From: Yoonia sp. F2084L
GTDB taxonomy: Bacteria > Pseudomonadota > Alphaproteobacteria > Rhodobacterales > Rhodobacteraceae
NCBI RefSeq assembly: GCF_023015625.1
Contig: NZ_JALKAH010000002.1
Coordinates: 558,001-622,000, forward strand
Direction: 5' to 3'
Length of the DNA: 64,000 nucleotides
Shown here: piece after piece, positions 1 through 64,000 of the stretch
How positions within the stretch are numbered: the stretch's first letter is position 1
Layout of the letters: every line of letters starts with the position of its first letter
Translations under genes and position numbers: made by a program
The notes under the pieces: model-generated
Seen by the model: the letters and a program-made list of their open reading frames with translations, nothing else
What the model was told of the DNA's origin: nothing
Database searches by the model: none

Positions 1-2151
1 AACCGCAGCCAAAGGCGGCACAATGGGTGTCTCGCCCACGCCGCGCACGCCGTAGGGGTGGCCGGGGTTGGGGATTTCAAGGATCACCGTTTCGATTGGC
101 GGCAGGTCGGAGGCCACGGGCACGCGGTAGTCCAAAAACCCAGCGTTTTGCAGCCGCCCATCTTCGCCGTAGATATACTCTTCGTTCAGCGCCCAGCCGA
201 TGCCTTGCACGGCCCCGCCCTGCATCTGCCCTTCGACGTAATCGGGGTGCACGGCTTTGCCTGCGTCTTGAAACACCGTGTAGCGCAGAATTTTGACCGC
301 GCCTGTTTCGCGGTCCACTTCGGTGTCGCACAGGTGCACGCCAAAGCTGACGCCTGCGCCGTCTGCGTTCACCTCATGGTGCCCCGCAATCGGCCCGCCG
401 GTTTTGCCTGCGATTGCGGCAATCTCGGCCAGTGTCATTGGGGGATGTGTGCCCGCGTTTGGCCCTGCCGGTTTGGCACAGCCGTCTTCCCAGATCACCG
501 CCTCTTCGTCGATATCCCATATTTTCGCGACACGGCGGCACATCTCTTTGATCGCGGCGCGCGCGGCCTCGATCGTGGCGAGGCCGACGGCAAAGGTCAC
601 CCGGCTGCCGTCGGTGATATCGTTGAACCCCAGCGACGAGGTGTCTGCGATGACCGTACGTACCTTGTCGTAAGGGACACCCAGTTCCTCTGCCGCCATC
701 ATCGAAATGGAGGCGCGCGAACCGCCGATATCAGGGTTGCCTTCGACCACGCCGATGGTGCCATCATCGTTGATATTCAGCGACACGCAGGTGTTGCCGC
801 CAAAGTTGAACCAGAACCCGCAGGACAGACCCCGCCCTTGGTTCGGCCCAAGGGGGGCGGTGTAATGTGGGTGGGCCTTGGCGGCTTCGAGCGTAGCGAC
901 CAGTCCGATTTCATTGAATGTTGGCCCGTAGGACGACCGCGTGCCTTTGCGTGCCGCGTTCATCAGGCGCACGTCCAGCGGGTCGAGACCCAGCTCCTGA
1001 CACAGCTCATCCACCACGCTTTCAACAGCGTAGATCGCGGTCGGCGCACCGGGTGCACGATAGGGAATTTCCTTAGGACGGTTCGTCATCGCGTTCCACC
1101 CGACAGTTTCCACTGCTTCAAGGTCATACGCCGCAAAAGCCGCCTGCGCGCCCATATCCACCGTCGCGTTCGGATAGGCGCCGCCGGAATAGCGCAGCTC
1201 GCCCCGTGCCGCCGTGATACGGCCATCTTTGGTCATGCCGATCTTGATATCCATCGACGTCGAAATCGTTGGTCCCGTCGCTTTAAGAACCTCATCGCGG
1301 GTCATCACGATTTTCACCGGTTTGCCCGCCTTGCGTGACAGGGCAAGTGCGACAGGTTCAATGAAGGTCGAGGTTTTGCCGCCAAAGCCGCCCCCGATTT
1401 CGGACGCGGTGATGCGCAGCTGGCTTTCCTCGACCCCCAGTGCTGCGGCGCAATTCGCGCGCACCATGTATTGCCCTTGCGTACAGCACCAGACCTCGCC
1501 TCGGCCATCGCTGCCAAGGCTCGCCATGCAGGCCTGTGGTTCGATGTAGCCTTGGTGCGTTGCGGCAGTCTTGAAGCTGCGTTCGATAATCTTGTCGGCC
1601 TTGGCGAACCCGGCCTCCAGATCGCCATGACCGAACTGGCAATGTGTGGTGACGTTTTGGGACATGCCTGCAGGCACGGTTTCAAGTGCGCGACCTTCCT
1701 GCACCACGGGCGCGTCGGGCTTCATCGCTTCGTCCACGTCCGTCACATGCGGCAGTTTCTCGTAGTTGACCTTGATCAGCCGGATCGCCTGTTTGGCAAT
1801 CGCTTTGCTGGTTGCGGCAACAGCGGCGACAGCATGCCCATCATAGAGAACCTTGTCGCGTGCAAGGCAGTTGATCGCGACATCCGCAAAGGCTTCGTCC
1901 TCGGGCTGTGCAAGATCTGTGCCAGTGACTACGGCTTTGACGCCAGTCAGCGCCTTTGCCGCTGACGTATCAATCGACACGATCCGTGCGTGTGCATGCG
2001 GGCTGCGCAGGATGCGCCCGTGCAGCATGCCGGGGGCCGAGACATCCGCGCCATAGGCCGCTTTCCCGGTAACCTTGTCGATCCCATCAGGCCGTGTGAC
2101 CCGTGTGCCGACGACCTTGAAATTACGCTCTGCTTGTGCGTCGAAAGCCAT
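1..2151 (-). CDS. Molybdopterin-binding large subunit, xanthine dehydrogenase/CoxL family (3' end outside window)
   Basis: Reading the minus strand from the ATG at 2149-2151 gives 717 codons without a stop, running off the left edge. The protein would be the catalytic subunit of a molybdenum hydroxylase (molybdopterin-cytosine dinucleotide cofactor, aerobic oxidation of an organic substrate). Visible family features are a glycine-rich GGGFGGK motif about residue 245, an EPQACMA stretch just before it, and PYRAPGAPT where form I CO dehydrogenases carry their Cys-containing active-site loop. The missing loop cysteine argues for a form II-like hydroxylase of unknown substrate rather than true CO dehydrogenase. 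It starts one base after the stop of the 2Fe-2S subunit, so it is the third gene of a CoxM-CoxS-CoxL order operon. The substrate cannot be told from sequence. Confidence 0.9.
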   Translation of the reverse strand, partial: MAFDAQAERNFKVVGTRVTRPDGIDKVTGKAAYGADVSAPGMLHGRILRSPHAHARIVSIDTSAAKALTGVKAVVTGTDLAQPEDEAFADVAINCLARDKVLYDGHAVAAVAATSKAIAKQAIRLIKVNYEKLPHVTDVDEAMKPDAPVVQEGRALETVPAGMSQNVTTHCQFGHGDLEAGFAKADKIIERSFKTAATHQGYIEPQACMASLGSDGRGEVWCCTQGQYMVRANCAAALGVEESQLRITASEIGGGFGGKTSTFIEPVALALSRKAGKPVKIVMTRDEVLKATGPTISTSMDIKIGMTKDGRITAARGELRYSGGAYPNATVDMGAQAAFAAYDLEAVETVGWNAMTNRPKEIPYRAPGAPTAIYAVESVVDELCQELGLDPLDVRLMNAARKGTRSSYGPTFNEIGLVATLEAAKAHPHYTAPLGPNQGRGLSCGFWFNFGGNTCVSLNINDDGTIGVVEGNPDIGGSRASISMMAAEELGVPYDKVRTVIADTSSLGFNDITDGSRVTFAVGLATIEAARAAIKEMCRRVAKIWDIDEEAVIWEDGCAKPAGPNAGTHPPMTLAEIAAIAGKTGGPIAGHHEVNADGAGVSFGVHLCDTEVDRETGAVKILRYTVFQDAGKAVHPDYVEGQMQGGAVQGIGWALNEEYIYGEDGRLQNAGFLDYRVPVASDLPPIETVILEIPNPGHPYGVRGVGETPIVPPLAAV

Positions 2152-2152
2152 A

Positions 2153-2629
2153 TTACGCGCTCCTCATTTCTGCCGCGGCGGTCTGGACCGCTTTGATGAT
2201 CTTGTCATAGCCGGTGCAACGGCAGAGGTTCCCCGCCAGCCAATAACGCAACTCGGTATCCGTCGGATCAGGGTTCTTTTCCAAGAGCGCCTTGGCCGCG
2301 ACCAAAATACCTGGCGTGCAGACGCCGCATTGCAGGGCCGCTTCCTCTAGGAAAATCCGCTGCAAGGGATGCAGTTCCTCACCATTCGCCATGCCTTCGA
2401 TGGTCTCAACCTCAGCCCCTTGCGCTTCGACGCCCAACACCAGACATGAACAGACCACACGCCCGTTCAGCATCACGCTGCACGCACCACAGTCGCCGGT
2501 TCCGCAGCCTTCCTTGGCACCGGTCAGGCCCAGACGGTCGCGCAAGACGTCCAGCAGGCTTTCATCCGCGTGGCACAGAAACTCGGCGCTATCGCCGTTG
2601 ATCGTTGTCTCTACTGGGATCGTTTTCAT
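2153..2629 (-). CDS. 2Fe-2S subunit of molybdenum hydroxylase (CoxS family)
   Basis: A 158-residue electron-transfer subunit carrying two [2Fe-2S] clusters. The plant-ferredoxin-like N-terminal domain has CGTGDCGACSV followed by a Cys about 13 residues later. The C-terminal helical domain has CGVCTPG and CRCTGY. Length and cysteine spacing match CoxS/XdhA-type small subunits. Its start overlaps the stop of the FAD subunit by four bases (ATGA), and the large subunit begins one base after its stop, so the three subunits are very probably co-translated. It passes electrons from the Mo site to FAD in the neighbouring subunit. Confidence 0.93.
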   Translation of the reverse strand: MKTIPVETTINGDSAEFLCHADESLLDVLRDRLGLTGAKEGCGTGDCGACSVMLNGRVVCSCLVLGVEAQGAEVETIEGMANGEELHPLQRIFLEEAALQCGVCTPGILVAAKALLEKNPDPTDTELRYWLAGNLCRCTGYDKIIKAVQTAAAEMRSA

Positions 2630-3489
2630 GCCTGACCTCCGGCGCGAGCGTATGCGATATGCGCGGCGCGCTTGGCCAGCACACCTGCCGTTTTGGTACG
2701 GAATTCAATCGTGCCGCGTTTGTCGGTGATCGGATTGCAGGCGGCCTCAACCGCCGCGACAAGCCCCGCGATAGCAGCGTCGTCCAGCTTTGAGCCGACG
2801 AGTGCCACGCCTGCATCCTGTACCAGCAACACCGTAGGCGCCACGGCGCCAACCGCGACATGTGCGGCCGTGACAACGCCGTCACTATCCAACTCTAAGC
2901 TGACCGCCGCGGATGAAACGGCAATGTCCATTTCGGTACGCGGGATGAAACGCAGGTAAGCGTCCGACGCCGTATCAGGACGCGCAGGCAGGAGGATCGA
3001 GGTGATAAACTCGCCCTTTGCCAATGAATTCTTGCCCGGCCCTGTCGGGATATCGACAACAGGCACGTCGCGCACGCCATCCGGTCCTTGCACGCGGGCC
3101 ACAGCCCCGGCCGTCACCATCGCAGGAACGCTATCACCCGCAGGCGATCCGGTGCAAAGGTTGCCCGCCATCGTTGCACGGCTTTGCACCTGAGACGAGC
3201 CGATCAACTCGACGCCCTCAACCACACCGGGCCACATCGCTTTCAACGCGGCGTGCTCGCCCATCTCGGCACCCGACACAGCGGCGCCCACACGGAAACC
3301 CCCGTCCTCGGCCACTATCTCGCGCATGCCGGGCAGGTGCTTGAGATCGACCATCAAGTCAGGCTCGACCATTTCGGCCTTCAGCTGAACAAGAACATCG
3401 GTGCCGCCCGCCAGAATGCGTGCAATACCTGCTTCCTCATGCAGCAGCGTTGCTGCGGCCTCAAAGCTCTGCGGCTTTACGTATCTCAT
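2626..3489 (-). CDS. FAD-binding subunit of molybdenum hydroxylase (CoxM family)
   Basis: A 287-residue protein of the FAD_binding_5 / CO dehydrogenase flavoprotein type. The N-terminal region has ILAGGTDVLVQLKAE, the usual FAD-phosphate binding loop, and TMAGNLCTGSPAGDSVPA, the second FAD contact. The C-terminal part resembles the CoxM C-terminal domain. It is first in the three-gene operon and overlaps the 2Fe-2S gene by four bases. Together the three form a (LMS)2 type enzyme in which this subunit hands electrons to the final acceptor. No maturation gene such as coxD or xdhC is visible in this window. Confidence 0.92.
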   Translation of the reverse strand: MRYVKPQSFEAAATLLHEEAGIARILAGGTDVLVQLKAEMVEPDLMVDLKHLPGMREIVAEDGGFRVGAAVSGAEMGEHAALKAMWPGVVEGVELIGSSQVQSRATMAGNLCTGSPAGDSVPAMVTAGAVARVQGPDGVRDVPVVDIPTGPGKNSLAKGEFITSILLPARPDTASDAYLRFIPRTEMDIAVSSAAVSLELDSDGVVTAAHVAVGAVAPTVLLVQDAGVALVGSKLDDAAIAGLVAAVEAACNPITDKRGTIEFRTKTAGVLAKRAAHIAYARAGGQA

Positions 3490-3633
3490 CTGCGTCTTGA
3501 TCCTTTAGCAAGCAATCACATGCGTGATTCCATCTACTTCGCGTCCAGTGTGTCGCGTCCGACCTAGGGGGTCAAATCCATTATCCCCGGTTTTTGGGCG
3601 TATGCCCGATAAGCACGACGTGATACTGACGCG

Positions 3634-4689
3634 TTATGCCGTAAGGCGCAGGCCTGAATTGATATCGAACAGATGTGATTTGTCGGGCTGTATGGAAAAC
3701 TGCATGTCAGTTGTTTCACGACTGAGGATATGAACACCCGGCAGGCTGGCGGTAAAGCTTTCCTTGGTGTCAACAAGCTCGCAATGCAAAAGCGTGTTTG
3801 CTCCAAGCGGCTCTGCCATCTTGGCTTTCACGCGGATGGCTCCGGCTTCATCAGCGACCAGGTGTTCTGGACGGATGCCAAACTTGGTGGGGCCACTTGG
3901 CGCATTGGCTTCGACGATGCGCTGGTCGCCCAACATGACCCATCCGTCTTTGATTTCGGCATCCAGAATGTTCATCGCGGGGCTGCCGATGAACTGTGCC
4001 GCAAACAGGGTGCGCGGGGTCTCGTAAACTTCAAGCGGGGTGCCGATCTGTTCGGCGATCCCACCATTCATCACGATCATCCGGTCGGCCATTGTCATGG
4101 CTTCGACCTGATCATGCGTCACGTAAAGCGCCGTAATACCCAGCTTTGATTGAAGCTCTTTGATCTCCAGCCGCATTTGAACGCGTAGCTTTGCGTCAAG
4201 GTTCGAGAGCGGTTCATCAAAAAGGAATACTGCCGGTTCACGGACAATCGCGCGGCCCATCGCAACGCGCTGGCGCTGCCCGCCTGACAGTTCGCGCGGT
4301 TTGCGATCCAGCAGCGGTTCAAGTTGCAAAAGCTGGGCTGCCTGCAGCACTTTGGCGTCGATCTGATCTTTCGGCAGCTTTGCGATCTTCAAACCGTAGC
4401 CCATGTTCTGCCGCACCGACATATGCGGGTAAAGCGCGTAGTTTTGGAACACCATCGCGATATCGCGGTCCATGGGTTCTTTGTCGTTGGCACGTGTGCC
4501 CCCGATCACAACATCACCCGCCGTCACCGTTTCCAGCCCTGCAACCATGCGCAACAAGGTGGATTTACCGCAACCGGACGGCCCGACGATGACGATAAAC
4601 TCACCATCGGCGATGTCCGTCGTGATGCCGTGGATCACGTCCGTTTCGCCAAAGCTTTTCTTGATATCTTGCAGGGAAACCGTTGCCAT
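3634..4689 (-). CDS. ugpC: sn-Glycerol-3-phosphate ABC transporter ATPase UgpC
   Basis: A 351-residue ATPase of the MalK/UgpC group. Walker A is GPSGCGKST near residue 37, the signature is LSGGQRQR, and Walker B is FLFDEPLSNLD. The C-terminal third is a regulatory TOBE-like domain typical of CUT1 importers. On its own it could serve any sugar importer, but it is last in a ugpB-A-E-C order and begins three bases after the ugpE stop. It energises uptake of glycerol-3-phosphate or its diesters through UgpAE. Confidence 0.93.
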   Translation of the reverse strand: MATVSLQDIKKSFGETDVIHGITTDIADGEFIVIVGPSGCGKSTLLRMVAGLETVTAGDVVIGGTRANDKEPMDRDIAMVFQNYALYPHMSVRQNMGYGLKIAKLPKDQIDAKVLQAAQLLQLEPLLDRKPRELSGGQRQRVAMGRAIVREPAVFLFDEPLSNLDAKLRVQMRLEIKELQSKLGITALYVTHDQVEAMTMADRMIVMNGGIAEQIGTPLEVYETPRTLFAAQFIGSPAMNILDAEIKDGWVMLGDQRIVEANAPSGPTKFGIRPEHLVADEAGAIRVKAKMAEPLGANTLLHCELVDTKESFTASLPGVHILSRETTDMQFSIQPDKSHLFDINSGLRLTA

Positions 4690-4692
4690 ATC

Positions 4693-5550
4693 TTACTTCT
4701 CGCTATCGACAAGGCCGCGGATAAACAGCCGTTGCATGCCCACGACCACAATCACAGGCGGGATCATCGCAAGGATGGATGTCGCCATGATCGTCGGCCA
4801 ATGGGCAAAGTCATCGCCACTGGGGAACATCTGTTTGATGCCCATGACGATGGTGTTCATTTCAGGATCGGTGGTGATGAGCAGCGGCCAAAGGTATTGG
4901 TTCCAGCCGTATATAAACAGGATCACAAAGAGTGCCGCGATATTTGTGCGGCTCATCGGCACGACGATATCCCAGAAGAACCGCATAGGGCGGGCGCCAT
5001 CGACGCGGGCAGCCTCTGCGAGTTCGTCGGGGATGGTCAGAAAGAATTGGCGGAACAGGAAGGTCGCCGTGGCCGAGGCGATCAGCGGGAAGATCAGGCC
5101 GGAATAGGAGTTGAGCATGCCGAAGCCTGCGACGACTTCGTAAGTCGGTACAATCCGCACTTCGACAGGCAACATCAGTGTTAGGAAGATCAGCCAGAAG
5201 AACAGGTTTCGGCCCGGAAACTTGAAATAGACAATCGCAAAAGCGGATAGCAGCGAGATGATGATTTTGCCGACTGCGATGCCAATCGCCATGACCAGGC
5301 TGTTGAACAGCATCGTTCCAACCGGCACGTTTATCCCTGAAAACAGCGCGTTCTTGTAGTTGGTCCAAAGCTGATCGCCCGGCCAGACGGGCATGGGCGG
5401 ACGGATGATGTCGGCTTGGGTCACGGTTGAGGCGACAAAGGCCAGCCAGATCGGAAAGAAGATCACCAGCACGCCAAGGATCATAAAGACATGGGTCAGC
5501 CAAAGGCCCGAGCCGCGCTTCTCGACCATACCATGAACTTGACGCGCCAT
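4693..5550 (-). CDS. ugpE: sn-Glycerol-3-phosphate ABC transporter permease UgpE
   Basis: A 285-residue inner-membrane permease with six predicted membrane segments and the EAA-loop [12 protein letters not shown] that docks the ATPase. Long stretches match what I remember of E. coli UgpE, including [33 protein letters not shown] and the C-terminal RGLVDSEK. The start codon shares one base with the stop of ugpA (TAATG), which suggests translational coupling. Confidence 0.95.
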
Positions 5551-6431
5551 TAGTAATGCACCCGTTTTTCGATGAACTTGAATTGCAGGACGGTCAGCAG
5601 TCCCACCACGATCAGCAGGATCACCGATTGCGCAGAGGACGAGCCAAGGTCTTGGCTGACGAACCCGTCGGAGTAGACTTTGTAGACAAGGATCGTCGTT
5701 GTTTGCTGGGGCCCACCCGCAGTGATCGTGTGGATCACGCCGAAGGTTTCAAAGAAAGAATAGACGATGTTGACGACAAGCAGGAAGAAGGTCGTGGGCG
5801 ACAAAAGCGGCAGCACGATGGTCCAGAAGCGCCGCCAGAAATGCGCGCCGTCAATGGCTGCGGCTTCGATCACCGATTTTGGGACCGCTTGCAGGGCAGC
5901 GAAGAAAAACAGGAAGTTATAGCTGATCCGCCCCCAGGCGGATGCGACAACGACCAAACCCATCGCCTCACCCCCATTCAGCACATGGTTCCAGTCGTAT
6001 CCCAATTGGCCTAGATACCACGACACAACGCCAACACGGGTGTTGAACATGAACAGCCAAAGCACGCCTGCGACAGCCGGAGCCACGGCGTAAGGCCAGA
6101 TCAGTAAGGTGCGGTAAACGCCGGAGCCTTTGATCAAGCGGTCTGCGATGACTGCCAGAAAAAGCGCCGGGATCATTGAGCAGAGGGTGACTAGGATTGA
6201 AAAGACCGCGGTGGTCACGAAAGACGCGCGATAGAACGGGTCTGAAAGAAGAAACTCAAAATTGCCTAATCCAACCCATTGCATGGAAAGGCCAAAAGGG
6301 TCGGGGATGAACAGCGATTGCCAGATCGCTTGCCCGGCGGGATAGAAAAAGAACACAGCCGAAATCACGACTTGCGGCGCGATCAGCAAAGCCGGTAACA
6401 ACCAGCCTTTGAATTTTACTCTTTTTTCCAT
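5550..6431 (-). CDS. ugpA: sn-Glycerol-3-phosphate ABC transporter permease UgpA
   Basis: A 293-residue inner-membrane permease, partner of UgpE. Six membrane segments are apparent, with the EAA-type loop [16 protein letters not shown] about residue 195. [13 protein letters not shown] and the glycine/threonine-rich stretch [18 protein letters not shown] are typical of MalF/UgpA-type permeases. It follows ugpB after a gap of about 50 bases that holds a strong hairpin, so it is probably expressed below ugpB by partial read-through. Confidence 0.94.
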
Positions 6432-6445
6432 GCACTCAACCGGCG

Positions 6446-6475
6446 AAAAAGGCGGACCACTTGGCCCGCCTTTTT
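6446..6475 (-). terminator. Hairpin with U-tract between ugpB and ugpA (attenuating terminator)
   Basis: On the minus strand the RNA would fold as AAAAAGGCGG-G-CC, loop AAGU, GG-U-CCGCCUUUUU. This is a 13-pair stem with one G-U wobble and a run of five U. On the plus strand the same position is an A-C mismatch, so the fold is better in the ugp transcript. It lies directly after the ugpB stop and before ugpA. Such hairpins commonly let the binding protein be made in excess over the membrane components. Confidence 0.75.
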
Positions 6476-6482
6476 GTTTGCC

Positions 6483-7793
6483 TTAGCCGTTCGCGGACTC
6501 GAACCGGCGCAAGAGCGCGTCACCGCGTTCTTTGGCGCTGTCCATGGCTTCCTGCGCTGTCTTATCGCCAGCCCAGATTGCCTCCAGCTCCTCATCAATG
6601 ATCCCGCGGATCTGATCGAAGGATCCAAGACGCAACCCTTTGGAGTTCGCGGTTGGTTCATTCGCGGTCATCTGGATAACGGCAACGTCAGTGCCCGGGT
6701 TTTCTTCATAAAAACCAGCAGCACGTGTCGCTTCACCGGCCGCAGAAGTGATGGGCAGATAGCCTGTGTCCTGGTGCCACTGCGCCTGAACGTCGCTGGA
6801 AGACAGGAAAGCAAGGAATTCACCAACGCCTGCGTATTCTTCCTCTTCATGGCCTTCCATCACCCAAAGCGATGCACCACCGATGATGGTGTTCTGCGGC
6901 GCATTGCCGACACCTTCCCAATAGGGCAGGGGACGCACGTCAAAATCAAACTCGGCCTCAGCCTTGATCCCGGCATAACCAGCAGAGCTTTCGGTGAAGA
7001 GGGCACATTCGCCCGACCGGAAGTTCGCACCACCTTCGTTACGGCGACCGGTGTAGATGAATTTGCCATCTTGGGCCCATTCGCCCATGGCCGTCAGGTG
7101 GGCCACTTGAGCCTCGCCGTTCAGCATCAACTCTGTGTCGAGCCCAGCAAACCCGTTGTCCTGGCTGGCGAATGGCACATCGTGATAGGCTGAGAAGTTT
7201 TCGAGGTGGATCCAGCTTTGCCATGCAGTGACCAGTGGGCATTCGGAGCCGCCTGCTTTCAGCGCTTCAAGCGTTTCGCCAACGTTTTGCCATGTGGACA
7301 GATCAGTGTCTGGATCAACGCCTGCCTCTTCAAACGCATTGCGGTTCACCCACAAAACAGGGGTAGAGGAGTTGAATGGCAGCGACAGCATGTCGCCATC
7401 AGTTGTTGTATAATAGCCTTTGACCGACCCGATGTAGGCATCGGGGTCAAACGTCGCGCCGCTTTGTGCCATGACCTCAAAAACCGGTCTGGTCGCACCT
7501 TGCGCCGACATCATCGTCGCTGTGCCGACCTCAAACACCATCAGGATATGGGGATGCTCACCTGCGCGGAACGCGGCGATACCAGAGTTGAGCGTTTCTG
7601 AATAGTTGCCCTTGTGGCTTTGCACCACGACATAGTCGCTTTGGCTTGCGTTGAATTCTTCCACCTGTGCGGCGACCAGCTCGCCCAAACGGCCGGTGAA
7701 GGCGTGCCAGAACTGAACTTCGGTTTGTGCCGAGGCCGCGATTGGCGACAGCATTGTGGAAACGGCAAGAGCGCCGAGTAGTGATTTATGCAT
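6483..7793 (-). CDS. ugpB: Glycerol-3-phosphate periplasmic binding protein UgpB
   Basis: A 436-residue extracellular solute-binding protein (family 1). The N-terminus MHKSLLGALAVSTMLSPIAASA is a Sec signal peptide cut before QTEVQFWHAF. WHAFTGRLGELV, HKGNYSETLNSGIAAFRAGEHPHI, and the later GGASLWVMEGH and FLSSSDVQAQWHQDTGYLP blocks agree with UgpB rather than maltose- or iron-binding proteins. It delivers glycerol-3-phosphate to UgpAE and heads the operon. Confidence 0.95.
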   Translation of the reverse strand: MHKSLLGALAVSTMLSPIAASAQTEVQFWHAFTGRLGELVAAQVEEFNASQSDYVVVQSHKGNYSETLNSGIAAFRAGEHPHILMVFEVGTATMMSAQGATRPVFEVMAQSGATFDPDAYIGSVKGYYTTTDGDMLSLPFNSSTPVLWVNRNAFEEAGVDPDTDLSTWQNVGETLEALKAGGSECPLVTAWQSWIHLENFSAYHDVPFASQDNGFAGLDTELMLNGEAQVAHLTAMGEWAQDGKFIYTGRRNEGGANFRSGECALFTESSAGYAGIKAEAEFDFDVRPLPYWEGVGNAPQNTIIGGASLWVMEGHEEEEYAGVGEFLAFLSSSDVQAQWHQDTGYLPITSAAGEATRAAGFYEENPGTDVAVIQMTANEPTANSKGLRLGSFDQIRGIIDEELEAIWAGDKTAQEAMDSAKERGDALLRRFESANG

Positions 7794-7850
7794 TAGTCCT
7801 CCCTTGCACCGCAGCGGTGCTTTGTCATGTGATGCAATGACTTAGGCCCT

Positions 7851-7868
7851 ACATCTGTTTTGTGACAG
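7851..7868 (-). promoter_or_regulatory. Possible Pho box upstream of ugpB
   Basis: On the minus strand CTGTCACAAAACAGATGT lies about 60 bases before the ugpB start. The first half, CTGTCACAAAA, matches the PhoB repeat CTGTCAY plus an A-rich spacer. The second half matches poorly. Phosphate-starvation control of ugp is known in other bacteria; its presence here is inference from half a site. Confidence 0.35.
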
Positions 7869-8019
7869 TAAAACGATACACAGCCTTGGGATTTTATCAA
7901 GAAGGGACTATCCACCCCAATCTTGGTAGCGTGATGCCATGTCATGTTGCAAGATAGCGTATTGGGTATCAGAGCGTCTTGACCTAGCATCAAAGGTCCA
8001 ATACCCAACAATCATCAGC

Positions 8020-8093
8020 GCGGGCGTTGTGTAATGGTAAGACCTCAGATTTCCAATCTGATGATAGGGGTTCGATTCCCCTCGCCCGCTCCA
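8020..8093 (+). tRNA. tRNA-Gly (anticodon TCC)
   Basis: A full cloverleaf can be drawn. The acceptor stem GCGGGCG pairs with CGCCCGC, the anticodon stem TCAGA/TCTGA holds the loop TTTCCAA (anticodon TCC), and the T arm is GGGGT-TCGATTC-CCCTC. The 3' CCA is encoded (8091-8093). Confidence 0.97.
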
Positions 8094-8190
8094 TCTTTCA
8101 TGCAGATCAAAATACCTCTGATGCATTTGGTCGCCTTGTGAAACGGTCAGTTCAGTTTTATGTCCTGCTGAACGCTGCTGAGGACCATTG

Positions 8191-9981
8191 ATGGCCGAGA
8201 CCCAAAGACCCAAACCAGAAGATCGCCCCACAGGCAAACGCGTCGGTGCGCTGACAGCACTGTGGCCGTTCATGAAGCCTTACCGGTTGAACATGCTGGG
8301 GGCCGGTTTTGCGCTGGTCTTTACGGCGATGGTGTCGCTCAGCTTACCACTGGCCGCTGAACGGGTGGTCGATAGTTTCGGGCTCGCCTCTGGTGAGATC
8401 GGCCAGCATTTCGTGACCATGCTGGTTATCGCGACGTTGCTCGCTTTTGGGACTGCGCTTCGATACTATCTGGTGACGCGGTTGGGTGAACGGGTGGTCG
8501 CTGACATACGCAAGGCCGTGTTCAACCGCATGATCAGCATGAGCCCCGCATTCTATGAACGCATCATGACCGGTGAGGTGCTCAGCCGGATCACGACAGA
8601 CACAACGCTGATCCTGTCGGTGATTGGCAGTTCGGTATCCATCGCGCTGCGCAACATCCTGATTTTCATCGGGGGCGTTATTTTGATGCTGCTGACCTCG
8701 GTGAAGATGAGCGCGATGGTGCTTTGGCCGATCCCGGTTGTGCTGTTTCCGATCCTGTTTCTGGGACGGCGCGTGCGCAGCCTGTCCAAGGAAAATCAGG
8801 ACCTGATTGCGGAATCCAGTGGCGATGCGTCTGAGCAGTTGCTGTCGGCCCAAACCGTGCAGGCCTTTACGCATGAAGAATTGAGCCGGGCCAAGTTCGA
8901 CGAGGTGACAGAGCAAAGCTATCATTCGGCCCGCAAGCGGATCATGACGCGTGCGGCATTGACAGCCATTGTGATCTTTATGGTTTTCGCCGCCATCGTG
9001 CTGTTCCTGCAGATGGGGTCGCAAGATGTTGTCGCCGGTGAAATCACCGAGGGCGGGTTGGTGCGTTTCCTGTTTTACACCATCATGGTGGGCGGTGCCG
9101 TGGCGGCATTGTCCGAGGTTTGGGGTGAGTTGCAGCGCGCCGCAGGTGCGACGGAACGTTTGGTTGAATTGCTGACCGCCGAAGATACCGTACAGGACCC
9201 GGCGCAACCCAATGTGCTGCCAACGCCAGTCAAAGGTGCGCTGCATTTTGACAATGTGCATTTTCACTATCCATCACGGCCGCAGATTTCGGCGCTAGAT
9301 GGTATCAACCTTGAGATTAAACCGGGCGAAACCGTGGCATTGGTCGGACCTTCCGGGGCGGGCAAAAGTACCATCATTCAGATGGTCCAGCGATTCTATG
9401 ATCCGCAGGATGGGGCGGTGCGCATTGATGGCAAAGACCTGCGCGATTTGGATCGCTCAGACTTCCGCAAACACATAGCGCTTGTGCCGCAGGACCCGGT
9501 AATATTTGCAGACACGGCGCGCGAAAACATTCGCTTTGGTCGTCCGACGGCGACCGACGCCGAGGTCGAAGAAGCCGCCAAGGCCGCTGCGGCTTATGAT
9601 TTTCTGACAGCACTTCCCGATGGCTTTGACAGCTATGTGGGCGAACGCGGTGTCATGCTGTCGGGCGGACAAAAACAACGGATCGCTATTGCGCGGGCTA
9701 TTCTGCGCGATGCCCCGATCCTGCTGCTGGACGAGGCGACAAGCGCGCTGGATGCAGAAAGCGAATATGCGGTGCAGCGGGCAGTGGAAGAATTGGCGCG
9801 CACCCGCACAACCTTGATCGTGGCACACCGTCTGGCAACAGTGAAAAAGGCCGACCGGATCATCGTCTTGGAAGACGGCAAAATTGTTGCGCAAGGCAGC
9901 CATGATGCGCTGGTCGCCCAAGGCGGGCTGTATGCGCGGCTGGCGCGTTTGCAGTTTACCGAAGGTGTTGCCGCAGAATAG
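8191..9981 (+). CDS. ABC exporter with fused permease and ATPase (MsbA/ABCB family)
   Basis: A half-size exporter of about 596 residues. The N-terminal half has about six membrane segments, ending near residue 300. The C-terminal ATPase shows Walker A GPSGAGKST, Q-loop VPQDPV, signature MLSGGQKQRIAIARA, Walker B ILLLDEATSALD and the switch His in IVAHRL. The ATG at 8191 is preferred over a TTG at 8188 because GAGGA at 8180-8184 is then six bases upstream. Homodimers of this family flip lipids or hydrophobic drugs, and in Rhodobacterales such single genes are often annotated as lipid A/lipid exporters. The substrate is not evident. Confidence 0.9.
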   Translation: MAETQRPKPEDRPTGKRVGALTALWPFMKPYRLNMLGAGFALVFTAMVSLSLPLAAERVVDSFGLASGEIGQHFVTMLVIATLLAFGTALRYYLVTRLGERVVADIRKAVFNRMISMSPAFYERIMTGEVLSRITTDTTLILSVIGSSVSIALRNILIFIGGVILMLLTSVKMSAMVLWPIPVVLFPILFLGRRVRSLSKENQDLIAESSGDASEQLLSAQTVQAFTHEELSRAKFDEVTEQSYHSARKRIMTRAALTAIVIFMVFAAIVLFLQMGSQDVVAGEITEGGLVRFLFYTIMVGGAVAALSEVWGELQRAAGATERLVELLTAEDTVQDPAQPNVLPTPVKGALHFDNVHFHYPSRPQISALDGINLEIKPGETVALVGPSGAGKSTIIQMVQRFYDPQDGAVRIDGKDLRDLDRSDFRKHIALVPQDPVIFADTARENIRFGRPTATDAEVEEAAKAAAAYDFLTALPDGFDSYVGERGVMLSGGQKQRIAIARAILRDAPILLLDEATSALDAESEYAVQRAVEELARTRTTLIVAHRLATVKKADRIIVLEDGKIVAQGSHDALVAQGGLYARLARLQFTEGVAAE

Positions 9982-10088
9982 CGTTGATTTTCGCAGCGTA
10001 AGACTTGTGATTTTGTGCGTTTTTGCCCACCCTATGCTGTCAGGGAGGCTGCGTAAAACTGCGCGGTGAAAAATCGGGAGGAGACGGC

Positions 10089-11975
10089 ATGGCTTTTGCA
10101 AGTGTCGCAGATCGGGATGCAATTGAGGCCGAAAAGCCGTGGGATGAGCGCAATACGCCGACAACGACGTATGAGTTACTCAGCCAGACGGCATCAAAAT
10201 TTGGCAGTCGCAAAGCCGTCAGTTTCAGCCTTCTCTCTGACCCGAATGCGAAATGCGAAACGCTGAATTGGAATGAATTGCGCGACAAAACCGGTCAGGC
10301 GGCCAATATGTTCCGCGATCTTGGTGTCGGCGAAACGGATGTCGTCGCCTATTTGATGCCCAACGCGACCGAGACGATCCTGACCTATCTTGGTGGCCAA
10401 GTCGCAGGCATCGTCAACCCGATCAACCCGCTGCTGGATGCCGAACAAATCGCGGCAATTCTGCGTGAGACCGGCGCCAAGGTGCTGGTCACACTCAAGG
10501 CTTTCCCCAAGACCGATGTGGCCCAAAAGGCCGCCGAAGCGGTCCGGCTGGCCCCCAATGTGACCCATGTGCTTGAGGTCGATCTGCACCGTTATCTGAC
10601 TGGTTTGAAACGGCTGATTGTCCCGCTGATCCGCCCCAAGAACCCGGTGACCCACAATGCCACAGTCCTTGATTTCAACGCAGAGATGAACAAACAACCC
10701 GCAGTACTCAGCTTTGAAGACAGCAAGGTGGACCGGGTTGCGGCTTACTTCCACACCGGCGGGACCACGGGCATGCCGAAGGTCGTGCAGCACCGTTATT
10801 CGGGCATTGTCTACAACGCTTGGTTGGGCGACAAATTGCTCTTCACCGAAGAAGACGTGCAGATTTGTCCGCTGCCTTTGTTTCATGTTTTTGCGACGAT
10901 CGTCTCGCTGGGGGCGTCTTTGGGATCAGGGGCGCAAGTCGTGTTTCCGACGCCGCAGGGCTATCGCGGCGAAGGGGTGTTCGATAACTTCTGGAAGTTG
11001 GTCGAAAAACACAAAGTGACCTTCATGATCACGGTGCCAACAGCAATGTCAGCACTGATGCAGCGCAAGGTGGACGCTGATATCTCAACACTGCGTTTGG
11101 CATTCTGCGGATCAGCACCGTTGCCGCTTGAACTGTATCGCCGGTTTGAAGAGGCTGCTGGCGTGACCATCTGTGAAGGCTATGGCTTGACCGAAGCGAC
11201 CTGCCTTGTGTCAATCAACCCACCAAGTGGGGAAAAGCGGGTCGGTTCGATCGGAGTGCCGTTCCCCTATACGCACGTCAAGATTGTGAATCCAGCAGAT
11301 GGTGAAGTGCTTGATATTGACGAGATTGGCGAAATCTGCGTTTCAAACCCCGGTGTCTATGGCGGCAAAACCTATACTGAGACGGAAAAGAACGCCGATC
11401 TGTTCTATCCGGGACCGCAATCTGATGCGCAGTACCTGCGGACCGGCGATCTGGGACGTGTCGATGCCGATGGCTATCTTTGGATCACGGGCCGCGCGAA
11501 AGACCTGATTATCCGTGGCGGTCACAACATTGACCCCGCCGAAATCGAGGAGGCTTTGGCCGGGCACGACGCCGTCGCCTTTGCCGGTGCCATTGGCCAA
11601 CCTGACCAGCACGCGGGCGAGGTGCCTTGCGTCTATGTCGAGTTGGTTGACGGTGCGAGTGTGACGCAGGAAGACCTAATGGATTTTGCCAAAAAGCACA
11701 TTCACGAGCGAGCGGCGCATCCCAAGCACCTTGAAATCCTAAGCGAATTGCCAAAAACGGCCGTTGGCAAGATATTCAAACCTGATTTGCGTAAGCGGGC
11801 GATCACGCGGATTTATGACGCGGCCTTAGTCAACATGGCCGCCGAGGTGCGGGATGTGAGTGAGGACAAGAAACGCGGTCTGGTTGCGCATATTGTCAAA
11901 ACCGGTGATGTCTCGGACGCCGAAATTGGCAGCGCGTTGAATGCCTACACTATCCCTTGGGAATTAGCGGACTAA
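10089..11975 (+). CDS. Acyl-CoA synthetase (AMP-forming, long 628-residue type)
   Basis: An ANL-superfamily adenylate-forming ligase that would activate a carboxylic acid to its CoA thioester through an acyl-AMP. Motifs in order are the phosphate loop HTGGTTGMPK, the GYGLTEATC adenine-binding motif, RTGDLGRVDADGYLWITGR with the hinge Asp, the IIRGGHNIDPAEIE motif, and the C-terminal catalytic Lys in KTAVGKIFKPDLR. GGGAGGAG at 10077-10084 fixes the start at 10089; an upstream GTG would add about 20 unlikely residues. It is longer than short-chain ligases (about 540). It is followed after 35 bases by a hydroxyacid dehydrogenase on the same strand, suggesting a small catabolic operon. The substrate is unknown. 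Confidence 0.9.
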   Translation: MAFASVADRDAIEAEKPWDERNTPTTTYELLSQTASKFGSRKAVSFSLLSDPNAKCETLNWNELRDKTGQAANMFRDLGVGETDVVAYLMPNATETILTYLGGQVAGIVNPINPLLDAEQIAAILRETGAKVLVTLKAFPKTDVAQKAAEAVRLAPNVTHVLEVDLHRYLTGLKRLIVPLIRPKNPVTHNATVLDFNAEMNKQPAVLSFEDSKVDRVAAYFHTGGTTGMPKVVQHRYSGIVYNAWLGDKLLFTEEDVQICPLPLFHVFATIVSLGASLGSGAQVVFPTPQGYRGEGVFDNFWKLVEKHKVTFMITVPTAMSALMQRKVDADISTLRLAFCGSAPLPLELYRRFEEAAGVTICEGYGLTEATCLVSINPPSGEKRVGSIGVPFPYTHVKIVNPADGEVLDIDEIGEICVSNPGVYGGKTYTETEKNADLFYPGPQSDAQYLRTGDLGRVDADGYLWITGRAKDLIIRGGHNIDPAEIEEALAGHDAVAFAGAIGQPDQHAGEVPCVYVELVDGASVTQEDLMDFAKKHIHERAAHPKHLEILSELPKTAVGKIFKPDLRKRAITRIYDAALVNMAAEVRDVSEDKKRGLVAHIVKTGDVSDAEIGSALNAYTIPWELAD

Positions 11976-12010
11976 GGTTCCGCGAAAGCAACGAATAAAG
12001 GACAGCTGTG

Positions 12011-12883
12011 ATGACAAAACTCGCGTTTCTGGGCCTGGGGGTCATGGGATACCCGATGGCCGGGCATTTGCAGGCGGCCGGACACGATGTGACGGTCTAT
12101 AATCGGACTGCTGCAAAGGCTGAAAAGTGGGTGGCACAGCATGGTGGTGCGATGGCCGCGACCCCACGCGGTGCGGCTGAAGGCGCCGATCTGGTCATGG
12201 CTTGTGTCGGGAATGACGATGACCTGCGGTCGGTTTGTCTGGGCGAGGATGGTGCGTTCGCGGCAATGTCTGCCGGGACGATCTTTGTCGACCACACGAC
12301 AGTTTCCGCCGCAGTGACGCGGCAATTGCATGACGTCGCCGCGGCTGGTGGCGTGGCTTTCGTTGATGCCCCTGTATCGGGCGGGCAAGCGGGTGCTGAA
12401 AACGGCGCGCTTTCTGTGATGTGCGGTGGTGCGGCAGATAGCTATGCCAAGGCCGAGATGGTGATCAGTGCTTATGCTAAATTGTGCCGCCGTATCGGTG
12501 ACAGCGGGGCTGGACAGATGACTAAGATGTGCAATCAAATCGCGATTGCGGGGCTGGTGCAAGGGTTGTCAGAGGCGCTGCACTTTGCCCAAAAGGCCGG
12601 GCTTGATGGCGAAGCGGTTGTCGAGGTTATCAGCCAGGGCGCGGCGGGCAGTTGGCAGATGTCGAACCGATACCAGACCATGCTGGACGATAAATGGGAT
12701 CATGGGTTCGCAGTTGACTGGATGCGAAAGGACCTGGGAATTTGCCTTGACACAGCCAATGAGAACGGCGCGAGCCTGCCGGTGACGGCGCTTGTCGATC
12801 AGTTCTATAAAGACGTCCAGAAACTGGGTGGCGGGCGCTGGGACACGTCATCTCTGCTCAAGCGCTTGCAGGCGATGGGATAG
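12011..12883 (+). CDS. NAD(P)-dependent beta-hydroxyacid dehydrogenase (3-hydroxyisobutyrate dehydrogenase family)
   Basis: A 290-residue oxidoreductase. The N-terminal Rossmann motif is GLGVMGYPMAGHL. The substrate signature DAPVSGGQAGAENGALSVMCGG lies about residue 118, and the catalytic Lys is in GAGQMTKMCNQ. This family oxidises 3-hydroxyisobutyrate or reduces tartronate semialdehyde; sequence alone does not separate the two. Linked to the acyl-CoA synthetase just upstream, a role in branched-chain or C3 acid catabolism is a reasonable guess. GTG at 12008 and ATG at 12011 are both in frame; AAAGGA about eight bases upstream suits the ATG. Confidence 0.88.
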   Translation: MTKLAFLGLGVMGYPMAGHLQAAGHDVTVYNRTAAKAEKWVAQHGGAMAATPRGAAEGADLVMACVGNDDDLRSVCLGEDGAFAAMSAGTIFVDHTTVSAAVTRQLHDVAAAGGVAFVDAPVSGGQAGAENGALSVMCGGAADSYAKAEMVISAYAKLCRRIGDSGAGQMTKMCNQIAIAGLVQGLSEALHFAQKAGLDGEAVVEVISQGAAGSWQMSNRYQTMLDDKWDHGFAVDWMRKDLGICLDTANENGASLPVTALVDQFYKDVQKLGGGRWDTSSLLKRLQAMG

Positions 12884-12956
12884 ACCGCAGGCAATTCAGT
12901 TGCCGCGTTGTTCATGATGTCCGGACAAGCCGGGTTGGATGAACAGTTCCCACCCT

Positions 12957-13478
12957 TTAAAATAGCGTGATGTCGGCAGGTTGTGGTGCGGGTGGCTTGA
13001 TCGGGGCGACGTCAGGCAACGCACCTGACACTTGCATTTGCCTTGCCGCACCCGTTGAGGGAATGAACTGGATGCGGCGGGCCGATACACCGCCCAGACT
13101 TTGGGACAGGCAGGCGATACCTTCCCGCGCAAGAAAGTCGAGAGCGAAGGTCGCATTTGTCGCGCCAATATCGCGTGCATGTTCTGTCATGCGCGCACCA
13201 CCGAAAAGTTTCGCTTGCAAATGCGACCGCTGGCCACCCGCCTTTAGAACGCGGTTGATCAGCAACTCCATCGCGTTCACTCCGTACTTCAGATCATCGC
13301 TTTCGGTTGTACCTGCGGTCGCCAAGAGAAAATGGTTCATGCCCCCAACCCCGGCCTTCGGGTCAAAAAGACAAACCGCGACGCACGACCCCAGAACGGT
13401 CGACATCATGACATTTGGATCAGCAGAAACGGCGTAATCGCCTTGGATGACCGTGACGGTCTTACGGCCTTGCGTCAT
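12957..13478 (-). CDS. cheD: Chemoreceptor glutamine deamidase CheD
   Basis: A 173-residue CheD that would deamidate Gln residues of chemoreceptors. The catalytic Cys is in LGSCVAVCLFD (Cys32), the His in GGMNHFLLA (His49), and the Ser/Thr pair at 26-27 precedes the Cys loop. KLFGGARM and RRIQFIP are typical. The start at 13478 overlaps the cheB stop (ATGA); the upstream in-frame start would overlap further. After the globular domain a proline-rich linker (PIKPPAPQPA) leads to the C-terminal DITLF, a tail nearly identical to that of the CheZ-like protein in the same operon. Last gene of the operon. Confidence 0.95.
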   Translation of the reverse strand: MTQGRKTVTVIQGDYAVSADPNVMMSTVLGSCVAVCLFDPKAGVGGMNHFLLATAGTTESDDLKYGVNAMELLINRVLKAGGQRSHLQAKLFGGARMTEHARDIGATNATFALDFLAREGIACLSQSLGGVSARRIQFIPSTGAARQMQVSGALPDVAPIKPPAPQPADITLF

Positions 13479-14467
13479 GCGCGTAACCTCGCGGCACATG
13501 CGCTCAGCAGTGCTGGACCGATTTTAGGCAGTGGCAATTCTTGCTCTACGCCACCAAGTTCTTTCGCGATGCGCGGCATGCCGTACACAACGCTTGTCGC
13601 TTGATCTTGTCCAATCGTTGTCGCCCCCGCCTCGCGAAGGGCGGTCATACCGCGCGCGCCATCCCGCCCCATACCTGTGAGCAAGGCAGCCACGATGTTT
13701 TTGGCGATTGGTACGGCAGATGTGAATAGCGCATCAACCGACGGGCGGTGGCCCGAGACAGGCGGTCCCGCCTGCAATGACATGCGCGGGGCGGCCCCTT
13801 TGTGCAAACAAAGATGGGCCATGTCACCGGGCGGCAGATAAATATGACCAGGCTTCAACGGCATACCATCTTGGGCTTGTTCCACCTTTGCTTGGGTCGC
13901 GCCATCCAATAAGCGGATCAGGCTTGCTGCAAAGCTGCCACCGGTATGTTGCACAATGAGGGTGGGAGGGCATGTTGTGCCAAAACTCTGTGTGGTCTTT
14001 AGCAAGGCGTCTATGCCGCCGGTAGATGCCCCGATAAGCACAACTTTCTGCGGATCGAATTGCGTCTTACTCTCTGCTCGCGACGGCGGATTACTGGTGT
14101 CAGATTTTCGTTGTGATGCCGCGCGGACAGCATCCAGCAGCGCGCGGCTGTCGTGTTGATCGGTGACAAAAATGACGTGTTCGCGTGCCTTTGATGACAG
14201 CGACGACAGGACCATTCCCGGGTCATCAGCCATCAAGACGCAACCAATCCCCAAGATGCGAAATAGTGTATCCAGCAATTCAAACTCGGCGCAATCTGCG
14301 AAACTAGCTGCCATGACAACGCAATCGGGTTGGTTGTGCTCAGCAAAATCGTAGGTGCTCGTCAATGTGGTCGTGACCATACAAAAGACGGTGCCTGGGT
14401 GAGACATCAGGATGTTGCGCAGTCGCTCGCCTGCTAGCGGCGATGGATGAGAGACCAAAATCTGCAT
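13475..14467 (-). CDS. cheB: Chemoreceptor methylesterase CheB with a degenerate receiver domain
   Basis: A 330-residue protein. The C-terminal methylesterase domain (from about 140) is intact, with the nucleophile Ser148 in IGASTGG, His174 in IVQHTGG and Asp269 in LLTGMGRDGARGM. It would remove methyl groups from receptor glutamates. The N-terminal 120 residues keep a receiver-like alternation of strands and helices but lack the phosphorylation site. ILVSHPS stands where the acidic pair (VDDS) belongs, the beta-3 strand reads CVVMAAS with no Asp, and the conserved Thr and Lys are not visible. Regulation of this CheB by CheA phosphorylation therefore looks lost. Overlaps cheD by four bases. 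Confidence 0.95.
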   Translation of the reverse strand: MQILVSHPSPLAGERLRNILMSHPGTVFCMVTTTLTSTYDFAEHNQPDCVVMAASFADCAEFELLDTLFRILGIGCVLMADDPGMVLSSLSSKAREHVIFVTDQHDSRALLDAVRAASQRKSDTSNPPSRAESKTQFDPQKVVLIGASTGGIDALLKTTQSFGTTCPPTLIVQHTGGSFAASLIRLLDGATQAKVEQAQDGMPLKPGHIYLPPGDMAHLCLHKGAAPRMSLQAGPPVSGHRPSVDALFTSAVPIAKNIVAALLTGMGRDGARGMTALREAGATTIGQDQATSVVYGMPRIAKELGGVEQELPLPKIGPALLSACAARLRA

Positions 14468-14593
14468 TTATTTTCTCAGTTCGGGTTGGAACGTTGCTTA
14501 GAAGGGTTTTTGTTTCGGGTTATGCGCCACAAAAGGTAGGCTGCAACAGTGTCGTCGTTTGTCTTCTTCCTTGGTCAATGCTGGACGTCAAAA

Positions 14594-14977
14594 TTAGAAA
14601 AGTGAGATATCGGTCGCATTTACCGGCTCTTCCGCATCGTAAGGAGCGCCGGTTTCATCGCCGATCATGCGTCTTAAGTATTCAAGTCGAATTGGATCAA
14701 TGACGTCGGTCTGTGAGATAAAGACCGAGTTGGGCATCGCCTTTGCGAGACGCGTCAGTAGTGTTTCGATCTCTTGCAACGATTGGCTGAGCATATCCAT
14801 AGACTGTAAGTCTTTTAAGGAGACAGGATTTCCCTGTGTTGCGTCAACTGGCTGCAACAGGTGCAACTCGAGATCTCGCACTATTTCGTTTGTTACCCGA
14901 ACAGCCGCGCTGGCATTCATAAGTACGTTCGCAACGCTTTGATGTCGCTCTTGCGGGCCTTGTGCAGGATCGTTCAT
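14594..14977 (-). CDS. Small chemotaxis protein with CheZ-like DxxxQ motif and DISLF tail
   Basis: A 127-residue protein starting at an ATG that overlaps the cheY stop (ATGA). It is predicted mostly helical. Residues 53-70 read SLKDLQSMDMLSQSLQEI. The D61-x-x-x-Q65 spacing, preceded by LQ, resembles the CheY-P phosphatase motif of CheZ (QDLTGQ in E. coli), and I recall a DxxxQ protein, CheT, in the Sinorhizobium meliloti che operon. After an acidic linker it ends in DISLF, recalling the position of CheZ's C-terminal CheY-docking peptide. Its place between cheY and cheB fits a CheY-P phosphatase. The assignment is inference from motif and position. Confidence 0.6.
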   Translation of the reverse strand: MNDPAQGPQERHQSVANVLMNASAAVRVTNEIVRDLELHLLQPVDATQGNPVSLKDLQSMDMLSQSLQEIETLLTRLAKAMPNSVFISQTDVIDPIRLEYLRRMIGDETGAPYDAEEPVNATDISLF

Positions 14978-15360
14978 AGGCGGCCGACCACACTTTCTAT
15001 GCACTGCTTCATACTGGCGGTTGAGAAAGGTTTTTTGATGATGTTGTTCAACCCCAATGCCCGCCCCTTGGCGACCAGATCAGGCGTCGGGTTGCCCGTC
15101 ACAAGAATGAAACCGATCCGCGCTGTTGATTTGTTTTGCCGTAGTGCCTGTAGCAGTTGCAGTCCGTCCATGCCTGGCATGTTGTAATCCGACAGCACAA
15201 GATGAACGGGATCGGCGATAAGTTTGTCAAACGCCGCCCGCCCGTCATTTTCAGCTTGGTTTTTCCAAATGCCCATTTCTTCAATGGCTTGCACAAGTAG
15301 TCCGCGGCTGACTCCCATATCATCGACAATCATTACACGCAGCGTGTCCTTCAAACTCAT
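14974..15360 (-). CDS. cheY: CheY-type response regulator (second copy)
   Basis: A 128-residue stand-alone receiver with all phosphorylation residues: the acidic pair in MIVDD, the acceptor Asp in LSDYNMPGMDGL, Thr in ILVTGN and Lys in IIKKPFS. There is no output domain, so it acts by binding a target such as the flagellar motor. It overlaps cheR upstream and the CheZ-like gene downstream by four bases each. In S. meliloti the cheY nearer the 3' end is the motor-binding one; which copy does so here is not shown by sequence. Confidence 0.93.
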   Translation of the reverse strand: MSLKDTLRVMIVDDMGVSRGLLVQAIEEMGIWKNQAENDGRAAFDKLIADPVHLVLSDYNMPGMDGLQLLQALRQNKSTARIGFILVTGNPTPDLVAKGRALGLNNIIKKPFSTASMKQCIESVVGRL

Positions 15361-16262
15361 GTTTTGCCTTCTTTCATGTCAGGTTGTGCGGATCGCATAG
15401 GGCCATCCTGTTTTCTGTAGGTTGTGATGCCGACGCTTTCGAACTGTGTCGTGGCGGGGCCGCTAAGCCGCTCGGAGTGCCCGATCATTAGATGCGCGCC
15501 TGTTTCCATGACTCCAGCGAAACGTTGCCAAAGCCGCGCCTGGGTTTGTTTGTCAAAATAGATCGCTGCGTTTCTACACATAATGACATCGAACTTGCGC
15601 TGCATTGGCCAGTCTTCAATGAGGTTCAGTTCACCAAAGGAAATCAATTGCCGCAGTTCATCGCGGATGGTGATGTGTTGTGATTTCGCGCTGCCGCTGA
15701 CCAGAAGGCGCTCGCGCCATGTAGAAGGAATTGCCTCTATTTGCTCAGCGGGATATGTGGCTTGCTTCGCCTTTGTGATGATATTTGGATCAATATCTGT
15801 GGCCAGAATTCTGAAATCATATTTGGTGATGTCTGGTGCCCCGGCCAACAAGGCTGCGGCGATGCAATAGGCTTCTTGTCCAGCAGAGCAGGCGGATGAC
15901 CATAGCCGTACTGCCTGTCCATTGCGCGCCTTTTCAAGCAGTTGCGGCGCTATGATGTCACGCAGCGTTTCAAAGTGGTGCATTTCGCGAAAGAAATGCG
16001 TGACGTTGGTTGTGAGTGCGGACAGAAGAAAAGGCCGCTCGGTTTCGGCCTCTGGCCGGTCGAGTAGGGCGCAATAAGATTCAAAATCTGGTAGGTTGAG
16101 CGCGCGTAACCGCTTCGCAAGGCGAGAGTAGACCAATGCCTTTTTGGAGGGTTGCAGAAACAGCCCATATCGCTTGTTGGCCAGATCGGCAATCCTGCGA
16201 AAGTCTTGATCGGTGAACGAAAAATCACTGCTGCTTGTGGTTTGAAGAACTGCGGCCGTCAT
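15357..16262 (-). CDS. cheR: Chemoreceptor methyltransferase CheR
   Basis: A 301-residue SAM-dependent methyltransferase that methylates chemoreceptor glutamates. An N-terminal helical domain (about 15-85) is followed by TTNVTHFFRE, the SAM loop WSSACSAGQEAYC, the acidic LATDID and CRNAAIYFD. The SAM loop differs from the common WSAGCSTGEEPYS at several positions, including EE to QE and PYS to AYC, but keeps the glycine. Start and stop overlap cheW and cheY by four bases. Confidence 0.95.
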   Translation of the reverse strand: MTAAVLQTTSSSDFSFTDQDFRRIADLANKRYGLFLQPSKKALVYSRLAKRLRALNLPDFESYCALLDRPEAETERPFLLSALTTNVTHFFREMHHFETLRDIIAPQLLEKARNGQAVRLWSSACSAGQEAYCIAAALLAGAPDITKYDFRILATDIDPNIITKAKQATYPAEQIEAIPSTWRERLLVSGSAKSQHITIRDELRQLISFGELNLIEDWPMQRKFDVIMCRNAAIYFDKQTQARLWQRFAGVMETGAHLMIGHSERLSGPATTQFESVGITTYRKQDGPMRSAQPDMKEGKT

Positions 16263-16726
16263 GCTGCTACCTGTCCTTGGTCGGGCAGTAGCGCCGCCAA
16301 GTTAATCACTTTTGTCATATCATCGCCAACAGGAATGATCCCCGGCGTTGCACGCGTTGTTGGATCTTCCGAGTTGCGCGGGGTTTCGCGCACCATATCC
16401 GGACTGACGCCTAGAATTTCAGAGACAGATTCAACAAGCAGCCCGACAATCCGTTCTTCAATCGCTGAGATAATGATCACATGTCGTTCACTAGGTTCGA
16501 TTTTGGCAAAACCAAGTTTTTCAGCCAGATCAATTATTGGGATGACGGCCCCGCGCAGGTTAATGACACCAAGAACATGAGACGGCGAATGAGGTAGAAT
16601 TGTCACCGGTGACCAGCGGCGAATTTCACGGATTTGCGTTATCTCAATGCAGAAATTTTGCCCACCCGCGACCAGTGTTACGAATTCAAGCTGTTTGGAT
16701 TGATTTGCTTCTTCAGGAAGTGACAT
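16259..16726 (-). CDS. cheW: Chemotaxis coupling protein CheW
   Basis: A 155-residue CheW-fold adaptor linking receptors to CheA. It shows QLEFVTLVAGGQNFCIEI, a REIRRW segment, HVLGVINLRGAVIPIIDL and LLVESVSEIL, all standard for the two SH3-like subdomains. The start at 16726 has AGAGGA eight bases upstream and overlaps the 3' end of cheA by 14 bases. An upstream in-frame start would add 25 basic residues and overlap cheA by nearly 90 bases, so it is rejected. Confidence 0.95.
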   Translation of the reverse strand: MSLPEEANQSKQLEFVTLVAGGQNFCIEITQIREIRRWSPVTILPHSPSHVLGVINLRGAVIPIIDLAEKLGFAKIEPSERHVIIISAIEERIVGLLVESVSEILGVSPDMVRETPRNSEDPTTRATPGIIPVGDDMTKVINLAALLPDQGQVAA

Positions 16727-18818
16727 GAATTGGGTCCTCTTGCTGCATCGCATTCTGGCCCTGTAGCGACGGCGCGCTGGCTGCGATTGCCTCTGGATCA
16801 ATAATCAACGCAATTTTCCCATCGCCCAGGATGGTTGCTCCGGAGATCCCAGCGATTTCTCCGTAGTTGCCTTGCATACTTTTGACGACGACCTGTCGCT
16901 GATCAAAGATATCATCAACAACCAGTGCACATTGAGCCACGGTTTCCGTTTGGATCAGCAACAACACGCGATCGGTTAGCGCCTTTTTACAGGGTGGCGT
17001 GCCCAACCTGTCCGCAAGATCAATGATCGGGACATAGTCGCCGCGGATCCGCAGCAGATGACTACTAAGCCCGATAGGTGAAAGATCGGCGTCAGTAGGG
17101 CGGATCGTTTCAAGAATACTGGTGATGGGTACCACCATTGTCTGTCCACCCACAAAGATGATCATACCGTCCATAACCGCAAGTGTCAGCGGCAACGTGA
17201 TTGAAAAGGTGGTGCCTTCGCCACGTACGCTGCTGATGGCTATCCGGCCACCCAAAGCGGTAATGGCTGTTTTCACAACGTCCATGCCGACCCCACGCCC
17301 GGACAGATTTGTGACCTCCTTTGCGGTTGAAAACCCCGGTGCGAACAGAAGGTGGTCAATCTCCTGATCAGAAAGCTGTGCATCGGGCGCAATAACTCCC
17401 TTTTCAATAGCTATTTCTTTGATACGGGGCCGGTTAAGGCCGGCGCCATCGTCGATGATTTCAATCACAATGCTGCCGGATCGTTGGCTTGCAGTCAGCC
17501 GTAAAACGCCGTCCCGCTTCTTTCCCGCGGCTTCCCTATCATCAGGCGTTTCTATGCCGTGATCTATTGCGTTTCTGATCATATGCGTGAGTGGGTCCGC
17601 CAGGCGTTCGACCACGATCTTGTCAACTTCGGTGCCCTCACCTTCGGTGAGAAGCGTGACATCCTTGCTTGTCGCATCGGCCGCTTCGCGCGCGATCCGC
17701 ATCATCCGTTGAAACAACGGTTTTACCGGCTGCGCCCGAATGGCCATGACACCTTCTTGGATTTCGCGAGCAAGCAGTTTGTAGTCATCGAGATCGGCAA
17801 ACAGGTCGGAGGAGTTCGGCAGTGCCGCTTCTTCCAATCGTTGCGAGATAACGGATTGGTTAATGATTAACTCGCCGACAGCATTGATCAGTCTATCAAC
17901 GCGTTCAGGGTCGACGCGAAGCGTTGCGTTTGAACGCTTCGCTTGTTTTTCAGTTGTCGGTTTCTTTTGGGGTTTTGGTGGTTCGGGTGTTGTTGCTTCG
18001 GATGCGATCTCGATTGGTGCAACTGTATCCGAAGGCTCCACCTGCTCGGGCTCATCGGCAATGAAGGGGACTGGAATATCTGCTGGATCGTCTGTCTCGA
18101 TATTGCTGACCTTCAGATCGCATAAATCCTCTACAAATTGAAAGACCTCCAGGATTGGCAGGTCATTTTGTGGACCTTCAAGGTCGATCTTCCAACTTAG
18201 ATAACCACTCGCCCAATCGTATCCCTCGAATGTGTCAGGAATGCCGGATGTGTCGATTTCCACTGTGGTGTTGCCCAACTCTTGCAACGCTCTAATAATC
18301 AACAGCGGGTCGTTGCCAGTGGCGTAGAACTCTTTGCCGGGTGAAAAGGTGACGTGATAGCGGTTTGGCGCCGCGGGTTCGTCAAAGGACAGTGTGAGTG
18401 CCTCGAAAACGAATTCTTCTTCGACAACCCCCTCGTCGCCGAGAAAGGACTTTAAATCGTCCAGAACCGGTGCCACTTGATCTTGGTCAGCGGGTGTATC
18501 GTTGCGCGCGGCATCCACAAGATCCGACAGAACGTCGCCCGCCCGTTGTAGTACACGCAGCAGGTTTTCATCGGCGTCAAGACGCCCGCCGCGCACCTCG
18601 TCCAGCACTGTTTCGAACGTATGGGCAAACCCAACCAAGTCTTCCAATGAAAACGCGCCGGCAGCGCCTTTGATGGAGTGTACGGCCCGGAAAACAGCGT
18701 TCACCGTTTCATCGTCGGCCTGCCCATCGCGCATGTCGCTGAGACCTTCGGTCAGCGCAACCAGAAGATCCTCACACTCTTCAAAGAATGCATCAAGAAT
18801 TGAGCCGTCTGTCATCAT
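16713..18818 (-). CDS. cheA: Chemotaxis histidine kinase CheA
   Basis: A 701-residue class II histidine kinase. The HPt domain has the phosphorylated His47 in AVHSIKGAAGAF. A middle domain (about 150-240) matches the CheY/CheB-binding position, followed by a Pro/Lys-rich linker (260-295). The dimerisation helices start about 298. The ATPase has the N box HMIRNAIDHG (412-421), G1 IIDDGAGLN, and G2 LSGRGVGMDVVK. The CheW-like C-terminal domain starts near 545. Two ATG codons stand in tandem at the start, one base after the stop of the first cheY. It phosphorylates the CheY proteins; CheB lacks the acceptor. Confidence 0.97.
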   Translation of the reverse strand: MMTDGSILDAFFEECEDLLVALTEGLSDMRDGQADDETVNAVFRAVHSIKGAAGAFSLEDLVGFAHTFETVLDEVRGGRLDADENLLRVLQRAGDVLSDLVDAARNDTPADQDQVAPVLDDLKSFLGDEGVVEEEFVFEALTLSFDEPAAPNRYHVTFSPGKEFYATGNDPLLIIRALQELGNTTVEIDTSGIPDTFEGYDWASGYLSWKIDLEGPQNDLPILEVFQFVEDLCDLKVSNIETDDPADIPVPFIADEPEQVEPSDTVAPIEIASEATTPEPPKPQKKPTTEKQAKRSNATLRVDPERVDRLINAVGELIINQSVISQRLEEAALPNSSDLFADLDDYKLLAREIQEGVMAIRAQPVKPLFQRMMRIAREAADATSKDVTLLTEGEGTEVDKIVVERLADPLTHMIRNAIDHGIETPDDREAAGKKRDGVLRLTASQRSGSIVIEIIDDGAGLNRPRIKEIAIEKGVIAPDAQLSDQEIDHLLFAPGFSTAKEVTNLSGRGVGMDVVKTAITALGGRIAISSVRGEGTTFSITLPLTLAVMDGMIIFVGGQTMVVPITSILETIRPTDADLSPIGLSSHLLRIRGDYVPIIDLADRLGTPPCKKALTDRVLLLIQTETVAQCALVVDDIFDQRQVVVKSMQGNYGEIAGISGATILGDGKIALIIDPEAIAASAPSLQGQNAMQQEDPIHVTS

Positions 18819-18819
18819 C

Positions 18820-19188
18820 TCAGGTTCCCGTCAGTCGTTTGATGACCGACACCAAAGACGCGTCGTCGAAAGGTTTCACGATCCATCCGGTAGCACCTGC
18901 CTTGCGCGCGCGCTCTTTGAGGGCCGCACCGCTTTCGGTGGTCAGCACAAGCACAGGCACAGCCCGGTTCACATCGCCCGATCTGATGTCTTCAATCACG
19001 CCGAACCCATCCTTGTTGGGCATGTTAACGTCGGTGATCACCAGATCTGCCTGCGCGTCCTGAAATTTATCGACACCGTCCACGCCATCCACTGCGGTGG
19101 TGACGGTAAACCCGGCATTTTCCAGTGCTACGGTCAGTAGGGTGCGAATGGTGCGGGAGTCGTCAATTGCCAAGATATGTGCACTCAT
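18820..19188 (-). CDS. cheY: CheY-type response regulator (first copy, next to cheA)
   Basis: A 122-residue receiver with the acidic pair in LAIDDS, the acceptor Asp in VITDVNMPNKDGF, Thr in LVLTTES and Lys in WIVKPFD. It overlaps the STAS gene by four bases and is followed one base later by cheA. The order STAS-cheY-cheA matches cheS-cheY1-cheA of Sinorhizobium meliloti, where this CheY is a phosphate sink that drains CheA-P with help from CheS. That role is inferred here from gene order. Confidence 0.93.
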   Translation of the reverse strand: MSAHILAIDDSRTIRTLLTVALENAGFTVTTAVDGVDGVDKFQDAQADLVITDVNMPNKDGFGVIEDIRSGDVNRAVPVLVLTTESGAALKERARKAGATGWIVKPFDDASLVSVIKRLTGT

Positions 19189-19460
19189 CCGTTTGCCCCC
19201 TGCGAAAGAAGATCATTTACACCAAGGTCGCGGATAGATGTTTCAAAAGCATCGGTTGGGTTCGACAAAGTGAAGGCGTGATCTTTTGTCGCCCATTGTT
19301 TCTGCCCCATCAGCAGTAACTGCGCGGCCAAACCCCCAAGGCGCGTTACGTTGGTGCAGTCGATTTCGACTGGTTCGTCCTGCGCACTTTCAAGAAACTG
19401 GTGCAGTTTTTCACAATCATCGATCTTCATCGTGGCCGTCAGTTCAAAAGTCGCCGTCAT
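19185..19460 (-). CDS. STAS-domain protein heading the che operon (CheS-like)
   Basis: A 91-residue single STAS domain. The short strand VEIDCTNVTRLGGLAAQLL (31-49) corresponds to the anti-sigma-antagonist core, but the usual Asp-Ser-x-Gly phosphorylation site reads TRLGG, so it probably cannot be phosphorylated on serine. Size and position before cheY-cheA match CheS of S. meliloti, which binds CheA and speeds CheY1-P decay. The ATG at 19460 is chosen because GGAG lies nine bases upstream; an earlier ATG at 19475 is possible. Confidence 0.75.
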   Translation of the reverse strand: MTATFELTATMKIDDCEKLHQFLESAQDEPVEIDCTNVTRLGGLAAQLLLMGQKQWATKDHAFTLSNPTDAFETSIRDLGVNDLLSQGANG

Positions 19461-19583
19461 TTTGCAACGCTCCATCAAAGAGAATTGAGCTGCCTTTTTG
19501 CAGCCGTTGCGGCGGTTATGCGGGACGGTGCCTTAATTTGGCGTAAAGAGTTGCGGGATCTTCTACGTTCAACGAAAGACCAC

Positions 19584-20555
19584 CTAAGTTGGCTTGCGCG
19601 ACTGACCATAGGCAGGCGGCACCATCCCACACACAAAGCGCAATACCGCGGCGACACGTGCGCCACTTTGCAAGGCTTTGCCGATCCGTTGCATGCCTTT
19701 GTCGCGATCTATCAAAACCGTCAGGCCTCCGACAATTAGTCCGGCAAGCAAGCGCAGCGTGTGTCGTATGATGATGACCAGCAGGCGCGTTGCATTGGCC
19801 TGCCGCGATCCATGTATGCCATCGCGTTGGTGCAGGTCATTGATCCGAAGGGTCGATATCTGGTTGCGCATCGTGCGGAACAAACGATATTTCAGAGTGG
19901 CGCGCGCATTTTTGCGATCCTCAAAAACGAGGGCCTCGGGCACCCAACCGGCCTGAAATCCATGCTGATAGACGCCGCGCCGAAAGAATTCCAGGTCCTC
20001 GCCCCCGGTTTCATTGAACGCCATGTGAAACCGCAGACCAGCACCGGTTTCAGTGTCAAAAACGCTGCGATGGATCGCAAAGTTTTGGGTCGTCATGACT
20101 TTGGGGCGCTGCCCGGCGGGCACCTGAGCGGGACGCTTTTGGATCAGGAACCGGCTGGCATTTTCCGCGTAAACCAGTTGGCAAGGCCCCATCCGCATTT
20201 GCAACCCGCTATCGTCGCCCAGAGCAGCGAGGTAGTGCTGTAGCCAGTCCTGCGACACCCATTCATCGTCGTCCAATCCGATAAACCAACCGGCACCGCG
20301 TGCCTGGGCCAGATCAAGCGCGCGGTTGCGGGCATGCACCAGACCCACGCGCGGTTCGTGATGATATGAGATAGGATGAGGCAGCGTAACATCTGCAAGT
20401 GCTTCTTGCGCGACGGGGTCATCATTGTTGTCGACAACGATGATCTGCACCGCCCAACCCGCAGGCACTGGCTGGATCGCAAGGCTTTCCAGCAGCCGTC
20501 GCAGTTGCACATTACGCAACCGGGTGCACACACCAATGATGAGGCTCGTTTTCAT
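19584..20555 (-). CDS. Family 2 glycosyltransferase
   Basis: A 323-residue GT-A fold glycosyltransferase. The N-terminus MKTSLIIGVCTRLRNVQLRRLL and IIVVDNNDD form the nucleotide-sugar site. The metal-binding DxD appears as GLDDDEW near residue 95, and GGEDLEFFRR near 188 is the usual acceptor/base region. A hydrophobic stretch near residue 260 (ALLVII...LLAGLIVGGL type) could anchor it to the membrane. It is divergent from the yjbH-yjbF pair, which points to an exopolysaccharide or surface-glycan role; donor and acceptor are unknown. Confidence 0.88.
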   Translation of the reverse strand: MKTSLIIGVCTRLRNVQLRRLLESLAIQPVPAGWAVQIIVVDNNDDPVAQEALADVTLPHPISYHHEPRVGLVHARNRALDLAQARGAGWFIGLDDDEWVSQDWLQHYLAALGDDSGLQMRMGPCQLVYAENASRFLIQKRPAQVPAGQRPKVMTTQNFAIHRSVFDTETGAGLRFHMAFNETGGEDLEFFRRGVYQHGFQAGWVPEALVFEDRKNARATLKYRLFRTMRNQISTLRINDLHQRDGIHGSRQANATRLLVIIIRHTLRLLAGLIVGGLTVLIDRDKGMQRIGKALQSGARVAAVLRFVCGMVPPAYGQSRKPT

Positions 20556-20746
20556 TTGTGGCAGCCTTGGTAGGTCCTGAGCCCCAGAAGAGCACGCATG
20601 TCAATCGTCGCAGTTCTGAGGTAGCGGAGATCACGGACCGGGGTCAATCAGCGCGCAGCACTCATGCACATGTTTCCACGATCCGGCGGTTTTCAGCGCT
20701 CGACATCCGATGGGACCCATGAATATGTTTGGGAAGAATTTGACCG

Positions 20747-22741
20747 GTGCGTCAGGGGTTCGAAGACTTGGATATCAAGACTACGTTTAGGCTGCTTCTG
20801 GCGACGATTTGTGCGGCCGGTTTTCCCGTTTCGACAGTGGCGGAAGGGTTGGGCGGGCTTTCACAGGCCGTTGACACCCCGCGTTCCGCAAGTAGGTCGC
20901 CTGAAGATTTGGCAATAACCCTGGACTACCGCGAAGACTACCGCGCACTGTCTTTCGGCTTTCAGCCGAACACACGCCTTGAGATCGGGATCAGCTTTCC
21001 GACATATAGCGAAGGGAGCAATTCCTCTAGCGGCAATGAGCTTAGCTTTGGTCTTAAACTTTTGGACGAAGCCACGTATCTGCCAAGCTTAACCGTGGGC
21101 ATCGTGGGCTTTGGCAGCGATGACCGTGGGGCGGGCGAGTACGTGGCTTTTGGCAAAACATTTGGGTCAGTCAGTGCGACAGCAGGCCTCGGCTGGGGCC
21201 GCTATGCCGAGGTGTTTTCAACGGGTCGTGGCGATGATGAAGGTGTGATTGAAACCGACCATCTGTTCGCCGGGGACACCGAACCTTTTGCCAACCTTGT
21301 CTGGGACACCGGGATTGATGGGCTGACGGCTGCGGTCGAATATAGCGGGATCGCCGGCGAAAAGGACGACGATACATACGCCCTGGGACTTTCTTACGAG
21401 GTATCCGACGGGTTGTTTGTGTCCGCACTTGGAAACAATCAAGACAGTTATGGCATCAGGCTGACGTTTGCAGCAAACCCCACACGACCCTATGTGCAGA
21501 CGGATATCGGACGCGGGCCGCATCCTTTTGTCGAAAACCGCACGGCAAGGCCGAATGAACCGGGCCCACAGCAGGTCCTGCAAGTGGCCCAAGAGCGTCT
21601 GGAAAAGGAAGGGATCAGCATTCGCCGCTTTGCGATGGGTGCCGATACTATTGACGTGACACCTTCCTCTGCCACTGACCTGAACTTTGCACGCGTCACG
21701 GGCCGGGTCGCGCGGGTGTTGTCGGCGGTAGCCCCTGCGCGCATTTCGACATTCCGCATCACCCAGAATACCGGCGCGTTCGACAGCAACGTGATTGTTC
21801 TGAACCGCACAGGACTTGGTAAAGCCGTCAGCCAGCCTAACGCCGGTGCGCTCGCTTGGGACAGCACGAGTTTTGAAGTGAGCCCCTTACAACGCCAGGC
21901 GGCGCTGGTTGAGGTGCCGTTCGAACCCAGGCTGACCTATGGGATCACGCCTTCATTCCGGGCAGATTTCGTAACATCTGACAATTTGGAACTGACCGGG
22001 ACAGCGGTCGCAAACGCACGCTACACATTTTCAGCGCAGACCTTCGTGTCGGGCGCTGTCGGGTATCGTTTCTTGAACCAATGGTCGCAAGAGGACCCGC
22101 CCGAAACGCCTGAAATCAGATCGGACCTGACATCCTACACCCCTGATGAGATTTATCTGCAATCACTCTCCGTGCGTCACAGGTTTCGGGTAAGCCCTGA
22201 AATCTATGGGCGCGTCTCGGCGGGTCTGTTTGAACGCGCGTTTGGTGGCGTAAGTGGGGAACTGTTATGGCGCTCGCCGGTGCAGGACTTTGCGCTGGGC
22301 CTTGAGGTCAGCAATGTTCAGAAAAGGGCCTATGAAGAATGGTTCGGTTTCGAAGACCTCAATGCGACGACTATCATTGGCAGTGTTTACGCCAACGTGG
22401 GGCGAAACGGTGACTTTATCATCGTTGATACCGGGCAGTATCTGGCCGGTGATTTAGGTGTCGATCTGACGGTTGGTCGGAACTATGCCAACGGATGGCG
22501 CATCGCGGCGTCAACTGGGTGGAGCGAGCGGTCCGATTCCGCCCTGAAATTCGGCGCCGAACTGTCCATTCCATTGGGGTGGACCTCGCCAGAGGGGGGC
22601 AAGCAGCGCATAGACCTGTCGGTCGGTGGCCCATCGGGTGATCTGGGATCGCGGGTGAACGGGACCGGCCTGCTTTATAACGAACTCCGCCAGTCTGACC
22701 GCAAGCGGATTGAGGATGCATGGGGGCAGTTTTGGAACTGA
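20747..22741 (+). CDS. yjbH: YjbH-family outer-membrane exopolysaccharide protein
   Basis: A beta-rich protein of up to 664 residues with an N-terminal signal peptide (TFRLLLATICAAGFPVSTVAEG). The first 200 residues contain the GLKLLDEATYLPSLTVGIVGFG, EYVAFGKTFG and GLGWGRYA blocks that define the YjbH family. The rest is a predicted beta-barrel-like region ending in an aromatic-rich segment. Such proteins are thought to help export or display an exopolysaccharide with YjbE/F/G. The start is uncertain: GTG 20747 or TTG 20768, the latter giving a more normal signal peptide. The next gene overlaps its stop by one base. Confidence 0.85.
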   Translation: MRQGFEDLDIKTTFRLLLATICAAGFPVSTVAEGLGGLSQAVDTPRSASRSPEDLAITLDYREDYRALSFGFQPNTRLEIGISFPTYSEGSNSSSGNELSFGLKLLDEATYLPSLTVGIVGFGSDDRGAGEYVAFGKTFGSVSATAGLGWGRYAEVFSTGRGDDEGVIETDHLFAGDTEPFANLVWDTGIDGLTAAVEYSGIAGEKDDDTYALGLSYEVSDGLFVSALGNNQDSYGIRLTFAANPTRPYVQTDIGRGPHPFVENRTARPNEPGPQQVLQVAQERLEKEGISIRRFAMGADTIDVTPSSATDLNFARVTGRVARVLSAVAPARISTFRITQNTGAFDSNVIVLNRTGLGKAVSQPNAGALAWDSTSFEVSPLQRQAALVEVPFEPRLTYGITPSFRADFVTSDNLELTGTAVANARYTFSAQTFVSGAVGYRFLNQWSQEDPPETPEIRSDLTSYTPDEIYLQSLSVRHRFRVSPEIYGRVSAGLFERAFGGVSGELLWRSPVQDFALGLEVSNVQKRAYEEWFGFEDLNATTIIGSVYANVGRNGDFIIVDTGQYLAGDLGVDLTVGRNYANGWRIAASTGWSERSDSALKFGAELSIPLGWTSPEGGKQRIDLSVGGPSGDLGSRVNGTGLLYNELRQSDRKRIEDAWGQFWN

Positions 22742-23406
22742 TGAAACGCTTTTCTATCGTGGCGGCAGCACTGGCCTTGTCCGGCTGCGTCGCGACCATC
22801 GGACAGGTCGCCCAAACCATCCTTAACCCAGTCGAAGACGCCGGAATGTCGATACCCAACGTGAACCGGGCCGCCATTGAAGAGGCTGACCTTGCGGCCG
22901 TGCTGATCTTGAGCCCTGAAACGGGCATCGCCTCTGTCGCTGTTGCGGTGCAGAAGCGGGAAAGCCTCTTGCTTTATAGCTCAAACGAAAATCGGGGTGT
23001 GACCATGAATGGCGGCCTGATCTATGCGACCTTGGGCTTCGGGACCAACTTGCAGGCCGTCCTAACGCAGGCGGGTGACCCATTGGTGAATGATACACCC
23101 GCTGCGGATTGGCCACCGCAAGTCGCGCGGATTTATCAGTTGGCGGGACGTGGGCCGTCATTTGATACGATTGAAACGACCTGCGAAAACCGGGTTGGCG
23201 CGACATCAGATATTGATGTTGTCGGAGTGACGCGGCCCGTCGTTGAAGTGGTCGAGCTTTGCCAAACCGCGGATGGAGCCGCGTTCAACAATGTGCATTA
23301 TCTGGATCAAGACACAGGCCGGGTTTGGCGGACAAGCCAGTGGACGGGACCCAAGCAGAAAAATGTTCAAGTAGACATTATTGATCAGTTTGATCCGAAT
23401 TCCTAA
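22741..23406 (+). CDS. yjbF: YjbF-family lipoprotein
   Basis: A 221-residue lipoprotein. MKRFSIVAAALALSGC is a lipobox with lipid-modified Cys16. The ATG shares a base with the yjbH stop (TGATG), so translation is probably coupled. GGLIYATLGFGTNLQAV and RVWRTSQWTGP are typical of YjbF/GfcB capsule-associated lipoproteins. It is expected to act with YjbH in the outer membrane. Canonical yjbE and yjbG are not present on either side, so the operon is reduced to two genes here. Confidence 0.85.
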   Translation: MKRFSIVAAALALSGCVATIGQVAQTILNPVEDAGMSIPNVNRAAIEEADLAAVLILSPETGIASVAVAVQKRESLLLYSSNENRGVTMNGGLIYATLGFGTNLQAVLTQAGDPLVNDTPAADWPPQVARIYQLAGRGPSFDTIETTCENRVGATSDIDVVGVTRPVVEVVELCQTADGAAFNNVHYLDQDTGRVWRTSQWTGPKQKNVQVDIIDQFDPNS

Positions 23407-23604
23407 GCGTGATCGGGGTTGGCAAACCCGCCCCGCCGATCACAAATAATACCACCGCAAATCGAGCTTATCTTACCTGATTGCAGGCGGGGCAGGGCTT
23501 TTCTGACAATGCCGTGAAGTGTCTGGATTTCGACTGCTCAGGCACTTTGACTTAAGGTCAATTGCGTGTACGACAAAATCATTGACGTTAAGGAAGTGAC
23601 AAAT

Positions 23605-23826
23605 ATGAAAAAAATTATCTTTGGTTCAATTGTGGCCAGCCTGGCAGGTGTTGCTGCTTGGGCAGGTGGTCTGGCGGACGCGATTGTTGAAACCGTTCCA
23701 GAAGCGATGCCTGTCGAAACAACTGATTCTGCAACGGGTTGGATCATCCCGTTGCTTATCGTTGGTGCGCTTGTGGCCGTTGCTGTGGCAAGCAGTGATG
23801 ACGATGACGATGAATACACAGGTTAA
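23605..23826 (+). CDS. Small membrane protein with signal-like N-terminus and poly-Asp tail
   Basis: A 73-residue protein starting MKKIIFGS with AAGGAAG eight bases before the ATG. A signal peptide (to about residue 18) is followed by a short acidic linker, one membrane segment (GWIIPLLIVGALVAVAVAS) and a SDDDDDEYTG tail. I remember many similar unnamed small proteins in Rhodobacteraceae. A strong terminator follows, so it is a discrete short transcript. The function is unknown; proximity to yjbH-yjbF may be chance. Confidence 0.7.
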   Translation: MKKIIFGSIVASLAGVAAWAGGLADAIVETVPEAMPVETTDSATGWIIPLLIVGALVAVAVASSDDDDDEYTG

Positions 23827-23887
23827 TCGCCTGCGGTTTTGATGACAGGGTGATTTCGTTTCGAAGTTGTCTAACCGTCGCAGATAG

Positions 23888-23930
23888 AAAGAGCCTTTGG
23901 AGTATCTGTCCAAAGGCTCTTTTTCTTTTG
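23888..23930 (+). terminator. Rho-independent terminator
   Basis: AAAGAGCCTTTGG pairs perfectly with CCAAAGGCTCTTT (13 pairs, 9-base loop), and the stem runs into TTTTTCTTTT on the plus strand. It ends the small membrane-protein transcript. On the minus strand the U-run is weaker, but the hairpin could also serve the peptide transporter operon that ends at 23990. Confidence 0.9.
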
Positions 23931-23989
23931 TGACCATATGTGTTCATAACCATAAGTCAGAACCGGCTGCATCCCTGTTCGTTCCTGCG

Positions 23990-25687
23990 TTATCCAGCCA
24001 CTGCAGTGGACTGCCAAGCCTTTGGCAGCACCGGCGTCAACGCCAATAGGTTTTGTGTGTAATCTGCGCTGGGTCGCTCAAACACACTGTCCGTGCTTCC
24101 GATCTCTTCGATGCGACCGTTTCGCAGCACCGCCGTGTCATCGGCCATCTGCCGCACCACAGCAAGGTTATGGCTGATAAACAGGATTGTGAGCCCGAAC
24201 ATGGCTTGCAGGTCTTTCAGCAGGTTCAAGATTTCGGCTTGAATTGACACATCCAACGCCGATGTCGGTTCGTCACAGATCAGAAATCTAGGACGGGCGA
24301 GTAGGGCGCGCGCGACAGCGATGCGCTGTCGCTGCCCGCCGGAAAACTGATGCGGGTATTTGTCAATCGCGTCGGGCTGCATGCCGACAAGTTCGAGCAT
24401 TGCAGCAGCGAGTTTTTCGCGTTCTCTGGCGTCTGGGACAAAGCCATAAAACCACAAAGGTTCTGTCAGAATATCCCTGATCCGGTGGCGGGAGTTCAGA
24501 CTGGAGTAGGGGTCCTGAAACACCATCTGAATAAGCTGCCGCGACGGATGTTTGCGTCCGCGCGCCTTACCGTCCGGTAAGATGTCATCCCCCAGCTTCA
24601 TGATGCCGCTAGAGGGTGTGATCAGCCCGGTGATCGCTTTGGCCAAAGTGGATTTGCCCGACCCGCTTTCGCCCACAAGCCCCAGTATTGACCCTGGTCT
24701 GACCTCAAGGCTGACGTCATTTAGCGCAACGAAAGGTTCTGGTTTGCGCCACAAAGATGTGCGCGGTCCCCGAAAGCGCATGCAGATGTCGGTCAAGGTC
24801 AGACCCGTCAGCGCATGCTGTTGCCCCTCCAAAAGCCACTTTTCAGCGGCATTGCCAGTCACGGGCCCCTTGCCGTCTTCGTCGGGAACGCGAAACCGCT
24901 TGATGCGGTGGTCCAGCGGCGGCACCGCATCCATCAATGCACGGGTATATGGATGTTCAGGGGCACCCAGCACTTGCGCGGTTTCCCCGGTCTCCATGAC
25001 GCGTCCCTTGCGCATGACGGTCACGCGATCTGCGATCTGGGCGATCACACCGATATCATGGGTGATCAACATGAAGGCGATCTGGCGATCCTTGGCCAAC
25101 CTGCGGATCAGGTCGAGCACTTGGGATTGAACGGCCACATCAAGGGCTGTTGTGGGTTCATCGGCGATGATCAGCTCAGGGTCCGTGCAAATCGCCAGCG
25201 CGATCACAACGCGTTGCCGCATCCCACCAGAGAACTGGTGCGGGTAGGCTTTGATGCGCCGGGCTGCGTCTTTGATCCCGATTTCTTCCAGCAGGTCGAC
25301 CGCACGTTTCAACGCATCGGCATAGCTGACATCAGAGTGCGCCTGAATGGTCTCGATCAACTGATCCTCGATGGTCATCAGCGGGTTCAGGCTGGTTTGC
25401 GGATCCTGAAAGATCATCGAAATCCGGTCGCCGCGGATGTCGTGCGCCTGATCTGGAGTGAGGGTGCGCAAGTTGGTATTGCCGAGTGAAAGCTCACCGT
25501 TTGCGATGTAGCCGGGTGACGACAAAAGGCCGATGACAGCAGCACCCACCGTGGATTTCCCAGCCCCGCTTTCGCCAACAAGCCCGTGGATTTCACCCGG
25601 TTTGATCGTCATGTCGACGTCTTCAATGGCGGTGAAATCGCCAAAGCGGGACGGGAATTTGACGCTCAGGTCCTTGATTGTCAGCAT
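23990..25687 (-). CDS. Peptide ABC transporter, fused double ATPase (DppD-DppF type)
   Basis: A 565-residue protein with two complete ATPase domains. Domain 1 has GESGAGKST near 38, FSGGMRQR and [12 protein letters not shown]. Domain 2 has GESGSGKST near 345, FSGGQRQR and [12 protein letters not shown]. Each resembles the oligopeptide/dipeptide (Opp/Dpp) ATPase class, normally two separate genes. Fusion of the pair is common in alphaproteobacteria. It sits at the 3' end of a four-gene operon and starts on the stop of the permease (one-base overlap). Confidence 0.93.
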
Positions 25688-26592
25688 CAGCGCAGCCTCG
25701 GGTTAAAGACGTCGCGCAGGAAGTCGCCAAGGATGTTGATCGACACGACAAGGGCCACCAAGAACAGGGTGGGTATCCACAGGATCCACCATTCGCCTGA
25801 TAGCAGGAACTGCATGCCGATCCGGATCAGGGTGCCAAGGCTGGGGCTATCTGCGGGCAGGCCGATACCAAGAAAGGACAGAGTCGCCTCCAGCAAGATG
25901 GCCGACGCCAGATCAACAGTCATGATCACCAACAACGGCCCAAGGATATTAGGCAAGATATGCACAAACATCACGCGTGAGGGCCGCTGCCCCATCATGA
26001 TGGCCGCCTGCACATACTCCTTGTTCATCTGCACAAAGGTCGACGCACGCGCCGTCCGCGCGAAGTTTACCCACAGCGACAGCGCGATAGCGAGCGTCAG
26101 CACGGCAACCCGCACGTCCTGTTGCACGGCGGCGGGCAGAATGCCCCGCGCAATTCCGTCAATCAAAAGGGCGGTGAGGATCGCAGGCAGCGCAAGCTGA
26201 ATGTCGGCAATACGCATGACAATCGCATCGAACCGCCCGCCATAGTATCCCGCAGCAAGGCCAAGCCCTACGCCCAGAACCGCCGCGATTGTCAGCGCAG
26301 ACAGTCCGATCACCAGCGACAACCGCGCGCCGTAAAGTATCGACGAGATCATATCCCGGCCCTGATCGTCGGTGCCCAGTAGGTATTTGGGGTTTGACCC
26401 CTCCTCCCATACCGGGGGCAGCAGCCCATCGAACAGGCTGAATGAGGCCAGATCGTAAGGGTTTACCAAAGCGAGCCACGGCGCGAAAATCGCCCCCAGA
26501 ATGATCAGCACGGCAACCACTGCCGCAATCATCGCTGCGGGCGAGTGAAAGAACAGCCACAGCCCTTCGTAGCGTTTGATGAACGCAATCAT
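25687..26592 (-). CDS. Peptide ABC transporter permease (DppC type)
   Basis: A 301-residue permease. It has an N-terminal membrane segment followed by the OppC-type LLGTDDQGRDMISSILYGARLSL, then the five-segment transport domain with the EAA-type loop NKEYVQAAIMMGQRPSRVMFVHILPN that contacts the ATPase. It overlaps the preceding permease gene by four bases. It forms the channel with the DppB-type partner. Confidence 0.93.
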   Translation of the reverse strand: MIAFIKRYEGLWLFFHSPAAMIAAVVAVLIILGAIFAPWLALVNPYDLASFSLFDGLLPPVWEEGSNPKYLLGTDDQGRDMISSILYGARLSLVIGLSALTIAAVLGVGLGLAAGYYGGRFDAIVMRIADIQLALPAILTALLIDGIARGILPAAVQQDVRVAVLTLAIALSLWVNFARTARASTFVQMNKEYVQAAIMMGQRPSRVMFVHILPNILGPLLVIMTVDLASAILLEATLSFLGIGLPADSPSLGTLIRIGMQFLLSGEWWILWIPTLFLVALVVSINILGDFLRDVFNPRLR

Positions 26593-27563
26593 TGCACGTC
26601 CCTCACCCGCAGGCGCGGGTCAATTGCGACGTAGAGCAGATCAACAATCAGGTTCACCAGCACAAAGAAGAAGGCGATCACGACAAGGTAGACACCCATC
26701 ACCGGGATATCGACAAAGCGGATCGACTCCAGAAAGAGCAACCCCATACCAGGCCATTGAAAGACGCTCTCGGTCACGATGGAAAAGGCGATGACCCCCC
26801 CAAACTGCAACCCGATGATCGTAATCACCGGCACCATCGTATTGGCCAGAGCGTGTTTGTAATGCAGCCTGCGCATCGGCACACCGCGCGCCATCGCAAA
26901 GCGGATGTAGTCCGAGCGCATGACCTCCATCATCTCGGCCCGGACAAGACGCATAGTGAGGGTGAGTTGATAGACACCCAAGGTGATCGCAGGCAGCAGG
27001 AGCGCGCGCCATCCCTCGATTGTGAATAGCGAGGATTCCCATCCGCCAATCTGCACGGTACCGCCGCGCCCAAAGGTGGGCAGCCAGCCCAATTGCACGC
27101 CGAAGATGAAGATTAACATAATCCCAATCACAAAGGTTGGGATAGAGACACCGACAAGCGTGGTGAGCAGGATCGCTTGGGTCGGTATCCCGCGTGGGCG
27201 CAGTGCTGTGTAGACACCCGCAGGAATGCCGACCAACAGCGAAATCAACAATGCAACGACGCCAAGTTCAAGGGTGGCAGGGATACGGGTCGCGATCATC
27301 TCGGCCACTGGCTGCCGGGTCCGGTATGAAAACCCAAAATCACCTTGCAGCATATCGGCAGTAAAGCGGCCGAATTGCAGGATGAAAGGGTCGTTTAACC
27401 CCAGTTCCTCGCGCAACCGTTCCTGATCTGCGACCGAAGTTTCCACACCCGTCATCTGGGTGATCGGGTCACCCACAAAACGGAACAGGGAAAAGGCCAA
27501 AAAGGCGACGGCCAGCATCACAAAGACGGACTGCACCAGCCGTTTGAGGATGAAGTAAACCAT
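26589..27563 (-). CDS. Peptide ABC transporter permease (DppB type)
   Basis: A 324-residue permease starting MVYFILKRLVQSVFVMLAVAFLAF, the classic OppB/DppB N-terminus. GDFGFSYRTRQPV and the coupling loop MEVMRSDYIRFAMARGVPMRRLHYKHALAN are typical. It lies 24 bases after the binding-protein gene and overlaps the DppC-type gene by four bases. Confidence 0.93.
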   Translation of the reverse strand: MVYFILKRLVQSVFVMLAVAFLAFSLFRFVGDPITQMTGVETSVADQERLREELGLNDPFILQFGRFTADMLQGDFGFSYRTRQPVAEMIATRIPATLELGVVALLISLLVGIPAGVYTALRPRGIPTQAILLTTLVGVSIPTFVIGIMLIFIFGVQLGWLPTFGRGGTVQIGGWESSLFTIEGWRALLLPAITLGVYQLTLTMRLVRAEMMEVMRSDYIRFAMARGVPMRRLHYKHALANTMVPVITIIGLQFGGVIAFSIVTESVFQWPGMGLLFLESIRFVDIPVMGVYLVVIAFFFVLVNLIVDLLYVAIDPRLRVRDVQ

Positions 27564-27587
27564 CGCCTTTTTGCTATTCTACCGCGC

Positions 27588-29168
27588 TCAGTTCACGGTC
27601 ACCCAGCGCAACATAAAGAAGTTATCGGCACGTTGTGTGAGGTCCACATTGTCCTTGGCAGCCCAGATCAAAGGTTGCGTATAAAGCGGGATGTAAGCGA
27701 CCTCTTCCTGGGTGATCGCCACGACCTCATCAATCATGGCCTGACGGGTGGCCGGATCAATTTCCTGCTGGATCTGCGGCAGCAATTCATCGACGCGCGC
27801 GTTGGAATAGTTGCCGAAGTTCCAAGAGCCGAGCTTCTTTTCGTCGTCTTGGCTGTGCATCAAGAAGCGGATTGGGTGCTCCATATCGAATGTACCCGGG
27901 GACCAGCCCAAGAGGTACATGTCAAAGTCATCCTCGCGCAGCTGCGGCCAGTAATCACGGACCGGACCGGTGGACAGTTCGGCGTTCAGACCGACAGCGG
28001 CAAACATGGATGCGGCCGCACGGCACAGCGCCTCATCGTTGATGTAGCGATCATTGGTACACTTCAGGCCAAAGGAAAACCCGTCGGGATAACCCGCTTC
28101 TGCCAGCAGTTCGCGGGCGCGGTCAGGGTCGTATGCAGGACGGTCCTGATTGGCCTCGGAATAGCCAGAGATACCAGCAGGGACGAGTTGATTTGCCGGT
28201 TCGATCTTACCGCGGAACAGCACTCGGTCGATGGACGCGATGTCGATTGCATGGGCCGCCGCAAGACGGACGCGCGGATCGGTAAAGGGATTGGCATCTG
28301 TCACATCCGAAGAATATAGCAGCGTGTCATGCTCATGCCCAAAGCCAAACATGATCACACGGGTTTCTTCACCCTCCAGCACTTTGAAACCATCACGACC
28401 TTCGACCTGTTCGACATCCTGCAATGGGATCGGCTGGATAAAGTCGATTTCGCCGGACAGAAGTGCTGCCAAACCAGTGGCTGAGTTGCCAATCGGGGTG
28501 AACACGGCCTCGGTCACGTTATGCTGGGCGTCGTCCCACCATCCGTCATGCGGCACCAGCGTCGTGCGCACACCGGGGTCGCGACTGGCAACGGTGAACG
28601 GGCCAGTGCCGTTGACGTTCATCGTGGCAAAGTTTTCCGCATCGCGGGCGGGCAGGGCGGCATCGTTGCTTTCGGCCCAATCCTTATCAAGGATCATGAA
28701 GTTTGCGATTGAATCCGGAAACAACGGGTTCGGCGCGGTTGTGACAAAGTCGATGGTAAAGTCATCCACGACACGTACATCAGATACCGGCGCAAACCAG
28801 GATCGTACGTCCGCCGCCTCATCCGATGCACGCTGATAGGAAAACATGACGTCCTCTGCTGTGAATGCCGCACCATCCTGAAAGGTCACGCCCTCGCGCA
28901 GGTTAAAGCGCCAGCCGTTTTCATCCTCCAACGGTTCCCATGACACAGCCAACGACGGCTCAATCGACATATCCTGACCACGACGCACGAGGCCCTCGTA
29001 GACGTTGTTCAAGAACGACAGCACCGGGGCAGAGTTCACCGCATGCGGGTCCATCGTCTGCGGGTCAGTTGTTGACGCCCAACGCAGCGTTTCAGCAGAT
29101 ACACCCATCGCACAAAACGCCAGCGCACTCCCCAACAGGGCAGAATTTCGCAGATTTCGTCGTGTCAT
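27588..29168 (-). CDS. Peptide ABC transporter substrate-binding protein (SBP family 5)
   Basis: A 526-residue periplasmic binding protein. The N-terminus MTRRNLRNSALLGSALAFCAMGVSA is a signal peptide cut before ETLRWAS. LRWASTTDPQTMDPH, NNVYEGLVRRG, and FNLREGVTFQDGAAFTAEDVMFSYQR are signature blocks of DppA/OppA-like family 5 proteins. The ligand could be a dipeptide or another small compound. It heads the operon, with a GAGGGGAAAG ribosome site just upstream. Confidence 0.93.
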   Translation of the reverse strand: MTRRNLRNSALLGSALAFCAMGVSAETLRWASTTDPQTMDPHAVNSAPVLSFLNNVYEGLVRRGQDMSIEPSLAVSWEPLEDENGWRFNLREGVTFQDGAAFTAEDVMFSYQRASDEAADVRSWFAPVSDVRVVDDFTIDFVTTAPNPLFPDSIANFMILDKDWAESNDAALPARDAENFATMNVNGTGPFTVASRDPGVRTTLVPHDGWWDDAQHNVTEAVFTPIGNSATGLAALLSGEIDFIQPIPLQDVEQVEGRDGFKVLEGEETRVIMFGFGHEHDTLLYSSDVTDANPFTDPRVRLAAAHAIDIASIDRVLFRGKIEPANQLVPAGISGYSEANQDRPAYDPDRARELLAEAGYPDGFSFGLKCTNDRYINDEALCRAAASMFAAVGLNAELSTGPVRDYWPQLREDDFDMYLLGWSPGTFDMEHPIRFLMHSQDDEKKLGSWNFGNYSNARVDELLPQIQQEIDPATRQAMIDEVVAITQEEVAYIPLYTQPLIWAAKDNVDLTQRADNFFMLRWVTVN

Positions 29169-29441
29169 AGTCTTTCCCCTCAGGACAAATTACCCGCGCT
29201 ACAGTGACGGTAATCGGGCCGAGGTCAAGCAGGGGGCATCGGGTCGTCTGAGCGAATGCGATGGATGAAACGGCCGCTGGCATGCGAATTGGTTGGCAGA
29301 TGGGCGATTTGCGAAGATGGCCCAGTCAGGCCATTAGAGCGATCACAATCAATTTACGATGAAATGGCTCTTCGTTGTCATCCTCATCGGCCACTGCTCA
29401 GTTGTTACGATGAGCAACAAACGCTCTCTTATCAAATCACA

Positions 29442-29810
29442 CTATTTGGACCCATAGGCGTTGACGTCAGACACAGTCTTATGGGCCTTGATAATCCGCT
29501 TTGCGCTACGGTACTGGCTCCAAAGATAGAACGGGATCTGTAGCGCCCGGCCGGGGTTGTTGCGCAGATTGGGCATAATCGCGGGATATGCCAGCGTCTG
29601 AAAAGCTTCCGGCTTCATGTACCGAAAACGTTCAATTGCCACGCCGTCAATCTGCTCAACGACTGGCGCACCGGCATCATGTGGAGCAAGAATATAGAGG
29701 TTGTCATTTGGTCGGGCGGTCTTCCAGGCGCTGGCCTGCTCCATCACAAATGACGCCTGAGAGTCACCAGCGAAGCGCGGCAAGGTAGAGGTTAGGAAGA
29801 GTATGTTCAT
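29442..29810 (-). pseudogene. Truncated glycosyltransferase (N-terminal third of a GT4-like enzyme)
   Basis: From the ATG at 29810 there is a good glycosyltransferase N-terminus (MNILFLTSTLPRFAGDSQASFV, then LYILAPHDAGAPVVEQIDGV). The reading frame stops after 122 residues, where family members normally have about 370-400. Similarity fades near VSDVNAYGSK, where intact enzymes usually read a strand ending in an aromatic residue and then the glycan-binding loops. Nothing resembling the C-terminal nucleotide-binding domain is present in the next 270 bases. It looks like a deletion remnant at the edge of an accessory patch. Confidence 0.65.
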
Positions 29811-29997
29811 TGGCCTACTCGCGTCTCTGCCTTCAAGAGCCATAGGCGTCAGGCTTTCAGCAGTCGATTGGTTATGTTTGGTCTACCAGACAGCTAGCCG
29901 GTCAGCCGAAATGTAGCAACAACGGGCGCGGGACGCCACGACCCTCAAATTGAGGTAAACGGCTGATAAGGCATTAAGCGTCGCTGGCAGGACAAGG

Positions 29998-30020
29998 GTC
30001 AGGGCAGGCCACGACCTACG
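29998..30020 (-). repeat. REP-like palindrome, decayed copy (left border)
   Basis: On the plus strand GTCAGGGCAGGCCACGAC followed by CTACG. It differs at two positions from the copy at 30375-30397, and those changes break the stem. On the minus strand it begins with GTAG before the hairpin, as in REPs recognised by RAYT transposases. Confidence 0.6.
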
Positions 30021-30059
30021 TGCGGAAGCGCCTATTTGGCAGAAACGGTTTTGGGGTGC

Positions 30060-30116
30060 GCGCCGTCTTGGAAATGGTCCAGTGGACCATTTCAGGCGCT
30101 CACGGGCGGAGCCCCG
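30060..30116 (+). repeat. Palindromic repeat, copy 1 (upstream of RAYT remnant)
   Basis: A 57-base unit with a perfect ten-pair palindrome at 30071-30093 centred on GGTCCAGTGGACC, followed by a second small hairpin GGGC-GGA-GCCC. It is about 90% identical to the unit at 30272-30328. Inside the palindrome the difference is paired (T-A here, C-G there), so the fold is conserved. Confidence 0.8.
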
Positions 30117-30130
30117 GCGGCGGAGCCGAC

Positions 30131-30271
30131 CACATCCGGGATGACCGCGATTACGCGGCGCATGTGCAGCATTGTTGGATCAACCCGGTGAAACATGGGT
30201 TGGTAGAGGATGTGCGTGATTGGCCGTATTCGTCGTGGCATTGGGATTGTGGTGACGTCGGGCGGGGGTGA
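30131..30271 (+). pseudogene. C-terminal remnant of a REP-associated tyrosine transposase (RAYT)
   Basis: The frame encodes HIRDDRDYAAHVQHCWINP, then VKHGLVEDVRDWPYSSWHW, which matches the conserved C-terminal end of Y1/RAYT transposases (DYxxHVxYxxxNPVKHGLVxxxxDWPYSSFH). The catalytic HUH domain is missing, so only about 46 codons survive. The remnant begins 14 bases after one palindromic unit and the next unit starts directly after its stop. RAYTs mobilise REP palindromes; here only a relic remains. Confidence 0.75.
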
Positions 30272-30328
30272 GCGCCGTCTTGGAAACGGTCCAGTGGACC
30301 GTTTCAGGCGCGAACGGGCGGAGCCCCG
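30272..30328 (+). repeat. Palindromic repeat, copy 2 (downstream of RAYT remnant)
   Basis: Second 57-base unit, same orientation as copy 1, starting one base after the RAYT remnant stop. The central palindrome (30283-30305) carries C-G where copy 1 has T-A. Together the two units bracket the transposase remnant. Confidence 0.8.
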
Positions 30329-30374
30329 ACTTCCCCCGCCAATCCGGTGGGTGATGTGGGATGTTGGGGTGGGA

Positions 30375-30397
30375 GTCGGGGCAGGCCCCGACCTACG
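30375..30397 (-). repeat. REP-like GTAG hairpin (right border)
   Basis: Plus strand GTCGGGGCAGGCCCCGAC, a perfect eight-pair hairpin with a two-base loop, followed by CTACG. Read on the minus strand it is GTAG plus hairpin, the standard layout of RAYT-recognised REPs. With the decayed copy at 29998-30020 it forms direct repeats about 380 bases apart around the RAYT relic. Confidence 0.7.
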
Positions 30398-30407
30398 GAT
30401 CTGCTAG

Positions 30408-31109
30408 TTAGATGCGGTCAAAAAACTTTCGGCGGAGTGATGGGGCCAATGCCTTCAATCGCGGACTGATTTCTTTGTCATACACCCTGAAGCTCTCTCC
30501 ACGCATTTTGTGATCGCTGTCCTCATGAGACATCTCTCTTTCAACTATGGCATGAACAACCTGCTTAGAAATACCTTCGAATTCCTCCATAAGTTCTTGT
30601 TCAATAAATACCTCGTTGAGATACAAACAGTTTCGGAAGTCATTAAGTGCATTGCGGGCTGAGTTCAGTTGTTTCCAAAACGCAGCTTCTATGAATTCTT
30701 TTTGGTTATCTGAAGCATCAAGAATCTCCTGCATCACGGAAGGAAGTAGATCATATTGCTCTAAGACTTCTTTCATTTTCTGCGCCGACATATTCCGTAG
30801 ATTTGGGTAGCTCTGCAAAGGACTAACTAACGAACCTAAAGTACCAACTGACATGTTTGCCAATCGCCATAACTCGGAGAGCACTTCAAATTCTTTCTCT
30901 TGCGACTTAATCGTCTTGCTTAAAGCGCCGTCAACACTCGCACTCAGAGACTGTAGTTCTTTCGCGTTCTCATGCCTGTAAGCTTCAAGTTGCTGCTCGA
31001 ATTTTTGTTCAATCCAAGAAACAGCGAAGAATCTGAACGCCCCATATGCAACAACAGCTCCTCCACCACCTGAGGCAAGGACAGTTAGAACCATATCCGA
31101 AAAATCCAA
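30408..31109 (-). CDS. Membrane-anchored coiled-coil protein of unknown function
   Basis: About 233 residues. One N-terminal membrane segment (MVLTVLASGGGGAVVAYGAFRFF) is followed by WIEQKFEQQLEAYRHENAKELQSL, a charged coiled coil, then EKEFEVLSELWRLANMSVG and a helical C-terminal part. I recall an unnamed family with a similar anchor-coiled coil-EFEVL layout; no enzyme motif is seen. The gene is visibly AT-richer than its neighbours and sits between palindromic repeats, so horizontal acquisition is likely. The start is uncertain: TTG 31109 has GGGAG nine bases upstream, while TTG 31130 and ATG 31094 are alternatives. Confidence 0.65.
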   Translation of the reverse strand: MDFSDMVLTVLASGGGGAVVAYGAFRFFAVSWIEQKFEQQLEAYRHENAKELQSLSASVDGALSKTIKSQEKEFEVLSELWRLANMSVGTLGSLVSPLQSYPNLRNMSAQKMKEVLEQYDLLPSVMQEILDASDNQKEFIEAAFWKQLNSARNALNDFRNCLYLNEVFIEQELMEEFEGISKQVVHAIVEREMSHEDSDHKMRGESFRVYDKEISPRLKALAPSLRRKFFDRI

Positions 31110-31139
31110 TTCTGACCATCTCCCTTGCAACGCTATGTC

Positions 31140-31198
31140 GCGCGCCCGTCTTTCGGTTCAATCGCTCCACTGGAGCGTTTCATCCCTGCTACGCAGGG
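31140..31198 (+). repeat. Divergent third copy of the palindromic repeat at the thyX 3' end
   Basis: CGCTCCACTGGAGCG (31163-31177) and a second hairpin CCCTGC-TAC-GCAGGG (31184-31198) repeat the two-hairpin layout of the units at 30060 and 30272, including the preceding CGCGC(C)CGTCTT. Relative to those the stem carries a swapped G-C/C-G pair. The thyX stop codon lies in the loop of the second hairpin, so it may act as a transcript end or stabiliser. Confidence 0.5.
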
Positions 31199-32103
31199 TC
31201 GTTCAAGACCCCTTCAAACTCCCGCCATTCCCCCTTGGACATGCCAGAGGTCTCTTGCGTCACCTCTTCACCTTTAAGCATACGCCGCACGCAGTCAATC
31301 GCCTTGGAGGAGAGTGTGGCGCCGCCCATGCGGTAGTCTTCGAACGCGCCGTAGGCGGCAGGCACCCAGTCGGCGACGACTTTGCAGATCTCGTCGGCGT
31401 AGACCCGGATTTCGTATTGGGCGTGGCTGTCGGCCCGGAGCCGCAGGAAGTGGAAGAGGTTGTGCAGGTCCACCTTCCAGTACCATTGCGTATAGATGTT
31501 GGCGGGCAGGTTCATGCGGGCCAGTTCGCGGGCGAGGCCTTGTTGGCCATCGTCCGAGATCATCTCGGCGTAGTGGTCATAGCAGCGCGCGGCGTCGCCT
31601 TTGAGGTATTCCAGCACGCGGGCGGCCTCGTCCCCTGTCAGTGCCTCGCCCCGCCCCTGATTGTTGATCACCGATTGGGCGGCGAGTTTGTCGGGTTCGG
31701 GGATGTAGAATTCGCGGTCGAGGATCGAGTAGCGCGCGGAGTATTCGTTCACATTCGCCGTCCGGTGCCGGATCCATTGCCGCGCGACAAAGACAGGCAG
31801 TTTGACGTGCAGCTTGATCTCGCACATCTCGAACGGGGTGGAGTGCCAGTGGCGCATCAGGTAGCGGATCAGCCCTTCGTCATTTTGCACCGATTTGGTG
31901 CCTTTGCCGTAGGACACGCGGGCGGCCTGACAGATCGCCGCGTCGTCGCCCATATAGTCGATGACCCGGATGAACCCGTGGTCCAGCACGTCGTAGGCTT
32001 TGTACAGGTGCCCTTCCATCCCTTCGGCCACCGCACGCAATGTCGGTTTGGCGTTGCTGCGCAATTCGTCGATTTCGGCCTGTTGGTCTGGGGTGATGGG
32101 CAT
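31189..32103 (-). CDS. thyX: FAD-dependent thymidylate synthase ThyX
   Basis: A 304-residue flavin-dependent thymidylate synthase, converting dUMP to dTMP with methylene-THF and NADPH. The ThyX motif is [14 protein letters not shown] about residues 112-125. HWHSTPFEM precedes it, and [22 protein letters not shown] near the C-terminus holds further FAD and dUMP contacts. It is somewhat longer than the 220-250 residue thermophile enzymes, as usual in alphaproteobacteria. The ATG at 32103 is chosen; an upstream in-frame start would add 22 basic residues. Confidence 0.96.
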
Positions 32104-32300
32104 CTGCGGTCTCCGATGTCGGTTGAGTCGCGCTACTATAGAAAATGGGAGGCCCTGATAAAACAACATATAGTGGTTGAGCGTATAATTATATCAACAG
32201 ATGTGAGTTGACATGGGGTGGTGGGGCAGAGAGTTTGGCCCGCGCGAAGGCAGGATTGGGACTGCTTTGCGTCCGGTTTTGGCAAAGCAGAAGGTCCAAC

Positions 32301-33692
32301 ATGCTGAACTCAAAGATCATTGCGATCTTACTGGCACTTTGCGGCACAGCGGCAGTGGCCCAGGACAGCGTCCAGGTGCCGATTGATCAGGCCGCCTCTA
32401 TCGCCGCCCAAGCGTTGCGCGGTGGCGATCCGGCACTGGCCTTGCAGATTGCCGAGGCGGTTTTGTCCCAACGTCCTGATGATCGCACCGCCCTGATTGT
32501 GGTTGCCGCTGCCGCCCCACAGTTGGGTGATGCTGAAAAAGGGCGCCGTGCGGGCGCGCGGGCCTGGTACCTGTCGCAAAGTGATGTCCAGAAATATGAG
32601 GCGGCGCGGCTGACGGCGCTGGCCGCTACGAATGAGGAACGCTTTACCCTGTCGACATTCTGGTTGCGCCGCGCCTTGACCGTTGCGCCCAATGAAGAAG
32701 AGCGCGCGCGCACCTTGAAAGACGCCCGCATTGTCAGGCAGCGCAATCCGTTGGCGTTTCAGGTATCGGGGTCGCTGGTGCCGTCGAACAACATCAATGG
32801 TGGCGCGGATGAGCAATCTGACGCTGTGGTCGATACGCCATTTGGTGAAACTGACGAAACACTCTCGCCGGACTCGCTGGCGTTGGAAGGCTGGCGTGCC
32901 TCTTTGAGCTTTGGCGCTCAGTACCGTTTTCAGGAAAACCAGAATAGTCGCACAACCGCAGGTCTGCGGTCGCAGCTCGCGCGGGCTTATGTGACCGACG
33001 ACGTATCCATACCAGACGACGCATTCGACACCGCGTATTACGAATTGTCATTGACCCATGATCGCGCCTTGGAGAACGGCACCGTGAGTGTGACCGCATC
33101 ACGCGGTCTGTTTGAATATCGCGACCTCGACTTTGATGCGTGGACAACGGATTACGAAAACTATGATATCTGGCGTTTGGGCATCAGCCGCCAGTTTTCG
33201 GTGGCGGAGCGCACGCTGTTGTCGCTTTCAGCGCGGCGCGAGTGGTTGGAGTACCTTGAACCGGGCATCGGAGACGTTGACCGCGTGAACCTAACCGCCG
33301 GCATAACCCACCAGTTGCCCAGCGGAGACCGCGTCGGCGCGACGCTTTCGGTCACCGACAGCGAGGGCCGCGACAATGCGAACTACACCTCGCGCGATCA
33401 TGCCCTCGGCCTGAACTATGGCGTCGCGGAACCCCTTGGTCCTGTCAGCATATCCGTCGGCGGCGGCCTGAGATGGAGCGACTATCCGGACTATCGTTTC
33501 GGATTTACAATCCCGGAAGGCGGGCGGCAGGACACCACCATATCTTCCAACATAAACATCGGATTTCCCGATATTTCATATGCAGGCTTTACGCCCGGAC
33601 TACGGATTGATGCATCCGCGACAGAAAGCAACGTCAGCCGATTTGACCGCACGACAGTTTCGGTGGGGCTGACGATTACGTCGCAGTTTTAG
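32301..33692 (+). CDS. Outer-membrane TPR/beta-barrel protein, Slam-like
   Basis: A 463-residue protein. A signal peptide (MLNSKIIAILLALCGTAAVAQ) is followed by about 140 residues of alpha-helical TPR-like repeats (AAQALRGGDPALALQIAEAVL and similar), then roughly 300 residues of alternating beta strands ending in Phe (ITSQF), as outer-membrane barrels do. N-terminal TPR plus C-terminal barrel is the layout of surface lipoprotein assembly modulators (Slam/DUF560). No surface lipoprotein partner gene is adjacent, so the role is inferred from layout. AGAAGG is six bases before the ATG at 32301. Divergent from thyX. Confidence 0.6.
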   Translation: MLNSKIIAILLALCGTAAVAQDSVQVPIDQAASIAAQALRGGDPALALQIAEAVLSQRPDDRTALIVVAAAAPQLGDAEKGRRAGARAWYLSQSDVQKYEAARLTALAATNEERFTLSTFWLRRALTVAPNEEERARTLKDARIVRQRNPLAFQVSGSLVPSNNINGGADEQSDAVVDTPFGETDETLSPDSLALEGWRASLSFGAQYRFQENQNSRTTAGLRSQLARAYVTDDVSIPDDAFDTAYYELSLTHDRALENGTVSVTASRGLFEYRDLDFDAWTTDYENYDIWRLGISRQFSVAERTLLSLSARREWLEYLEPGIGDVDRVNLTAGITHQLPSGDRVGATLSVTDSEGRDNANYTSRDHALGLNYGVAEPLGPVSISVGGGLRWSDYPDYRFGFTIPEGGRQDTTISSNINIGFPDISYAGFTPGLRIDASATESNVSRFDRTTVSVGLTITSQF

Positions 33693-33700
33693 GTTTGAGA

Positions 33701-33775
33701 TGGTGCTGTGAGGGAGGATCGAACTCCCGACCTCACCCTTACCAAGGGTGTGCTCTACCACTGAGCTACCACAGC
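33701..33775 (-). tRNA. tRNA-Thr (anticodon GGT)
   Basis: On the minus strand GCTGTGG pairs with TCACAGC (one G-T pair). The D arm is GCTC-AGTGGTA-GAGC, the anticodon stem CACCC/GGGTG holds TTGGTAA (anticodon GGT), and the T loop is TTCGATC. The CCA is encoded at 33701-33703. Confidence 0.97.
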
Positions 33776-33863
33776 ATCCGGTGATGCGGGGGATTAGACG
33801 CAATCGTCCTTTGGTGCAAGCCCTCTCTGGACGGTTTTTGCGCGTATTGATAAGACCGCTGTC

Positions 33864-34013
33864 ATGAGCGACAAAGACACCCAGAGTAAAACAGGCAAGA
33901 TTGCCAAAACCCGCGAAGATCGCCTTAAGGCGGCACTCAAGGCCAACATGGCCAAACGCAAGGCACAGGCGCGTGCACGCGGCACTGACGCCCAAAAAGA
34001 AAAGAAAGAGTAG
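33864..34013 (+). CDS. Small basic protein upstream of murA
   Basis: A 49-residue Lys/Arg/Ala-rich protein (MSDKDTQSKTGKIAKTRED, then RLKAALKANMAKRKAQARAR). It lies directly between tRNA-Thr and murA, with seven bases to the murA start. I recall a similar small basic ORF before murA in other Rhodobacterales, which supports it being a real gene. It has no recognisable domain; the composition suggests nucleic-acid or ribosome binding, but this is only a guess. Confidence 0.6.
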   Translation: MSDKDTQSKTGKIAKTREDRLKAALKANMAKRKAQARARGTDAQKEKKE

Positions 34014-34019
34014 GCAGGC

Positions 34020-35285
34020 ATGGATTCCATTGTGGTTACAGGCGGGACACCGCTAAAGGGCAAGATTGCGATTGCGGGGGCCAAGAACGCGGCTCTCACC
34101 TTGATGCCCGCAACGCTGCTGTCGGAAGAGCCGTTAACGCTGACCAACGCCCCCCGGTTGTCGGACATCAAGACCATGACGGCATTGTTGCAATCCTTGG
34201 GTGTTGAAGTGACCTCGATGCAGGATGGCAAGGTACAGGTGTTGTCCTCTCATGCCATGACATCGACGACTGCTGACTATGAGATTGTGCGCAAGATGCG
34301 CGCCTCGAACCTTGTGCTTGGCCCTTTGCTCGCCCGACATCACCGGGCGGTCGTGTCTTTGCCCGGTGGTTGTGCCATTGGGGCGCGTCCGATGGATATT
34401 CACGTCACAGCGCTTGAGGCGATGGGGGCGGAGATTGAACTGAAGGACGGCTATCTGCATGCCAAGGCCCCCGGCGGGTTGAAGGGTGCAAAAGTGCCTT
34501 TGCGTTTTGCCTCGGTCGGCGCAACCGAGAACGTGCTGATGGCCGCGACCTTGGCCAAAGGCACGACCGTGATTGAAAATGCAGCACGCGAGCCAGAGAT
34601 TGTTGATCTGGCGAAATGCCTGCGCAGCATGGGCGCGCAGATTGAGGGTGAGGGCACGAGCACGATTACCATTCAGGGTGTTGATCGCCTTGGCGCCGCG
34701 ACCCATCCGGTTGTGACCGACCGTATTGAACTTGGTACTTATATGCTGGCCCCGGTGTTTGCCGGGGGTGAGGTTGAATGCCTAGGTGGCCGTCTTGATT
34801 TGGTGGGATCGTTTGTTGAGAAACTGGATGCGGCTGGTGTCGATGTGACCGAAACGCCGGATGGTTTGAAGGTGAAGCGCCGCACAGATCGTGCAAAGGC
34901 TGTCGATGTAACAACCGAAGTGTTCCCCGGGTTTCCCACCGATTTGCAGGCCCAGATGATGGCGATGCTTTGCACGGCAGAAGGTACATCCGTGCTGGAA
35001 GAAAAGATTTTCGAGAACCGCTTTATGCATGCCCCCGAGTTGATCCGCATGGGGGCTGATATTGAGGTGCATGGTGGTATCGCGACCGTGCGCGGTGTCG
35101 AGCGCTTGAAAGGTGCGCCTGTGATGGCGACGGATTTGCGCGCCTCGGTGTCGCTGATCCTTGCAGGCCTTGCCGCCGAGGGCGAGACAACCGTCAGCCG
35201 CATTTACCATCTTGATCGCGGGTATGAGCATATCGAAGAAAAGCTCAGCGCTGTCGGTGCCAAAATCGAACGGGTGTCTGCATGA
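34020..35285 (+). CDS. murA: UDP-N-acetylglucosamine 1-carboxyvinyltransferase MurA
   Basis: A 421-residue enzyme for the first committed step of peptidoglycan synthesis, joining phosphoenolpyruvate to UDP-GlcNAc. The Lys-Asn pair (GAKNAALTL, Lys22-Asn23), the active-site loop Cys118 in [13 protein letters not shown] and the C-terminal [17 protein letters not shown] are all present. The loop Cys is the residue that fosfomycin alkylates, so the enzyme should be sensitive. The DUF2948 gene overlaps the stop by four bases. Confidence 0.98.
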
Positions 35286-35761
35286 CCCAAGACGCCACTT
35301 TTGAGGACGGGCGCGAGGCCCCTTTGCGGCTGAAAGCGCTCGATGCCGAGGATTTGGCAGTAATGGCTGCATTGGTACAGGATGCGGTGTTTCCCGCGGC
35401 AGAGATGCGGTGGGACCGCAAGGCGCGCCGCTTTGCCATTCTGCTGAACCGCTTTCGGTGGGAAGACGCGCCGAAGGCCGAGGCACGCAAGCGCGGCTAC
35501 GAGCGCGTGCAGACGGTTTTGGCCGTTGAAGACGTGATTCGCGTGCAGAGTCAGGGTGTTGATAAATCGGACCCAGATATGGTGTTTTCGCTTCTTGCGA
35601 TGGGGTTTGTTCCCGCCGAAGACGGCACTGGGCGGCTGGAGCTGACCCTTGCTGGCGATGGTGTGATCGCACTGGAGGTCGAAGCGTTGGAGGTCATTTT
35701 GCAAGATGTGACCCGGCCCTATGTGGCATTGTCAGGAAAGGCACCGGGGCATCCGGAGTGA
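35282..35761 (+). CDS. DUF2948 family protein
   Basis: A 159-residue protein typical of the Rhodobacterales-wide DUF2948 family, with [38 protein letters not shown] and [21 protein letters not shown]. It overlaps murA by four bases and is probably co-translated. The function is unknown. In related genomes hisD follows directly, but here the gene order is interrupted for 10.8 kb. Confidence 0.9.
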
Positions 35762-36056
35762 TTTAGGCAGTGTCTGGCTTGTGGGACTTTGCTGCCGTTC
35801 GCTGCGGCTGTGCCGATGGCCGGGTTCAAGAAGAAGCACTTCTCACCTCCAGATCGATACTGGCTGCAGTCGGCCTTCCCCGTTCACAACGCCGGCAACG
35901 GCCCACCAGCGACCCCAACTCACGCCATCCTGAGCAACGGTGTCGTCCCAGAGGTGGCGGCGCAGGAGGATCAGCTATCCTAGAACATCCGGCTCCTAAA
36001 GGGCAGAGACGGCGCGGATGTGCGGACGACTTTCTGCGAAAGCGCCGGTACTGCAA
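35762..36056 (+). other. Intergenic junction at the left end of the inserted block
   Basis: No supportable gene in 295 bases. Short open frames on both strands have no sensible composition, start site or family. It joins the murA-DUF2948 block to the converging peptide transporter operon and may be a recombination scar. No tRNA, inverted-repeat or transposase fragment was recognised. Confidence 0.5.
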
Positions 36057-37058
36057 TCAGCTGCGGCGGCTCAGTTCCTGCCATTTGTGACATGCCACAT
36101 TGTGCTGGGTCCCGGCGGCCTCGAGGATCGGTTCTTCCACGCGGCAGCGATCAATAGCATGAGGGCAGCGGGTCTGGAACTTGCACCCGGGCGGCGGGTT
36201 GGTCGGCGAAGGGATTTCCCCTTCGAGTTTCTGCGCCTTGCCCCGGTCATCTGGGTCGAGCGAGGGGATCGCCGATAACAATGCCTGTGTGTAAGGGTGG
36301 CGCGGAGCAGAAAACAATGCCCGCGTCGGTGCCGTTTCGACCAGACGGCCTAGATACATGACTGCCACGTGGTCGCAGACATGGGCCACGACGCTTAGGT
36401 CGTGGCTGATGAACAAGAACGTCAGCCCCATTTCTTCCTGGATTGCTTTGAGCAGGTTCAGCACGTCGGCCTGAATGGACACGTCCAGTGCGGCAACGCT
36501 TTCGTCTGCGACGATAAACTTTGGCCCCGAGACCAAGGCGCGCGCGATAGAGATGCGCTGTCGCTGGCCACCGGAAAATGCGTGCGGGAACCGGCGCAGG
36601 TGTTCGACATTCAGCCGACACTTTGCCGCGATTTCGCGTACCCGTTCGTCGGTTTCCGCGCGTGATTTTGTAAGCCTCATGACCTCCAGCGGTTCTGCAA
36701 TAATGTCGCGCACCGTCATGCGGGGGCTGAGCGCGGCATAGGGATCCTGAAAAATCAGTTGCGCCCGTTTGCGGTAGTCCTTCAGATCTTTCTTGCCGAG
36801 GTTCTTGAGGGAGTATTCCACCTCACCATCATCAAACAGAACATTGCCCTTGCTGATAGGCGCGGCGCGCAGCATCGCGCGGCCAAGGGTGGTCTTGCCC
36901 GACCCGGATTCACCGACCAAACCAAAGAAACTGCCCGGTGCGATTTCGATTGTTACGTTTTCAACCGCGCGCACCAAGGGCGCAGGACCGATCAGACCGC
37001 CGCGCAATGCATAATGGACGGACAGACCCTGTGCGGTGATCAAAGGTTTCATTGTCAC
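36057..37058 (-). CDS. Oligopeptide ABC transporter ATPase (OppF type)
   Basis: A 333-residue ATPase with Walker A GESGSGKTT near 51, signature FSGGQRQR, Walker B FIVADESVAALD and the switch His in FISHDLSVV. The C-terminal oligopeptide motif NPPPGCKFQTRCPHAIDRC follows, its cysteines being those that bind an Fe-S cluster in some homologues. Walker B has ESVAALD where EPTSALD is usual. It overlaps the OppD-type gene by four bases and is last in the operon. Confidence 0.93.
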   Translation of the reverse strand: MTMKPLITAQGLSVHYALRGGLIGPAPLVRAVENVTIEIAPGSFFGLVGESGSGKTTLGRAMLRAAPISKGNVLFDDGEVEYSLKNLGKKDLKDYRKRAQLIFQDPYAALSPRMTVRDIIAEPLEVMRLTKSRAETDERVREIAAKCRLNVEHLRRFPHAFSGGQRQRISIARALVSGPKFIVADESVAALDVSIQADVLNLLKAIQEEMGLTFLFISHDLSVVAHVCDHVAVMYLGRLVETAPTRALFSAPRHPYTQALLSAIPSLDPDDRGKAQKLEGEIPSPTNPPPGCKFQTRCPHAIDRCRVEEPILEAAGTQHNVACHKWQELSRRS

Positions 37059-38056
37059 AGGGAACCGCTTTCTGAGTCATGAAGATGGCAGGCGGCTGTG
37101 TGATCTGCACTGACGTTTGAAAATGTCGGTACCTCGCGTGCGCATCGTCGGCCCAGAACCTCTTGGCAGCGGGTGTTGTAGACGCATCCTGACGGTCGTT
37201 CTAGCGGCGACGGGATATCGCCGGGGATCGGCGTCAGTGGGGCGTCGATATCATCCAAGGTCGGCAACGCGGCCAGCAATCCGCGTGTATATGGGTGTGC
37301 GGGCCTGCGAATGACATCCCGCACGCTACCATGTTCCACCAACCGGCCCAGATACATGACCGCGACCGTGTCGGCGGTTTGTGCAATGACCCCCAGATCG
37401 TGGGTGATGAATATGATCCCCATTCCGAACTCGGACACGATATCTTTCATCAGGTCAATGACTTGCGCCTGAATGGTCACATCCAGCGCTGTTGTCGGTT
37501 CGTCCGCGATGAGCAGTCTGGGTTTGGTCGACAGGGCCATGGCAATCATCGCACGCTGGCGCATCCCGCCCGATAGCTCGAACGCATATTGGCCGAACCT
37601 GGTGTTCGCGTCCGATATCCCGACCCGATCCAGCATTTCGATGGACAGTTCCTTGGCTTGCGTCGGTGAAAAGCTGGTGTGGATCAACAATTGCTCGACC
37701 ATCTGGTCGCCGATGGAAATGGCCGGGGCGAAGCTGGCCATCGGTTCCTGAAAGATCAGCGATATGGACCCGCCGCGCACGATCTTCATGTCGTGGTCGG
37801 TTTGCAGCGACATCACATCAACCGGGCCATCGTCCAGATGAAGGGTGATATTGGTAGCGGGGCCATAGATTGCATTGCGCGGGTTCAGCTTCATCAAGGA
37901 TTTGGCGGTGACTGACTTACCTGACCCGCTTTCGCCGACCAAGCCCATCACCTCTCCCGCCTCAAGGCTGAACGAGACGTCGTCCACAGCCGTGATCCGG
38001 CCCTCGTCGGTATCGAATTGCAGGGTCAGGTTTTCGACGTCAATCAGTCGGCTCAT
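37055..38056 (-). CDS. Oligopeptide ABC transporter ATPase (OppD type)
   Basis: A 333-residue ATPase with GESGSGKSV near 42 (Walker A ending SV), [20 protein letters not shown] and FITHDLGV. The C-terminal Cys motif is SPLERPSGCVYNTRCQEV. It belongs to the same class as its OppF-type partner and overlaps the upstream permease gene by four bases. Together they energise import by the permease pair. Confidence 0.93.
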   Translation of the reverse strand: MSRLIDVENLTLQFDTDEGRITAVDDVSFSLEAGEVMGLVGESGSGKSVTAKSLMKLNPRNAIYGPATNITLHLDDGPVDVMSLQTDHDMKIVRGGSISLIFQEPMASFAPAISIGDQMVEQLLIHTSFSPTQAKELSIEMLDRVGISDANTRFGQYAFELSGGMRQRAMIAMALSTKPRLLIADEPTTALDVTIQAQVIDLMKDIVSEFGMGIIFITHDLGVIAQTADTVAVMYLGRLVEHGSVRDVIRRPAHPYTRGLLAALPTLDDIDAPLTPIPGDIPSPLERPSGCVYNTRCQEVLGRRCAREVPTFSNVSADHTAACHLHDSESGSL

Positions 38057-39195
38057 TTCTTGGTGTCCCCATAGGGGTCAGCCGCATCGCGCAAGCCGTC
38101 GCCCACAAACACGAAGGCCATAACGAGGACGATGAAGAAGATCACCGGAATGAAATACCACTGATAATTCAGCAAAACATCTGCGCTGGTCACGTTTTGC
38201 AGCATCACCCCAAGCGAATTGACCGGGTCCTTGAGGCCCAGACCGATGAAGCTGAGCGCGGTTTCTGACAGCACCATGTAGGGAAAGGAAATGACCAGAT
38301 CGACGATGATGTAGCTGGTGAAACTGGGTAGCAGGTGCTTGCGGATCACATGTCCCGATGAAGCGCCGCACAGCTGGGCAGCAAGCACATATTCCTGATT
38401 ACGCTCGGTTAGCAGATGCGTGCGCACCCGCCTTGCAAGCGTTGGCCAACTGATGAAACCCAATATGACGGAGATGAAGAAGAACCTCTCTTCGGCGCTC
38501 CAAGTATCCGGGATGAAGGCGGCCAATGCCATGAAAAGCGGAATGGCCGGAATGGTGCGGACCGCATCCGTCACCATCTGGATGAAACTGTCGATCCAGC
38601 CACCATAATAGCCCGATATCCCGCCGATGATCAGGGCCAGCACGAAGGCCAGGAACACGCCTATCGTGCCCACCGCCATGGAGGTATTGATCGCATGGAA
38701 GGTGCGCGAAAAGATGTCTTTGCCGGTGGAATCTGTGCCGAAAAGGTGGATGAATCCTTCATCCACTCCAAAAAGGTGGGTTGAAAAGGTCATGAACATC
38801 AGCTGGTATTCGCTACCCTGAACAAAGAATTCGACATAGCGCCGCTTGTCCTTGTTTTCGGTGGTCACCCAGCGGAAATTTGTCTCGATCGAGCGTTCGC
38901 GTTCGTGTGTGTAAATGAACGGACGGAGAGAGCAGCCGTTCTCATCACAGAACTGTGGAATGGTCGGCGCGCCGTTCAGATAATCCTTGTCGCGACCGGC
39001 AATTGTCGGATCATAGGGCGTCAGGAATGGCGCGAACATGCCCGACAGGATCAGGATCACCAAAACCCAGGCCCCGACCATCGCTGCTTTTTGTTTCTTG
39101 AAACGGGTCCAGATCAGCTGGCTTTGCGAGGCGGTGAAATAGGCATCCTTGGCGCTTTGGTCGACGGATGCGTCATAAATATTGGTGTCACTCAT
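38053..39195 (-). CDS. Oligopeptide ABC transporter permease with long periplasmic insert (OppC type)
   Basis: A 380-residue permease, about 80-100 residues longer than common OppC. The extra length is a hydrophilic insert between the first membrane segment and the transport domain (about 60-150), with two cysteines (FCDENGCS) that could form a disulfide. The transport domain has LFGTDSTGKDIFSRTFHAINTS and the coupling loop NQEYVLAAQLCGASSGHVIRKHLLP. Large-insert OppC proteins of this kind usually pair with long binding proteins, as here. Overlaps the OppB and OppD type genes by four bases. Confidence 0.9.
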   Translation of the reverse strand: MSDTNIYDASVDQSAKDAYFTASQSQLIWTRFKKQKAAMVGAWVLVILILSGMFAPFLTPYDPTIAGRDKDYLNGAPTIPQFCDENGCSLRPFIYTHERERSIETNFRWVTTENKDKRRYVEFFVQGSEYQLMFMTFSTHLFGVDEGFIHLFGTDSTGKDIFSRTFHAINTSMAVGTIGVFLAFVLALIIGGISGYYGGWIDSFIQMVTDAVRTIPAIPLFMALAAFIPDTWSAEERFFFISVILGFISWPTLARRVRTHLLTERNQEYVLAAQLCGASSGHVIRKHLLPSFTSYIIVDLVISFPYMVLSETALSFIGLGLKDPVNSLGVMLQNVTSADVLLNYQWYFIPVIFFIVLVMAFVFVGDGLRDAADPYGDTKK

Positions 39196-40205
39196 GTCGT
39201 TTGTCCCAATATGCTATGACGTATGCGGGGATCGACCAGCGCCAGCACAATATCCGTGATGAAGTTGATAGCGACGATACTGCCCGTCAGGAAAAAGATG
39301 ATCGCGCCCGCAAGCTGCTGATCGTTTGACCGCGCCAATGCTTCGATCAGCAATGATCCCGCCTCGGTCAGCGTCAGGATCAGGGCCACGATTGGCAGCT
39401 CGTTGAAAATACGGTTCAGATCGAAACCAAGCGAATTTATGATCGGGCTCAGCGCGTGTCGTGCGGGATAGCGCAGCAGCAACCTGCGTCCCGACACGCC
39501 ACGCGCTGACGCCGCAGTTACGTATAGCTTGCTGATTTCATCCGACATCAGCGCTCGGACGGTTTGGATTGCAAACGCGGTGGCGGACCAGCCCAGAATG
39601 AACACTGGCAACCAGACGTGGCCAAGGAAGTCCTTGATCCGCGCCCAGTCCCATGGCGCGTCTCGAAATTCGGGCGAGAAGAGCCCGGTCAGACTGTTCC
39701 CGAACATGACGGTCGAAAACAGCATGATGATCAGCGCGAGCAGAAAGTTCGGCAGCGCAAGCCCCAGATAGCTGACCAGACGCAGACTGTTGTTCAGGAC
39801 AGGGTTACGCGATGTGGCAGCGATGATGCCGACCGGAACAGCGATGGCATAGGCCAGCAGCAACGAACCAAGGCAGATACCGACGCTGAGCCAGACCTTT
39901 TGGCCCAGCAATTGGTTGATATCCAGACGCAGGATGCAGCTTTCGCCAAACTCGCCCCGAAATGCATTCAGAATCCAGCTTGTCCAGCGTTCCAGATAAG
40001 GTCGGTCCAGACCCAGCCGGACCCGCTCTGCCTCAATATCAGCGATGGAAATCTGCGCCCCTTGCGAGTTCTTGAATGCAAGGTAACGCTCAGCACAGTC
40101 CCCCGGCACCAGTTCCATTAGCGAAAAGACGATGAAGGACACCAGACAGAGCGTGAAAACAGCAAGGCCGAAACGGATTGCCGCGAAGCGTAGAAACTGG
40201 ACCAT
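39192..40205 (-). CDS. Oligopeptide ABC transporter permease (OppB type)
   Basis: A 337-residue permease with the OppB-like N-terminus (LRFAAIRFGLAVFTLCLVSFIVFSL) and the coupling loop DEISKLYVTAASARGVSGRRLLLRYPARHAL. It also carries a periplasmic insert with a Cys pair (GDCAERY, GESCILRL). About 105 bases separate it from the binding protein, including a short GC hairpin (CGCCCCTTTGGGCG at 40233-40246) that may dampen read-through. Confidence 0.92.
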   Translation of the reverse strand: MVQFLRFAAIRFGLAVFTLCLVSFIVFSLMELVPGDCAERYLAFKNSQGAQISIADIEAERVRLGLDRPYLERWTSWILNAFRGEFGESCILRLDINQLLGQKVWLSVGICLGSLLLAYAIAVPVGIIAATSRNPVLNNSLRLVSYLGLALPNFLLALIIMLFSTVMFGNSLTGLFSPEFRDAPWDWARIKDFLGHVWLPVFILGWSATAFAIQTVRALMSDEISKLYVTAASARGVSGRRLLLRYPARHALSPIINSLGFDLNRIFNELPIVALILTLTEAGSLLIEALARSNDQQLAGAIIFFLTGSIVAINFITDIVLALVDPRIRHSILGQTT

Positions 40206-40310
40206 CTGTCTGACACGCCCCTGCGTATTTTACGCCCCTTTGGGCGCTGTTGTTTTGGGCCTCGGGCCACATCAGCAGCCCGAAACGGCTATTTGAAGTC
40301 CGACAATGGC

Positions 40311-42350
40311 TTATTCGTCAAGAAACCACTGTGAAGGACGATAAGGATACGTCCTATAAAAGGCATATGACGCGGTTCTGAACTGTGTGAAATTTTTCAG
40401 TGCGGCGTTGCGATAGATCGGCTGCTGCCCTTTGACAGTACCAATAAAGAGCAGATTGCCCGTCATGTTTTCAACTAGCCGTAGCGCCAGCGCGTCGGAT
40501 TCAGGCGTGCCAACTGGTGTGGCCTGAAACGCCCTGACATCTTCCATCATCTGTTTGACGTAGTCTGGCGGTTCCACACCCGCGGTCCCATCAGATTCCA
40601 CATATTCACCCCAAAGCATCGCGGTGCGCATGTTGAAATAATTGTCGAACGGCGGAATGAAGCTTTCGGCGTTGCCAAGCACAACGGACAACGGCACGCT
40701 TTTCTCGAACAGGGACACGTCCAACTGGTTCGACGATTGTGACGACCGATATTCGTCTGTCGTCACCTCTTTGACGGTGTTGTTGATGCCGACATCACGC
40801 CAGTTTTGCCCAACAAGTTCTACGATATTGATTGATATCCCTTGCGTGGCCACCTGCAAGTTCAGAGTCAATGGATCGCCATTCGGCAATTCGCGCATCC
40901 CGTCGCCGTCAAGGTCAACGACGCCGACTTCGTCCAGCAATGACATTGCCAGGTCAGCATCGAATTGCGCGTAGTGCTGCTCCCATTCTGGCGTGATAAA
41001 ATCAGGTGTTGGTGAGAAACCGATGTACTGCTGCGGCGTACCAAGACCAAACAAGGCAACTTCGTTGATTTCGTCGCGGTTGATTGCGACTGACATGGCT
41101 TGACGGAATCTCAGGTCACCAAAAACCTTGCGCTTCTCCAAATCCTCAGAGGTTACATTGAACGCGATGGTGGGCATCGTGATTTCAGGCTTCAGATCGA
41201 CGACAAAACCGGCAGTTTCCTGATTCTCCAGCAACAGCGGGACGTAATCCACCTGCAGGGCCTGCGCCTTGTAGTCCACTTCGCCGTTCATCAGCATCAG
41301 CAGACGTACTTCGCTTTCGCCAACAAAAATCTCGTCCATCTCGTTGATGTAGGGCAGCTGATTACCGGCCGTGTCGACCATGTAATAGTAAGGGTTGGCA
41401 ACATATTGGCGCCCCTCGGTGCTTTCGGCAATGACGATGTGGCTTTCCAAAGTGGGTGCTGCATTCAGTGGCAGGTTTGCGACCTTGTCAGGATGGGCCA
41501 ACATCGGTGTTGGTGTGTCCATCCAGTCCGAACTGCCGTAGTAGACCCTGACCAGATCGTAGCCATCTTCAAAGCCAAGCGATTGCGCAAGCTCATCGGC
41601 ATCGGGATTGATCGCGGGGTGATATTGCCCCAGAAAATGCTTCGGCTGAAAACCCTGTGCATAGTGGCTGGCAAAGTGAGACAGGAACCCCGGCTTTGGA
41701 GATGGCATGTTAAAACGCACGGTTTGCGCGTCAATCACATCGACCGTCATCGGTTCACCGGCTGCAAGGACATAGTCTTTCGGGCTTTCGATCACATTTG
41801 GATCAAGAGCTAGATTTTCGTACCAGAATTCAACGTCTTCAGCGCCGAACGGCTGACCATCGGACCATCTGTGGCCTTCGCGCAAGACAAAGGTCAACTG
41901 GGTGAAATCGTCATTCCAGGACCAGCTTTTGGCGACATTTGGCACGATTGTCGTCAGATCATCGGCATAGCGTACCAAATTGACATGTCGCACTGACATG
42001 AAGTCTGATGTCCCAGCCTCTGTCGCGTTGGACAGGGCATTGAAGACGCCGCCATATTTTCCAATTTCATCATATGGCGCGACGACAAGCGGCTCGGCAG
42101 GTAGGCGATCCGCCAAAGCAGGCAAATCCGGATTGCCCCGAATGCGCACGTTCAATGCTGCGATATCCGGGTTTTCGGACATTCCCAGATCGCAGTTTGC
42201 GAGGCTCTGGAATTCGCTCAGCTCATACTGTTGCGGGAACGCGCCAGCGGCGACGCCCATCGGATCCGACACGGTCACAGCAGGACAATTTGCCAGCGCC
42301 ATCCCTCCAATGGCCGTCAATGCAGCACTGGATAATAGTATCTTCCTCAT
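40311..42350 (-). CDS. Long oligopeptide-type periplasmic binding protein (679 residues)
   Basis: An SBP family 5 protein with signal peptide MRKILLSSAALTAIGGMALA. It is longer than DppA/OppA (about 530). The family block FVLREGHRWSDGQPFGAEDVEFWYENL lies about residue 150. The C-terminal region has NYFNMRTAMLWGEYVES and an aromatic YAFYRTYPYRPSQWFLDE end. It has an N-terminal extension with GKYGGVFN, as in the large binding proteins of alphaproteobacteria. The ligand is unknown; the adjacent oxidase and M81 peptidase hint at a peptide-like or N-substituted compound. It heads the minus-strand operon. Confidence 0.9.
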   Translation of the reverse strand: MRKILLSSAALTAIGGMALANCPAVTVSDPMGVAAGAFPQQYELSEFQSLANCDLGMSENPDIAALNVRIRGNPDLPALADRLPAEPLVVAPYDEIGKYGGVFNALSNATEAGTSDFMSVRHVNLVRYADDLTTIVPNVAKSWSWNDDFTQLTFVLREGHRWSDGQPFGAEDVEFWYENLALDPNVIESPKDYVLAAGEPMTVDVIDAQTVRFNMPSPKPGFLSHFASHYAQGFQPKHFLGQYHPAINPDADELAQSLGFEDGYDLVRVYYGSSDWMDTPTPMLAHPDKVANLPLNAAPTLESHIVIAESTEGRQYVANPYYYMVDTAGNQLPYINEMDEIFVGESEVRLLMLMNGEVDYKAQALQVDYVPLLLENQETAGFVVDLKPEITMPTIAFNVTSEDLEKRKVFGDLRFRQAMSVAINRDEINEVALFGLGTPQQYIGFSPTPDFITPEWEQHYAQFDADLAMSLLDEVGVVDLDGDGMRELPNGDPLTLNLQVATQGISINIVELVGQNWRDVGINNTVKEVTTDEYRSSQSSNQLDVSLFEKSVPLSVVLGNAESFIPPFDNYFNMRTAMLWGEYVESDGTAGVEPPDYVKQMMEDVRAFQATPVGTPESDALALRLVENMTGNLLFIGTVKGQQPIYRNAALKNFTQFRTASYAFYRTYPYRPSQWFLDE

Positions 42351-42501
42351 TCGTCGTCTCCTTGTTGGTCGTAAACAAAACAGTCTGAGATCTCGTGCGC
42401 AGTATCCGTTGTTCGAACAGATAGTGCGGCCCCGGTCGGACGAGCGCGCAATGGCTTTGACATCAGGAATCCCCAGAAACTGAAAAAAGTAGGTAATAAA
42501 A

Positions 42502-42537
42502 CTTGCAAGGAGTCAACATATTACGTTTTTCTTGCAA
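42502..42537 (+). promoter_or_regulatory. Paired CTTGCAA sites in the divergent promoter region
   Basis: CTTGCAAG (42502-42509, a perfect palindrome) and CTTGCAA (42531-42537) lie 29 bases apart in the roughly 260-base gap between the binding-protein gene (minus) and the FAD oxidase gene (plus). Both are close to where a promoter for the oxidase would be. They could be operators for the RpiR-type regulator of the cluster. This is pattern only. Confidence 0.3.
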
Positions 42538-42609
42538 TGCATCAATAATGGGCGCTTTGTAGCAAAACCAGTCTTTGTCGCATCCTGCGCCGTCCAAGAG
42601 GTCGAAATT

Positions 42610-43716
42610 TTGATCTATGATTTTCTTGTAATCGGCGGCGGAATATCGGGCGCATCAGCGGCTTATGAGCTTGCCGATGCAGGAACCGTCTTGCTGCTCG
42701 AAGCAGAGCAGACCATGGGTTACCACAGCACGGGCAGGTCCGCGGCACTGTTTACGCGCAACTACGGTGGACCCGTCGTGCGGCAGGTCAACAAGGCCAG
42801 CGAGTCATTTTTCAGGTCACCGCCTGTCGCCTTTTGCGACAGACCTTTGTTATCCCCCCGTGGTGCGCTGACGGTCGCAATGCCAGAGCATCAGGGTAAG
42901 TTGGATGCGCTGCTGTCCATGTCCGAGCCCGGTGAGGAGGTCTGTTTAATTGATCCAACGGACGCCGTCGCAATGGTACCGTTTTTGCGACCAGAGCGTA
43001 TCAGCCGTGCTGTGTACGAGGCTAACGCCACAGACATTGATGTCGCCAATCTGCATCTTGGATATCTGAAAGGTGCGAAGGCGCAGGGCGCTAAAACGCT
43101 GACGTCGCAACCGGTAAGCGCCCTCTCGTATCAATCAGGGGCTTGGCGCATCCAGACGAAGGATGATCAATTTGCTGCCGCAACAATCATCAATGCAGGC
43201 GGCGCCTGGGCCGACAAAATCGGTACGATGGCTGGCGCGCGCAGCATCGGTCTGGTGCCCAAGCGGCGCACTGCCATCATCATAAACGGGCCAAACGGGC
43301 TTGACTATGGTGCGATGCCGTTGGTCGATTTTGCGGGCTTTGGCGCATACATCAAACCTGACGCGGGCAAGCTGATGGCGTCACCGGGCGATGCGACAGC
43401 AACCGACCCGCACGACGCCTGGGCCGATGACATGGATATTGCGGTCCTCGCCGACAGGATCGAGCAAGAAACAACAATCGAAGTCACCAGGATCGCACAC
43501 AGCTGGGCCGGCTTGCGCAGCTTTGTGGCGGATGATGTCCCGGTTGTCGGGTTTGACCCGGACGTGTCAGGCTTCTTCTGGCTGGCGGGTCAAGGCGGAT
43601 ATGGCATCATGATGGCGCCGGCTTTGGCCGTCATAACAGCTGACCTTTGTCTCAACCGATCGGTGGCTGACAAAACATCCCTCGTGGAAGGCCTTTCGCC
43701 GCATCGGCTGCGCTAA
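42610..43716 (+). CDS. FAD-dependent oxidoreductase, D-amino-acid/glycine oxidase (DAO) family
   Basis: A 368-residue flavoprotein with the dinucleotide motif VIGGGISGASAAYELA and EAEQTMGYHSTGRS at the N-terminus, INAGGAWADKIG at mid-length, and the C-terminal FAD/substrate segment FFWLAGQGGYGIMMAPALA. It would oxidatively deaminate or demethylate an amino acid or N-alkyl amino acid. The TTG at 42610 is preferred since AAGAGG is eight bases upstream and the Rossmann strand then starts at residue 2; an earlier start would add 26 unrelated residues. Divergent from the peptide transporter, which probably supplies its substrate. Confidence 0.87.
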   Translation: MIYDFLVIGGGISGASAAYELADAGTVLLLEAEQTMGYHSTGRSAALFTRNYGGPVVRQVNKASESFFRSPPVAFCDRPLLSPRGALTVAMPEHQGKLDALLSMSEPGEEVCLIDPTDAVAMVPFLRPERISRAVYEANATDIDVANLHLGYLKGAKAQGAKTLTSQPVSALSYQSGAWRIQTKDDQFAAATIINAGGAWADKIGTMAGARSIGLVPKRRTAIIINGPNGLDYGAMPLVDFAGFGAYIKPDAGKLMASPGDATATDPHDAWADDMDIAVLADRIEQETTIEVTRIAHSWAGLRSFVADDVPVVGFDPDVSGFFWLAGQGGYGIMMAPALAVITADLCLNRSVADKTSLVEGLSPHRLR

Positions 43717-43809
43717 CGCCCAGTCCATTGAGATATCACAAGGAACCCAGAAACAATTGACTTTCGGCAAGTTACACCACCAAATTTTCCCGATGATAGT
43801 GGAGGCAAA

Positions 43810-44700
43810 ATGACTAAATCCCTGCGCGACCGCCTTGGTCAAGCCGCAGCATCTGCCTCAAAGGCGGACCGCGCGATAGCAACCTATATGCTCTCCGAAC
43901 TTGGTAACCTTCCTTTCGAGACTGCTGCAAGTCTGGCCGCAAAGGTCGAGGTAAGCGAGCCGACCGTTGGTCGGTTTTGCCGTTCTATTGGCTATGAAGG
44001 TTTCAAGGACCTCAAGAACAATTTGCGCAACGACATGGGCGACCAGCCGTGGTTGATCGGCGACCGGCTGCGGGATCTGCAGGAACGCACCAAGGCTGGC
44101 GAGGATCAACTGACTCGCGGTCTGGAACTGGAGATGGCAGCACTCGTCGCCGTCTACGAAACCGCGCATACGCCGGAATGGGACAGGGTGGTCAAGCGTC
44201 TGGCGCAGGCCAGATCGGTCTTTGTCGTCGGTTTCCAGACAGAGCGTGGCATCGCGCAGATTTTCGTTAATCAACTTCAATATCTACGCGATGGGGTGCA
44301 TTTGGTTGATCTGGCCAGCGGCAATTTTGCCGATGTGCTGGCTATGGATGATACCGACACGGCCTTGGTCATGTTCGAAGCGCGCCGTTATTCCCGTCAG
44401 GCTCGGTTATTGGCACAAGAAGCGCACGCGGCTGGCATTCCCGTGACGCTGATCACGGACCCATATTGCGATTGGGGTCATAACGTGGCGGATGAAAGAT
44501 TTGTCGTGCCCACATCCTTCAACCTATTCTGGGACTCCACTGCCCAGATGGCCAGTCTTGCCAATCTTTTGGTCAACGGCGTGTTCATGGAACTGGGTCC
44601 CGAGGTCGAAGCCCGCATGAACAAGATCGCTCGGCTTTATGGCAAATTCACGGGTCACGTTGGTGCAGCAGGGTCCGACAAAACTGCGGCCAAAACCTGA
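43810..44700 (+). CDS. MurR/RpiR-family transcriptional regulator
   Basis: A 296-residue regulator. The N-terminal helix-turn-helix domain of the RpiR type (LAAKVEVSEPTVGRFCRSIGYEGFKDLK, about 40-67) is followed by a SIS ligand-binding domain (about 125-260, starting VFVVGFQTERGIAQIF). SIS domains normally sense phosphosugars, but members in peptide/amino-acid clusters sense other ligands. It lies between the FAD oxidase and the M81 peptidase on the same strand and most likely controls this cluster and the divergent transporter. Confidence 0.88.
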   Translation: MTKSLRDRLGQAAASASKADRAIATYMLSELGNLPFETAASLAAKVEVSEPTVGRFCRSIGYEGFKDLKNNLRNDMGDQPWLIGDRLRDLQERTKAGEDQLTRGLELEMAALVAVYETAHTPEWDRVVKRLAQARSVFVVGFQTERGIAQIFVNQLQYLRDGVHLVDLASGNFADVLAMDDTDTALVMFEARRYSRQARLLAQEAHAAGIPVTLITDPYCDWGHNVADERFVVPTSFNLFWDSTAQMASLANLLVNGVFMELGPEVEARMNKIARLYGKFTGHVGAAGSDKTAAKT

Positions 44701-44756
44701 TTGTGCTTATGCCAGTCCAACCACAGAACACGTCGCTGCCATGAAGGATACGATCA

Positions 44757-46241
44757 GTGGGCTTCAAAGTATTAAGTGCTGAAATGTCGCACGAGACAAA
44801 CACGTTCAATATTCATCCGACAACCCTGCAATGCTTCTATGACCGTTTCCTGTTGGATGGTGATCAGGCCGTCGCGGCGCGAGGTGAGCAGAATACCGAG
44901 CTTGCGGGACTACTGGAGACGGGTCGCGACTATGACTGGGACATAAGCCATGTCATCAGCGCTGCCGCCGGACCGGGTGGCGTTGTCACTCGCGAAGCCT
45001 TCGAGATACTGACAAAACCGCTGGTCGATGCGGCACATCGCGATTGGGACGGCATATTTCTGATCCTTCATGGTGCAATGGTCACCGACTTTTGTGACGA
45101 CGGCGAAGGAGAAATCCTGCGCCGTCTACGTGCCATCGTTGGCCCGGACCTGCCAATCGCCGTTACGCTTGACCCACATGCCAACGTCACCAAAGCGATG
45201 TGTGATCTGGCCCAAATCCTGGTTTCTTTCACCACCTACCCGCATGTTGATATCCGCGCGACCGGGCGCCGGGTGGCGGAGCTTTTGCAGCGCACAATGT
45301 CAGGTGATATTCAGCCCAGAACGCTGCGTGCGCACCGTCCCATGCTGGAGGAAGCCAACGGCGGTCGCACAGATATCGGGCCAATGATCGAACGCCATGC
45401 GCTTGCGCGTGCCTTTGAGACGCGCAAAGGGGTCTATGCCATCAGCATCAACGGCGCATTCCCTTGTGCGGATATCGCCGAGGTTGGCCCAACGGTTCTG
45501 GTTACATGCGACGACGACACCGCAGCCCATCGTCTTATTGCCGAGACACTGGCGGACGACATCTGGACCCGTCGTCAAGAAGCTCTGAATACCTACCTGA
45601 CCAGTAACCAGGCTGCGGTTGCCGCCCGGCAATGGAACGGCGACGCAGGTCCGCTGGTCATTGCTGACTATGCCGACAATCCCGGTTCGGGGGCATACGG
45701 GGATGCAACAGCGCTTCTTGCTGCCTTGATTGAGAGCGACATCAAGAACGCGTGTTTCGGGCCATTGGTCGACCCGGTCGCTGCCACGTTCCTTGGCGCG
45801 AAAACCAAAGGAAGCCCGGTCACATTGAACATTGGCGGCACAACGGCGCCAGAACTGGGCGGCAGCCCACTCAATGTGACGGGTATTGTCAAATGGGCAG
45901 GGGACGGCCGTGTCGTCGGGAATGGACCGATATTGGGTGGGTTAGAGCGCAGTTTTGGCACGACGGCAGTGCTTGAAGTTGGCGGCATCGACATCCTGAT
46001 CGTCAGCATTGCGCACCAGATGTTGGACCTCAGGCAGTTCGAAGCTTTCGGGATTGATCCGGCGAAAAAATCTGTCGTCGCATTGAAATCGATGCAGCAC
46101 TTCCGGGCGGCTTTCGCACCCATCGCGGGGCGTATCATCGTCTGCGATAGCGGTGCCTTGTGTACGCTCAACTACTCGTCACTGGGCTACAGGAACGTGC
46201 CGCATCCGACGTTTCCTTTGGACGAAAGATCTGCTGACTGA
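44757..46241 (+). CDS. M81-family metallopeptidase (MlrC-like)
   Basis: A 494-residue protein of the MlrC/M81 family. Conserved N-terminal blocks are SAEMSHETNTF (about 7-17), FLILHGAMVTD (about 101) and AVTLDPHANVT (about 138), whose His/Asp are the expected zinc ligands, followed by TTYPHVDIRATG. The C-terminal MlrC domain follows from about 300 (VIADYADNPGSGAYGDAT). The founding member cuts linear microcystin peptides; most homologues have unknown substrates. Starts at GTG 44757 with AAGGA eight bases upstream. Last gene of the oxidase-regulator-peptidase run. Confidence 0.88.
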   Translation: MGFKVLSAEMSHETNTFNIHPTTLQCFYDRFLLDGDQAVAARGEQNTELAGLLETGRDYDWDISHVISAAAGPGGVVTREAFEILTKPLVDAAHRDWDGIFLILHGAMVTDFCDDGEGEILRRLRAIVGPDLPIAVTLDPHANVTKAMCDLAQILVSFTTYPHVDIRATGRRVAELLQRTMSGDIQPRTLRAHRPMLEEANGGRTDIGPMIERHALARAFETRKGVYAISINGAFPCADIAEVGPTVLVTCDDDTAAHRLIAETLADDIWTRRQEALNTYLTSNQAAVAARQWNGDAGPLVIADYADNPGSGAYGDATALLAALIESDIKNACFGPLVDPVAATFLGAKTKGSPVTLNIGGTTAPELGGSPLNVTGIVKWAGDGRVVGNGPILGGLERSFGTTAVLEVGGIDILIVSIAHQMLDLRQFEAFGIDPAKKSVVALKSMQHFRAAFAPIAGRIIVCDSGALCTLNYSSLGYRNVPHPTFPLDERSAD

Positions 46242-46526
46242 CGTCTTCGGATATGTGCTCAGACAAAACTGATTCTAAGCGCAGACATTGCTACTGGGCC
46301 GAAAGATGGACCTGCCCCTCGCATTCAATGAATTGCACTCAACTGCGCGGTTACGTTCTCAGGTAAAAATTTCGAGCAAAATTCAAAAGCGCCATTTGTC
46401 AGCCGCGCAGCATCCGTCAAATGGGCTCAAAGCCGAAATTCTCCTACTGCCTCATCCGCACCCCATACCCACCATTGAACCACCCAGCCCACCCCGCTAT
46501 GTCGTGGCTTCGCAAGGAGTGATGTG
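46242..46526 (+). other. Intergenic junction at the right end of the inserted block
   Basis: About 285 bases between the M81 peptidase and hisD. No gene, tRNA, hairpin terminator or transposon end was recognised. The last 15 bases hold the AAGGAG ribosome site of hisD. Confidence 0.5.
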
Positions 46527-47837
46527 ATGCCACAGTTTCTATCCACCGCTGACGCCGATTTTGAGGCCCGCTTTGCCGCCCTTCTGGGCGCGAAACGCGA
46601 GGATAGCCCGGATGTGGATCATGTGGTGGCCGAGATTATCGCGGATGTGCGGGCGCGGGGTGATGCCGCTGTCTTGGACCTGACAGCCAAGTTTGACCGG
46701 TTGGATCTGACGCCGGGGACCATGCGCTTTAGTGCGGCTGAGATTGAAGCCGAATGCGCCAAGGTGTCGGACGCGGATCGTTCGGCGCTGGAACTGGCCG
46801 CCGAGCGTATCCGTGCCTACCACGCGCGGCAGATGCCGGATGATGCGTCTTGGACCGATGAGACAGGGGCAACGCTTGGGTGGCGTTGGACGCCTGTTTC
46901 TGCGGCAGGGCTTTATGTGCCCGGTGGGCTGGCGTCTTATCCGTCCTCCGTTTTGATGAATGCTATTCCGGCGAAAGTGGCAGGTGTCGCGCGCTTGGCG
47001 ATTGTTGTGCCGACGCCCGATGGCGTGACCAATCCGCTGGTTTTGATGGCAGCGAAAATCGCTGGCGTCGATGAGATTTACCGCATCGGCGGTGCGCAGG
47101 CCGTGGCCGCTCTTGCCTATGGGACGCAGACGATTGCGCCTGTTGATAAAATCACTGGGCCGGGCAACGCGTTTGTTGCTGCGGCCAAGCGTCGGGTTTT
47201 TGGCAAGGTTGGCATTGATATGATTGCCGGCCCGTCCGAGATTCTGGTGATTGCCGATAAGGATAACGATCCAGATTGGATTGCGCTCGATCTGCTTAGT
47301 CAAGCCGAGCATGATGAGAGTGCGCAGTCTTTGCTGATCACTAACGATGCAGGCTTTGGGAAAGCTGTTGCGAAGGCGGTGGACAAGCGACTTGAGACAC
47401 TGGAACGCCGTGCGATTGCTGGGGCCAGTTGGCGTGATTTTGGGGCTGTGATCACGGTAAAGGATTTCGAAGAGGCCGTGTCGCTATCGGATCGTATCGC
47501 GCCGGAGCATTTGGAGCTTTGCACCGCTGATGCGGACGCCCTTTCCGAAAAGATCACCCATGCTGGCGCGATCTTCATTGGGGGTTGGACACCCGAGGCG
47601 ATTGGTGACTACATTGGCGGTCCAAATCATGTGTTACCGACGGCCCGGTCCGCGCGGTTTTCAAGCGGGTTATCGGTCATGGACTTTATCAAACGCACGA
47701 CCCTTTCACGCATGACACCTGACGCTTTGGCGGCCATCGGCCCGTCAGCCGAACGGCTTGCGATTTCTGAAAGCTTAGAGGCCCATGGTCTGTCTGTGCG
47801 CGCGCGCCTCGACCGCCTGAATAGAGGTGAGCCATGA
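46527..47837 (+). CDS. hisD: Histidinol dehydrogenase HisD
   Basis: A 436-residue enzyme catalysing the last two oxidations of histidine synthesis (L-histidinol to L-histidine, NAD and zinc dependent). The signature region GPGNAFVAAAKRRVFGKVGI is followed by AGPSE, with zinc and catalytic residues in QAEHDESAQ, RIAPEHLEL and GGPNHVLPT. AAGGAG at 46514-46519 supports the ATG at 46527 over the GTG three bases earlier. It overlaps the UPF0262 gene by four bases. Confidence 0.98.
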   Translation: MPQFLSTADADFEARFAALLGAKREDSPDVDHVVAEIIADVRARGDAAVLDLTAKFDRLDLTPGTMRFSAAEIEAECAKVSDADRSALELAAERIRAYHARQMPDDASWTDETGATLGWRWTPVSAAGLYVPGGLASYPSSVLMNAIPAKVAGVARLAIVVPTPDGVTNPLVLMAAKIAGVDEIYRIGGAQAVAALAYGTQTIAPVDKITGPGNAFVAAAKRRVFGKVGIDMIAGPSEILVIADKDNDPDWIALDLLSQAEHDESAQSLLITNDAGFGKAVAKAVDKRLETLERRAIAGASWRDFGAVITVKDFEEAVSLSDRIAPEHLELCTADADALSEKITHAGAIFIGGWTPEAIGDYIGGPNHVLPTARSARFSSGLSVMDFIKRTTLSRMTPDALAAIGPSAERLAISESLEAHGLSVRARLDRLNRGEP

Positions 47838-48313
47838 GCAGGATCAGCCATATCGAGATTGACGACCGCAATCTGCCGCCGCCCACCCCTGAGATTGATC
47901 AGGAACGCAAAGTGGCGATGTTTGATCTGTTGGAAGACAACAGCTTTGCCATGCCCGCACGCGATGGGCGTGACGTGCCCGCAGGCCCATATAAGCTGAA
48001 CCTGTCAATCAAAGAGCGCCGTTTGGTGTTTGATCTCAAGCAGGAAAACGACAATCCAGCGGGTGAGTTTCACCTGTCGCTAGGTCCCTTTCGGCAGGTC
48101 GTGAAGGACTATTTCCAGATTTGCGAAAGCTATTTTGACGCCGTGAAATCCTTGCCCCCCAGCCAAATCGAAACGATCGACATGGCCCGCCGTGGTATCC
48201 ACAACGAAGGGGCGCGGATTTTGCAGGAAAGGCTGGAAGGCAAAGCCGACGTCGATATTGATACAGCCCGCCGCCTGTTCACCCTCATCTGCGTCCTGCA
48301 CTTCGGAGGCTGA
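47834..48313 (+). CDS. UPF0262 family protein
   Basis: A 159-residue protein of the alphaproteobacterial UPF0262 family, with RISHIEIDDRNLP, GPYKLNLSIKERRLVFDL, GPFRQVVKDYFQICESYFDAV and the C-terminal DTARRLFTLICVLHFGG. The function is unknown. Overlaps hisD by four bases and is followed after four bases by the phosphatase gene, so it belongs to the conserved hisD operon. Confidence 0.93.
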   Translation: MSRISHIEIDDRNLPPPTPEIDQERKVAMFDLLEDNSFAMPARDGRDVPAGPYKLNLSIKERRLVFDLKQENDNPAGEFHLSLGPFRQVVKDYFQICESYFDAVKSLPPSQIETIDMARRGIHNEGARILQERLEGKADVDIDTARRLFTLICVLHFGG

Positions 48314-48317
48314 AAAC

Positions 48318-48800
48318 ATGGCGGAGGGGGACAAATACAAGGACCTTCCGCAGTCAGTCCTGTTTTGCTGTGACCATAACTCTGTTCGTTCGCCGATGGC
48401 CGAAGGGATCATGAAACAGCTGTATGGCACCGAGTGCTACATTCAATCTGTCGGGGTGAAGAACGACCTTGAGATTGACGGATTTTCCATCGCAGTCTGT
48501 GCCGAGATCGGGGTCGAACTGTCGCGGCATCGGTCGCGATCCTTCGATGAGATGGAAGACTGGGGCGATGATCTGTCATCTTTCGATCTGGTGTTGGCTC
48601 TTTCGCCCGCCAGCCAGCGCCGCGCACTGGATTTGACGCAGTTTTACCATCTGGATGTGGAATACTGGCCCATCCTGGACCCCACCGGGTTAGGCGACAG
48701 CCGTGAGGCGCGGTTGGCGCTTTATCGGCAAGCCCGTGATCAGATCAAGGACCGTTTGGTGGCGCGCTGGGGGCCAGGGATTGAAGCGGAGCCCGCGTAA
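48318..48800 (+). CDS. Low-molecular-weight protein tyrosine phosphatase family protein
   Basis: A 160-residue LMW-PTP-like protein. The phosphate loop reads CDHNSVRSPMAEG, fitting C-x5-R-S with nucleophile Cys18. The general acid Asp is in PILDPTG. The loop differs from the common CxGNxCRSP, so activity on phosphotyrosine versus arsenate or another substrate is open. It is a regular member of the hisD-infA block in Rhodobacterales. The ATG at 48318 gives the standard length. Confidence 0.85.
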   Translation: MAEGDKYKDLPQSVLFCCDHNSVRSPMAEGIMKQLYGTECYIQSVGVKNDLEIDGFSIAVCAEIGVELSRHRSRSFDEMEDWGDDLSSFDLVLALSPASQRRALDLTQFYHLDVEYWPILDPTGLGDSREARLALYRQARDQIKDRLVARWGPGIEAEPA

Positions 48801-48827
48801 TCGCGCAAACGCGCCCATTGCCCTTCG

Positions 48828-49958
48828 TCACACCGATGCGGCGCGCGGTGCGGTTGCTGCACCCTGGATGTCGAGCTCGTATAGTTGCATATCACAGTCC
48901 GAGTTATATACGACGACCCGCGCCTTCCCTAAATTCTTTGCCGCATAAAGTGCGCGATCCGCTTTCTGCATGACGGCGGAAATCGCGTCGCCGTCTGCCG
49001 GAAAATCGGCAACGCCAACGGACGCGCTGACGGAACGTGTCGACAGACCGTTGGTGTGTTCCGCGCAAAGGCCAGTTACCAGCGCCGCGCCGAGTGTGTC
49101 CACGACCGGGTTGGACAGGTCAACGCCAACCAGGAATTCGTCTCCTCCAAGACGCGCAACAAAGGAAGGGTCAGGCACGAGGTCCCGTAACACCCCGGAA
49201 AGTTGAATAAGTATGGCGTCGCCTGCCGCATGACCAAACGTGTCGTTGACGTCTTTGAAACCGTCAAGGTCAATGAGGAAAACCCGTACCTTGCGTTGCG
49301 CGCCTTCTGCGGCGCGCTGCCAGGCCTGCGTCGCCGCCCGGTTGGCCAGACCTGTAAGCGCGTCAGATGTGGCCGCTTTCTCTTGCTCTTGAAGGGCGAT
49401 GTGCAATCGCGCGTCGCTCCGCTCGATTTCGCGCACCATGATATACGTGCAGGTCATGATGATGAGCATCGTCAGAAAGAGTGACCGAAAGGTCGCGGAC
49501 ACATGCGCCGGCCAATCAAGATAATAGGGCGGCATGTAATCCCGGAAAATGTAAAGGCCGATCAGGCTGACATAGCAAAACAGGCTGAGATACAAAGTGT
49601 CGCGGCTGCCCAGAACAAGGGAAGACAGCGCCGGCAAAACGAGCAGTGCGGTCGTATGAAAGCCCCCGACACCACTATGGCTGATAACGATCGCAACAAG
49701 CCATACGCCACCCAGCCCAAAGGTCAGCCTTGCTGTCAATTGAACCCGCCACCGCAGTGCAGCAAGCATGAAACCGATCAGCATGGTCACGCAAAGCGCT
49801 ATTGAGAAAAACGGCGTCTTGGCGGCAATATCCGCCGACATCGTGCGATGCGATATAAATCCGGCAAGTTGACCGACCGTGACGACCACGCAAACGACCA
49901 TCAGGCGATGTCGTGATTGCTCACGCTTGGCCAGTGTTTCCTGCGAAAATGTCTGCAT
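48828..49958 (-). CDS. Membrane-bound diguanylate cyclase (GGDEF domain)
   Basis: A 376-residue protein. The N-terminal half has about six membrane segments (about 20-190), then a short coiled coil and a GGDEF domain with DALTGLANRAA, FLIDLDGFKDVNDTFGHAAGD and the active loop RLGGDEF, so it should make cyclic di-GMP. The RxxD product-inhibition site that normally sits just before the active loop is not seen in place. There is no EAL domain. It lies convergent to the phosphatase gene and opposite to infA, inside an otherwise one-direction conserved block. The ATG at 49958 is preferred over the far upstream TTG. Confidence 0.9.
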   Translation of the reverse strand: MQTFSQETLAKREQSRHRLMVVCVVVTVGQLAGFISHRTMSADIAAKTPFFSIALCVTMLIGFMLAALRWRVQLTARLTFGLGGVWLVAIVISHSGVGGFHTTALLVLPALSSLVLGSRDTLYLSLFCYVSLIGLYIFRDYMPPYYLDWPAHVSATFRSLFLTMLIIMTCTYIMVREIERSDARLHIALQEQEKAATSDALTGLANRAATQAWQRAAEGAQRKVRVFLIDLDGFKDVNDTFGHAAGDAILIQLSGVLRDLVPDPSFVARLGGDEFLVGVDLSNPVVDTLGAALVTGLCAEHTNGLSTRSVSASVGVADFPADGDAISAVMQKADRALYAAKNLGKARVVVYNSDCDMQLYELDIQGAATAPRAASV

Positions 49959-50253
49959 TGATTCCCAAAGTGGCCATGTACCCCCACGCAGCAGTAGCCT
50001 ACATTCGATAACAACCGATAAATCTGGGGCAGCCCCTGCCAATGGCCGTGCCGGTAAACCTGATTAACCTGCCTTGGACGCGCGCCCAAACCGCATTCAG
50101 GCCCCGCGCACCCCGCTTTCGAACCCAAACACCACCGTCATACAGCTTTCAGCGTCAAAACAGAGGCTGCACCGATTAACCCTTGAAAATCCGTGCATTC
50201 AGGCGCATGTAAGCGCCGTCTGCATCAAGCAGATAACAGATATAGGAGATCAC

Positions 50254-50472
50254 ATGGCCAAGGAAGAACTGCTCGAATTCCCAGGTGTCGTGAAAGAACT
50301 TCTGCCAAACGCGACGTTTCGGGTCGAGCTGGAAAACGGCCATGAGATCATCGCGCATACGGCAGGCAAGATGCGCAAAAACCGCATCCGTGTTCTGGCA
50401 GGCGACAAAGTACAGGTGGAAATGACACCTTATGATCTGACCAAGGGTCGGATTAACTATCGCTTTAAGTAG
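50254..50472 (+). CDS. infA: Translation initiation factor IF-1
   Basis: A 72-residue S1/OB-fold protein, full length and typical: [39 protein letters not shown], and the C-terminal [13 protein letters not shown]. It binds the ribosomal A site with IF-2 and IF-3. TAGGAG lies six bases before the ATG. About 295 bases separate it from the divergent diguanylate cyclase, the region expected to hold its promoter. A perfect hairpin GTGAAGC-GTG-GCTTCAC follows two bases after the stop, without a U-run. Confidence 0.98.
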
Positions 50473-50550
50473 CGTGAAGCGTGGCTTCACCGGGTGCGGG
50501 AAAGGGATTTGCCGGTGGCAAGTCACGGTCGTGCTGGTGGACGCTGATAA

Positions 50551-51156
50551 ATGACCACACTGCGTTCTGATCCAACACTTAAGCTCGTTCTCGGCTCTGG
50601 CTCACCCCGGAGGCTGGAATTGCTGGCGCAGCTTGGACTGACAGCCAGCGCTGTGCGCCCTCCCGATATCGACGAAGATGTGCATAAGGGTGAGTTGCCC
50701 CGAGATTATGTCAAACGGATTGCATCCGAAAAGGTCGCAGCTGTTGACGCGGCAGAGGATGAAGTTGTCCTTTGTGCTGATACGACTGTCGCACTTGGTC
50801 GCCGAATTATGGGCAAGCCTGCGGATGCAGCCGAGGCGGCGCAGTTTCTGTTTGCCCTGTCTGGTCGGCGCCATCGGGTCATCACGGCATTGGCCGTCAA
50901 ACGCGGGCAGCGCGTCTGGACGAAGGACGTGCAAAGCACGGTGGCTTTCAAACAATTGTCTGATGCGGAGGTGAACACCTATATCGCCTCGGATGACTGG
51001 CGCGGCAAGGCGGGTGGCTATGCGATCCAAGGGCCGGCTGGTGCGTTCATTCCGTGGATCAACGGATCGTACACAGGGATTGTGGGCCTGCCCCTGACGG
51101 AAACAGCAGGTTTGCTAACCGCTGCGGGCGTCGCGCTTTTTGGAGAGGCATCATGA
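50551..51156 (+). CDS. maf: Maf-family nucleoside triphosphate pyrophosphatase
   Basis: A 201-residue Maf/YhdE-type hydrolase that removes pyrophosphate from dTTP/UTP or modified nucleotides. It has [17 protein letters not shown] at the N-terminus, [40 protein letters not shown] with the catalytic Asp, and [21 protein letters not shown]. It overlaps the RNase E/G gene by four bases. Confidence 0.96.
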
Positions 51157-52187
51157 AGGGCCGCACGATTGTTCTGGATCATATCGGTGAGATCGAAGCC
51201 GCCGCCTATATGGTGGACGGCAAGCTGGATGATATATTGATTGATCACGATGACGCCCCGCGCCCGGGTGCGATTTTTCGAGCGATTTGTGACCGTCCCA
51301 TCAAGGGCCAAGGCGGGATGATGATGCGTTTACCTCAGGGTGAGACCGCGTTCCTGCGGCAAGGCAAAGGCCTGCGCCCCGGCCAACCGCTATTGGTGCA
51401 GGTCACGGGGATTTCCGAGGATGGCAAAGCGATACCGGTGACTGATCGTGTTTTGTTCAAAAGCCGCTATGCCATTGTGACACCCGGCAAACCGGGGCTG
51501 AATATCTCGCGCCAGATCACAGACGAAGACGTGCGCGACAACCTGCTTGCCATCGCGCATGAGGTGTTTGACAGTTCGCATGGGCTGATCTTGCGGTCCT
51601 CGTGTGCTGGCGCCGACAGAGACGAAATTGCCGATGATATCGTCGCAATGCTGGCGTTGGCGGATGCCGTTTTGGAGGATGCTGACGGGTCCGAACCAGA
51701 GGCGCTAACCGAAGGCGATGGGCCACATACCGTCGCCTGGCGCGAGTGGACAGGAGCGGCAGGGGTTGTGACCGAGGCCGGTTCATTTGAGAACCTTGGT
51801 GTGCTTGATCAACTTGAAGAGTTGGCGCAGCCAAAGGTCGCGCTGGGTGAGGGGCATATGTATGTGGAGCCGACACGCGCGTTGGTCGCGGTCGATGTGA
51901 ATACAGGAACTGACACATCGCCTGCCGCAGCGCTGAAAGCCAATCTCGCTGCAGCCCGCGCCTTACCACGTGCCTTGCGGCTGCGTGGATTTGCCGGGCA
52001 GATCACGGTTGATTTCGTGTCCATGTCCAAAGCCCACCGCAAGCAGGTGGAACAATCGCTGCGCGCGTCATTCAAGGCGGATCCGATTGAAACCTCGCTG
52101 GTCGGCTGGACCCCAATGGGGCTGTTCGAGCTGCAACGCAAACGCGAGCGCCCCCCTTTTCCCAAGCATCTTTTGAAGGACATCTGA
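51153..52187 (+). CDS. Short ribonuclease E/G family protein
   Basis: A 344-residue RNase E/G-like protein, shorter than RNase G (about 490) or RNase E. The catalytic acidic pair is visible as [10 protein letters not shown] and ITVDFVSM. The 5'-sensor/S1-like N-terminal half is reduced, and the CxxC zinc-link that builds the RNase E tetramer is absent. The short form between maf and yacG is what I recall from other Rhodobacterales. It starts with ATG at 51153 overlapping maf by four bases. Likely processes rRNA or mRNA. Confidence 0.88.
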
Positions 52188-52372
52188 TGGCCTGCCCAAT
52201 TTGTGAAAAACCGACTGAAACCGCGTTTCGTCCCTTCTGTTCAAAGCGTTGCGCTGACGTCGATCTAGCCAAGTGGTTTACCGGTGGCTACGCCATTCCG
52301 GCTGATGACCCCGAGGACGCAGAAGAACTGGAAATCCAGCTGCAACACACAGAACGCGACAAACCACACTAA
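52187..52372 (+). CDS. yacG: DNA gyrase inhibitor YacG
   Basis: A 61-residue zinc protein with CPIC near the N-terminus and FCSKRCADVDLAKWFTGGYAIP after it, giving the four zinc cysteines (C-x2-C, C-x3-C). An acidic tail follows. The family binds GyrB and limits gyrase. It starts on the last base of the RNase gene. Confidence 0.94.
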   Translation: MACPICEKPTETAFRPFCSKRCADVDLAKWFTGGYAIPADDPEDAEELEIQLQHTERDKPH

Positions 52373-52467
52373 CGTTCGGTTTTTCAACCAGTTCCCTCTG
52401 GACACCCCCATCCCTCACGTCTAAAACGCCGCTACCTGACGCGGTGGTTTTGCCCCCGTGTCCCAAT

Positions 52468-52542
52468 GCCCGGGTAGCTCAGGGGTAGAGCAGTGGATTG
52501 AAAATCCTCGTGTCGGTGGTTCGATTCCGCCCCCGGGCACCA
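52468..52542 (+). tRNA. tRNA-Phe (anticodon GAA)
   Basis: Acceptor GCCCGGG pairs with CCCGGGC, the D arm is GCTC-AGGGGTA-GAGC, the anticodon stem GGATT/AATCC holds TTGAAAA (anticodon GAA), and the T loop is TTCGATT. The 3' CCA is encoded (52540-52542). No duplicate of its 3' end was noticed elsewhere in the window. Confidence 0.97.
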
Positions 52543-52612
52543 CAAAATCAAAGACTTATCGGAACTGTAGAGTCTTGGGTGCCGTATGGGTTCGCAATAC
52601 GACGTCTTTGCA

Positions 52613-52852
52613 TCACCACTTGAGCTGAGCTAACCCAAAGTAGTCGGGCTTAGAGGAAGCCGTTCGACACACTGATTTGAACGGCTTATCCCTCAAACCA
52701 GTAAAAGCGATGTCGATCTTCTCGATTGCCTTTTCTACCGGTGCAGCCGCTTTGCTGAGCAATACTTGGGGCGCTTCTTCTGGCTTGTTGGGTAACTCAC
52801 AGATATTTGGGAAATGCCTTTCCTGTGTTGTTGGACCCAGATTGATCTGCAC
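52613..52852 (-). CDS. Possible small protein downstream of parE
   Basis: A 79-codon frame beginning with GTG three bases after the parE stop and on the same strand. The product (MQINLGPTTQERHFPNICELP at its start, FGLAQLKW at its end) has no recognised domain, no signal and an ordinary composition. No clear ribosome site is seen. The surrounding 313 bases between parE and tRNA-Phe contain nothing else supportable, so this may be a decayed fragment rather than a gene. Confidence 0.25.
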   Translation of the reverse strand: MQINLGPTTQERHFPNICELPNKPEEAPQVLLSKAAAPVEKAIEKIDIAFTGLRDKPFKSVCRTASSKPDYFGLAQLKW

Positions 52853-52855
52853 CCT

Positions 52856-54814
52856 TTAAACGTCCAACTCCTCCACAAACCGCGCGTTTTCCTGAATATA
52901 CTGGAACCGCAGTTCGGGCTTTTTGCCCATCAGTCGTTCCACCAAATCCGCTGTGTCGCCCGGCACTTCGTCGTGTACCGTGACCCGGATCAGTTTGCGG
53001 GTGGCGGGGTCCATTGTGGTTTCTTTGAGGTCCTTGGCGTCCATTTCGCCTAAGCCTTTGAAGCGTTGTAGGTCGATTTTACCTTTACCGCCCAAGCCCT
53101 TGGCCATCACCGCGTCTTTTTCCGCATCATCCGCCACATAGACCCGTTTCGCCCCTTGCGTCAGCCGATACAGCGGCGGGCAGGCCAGGTAGAGGTGTCC
53201 TTGGTCGATCAGTGGCCGCATTTGCGTGAAGAAGAATGTCATCAAAAGCGACGCGATATGCGCGCCGTCAACGTCCGCATCCGTCATGATGATGATCTTG
53301 TCATAGCGCAGGTCTTCGACGTTGAACCGCGTGCCCATGCCGACACCGAGCGCCTCGCAGAGGTCATTGATTTCAGCGTTGGTTGTCAGCTTGGATGACG
53401 CAGCGCCAAGCACATTGAGGATTTTACCTTTGAGTGGCAGCAGCGCTTGGGTCTTGCGATCGCGTGCGCCTTTGCCGGAGCCGCCCGCGCTGTCGCCCTC
53501 GACGATGAAAAGCTCGGTTCCCACGCGGTCTTTCGACGTGCAATCGGTCAGTTTTCCGGGCAGGCGCAGTTTCTTGGTGGCGGACTTGCGCGCGGTTTCC
53601 TTTTCCTGACGGCGGCGCAGGCGTTCTTCGGCGCGCAGCACAAGGAAATCAAGGATCGCACCGGCTGATTTCGTGTCAGCCGCCAGCCAGTTGTCAAAGT
53701 GGTCGCGCACAGCGCCTTCGACCATCTTTTGTACGTTCTCGTTTGAAAGCCGGTCTTTGGTCTGGCCCACATATTGCGGATCCCGAATGAAGACCGACAC
53801 AAGCGCGCAACCGCCAGTGATCAGATCGTCGCGGGTGATCTGTTTTGCCTTTTTGTTAGAGACACGTTCGCCGTAGTCGCGGATGCCCTTCAGTATCGCC
53901 GCCCAGAACCCGGACTCATGCGTGCCGCCTTCGGGTGTGGGCACCGTGTTGCAATAGGACTGGATGAAACCATCCCGCGAGGGTGTCCAATTGATTGTCC
54001 AGTCGACCTTGCCGGGTTCGCCGAATTTTTCCTGAAATGCGACTGTGCCCGCGAAGGGTTTGTCGGCATAGGTCGTCGCACCCTCAAGCCGCTCTTTGAG
54101 ATAGTCAGAGAGGCCGCCGGGAAAATGGAACTTTGCTTCCATCGGGGTATTGCCGTCCGAGATGCCGGTTTTCCAACGGATTTCAACGCCGGAAAAGAGA
54201 TAGGCTTTGGATCGCGCCATCGCAAAAAGGCGTGCAGGCTTCAGTTTGAGATAGCCGAAAATTTCAGGATCTGGGTGGAAGGTCACTTTGGTGCCGCGGC
54301 GATTAGGTGCGCTGCCGATTTTTTCCAGCTTGGTTTGGGGAACACCGCGCGCAAAATCCATCGCAACCAGCTCTTTGTTGCGCGCGACTTCGACACGCAG
54401 ATGATCAGACAGCGCGTTCACCACGGAAGAGCCGACGCCGTTCAAACCGCCTGATGTTTCATAGTTCTTGCCCGAAAATTTGCCGCCCGCGTTCAGCGTG
54501 CAAAAGATAATCTCAAGCGCGGACTTTGAGGGGTCTTTTGGGTGAGGGTCCGTCGGGATACCTCGCCCGTTGTCAGCAACCGATACGTTGCCGTTTTCGT
54601 GCAGTTCGACCTCAATCCACGTTGCATGTCCGGCGACGGCTTCGTCCATTGAGTTGTCGATGATTTCGGCAACCATATGGTGCAGCGCGCGATCGTCCGT
54701 GCCGCCGATATACATGCCGGGGCGCAGGCGGACGTGCTCCATATCCTCCAGCACTTCGATGCTGTCGGCGTTATAATCGTTGGGTCCGCTATTGGACAAA
54801 AGATCACTGGGCAT
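52856..54814 (-). CDS. parE: DNA topoisomerase IV subunit B ParE
   Basis: A 652-residue type IIA topoisomerase ATPase subunit. The ATP-binding region has EIIDNSMDEAVAGHA, DNGRGIPTDPHP and GGLNGVGSSVVNALS. The TOPRIM domain has ELFIVEGDSAGGSGKGARDR and DADVDGAHIASLL, and the C-terminus RFQYIQENARFVEELDV is typical. YIGGTDDRALHHMVAEI and the moderate length favour ParE over GyrB. It partners ParC (not in the window) to unlink daughter chromosomes. Confidence 0.95.
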   Translation of the reverse strand: MPSDLLSNSGPNDYNADSIEVLEDMEHVRLRPGMYIGGTDDRALHHMVAEIIDNSMDEAVAGHATWIEVELHENGNVSVADNGRGIPTDPHPKDPSKSALEIIFCTLNAGGKFSGKNYETSGGLNGVGSSVVNALSDHLRVEVARNKELVAMDFARGVPQTKLEKIGSAPNRRGTKVTFHPDPEIFGYLKLKPARLFAMARSKAYLFSGVEIRWKTGISDGNTPMEAKFHFPGGLSDYLKERLEGATTYADKPFAGTVAFQEKFGEPGKVDWTINWTPSRDGFIQSYCNTVPTPEGGTHESGFWAAILKGIRDYGERVSNKKAKQITRDDLITGGCALVSVFIRDPQYVGQTKDRLSNENVQKMVEGAVRDHFDNWLAADTKSAGAILDFLVLRAEERLRRRQEKETARKSATKKLRLPGKLTDCTSKDRVGTELFIVEGDSAGGSGKGARDRKTQALLPLKGKILNVLGAASSKLTTNAEINDLCEALGVGMGTRFNVEDLRYDKIIIMTDADVDGAHIASLLMTFFFTQMRPLIDQGHLYLACPPLYRLTQGAKRVYVADDAEKDAVMAKGLGGKGKIDLQRFKGLGEMDAKDLKETTMDPATRKLIRVTVHDEVPGDTADLVERLMGKKPELRFQYIQENARFVEELDV

Positions 54815-55015
54815 GGGGCTCGAACCTCATTTATTGATTGCTGCTCAGTATGGCAGAGCAGGCAGGGCGGGGGAAGGCTGCATTCTTGTGCAATGGGTTG
54901 CAAAGATGGGCCTGCGGGCAAAAAAAACTGGGGTTGGCGCGGGGCTGTCACTCGCGTGGTCTTGGCGCATGACCGTCTGTGTGCCAAGACAGGCCGTCAA
55001 AAGGATCGCTGCACA

Positions 55016-55689
55016 ATGAATGACCCGAAAGAAACGCCCGTACCGCGCCTGCGCCAACTGCCTGACTGGCGGTATCTGCTGCAAGAGTACTATGAGCTTT
55101 ACCGCTATCTGCCGTCGGGTGGCAGCGACCGTATTCGTACCCATCAGCGTGCTGTCCGCGAGGCGATCAACCGCGTACTGCGGGCCAATCCAGTGATCCG
55201 CACCCAAACACCCGCGCAAAAGCCGGTCACGGCGCATCTCAAACGTGCTTTGGACGAAGGACGCGGGGATCGGATGGGATCAACCATTCGCGCGTTGGAG
55301 TCAGTGCAGGCCGATCTGTCGTGGCAATATGGTTATGAAAAAGTGCCCAAGGGCCTCGTCGGCAGCTATGCCTATGCCGAGGTTGCAGGCCCAAATGGTC
55401 CGGTCGTGTCAGAAGAGATCATTCTGGGCATAGTCCTGTTTGCGCCGGGTTGTACCTATCCCGCCCATGCCCACCGTGGGATCACGGAAAGCTATGTCTG
55501 TCAGGGGCCGTGTCTGAAAACCATCAGGGCGTTTATGTTCCCGGATCCCTGATCTTTAACCCGCCAGAGCACTTGCATCGGATCACAGTGGGAAAAAGCG
55601 AACCTGCCTTGCTTGTTTATGCCTGGATGGGTGCGCATGAGGATTTGCTGGATCAGAAGATGGTGTTCACGCGTAAACGCAAGGATTAA
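55016..55689 (+). pseudogene. dddL: DMSP lyase DddL, frameshifted
   Basis: From the ATG at 55016 the first 162 codons match what I remember of DddL (LPDWRYLLQEYYELYRYLPSG, then SWQYGYEKVPKGL), including the cupin metal motif HAHRGITESY with His151, His153 and Glu158. After Cys162 (55499-55501) this frame runs into a stop at 55550-55552. Sliding back one base restores SGAVSENHQGVYVPGSLI, then FNPPEHLHRIT and a stop at 55687-55689. A lost 4-base unit at TCTG (55497-55500) explains the break: the repaired protein is 225 residues, normal for DddL. DddL splits dimethylsulfoniopropionate into DMS and acrylate. As written, the second metal motif is lost, so the gene is either dead or the sequence has an error. 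Confidence 0.85.
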
Positions 55690-55698
55690 CCGCCTCTT

Positions 55699-56982
55699 TT
55701 ATTCGCCGCCCGCTTTTGTTTCAAACCGTAGGCCCGCCGCCGTCCGGTTTGGAAAGCCCGTCCAATAGCTGTGCTCGGGTGTTTGCACACCATCATCATC
55801 AACCGACCAGAGCCCATCGGTCGCCACAGGTGTCAGATCAAAGTAGCGCGCCTTTTCCTCATCCCCCTTAAGATGCATATCAAGGTATCCGGTCACAAAA
55901 TGCTGGCTGATATTGTTCATCCGCACATTGTCCCAGACCGCATCGGCGTAGTGGTCAAACGGCGCATACCCCAGTTCTTCGGACACCGCATAGCTTTCGG
56001 CGGGGGCGGGCATCGGGGCGCCGGCGTTGTGGTTGGCTTGCGCGAACGTCAGCAGGTGCCGTGTGGTGTTGATCGTTTCATCAAAGATCGCGCGCATGGC
56101 TGAATACTGCGATACATCATCAATCTCACCAGCGATCAGCATCAGCGGCTTGTCGATCCCGGCCCAGCTTTCCGCGTCCCAGAACCCGGTGTTGTTGCCC
56201 CACGGCCCAAAAGCCACGATGGCTTTCACCCGGTCGTCCTTTAAAGAGTTGTGGCTTTCGGTGCCCATCAGGTTACGCTCCAGCAGCCCTTGCGGCGCGC
56301 CCCATTCATATGTGGTGCTGAGCAGGGTCACACCTGCACCTGCGTAGATCAATGCGCCGTAGCCGCCCATCGAATAGCCCACAATGGCGACGTTATCGTC
56401 TTGCACAATGCGGCCAAGATCACCCTCTAGCGCGGTGACGCTGTCGATCACAAAGCGCTGATCCCATGGGCGGTTCACCAGCGTCGACCCAAAGGCCGTC
56501 TGATCGTCATAAGTGCTGTCGGGGTGGTCGATTGAGGCCACAACATAGCCCTTTGAAGCAAGATTTTCGGCCAATGGCGACATCAGGTAGCGGTTCCCCG
56601 GATAGCCGTGAGAGATGATCACCAGCGGAAATGTCTCGGACGTATCAGGTGCCGCATCGCGGGCCGCTTGGCCAACAAGCGTGGCCTCGGTCACGCCGTC
56701 GCGGATCAGGGCGGTGTAGGTTCCGCCGGGCTCTGTGTCGTCCGTGGCGGGGTACCAAATCTCAACCGTGATTTCGCGGTCATAGCGCGGCGGCTCGCCG
56801 GTTTCGTCTGTGTTCACGATGTCGATTTGATCGCGGTTCGTGAAGGTCATCGTGGTCACGCCGATCTTGTGATCGCCAAAAGCGGCCAGCGCTGGTGCAT
56901 CTGGGCGCACGACATCGATGCGGTTCTCGGCCTGGCTCGCCGTTGCGGCTATGATACCAATGGCTGCCGTGATCCTTCGCAT
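55699..56982 (-). CDS. Secreted alpha/beta hydrolase (PAF-acetylhydrolase/dienelactone hydrolase-like)
   Basis: A 427-residue hydrolase with signal peptide MRRITAAIGIIAATASQA. The oxyanion region is VIISHGYPGNRYLM, and the nucleophile elbow is VGYSMGGYGAL. A likely catalytic His is in the FAQANHNAG segment and an acid in LIAGEIDD. The layout recalls secreted lipase/esterases of the platelet-activating-factor acetylhydrolase type. The substrate is unknown. It converges with dddL, leaving nine bases between stops, and has no obvious operon partner. Confidence 0.8.
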   Translation of the reverse strand: MRRITAAIGIIAATASQAENRIDVVRPDAPALAAFGDHKIGVTTMTFTNRDQIDIVNTDETGEPPRYDREITVEIWYPATDDTEPGGTYTALIRDGVTEATLVGQAARDAAPDTSETFPLVIISHGYPGNRYLMSPLAENLASKGYVVASIDHPDSTYDDQTAFGSTLVNRPWDQRFVIDSVTALEGDLGRIVQDDNVAIVGYSMGGYGALIYAGAGVTLLSTTYEWGAPQGLLERNLMGTESHNSLKDDRVKAIVAFGPWGNNTGFWDAESWAGIDKPLMLIAGEIDDVSQYSAMRAIFDETINTTRHLLTFAQANHNAGAPMPAPAESYAVSEELGYAPFDHYADAVWDNVRMNNISQHFVTGYLDMHLKGDEEKARYFDLTPVATDGLWSVDDDGVQTPEHSYWTGFPNRTAAGLRFETKAGGE

Positions 56983-57102
56983 AAGATGTTCCTTCTATGG
57001 GATGTTATGGGTTGCGCTTAACGTATAGGGCAACTTCAGGAATGAATAGTCATTGCGGTTACCTCTTGGCGGATTAATCTGGCGGGCAAAAGGAGAAACA
57101 GC

Positions 57103-57987
57103 ATGCGCGTATTTTTCACTGGTGGCAGCGGCAAGGCTGGCAAACATGCGATCACTTATTTGCAAGGGCAGGGCCACCATGTTGTCAATGCGGACCGCGT
57201 CCCCTCTGGTCTGGATGTGTCCGAATTGCTGATTGATCTGTGCGATGCCGGACAGGTCATTGGTGCGATGTCACAGTTTACAGACTTTGATGAGTTGGAC
57301 GCAGGCACAGGCGTGCCGACCTATGACGCTGTTGTGCATTTCGCTGCTGTCCCTCGCGTGATGATCGGCACCGATGGTGAGTGTTTCCGCCAGAATACCC
57401 TGAGCACCTACAACGTGATTGAGGCGGCGGTAAAGCTGGGTATCCCCAAGGTCATTTTTGCCAGCTCCGAGACGACATATGCCGTCTGTTTTGCCGATGG
57501 CGAGGTCAAACCGGACTATGTGCCGATTGATGAAGATCACCCGACGGTCCCCCATGACAGCTATGCGATGTCGAAGGTCTGCAATGAGGCGACGGCGCGA
57601 TCTTTTCAGGCACGCAGCGGTGCCGATATCTATGGGTTGCGCATTAATAACGTGATCGAACCGCATGAATATGCTGAAAACTTCCCAGTCTTTATGAAGG
57701 ACCCGGCCACCCGTCGCCGTAATATCTTTGCCTATATTGATGCGCGTGATCTGGGGCATATGGTCGATTGCTGTCTGCGGACCGATGGGCTGGGCTACGA
57801 GGTCTTTAACGTGGCCAACGATGATATGTCGGTCGGGATCACGTCTGATGAGGTGATTGCGCGGTTTTATGATGGCGTGCCAGTGAAACGGCAGATGCGC
57901 CCCGATGAGACGTTTTATGCCAATGACAAAGCCAGGCGCATGGTTGGCTTTGCGCCTAAGCATTCTTGGCGCGAGGTGCTGGGCTGA
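57103..57987 (+). CDS. NAD-dependent epimerase/dehydratase (extended SDR)
   Basis: A 294-residue extended short-chain dehydrogenase. The nucleotide loop is FTGGSGKAGKHA, the catalytic Tyr and Lys are in DSYAMSKVCNE, VVHFAAVPRV is the usual strand-4 motif, and FASSETTYA carries the catalytic Ser/Thr. It is expected to act on a nucleotide sugar or similar hydroxylated substrate. Its stop shares one base with the start of the oxygenase (TGATG). It probably opens a short operon. Confidence 0.88.
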   Translation: MRVFFTGGSGKAGKHAITYLQGQGHHVVNADRVPSGLDVSELLIDLCDAGQVIGAMSQFTDFDELDAGTGVPTYDAVVHFAAVPRVMIGTDGECFRQNTLSTYNVIEAAVKLGIPKVIFASSETTYAVCFADGEVKPDYVPIDEDHPTVPHDSYAMSKVCNEATARSFQARSGADIYGLRINNVIEPHEYAENFPVFMKDPATRRRNIFAYIDARDLGHMVDCCLRTDGLGYEVFNVANDDMSVGITSDEVIARFYDGVPVKRQMRPDETFYANDKARRMVGFAPKHSWREVLG

Positions 57988-58919
57988 TGCTTTCCCGGTT
58001 TGATTTGGCCGCCTTTGAGACCGCGCATCAAGATGCACGCCACGATATGGCGCGCAAGCTGGATCAAATCTGCCGTGACACCGGGTTTCTGGTGCTGGAA
58101 GGCCATGGCGTTGCGCCAGAAACTATCGCGGATGTCTGGCGGGTCGCAGAGGCATTTTTTGCCCAAAAGCCCGAGGCCAAGCGATCAGTTGCGCCACCCT
58201 ATCAAGGCTATCCTTACGGATATCTAGGTCCTGATGCTGAGGCCCTGGCCCGCTCCAAGGGCGAGGACACGCCGCCTGATTTAAAAGAAAGCTTCAACGG
58301 CGGCCCGTTGCGTGTACCGGCAGATGCGAGTGCTGCGGCAATGGGTTTTTGCTATCAGCCGACGCTGTGGCCGGACGTGCCGGGTTTTCGTGCGGCGTGG
58401 GAAGCGTACTATGCCGCGATGGAGGAGTTGGCGGCGCGTGTCATGCGCGCTTTTGCCGTGGCTTTGGACCTGTCCGATCATCACTTTGATCCGTTCATTG
58501 CCCACCCGATTTCTGCACTGCGCGCGCTGCATTATCCAGCGACGGTGGATATGCCTTTGGATAAGCAACAGCGTGCGGGGGCCCACACCGACTATGGCTC
58601 GCTGACCATCCTGCTGCCGCAGCCGGGCAGTCAGGGCCTGCAAGTGAAGCAGGGCGACACTTGGGTTGATGTGCCCGCCCCTGAAGGTGCTTTTGTCATC
58701 AACATTGGCGATCTGATGGCGCGTTGGACAGCCGATCGTTGGGTCAGCACGCTGCACCGGGTGGTCGCAAAACCGGGGCAGCCCGCGCGTCAATCGCTGG
58801 CGTTCTTTCATCAACCGGATTGGGATTCTGAGATCGTGCCGTTGGATGGATCGGATGCTTATCCGGCGGTGCGCTCCGGCCCTTACTTGATGGATAAATT
58901 TCAGGCTACCGGCGTTTAG
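57987..58919 (+). CDS. 2-Oxoglutarate/Fe(II) oxygenase (isopenicillin-N-synthase family)
   Basis: A 310-residue non-haem iron oxygenase. The N-terminal DIOX_N region (GFLVLEGHGVAPETI, then AKRSVAPPYQGYPYGY) precedes the jelly roll with the iron triad: His and Asp in AHTDYGSLTIL, His in STLHRVVAKPG, and the 2-oxoglutarate Arg-x-Ser in RQSLAFFHQ. Starts on the stop of the SDR gene. The substrate is unknown; members hydroxylate or desaturate small metabolites. Confidence 0.9.
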   Translation: MLSRFDLAAFETAHQDARHDMARKLDQICRDTGFLVLEGHGVAPETIADVWRVAEAFFAQKPEAKRSVAPPYQGYPYGYLGPDAEALARSKGEDTPPDLKESFNGGPLRVPADASAAAMGFCYQPTLWPDVPGFRAAWEAYYAAMEELAARVMRAFAVALDLSDHHFDPFIAHPISALRALHYPATVDMPLDKQQRAGAHTDYGSLTILLPQPGSQGLQVKQGDTWVDVPAPEGAFVINIGDLMARWTADRWVSTLHRVVAKPGQPARQSLAFFHQPDWDSEIVPLDGSDAYPAVRSGPYLMDKFQATGV

Positions 58920-58992
58920 CCGCAGAACGGTGAAATCCGCTGGTCTGCCGCCGTTCCAGTGCTACCTTCAAACCCAGTAAGGATTGCCCGGC

Positions 58993-59400
58993 ATGACCCC
59001 CACCGATCACCCGATTGCTGTAATGGATGCGACCTGCGCTTTGTGCAGTTGGGGTGCGCGGATGATCCACAGGCTTGATCGGTCAGGCGAGATCATGATC
59101 GCGCCGATCCAGTCTGAGACTGGGGCGGCGTTGATGCGCGAAAATGATCTGGACCCGCTTGATCCTGACACATGGCTATTCATCGAAGATGGCGCGGTCT
59201 GGCGCGACTTTGATGCGCTGATCCGGGTGGGTCAAAGATCGGGCGGGGTGGGGCGGCTGCTGATCGGTTTGAAACTGCTACCGCCGTCGCTGCGGAATTG
59301 GCTGTATCAGCGGATCGCCCGCAATCGCTATGCGATGTTAGGACGGGGCGATATGTGCGCTTTGCCTGATCCAGCTTTCCGGGCGCGGTTGCTGTCGTGA
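58993..59400 (+). CDS. DCC-family thiol-disulfide protein (DUF393)
   Basis: A 135-residue protein with the defining D-x-x-C-x-x-C motif as MDATCALCSWGARMI near the N-terminus and a hydrophobic GGVGRLLIGLKLLPPSLRNWLYQ segment. The DCC family is thought to be redox-active and thioredoxin-like. ATG at 58993 with AAGGA nine bases upstream is favoured over the TTG at 58984. The next gene overlaps its stop (GTGA). Confidence 0.85.
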   Translation: MTPTDHPIAVMDATCALCSWGARMIHRLDRSGEIMIAPIQSETGAALMRENDLDPLDPDTWLFIEDGAVWRDFDALIRVGQRSGGVGRLLIGLKLLPPSLRNWLYQRIARNRYAMLGRGDMCALPDPAFRARLLS

Positions 59401-61007
59401 AGGTTATTGTGATTGGGGGTTCGGGCGTGTTTGGGTCGCGCCTCGTGCGATTGCTGGTGCGCGATGGGCATGAGGTTGTTGTCGCGGCGCGCTCAGCCGC
59501 TGCCGCGCAAAATCTGGCAGAGACCGTTGGCGCGACGTGCATGAGCTTTGATCGCAACGGAGATTTGGACGCACTCTGGCGCGTACAACCTGATGTTGTC
59601 GTTGATGCAGCCGGTCCGTTTCACGCTTACGGCGATGATCGCTATCGTCTGCCACGCGCCTGTATCGCCCAAGGTGTGCACTATCTTGATCTGTCGGACG
59701 ATCTGGCGTTTTGCGCCGAGATTTCCGCGTTGGACCAACAGGCGCAGGCGGCAGGGGTCTTTGTGCTGTCAGGCGTGTCCAGCGTACCTGCCATATCGTC
59801 TGCGGCGGTCACCGCACTCAGCGTGGATGCCACCGCCGTCGACACCATCAGTTCCGCCATCCTGCCCGGCAATCGCGCGCCACGTGGCGCATCGGTCGTG
59901 CAAAGTATCCTGTCGCAATGTGGCCAGCCGATGGATGTTCCGGTAGATGGTGCCATCGTCGCACAACGCAGTTGGTCTTTGCCCGAAAGCTTCGATCTGG
60001 GGCAGGGAATGCGGCGCAAGGGCTGGGTCATTTCCGTGCCGGATCAAGGGCTCTTTGCGGATGCATTTGGTGCGCGCACTGTAGCGTTTCGAGCGGGGCT
60101 TGAGCTTGGGGTGATGAACCACACATTGGCCGTTTTTTCCGCGTTGCGGGCGCAGTTTGGTTTTGGGGCACCTGCGTGGCTCGGGCGTCTGACCCTTTGG
60201 TTGTCAAAGTGCTTGTGGTGGTTTGGTACCGACGCAGGTGGGATGATCGTGGATGTCCGCGTGAACACATCGGATGGATGGCAGCGCAGAACATGGCGGA
60301 TGCGCGTGAACGCGGGCGATGGGCCGTTTATCCCGGCGGTGCCAGCGCGTGTGATCCTGCGCGACCCACAGGATATCGCGTCAGGTGCGCGACCCGCGGT
60401 ATCGGTTGTGTCTCTGGCCGCTCTTGAACAAGGAATGGAGGATCTCGCGGTGCAAACAGAGATCGCAAAACAAGATATCATCCCGCTGTTCCCCAGCTTT
60501 CTGGGTGAGGACTATGCGGCATTGCCTGCCGCCGTCCGTGATCTGCACGATGTTCCAGCACCCCGCCGTTGGGCAGGGCGGGCAAAGGTCACGCGTGGCG
60601 GGTCGCTCTGGGCGCGTCTGATCGCGGGTATCTTCGGCTTCCCACCTGCAACCGAAGATACGCCCGTCACCGTTATCATGACCCCGCAAGAGGGTGGTGA
60701 GTTGTGGGAAAGGCAGTTTGGTAACAAACGGTTCGGGTCGTTCCTTCAGGTGGCAGATGGCCATATGACGGAACGGTTCGGGCCTCTCACCTTTACGCTG
60801 GGGCTGCATGTCGCGGATGGCCAACTGCATTTTCCGGTGCGGTCAGGACGCATCGGCCCGGTTCGATTTCCCCGCTTTCTGCTACCTGTCAGCATTGCGC
60901 GCGAATACGAGGCGGAGGGGCGGTTTCACTTTGATGTGGCCCTCAAGGCGCCGCTGACCGGGGCATTGATGGTTCACTATCAGGGGTGGCTTAAGCGGGA
61001 TATGTAG
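59397..61007 (+). CDS. Saccharopine-dehydrogenase-like protein with C-terminal DUF4166
   Basis: A 536-residue two-part protein. The N-terminal half is a Rossmann domain of the saccharopine reductase type (VIGGSGVFGSRLVRLL, then DVVVDAAGPFHAYG). The C-terminal 170 residues (from about 360) match DUF4166, with ELWERQFGNKRFGSFL, MTERFGPLTFTLGL and a FHFDVALKAPLTGALMVHYQGWL end. The start is GTG overlapping the DCC gene. The function is unknown; co-occurrence with the DCC protein suggests a redox-linked reaction on a membrane or lipid-like substrate, but that is a guess. Confidence 0.83.
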   Translation: MKVIVIGGSGVFGSRLVRLLVRDGHEVVVAARSAAAAQNLAETVGATCMSFDRNGDLDALWRVQPDVVVDAAGPFHAYGDDRYRLPRACIAQGVHYLDLSDDLAFCAEISALDQQAQAAGVFVLSGVSSVPAISSAAVTALSVDATAVDTISSAILPGNRAPRGASVVQSILSQCGQPMDVPVDGAIVAQRSWSLPESFDLGQGMRRKGWVISVPDQGLFADAFGARTVAFRAGLELGVMNHTLAVFSALRAQFGFGAPAWLGRLTLWLSKCLWWFGTDAGGMIVDVRVNTSDGWQRRTWRMRVNAGDGPFIPAVPARVILRDPQDIASGARPAVSVVSLAALEQGMEDLAVQTEIAKQDIIPLFPSFLGEDYAALPAAVRDLHDVPAPRRWAGRAKVTRGGSLWARLIAGIFGFPPATEDTPVTVIMTPQEGGELWERQFGNKRFGSFLQVADGHMTERFGPLTFTLGLHVADGQLHFPVRSGRIGPVRFPRFLLPVSIAREYEAEGRFHFDVALKAPLTGALMVHYQGWLKRDM

Positions 61008-61060
61008 CATGTGGCACCGGGTCCATTGTCGCGCCTGCAATCCCGCCTTACATAGACTGC

Positions 61061-61711
61061 ATGCGTCTGACCTTTCCCCTGATCGCCGCAATGGCACTGC
61101 CTGCGTCCTCCACCGCGCATCCGCATGTGTTTGTCGAAGCGCAGGTCACCGTGGTCTTTGCAGGTGATGGTGCGGTCGGGGTCAAACTGGATTGGTTTTA
61201 CGATGATTTTTTCTCGCTTTTGGTGACCACTGATCTGGGCATTGATATGGACGGGGATCTGATCTTGACGGCGGCAGAGCAAAGCCTTTTGGACAGCCAA
61301 ATCGCAACATGGCCGCCCGATTATGGCGGTGATCTTGAAGTGTCACAGGCGGGCGAAGTGCTGCCCTTGGCCCAGAAACAGAACCACAGCATGACCTATG
61401 CCGAAGGGCTGTTTCATGAGGCGCATTTGCGCCCAGTGCCGCAAATTGCTGATCCTGACGCACCACTGCAAATCCGCGTGTTCGATCCAACGTTCTACAC
61501 AGCCTATGATCTGCGCCCAGACGTGTTGATCGAAGGGCGCCCGGATTGCACGGTCGAGATTATCCCGGCCGATATTGATGCCGCCTACGCCTTGGCCGAA
61601 AGCCTGCTGGACGGGCGGGACCCAAACACTGTGGGTCCCGATGATTACTTTCCTGAAATTGGTGATGCTTTCGCCGACACGATTGTTGTGACATGCGCTG
61701 GCCCGCTTTGA
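61061..61711 (+). CDS. DUF1007 periplasmic protein linked to metal export
   Basis: A 216-residue protein with a signal peptide (MRLTFPLIAAMALPASSTA) followed directly by HPHVFVEAQVTVVF, the family hallmark with a possible metal-binding His pair. LDWFYDDFFSLLV and FDPTFYTAYDL are also conserved. DUF1007 proteins are nearly always next to a NicO/RcnA transporter, as here, where the two genes overlap by 19 bases. Probably the periplasmic partner of the nickel/cobalt exporter. Confidence 0.88.
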   Translation: MRLTFPLIAAMALPASSTAHPHVFVEAQVTVVFAGDGAVGVKLDWFYDDFFSLLVTTDLGIDMDGDLILTAAEQSLLDSQIATWPPDYGGDLEVSQAGEVLPLAQKQNHSMTYAEGLFHEAHLRPVPQIADPDAPLQIRVFDPTFYTAYDLRPDVLIEGRPDCTVEIIPADIDAAYALAESLLDGRDPNTVGPDDYFPEIGDAFADTIVVTCAGPL

Positions 61712-62580
61712 TTCTGGCGACATTGGGTGCGCTTGCGCTTTGGCTTTGGGGTTTTGGCGGAGCGGATCAGGTGATGCGTTTGGCCTCTGACACCCAACGC
61801 GATGTGCAAAATGCGATGGCGGGCGCACTGCGGGGATTGCGGGCGGGTGACTCTGGCGCGCTGGCAACCCTCTGGGGCCTGTGCTTTGCTTACGGCTTTG
61901 TGCATGCCGCAGGGCCGGGTCATGGCAAATTGATCATTGGCGGTTATGCAGCCGGCACTCGCGTTCCGGCAAAGCGGCTGGCGGGATTGGCGCTGGGCGC
62001 GTCACTGGCGCAGGCGGTCACCGCGATCTTATTGGTCTATGTGGCCGTTTTCCTGCTGGGCTGGGGGCGGGAGCAGATGACCGGCGTCGCCGATGATGTG
62101 CTTGCCCCGCTCAGTTATGGTTTGATCGGCTTGGTCGGTCTGTGGTTGCTGATACGTGGTGTCCGGCATCTGCGGCCCACACATGACCATGCTCATGAAG
62201 GTCACGATGAGGCGGCCTGTTCGTCGTGCGGGCATGCCCATGGGCCCACGCTGGAGCAGGCTCAAACAGTACGGTCTTGGCGTGATGCATTGGTTGTGAT
62301 CGGCACGATTGCGGTGCGGCCTTGCACGGGTGCGTTGTTCCTGCTGATCCTGACGTGGCGCTTGGGCATTGATTGGGCCGGGATCATCGGTGCACTTGTC
62401 ATGGGGTTGGGCACCGCCAGTATCACGGTCTTGGTCGCTTTTGCCGCCGTCGGGTTTCGCGAAAGCGCTTTGCAATTGGTCAGCCACAGTGCTGTCGCAC
62501 GCACGCTGGCATGGGCCGAAATTCTAGCTGGTGGGATCGTGATGATCCTTGCTGCGCAATTGGTGCTGCGCGCGATCTGA
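61693..62580 (+). CDS. Nickel/cobalt exporter, NicO/RcnA family
   Basis: A 295-residue inner-membrane transporter with about six membrane segments. The signature AAGPGHGKLIIGGYAAG lies about residue 73, and the second half has AVRPCTGALFLLILTW. Between them is a histidine-rich loop (HDHAHEGHDEAACSSCGHAHG) with two cysteines that likely binds Ni/Co. The start is placed at ATG 61693, inside the end of the DUF1007 gene. It would export excess nickel or cobalt. No riboswitch or metal regulator is seen upstream. Confidence 0.92.
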   Translation: MRWPALILATLGALALWLWGFGGADQVMRLASDTQRDVQNAMAGALRGLRAGDSGALATLWGLCFAYGFVHAAGPGHGKLIIGGYAAGTRVPAKRLAGLALGASLAQAVTAILLVYVAVFLLGWGREQMTGVADDVLAPLSYGLIGLVGLWLLIRGVRHLRPTHDHAHEGHDEAACSSCGHAHGPTLEQAQTVRSWRDALVVIGTIAVRPCTGALFLLILTWRLGIDWAGIIGALVMGLGTASITVLVAFAAVGFRESALQLVSHSAVARTLAWAEILAGGIVMILAAQLVLRAI

Positions 62581-62622
62581 TAGGGCTTTACCCAAGTACA
62601 GATCAGGCCTAAGCCTGAGCCC

Positions 62623-63999
62623 ATGCAACTCATCGCACAGACATATCAGGACCACAGCCGTGCGATCTGGACGCTGGGCATGCCGCTGATCCTCAGCAAT
62701 CTGGCGCAGTTTGCGATCCATATCACGGATACGGTGATGCTGGGGTGGTACGATGTCACGGCCTTGGCGGCCTCGACCATCGCAGGCACCTTGTTCTTTG
62801 TGATCTTTATCGTGGGGGCGGGCTTTGCACAGGCAGTGACGCCGCTGGTCGCGGCAGCGGCCGAGGAGAACGACGACGTGCAAGTGCGCCGCGTGACGCG
62901 TATGGGGCTATGGCTGTCGATCTTTTATGGGCTTGTCGTGACGATCCCGTTTTTCTGGGCCGAAGACATCCTGATCGCGATCGGTCAGGACGCGGAAGTC
63001 GCGGGCCTTGCCCATATCTATTTGCAGATCGTGATCTGGCAGATGATCCCCGCGCTGATTGTCATGACGCTCAAGGCGTTTCTGGCCGCGATGGAGCATA
63101 CGGCCATCATCCTTTGGGCCACGATTGGTACGGCTGTGTTGAACGGTTTCATCAACTACGCGCTGATTTTTGGCAATTGGGGCATGCCGGAGTTGGGGAT
63201 CAAGGGGGCTGCGATTGCGTCGCTCACTGTCAATTTGATCACGGTACTTATTTTGGTGGTCTACATCACGAAGGTCTTGCCGCAGTTTGAACTCTTCAAG
63301 AACTTCTGGCGCAGCGATAGCGAGATACTTAAGCGCGTGTTCAGGCTGGGTTGGCCGATTGGGTTGACCTCTTTGGCCGAGGGCGGTCTTTTCAGCGCCT
63401 CTGCTGTGATGATGGGCTGGATCGGCGCGATTGAGCTGGCCGCACATGGTATTGCCATTCAATTGGCAAGCCTGACATTCATGGTTCATATCGGGTTCAG
63501 TCAGGCCGCGACAGTGCGGGCAGGGCGCGCGCTTGGGCGCAAGGACGAGATATCACTGCGGCGCGGGGGAATCACGGCGATTGGGATGTCGGCGCTTTTC
63601 GCGGTGCTGACCTCAATTGTGTTTCTGGCACTGCCGGAAACGCTTGTGTCGCTGTTCATTGACCCCAATGAGCCTGAGCGGGCGACGTTGCTGCGGATCG
63701 GTGCAAGCCTGATCATGGTTGCGGCCTTGTTCCAACTGGTTGATGGATTGCAGGTGCTGGCTCTGGGCCTGCTCCGCGGTGTGCAGGACACGACTGTGCC
63801 GATGATCATGGCAACGATCAGCTATTGGGTGATTGGTTTGCCAGCCAGCTATCTGCTGGCCTTTACCTTTGGACTGGGCGGGGTCGGGCTTTGGCTGGGC
63901 CTTGTGATCGGTTTGGCCGTGGCGGCTGTGCTGCTGCTATGGCGGTTCTGGGGACGGTCGGTCAAGATTGTCCCCCGGACATCACCCCAGCAGGTCTAG
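62623..63999 (+). CDS. MATE-family multidrug/Na+ antiporter
   Basis: A 458-residue transporter with about 12 membrane segments in two repeats. GMPLILSNLAQFAIHITDTVMLG and LGWPIGLTSLAEGGLFSASAVMMG are the matching starts of each half, as in NorM-type MATE proteins. It exports cationic drugs or metabolites in exchange for Na+ or H+. The gene is complete, ending one base before the right edge. It stands 42 bases after the nickel exporter, with no clear terminator between. Confidence 0.94.
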   Translation: MQLIAQTYQDHSRAIWTLGMPLILSNLAQFAIHITDTVMLGWYDVTALAASTIAGTLFFVIFIVGAGFAQAVTPLVAAAAEENDDVQVRRVTRMGLWLSIFYGLVVTIPFFWAEDILIAIGQDAEVAGLAHIYLQIVIWQMIPALIVMTLKAFLAAMEHTAIILWATIGTAVLNGFINYALIFGNWGMPELGIKGAAIASLTVNLITVLILVVYITKVLPQFELFKNFWRSDSEILKRVFRLGWPIGLTSLAEGGLFSASAVMMGWIGAIELAAHGIAIQLASLTFMVHIGFSQAATVRAGRALGRKDEISLRRGGITAIGMSALFAVLTSIVFLALPETLVSLFIDPNEPERATLLRIGASLIMVAALFQLVDGLQVLALGLLRGVQDTTVPMIMATISYWVIGLPASYLLAFTFGLGGVGLWLGLVIGLAVAAVLLLWRFWGRSVKIVPRTSPQQV

Positions 64000-64000
64000 G

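Follow-up and report, generated by a model that had tools for sequence, protein, structure and literature searches.

A probably genuine and very recent loss of one four-base unit in the DMSP lyase gene dddL beside parE

The question raised by this locus is whether the DMSP lyase gene dddL, which is read in two different frames in the 64 kb window (the whole stretch of DNA analysed, on contig C5 of genome G000), was broken by a genuine mutation, and what such a break would mean for the strain. DMSP lyases liberate the gas DMS from DMSP, a compound made by algae. The window's genome belongs to the Yoonia group of the Rhodobacteraceae, comprises 3.88 Mb in 12 contigs and is 99.99% complete, and the gene at 55016-55689 is the sole cupin DMSP lyase (PF16867) gene therein. 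Known DddL proteins, from Sulfitobacter EE-36, R. sphaeroides (RSP_1433), Loktanella (now Yoonia) vestfoldensis SKA53 and Stappia (now Roseibium) aggregata IAM 12614, are cupin DMSP lyases of Rhodobacteraceae and their relatives. All dddL-bearing strains tested until then are reported to have been DMS-positive, including Loktanella vestfoldensis SKA53 and Stappia aggregata IAM 12614, the named dddL-bearing strains being DMS producers (PMC3017554). The features of the gene discussed below are the following:

55016-55552, + strand: 5' part of dddL in frame 1, encoding 178 residues, with the frame lost after codon 162 by alignment with intact DddL
55498-55689, + strand: 3' part of dddL, in the other frame by translation, containing the motif-2 histidine codon (55576-55578)
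55495-55502, + strand: TGTC x2 tandem tract at which four bases are missing, with TGTC x3 in four intact relatives
55504-55507, + strand: GGGG run just 3' of the break, a possible (speculative) ribosomal slip site, by sequence

In the sequence as given, the frame break is a genuine feature, far beyond what chance would produce. Frame 1 runs from the ATG at 55016 to the TGA at 55550-55552 and encodes a 178-residue product ending in ...ESYVCQGPCLKTIRAFMFPDP, short of the approximately 224 residues of a full-length DddL frame, and the second frame, read from 55498, proceeds from LSGAVSENHQGVY to ...KRKD and a stop at 55687-55689. When aligned to intact relatives, both pieces make up one complete DddL end to end, and since they overlap at bases 55498-55501, the gene is four bases shorter than in the relatives, which represents a net loss. 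The 5' part matched the PF16867 profile with 107.6 bits (cut-off 27) over profile positions 2-121 of 162, the intact relative L048 scoring 143.1 bits, and the 3' part was 88% identical to the tail of the G051 DddL; NCBIfam gave no match for either piece, nor for L048. Moreover, the gene resembles known DddL in being orthologous by sequence (73% over residues 12-162 to the SKA53 gene, L054), in lying beside parE and in keeping the motif-1 ligands. Its nearest named relatives by dddL are a Yoonia MAG, an uncultured Rhodobacteraceae assembly and two Roseobacter. The initial annotation had identified the gene as dddL, which the profile match and the alignment bear out, and had noticed a four-base shortfall at a repeat, in agreement with the frames and the relatives; its repeat stood, but the proposed TCTG unit at 55497 is better replaced by TGTC x2 at 55495-55502.

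We then compared the site among relatives. A total of 125 relative loci (L002-L126) were examined, 123 of which gave a gene spanning the site, corresponding to 111 distinct genes, while L016 and L017, the weakest matches, did not pass. At the break site, none of the 111 distinct relatives is out of frame, the window gene alone being broken, and no disabling change is common to it and any of these orthologues, as in a recent pseudogene. The motif pattern fits 110 of them, the remaining one (L046) having a variant motif and still being in frame, and a full-length tail was found in 109, with L038 ending at a contig end and L015 carrying a later, different nonsense codon. Homologues ending naturally at the end of frame 1, the finding that the initial annotation had named as speaking against a break, were looked for and not encountered (0/111); a naturally short protein was thereby rejected. 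As to L015 (G004), it is a distant DddL-like gene whose nonsense codon, near the C-terminal end, is a Trp codon in its sister L014 (G005). Both belong to a DddL-like group, L009-L015 (G049, G052, G025, G016, G039, G005 and G004, respectively), of 48-50% identity, which is not beside parE in those genomes and lies far from DddL in the tree.

Concerning the effect on the protein, DddL is reported to feature two histidines and one glutamate in cupin motif 1 (PMC5395565), and all three ligands (H151, H153 and E158) are kept in frame 1. Unlike in known DddL, however, the reading frame is lost at the end of motif 1, and the motif-2 histidine is outside the product, its codon (55576-55578) lying in the other frame, past the shift. 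The break had been described as falling between the two cupin motifs: it does precede the motif-2 histidine, but it is not cleanly between the motifs, being located at the end of motif 1, after the three metal ligands. In the predicted model of the intact relative L048 (mean pLDDT 86.4), the position of the break is within strand 156-164, and the strands at 167-169, 180-183, 189-193 and 199-207, which are the last four of eight, would be lost. The best PDB matches of this model were DddQ structures, whose TM-scores by query length were modest (0.55-0.57). We strongly infer that the DddL product of the window is inactive. The 178-residue product could in principle be a functional short form with another role, as three metal ligands and an intact N-terminal part are kept, but its last 16 residues are out of frame, none of the 111 relatives ends there, and the motif-2 histidine together with four of the eight strands predicted for L048 is gone, so that we attach next to no probability to it.

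To estimate the age of the break, conserved columns were defined by a conservation of 95% or more across 99 other DddL rows, with the 12 rows of the distant DddL-like group excluded. None of the 77 such columns is changed in the window gene (0/47 before the break and 0/30 after it), a result that is in itself not unusual, as among 100 rows 47 had no departure, 31 had one, 13 had two and 9 had three or more. The number of neutral changes allowed since the break is below 0.017 per site (95% bound, with 174 nonsynonymous sites in those codons). Taking half of the synonymous distance to the G051 dddL (approximately 1.2) as the window's share, the break would fall roughly in the last 3% or so of the branch, an estimate that is rough because synonymous sites are near saturation; the dN/dS of the window gene to its four nearest relatives is 0.07-0.08. 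The unchanged conserved positions indicate that the break is very recent, and old decay was rejected on the same ground, which upholds the earlier reading of a very recent mutation in a gene without other damage.

A sequence error, nevertheless, would give the same undamaged picture as a very recent mutation. The strain's dddL would then be intact, one repeat unit having been dropped in sequencing or assembly; in addition to the lack of other damage in the gene (0/77 conserved columns), such breaks do exist in other assemblies, since gyrB and dddP of G011 (L281, C8 98155-99482) are each in two pieces, reflecting either a weak assembly or real decay there. Against this possibility, when 33 ORF places were compared with relatives (29.2 kb in sum, some of them antisense or overlapping frames, all lying from 28.9 kb on in the window), a real frame change was observed in dddL only. 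In the stretches taken, the sister genome G033 matches the window at 7 ORF places only, all from approximately 52.8 kb onward, and other relatives had therefore been added to this comparison. A second frame change flagged therein, at 48127-48330, lies ahead of the gene's likely start and is read as an artefact of stop-to-stop reading. Moreover, gyrB, parE, dddP and dmdA of the window's genome are each in a single frame, and a 12-base tract is short. The single frames found elsewhere favour a real mutation, without proving one, and an error is accordingly regarded as unlikely. We consider it probable that dddL has genuinely and very recently lost one of the four-base units of a short tandem tract, with slipped-strand mispairing as the most likely route.

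The tract itself was examined next. TGTC x3 is present at the site in four of the 111 relatives (L003, L018, L056 and L120), all intact and none slipped, and these differ from the window by exactly one unit; TCTG x2 occurs at the site in 9 of 110 relatives, and some tandem four-base unit in 16 of 110. The tract arises from the codons of a conserved V-C-L-S stretch. Tandem Repeats Finder (score 30) reported nothing at the break site, and, set against a first-order Markov control, the 64 kb window contains 193 two-unit tetranucleotide tracts (control mean 199) and not a single three-unit one (control mean 1.0, range 0-4). As these counts match the control, the break site is no special repeat. 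These results bear on the proposal, also made in the initial annotation, of a reversible on/off switch in which the tract gains and loses units in the population, toggling DddL. A tandem four-base tract inside a coding sequence would suit such a switch, and a precedent exists in icaC of S. aureus, where the frame is reported to shift whenever a single four-base unit is gained or lost, in a reversible, RecA-independent manner, with variant strains listed as having 4-6 units (PMC4117637). The likeness to icaC lies in the frame being changed by one four-base tandem unit in the coding sequence. However, in that source icaC variation concerns 9 clinical isolates of 103 genomes, with reversion shown, whereas the change in dddL is found in one genome, at a tract that lacks the conservation among orthologues looked for in a phase-variable gene, that is explained by codons, that retains only two units and that is of a kind as frequent in the window as in the Markov control. 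The switch is thus a weak proposal, and we hold it to be very improbable.

Leaky readthrough was also considered. The GGGG run at 55504-55507 lies just past the break, and a -1 ribosomal slip on it, the direction required, would yield a little near-full-length DddL, one residue shorter. Still, no classical slippery heptamer is present, the run is a putative slip site only, and the missing residue would be in a core strand according to the L048 model, which makes this route extremely improbable. Returning to the loss by slippage, dddL would have been intact until very recently, when slipped-strand mispairing in replication, as the simplest mechanism, may have dropped one TGTC unit; the resulting frame shift would have led to loss of DddL activity, selection on dddL may have been weak because DddP remains, and the break of a gene that comes and goes beside parE would be ordinary gene loss. 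Most likely, dddL is here a pseudogene of a known gene, ordinary in kind and probably new. In the partly accessible literature on dddL with pseudogene or frameshift, with subscription journals mostly outside its scope, no earlier account of a dddL carrying a frameshift was found.

As for the capacity of the strain to process DMSP, the window's genome encodes both an intact DddP (890 bits, cut-off 600) and an intact DmdA (678 bits, cut-off 410), and dmdA adjoins a gene of the acrylyl-CoA reductase family (444 bits, cut-off 297; 419 bits with the AcuI model, below its cut-off of 440). The possibility of a second dddL was rejected, as a genome search revealed no second dddL or other PF16867 gene. 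Judging from gene content, DMS release through DddP likely remains, and with dddP and dmdA intact the break probably has little influence on how much DMS the strain releases. The idea that the break decides whether the strain makes DMS from DMSP is therefore weakened by the intact dddP. DddP is above the cut-off in 29 of 56 genus genomes and, in the group of six to which the window belongs (see below), in the window's genome, G033, G041 and G043, but not in G006 or G049. G033 (L318, C5, approximately 714 kb) also has DddQ, with 208 bits to R. pomeroyi DddQ 5cu1, which the window's genome lacks. Homology surveys would count the window dddL as a DMSP lyase, even though no active enzyme is expected from it.

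The surroundings of dddL were analysed across the genus, and the features involved are the following:

52856-54814, - strand: gene for DNA topoisomerase IV subunit B by similarity, which we take to be parE, conserved neighbour of dddL
54815-55015, no strand: parE-dddL spacer, whose parE end resembles G020, G032, G011, G003 and Roseobacter, not sister G033
55699-56982, - strand: alpha/beta hydrolase (Pfam PETase and Abhydrolase_1), variable gene of the interval
57103-57987, + strand: NAD-dependent epimerase/dehydratase family gene (PF01370), far flank of the variable interval

A parE gene adjoins dddL within the examined stretch in 28 of 80 contig loci, from several genera. Within the genus set, which as grouped includes Yoonia vestfoldensis SKA53 and DSM 16212, 55 genomes have a readable parE locus, with at least 2.4 kb upstream seen in each (G040 is without a parE match). 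Eight of them carry dddL at this locus (window, G020, G051, G017, G055, G022, G054 and G053), one (G021) has a stump, and 46 have no dddL there, including the five nearest relatives of the window's genome. In dddL-less genomes, remnants of the gene were sought within 3 kb upstream of parE; G021 alone stood out (E 1e-11), the other matches having E of at least 0.16, near the best reversed control (0.57). The G021 stump (L191), which lies 0.1-0.24 kb upstream of parE, has a readable C-terminal end but has lost its 5' part and an internal piece; thus, dddL is inactivated at the same locus as in the window, but the 5' deletion and internal gap reflect much older decay. The window gene would show the loss of dddL very shortly after it happened, at a locus where this gene has a patchy distribution within one genus. 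The promoter scan gave no site, Rfam gave no match, and the terminator scan gave one site, the same as in shuffles (mean 1.0).

In a gyrB and parE tree built by a quick method from 53 of the 56 genomes, the window has G033 as its sister (97) within a group of six (99), whose other five members have no dddL at the parE locus; one of these, G049, has a distant DddL-like gene (50%) elsewhere in its genome. Counting the broken gene and the stump, dddL presence requires at least six changes on this tree. The dddL tree, in turn, groups the window with G020, G051 and two Roseobacter (95), apart from the Y. vestfoldensis group. The window hydrolase clusters with G042, G032, G011 and G003 (99, set of five) and its epimerase with G042 (96), whereas the G033 hydrolase clusters with G046 (98) and its epimerase with G046 and G023 (96). 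As the hydrolase, epimerase and dddL trees and the likeness of the spacer conflict with parE, the segment appears to have been exchanged between lineages. On account of the disagreements of the hydrolase and epimerase trees with parE, and of the dddL tree with the gyrB and parE tree, we did not accept that sister G033 had simply deleted its dddL. The segment does not seem to have had a simple history, and the window lineage may have kept or re-acquired dddL before the break.

The interval between parE and the epimerase gene (54815-57103 in the window; parE loci L176-L229) is very variable in the genus, with gene trees disagreeing with parE, and where an epimerase gene lies upstream of parE the interval may contain dddL or the hydrolase, both of them, other content, or no gene at all. 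It might be conjectured that this interval serves roseobacters as a place of exchange and disposal, in which a DMSP lyase is gained, broken and lost time and again, and that in this species intact dddL alleles coexist with broken ones, the two interconverting by single-unit slippage, such that DMS output via DddL would be a mutation-set, population-level dial; we find this picture very improbable. Elsewhere in the window, positions 36006-46439 are 96% identical over 10.4 kb to G041 (C8, 3157-13593), while the parE genes of both genomes are only 81.5% identical in DNA. The block contains genes for a solute-binding protein (SBP_bac_5), an FAD oxidoreductase, an RpiR-type regulator and an M81/MlrC gene, and presumably, by reading alone, transporter ATPases and permeases, and the part shared with G041 likely represents a recent transfer.
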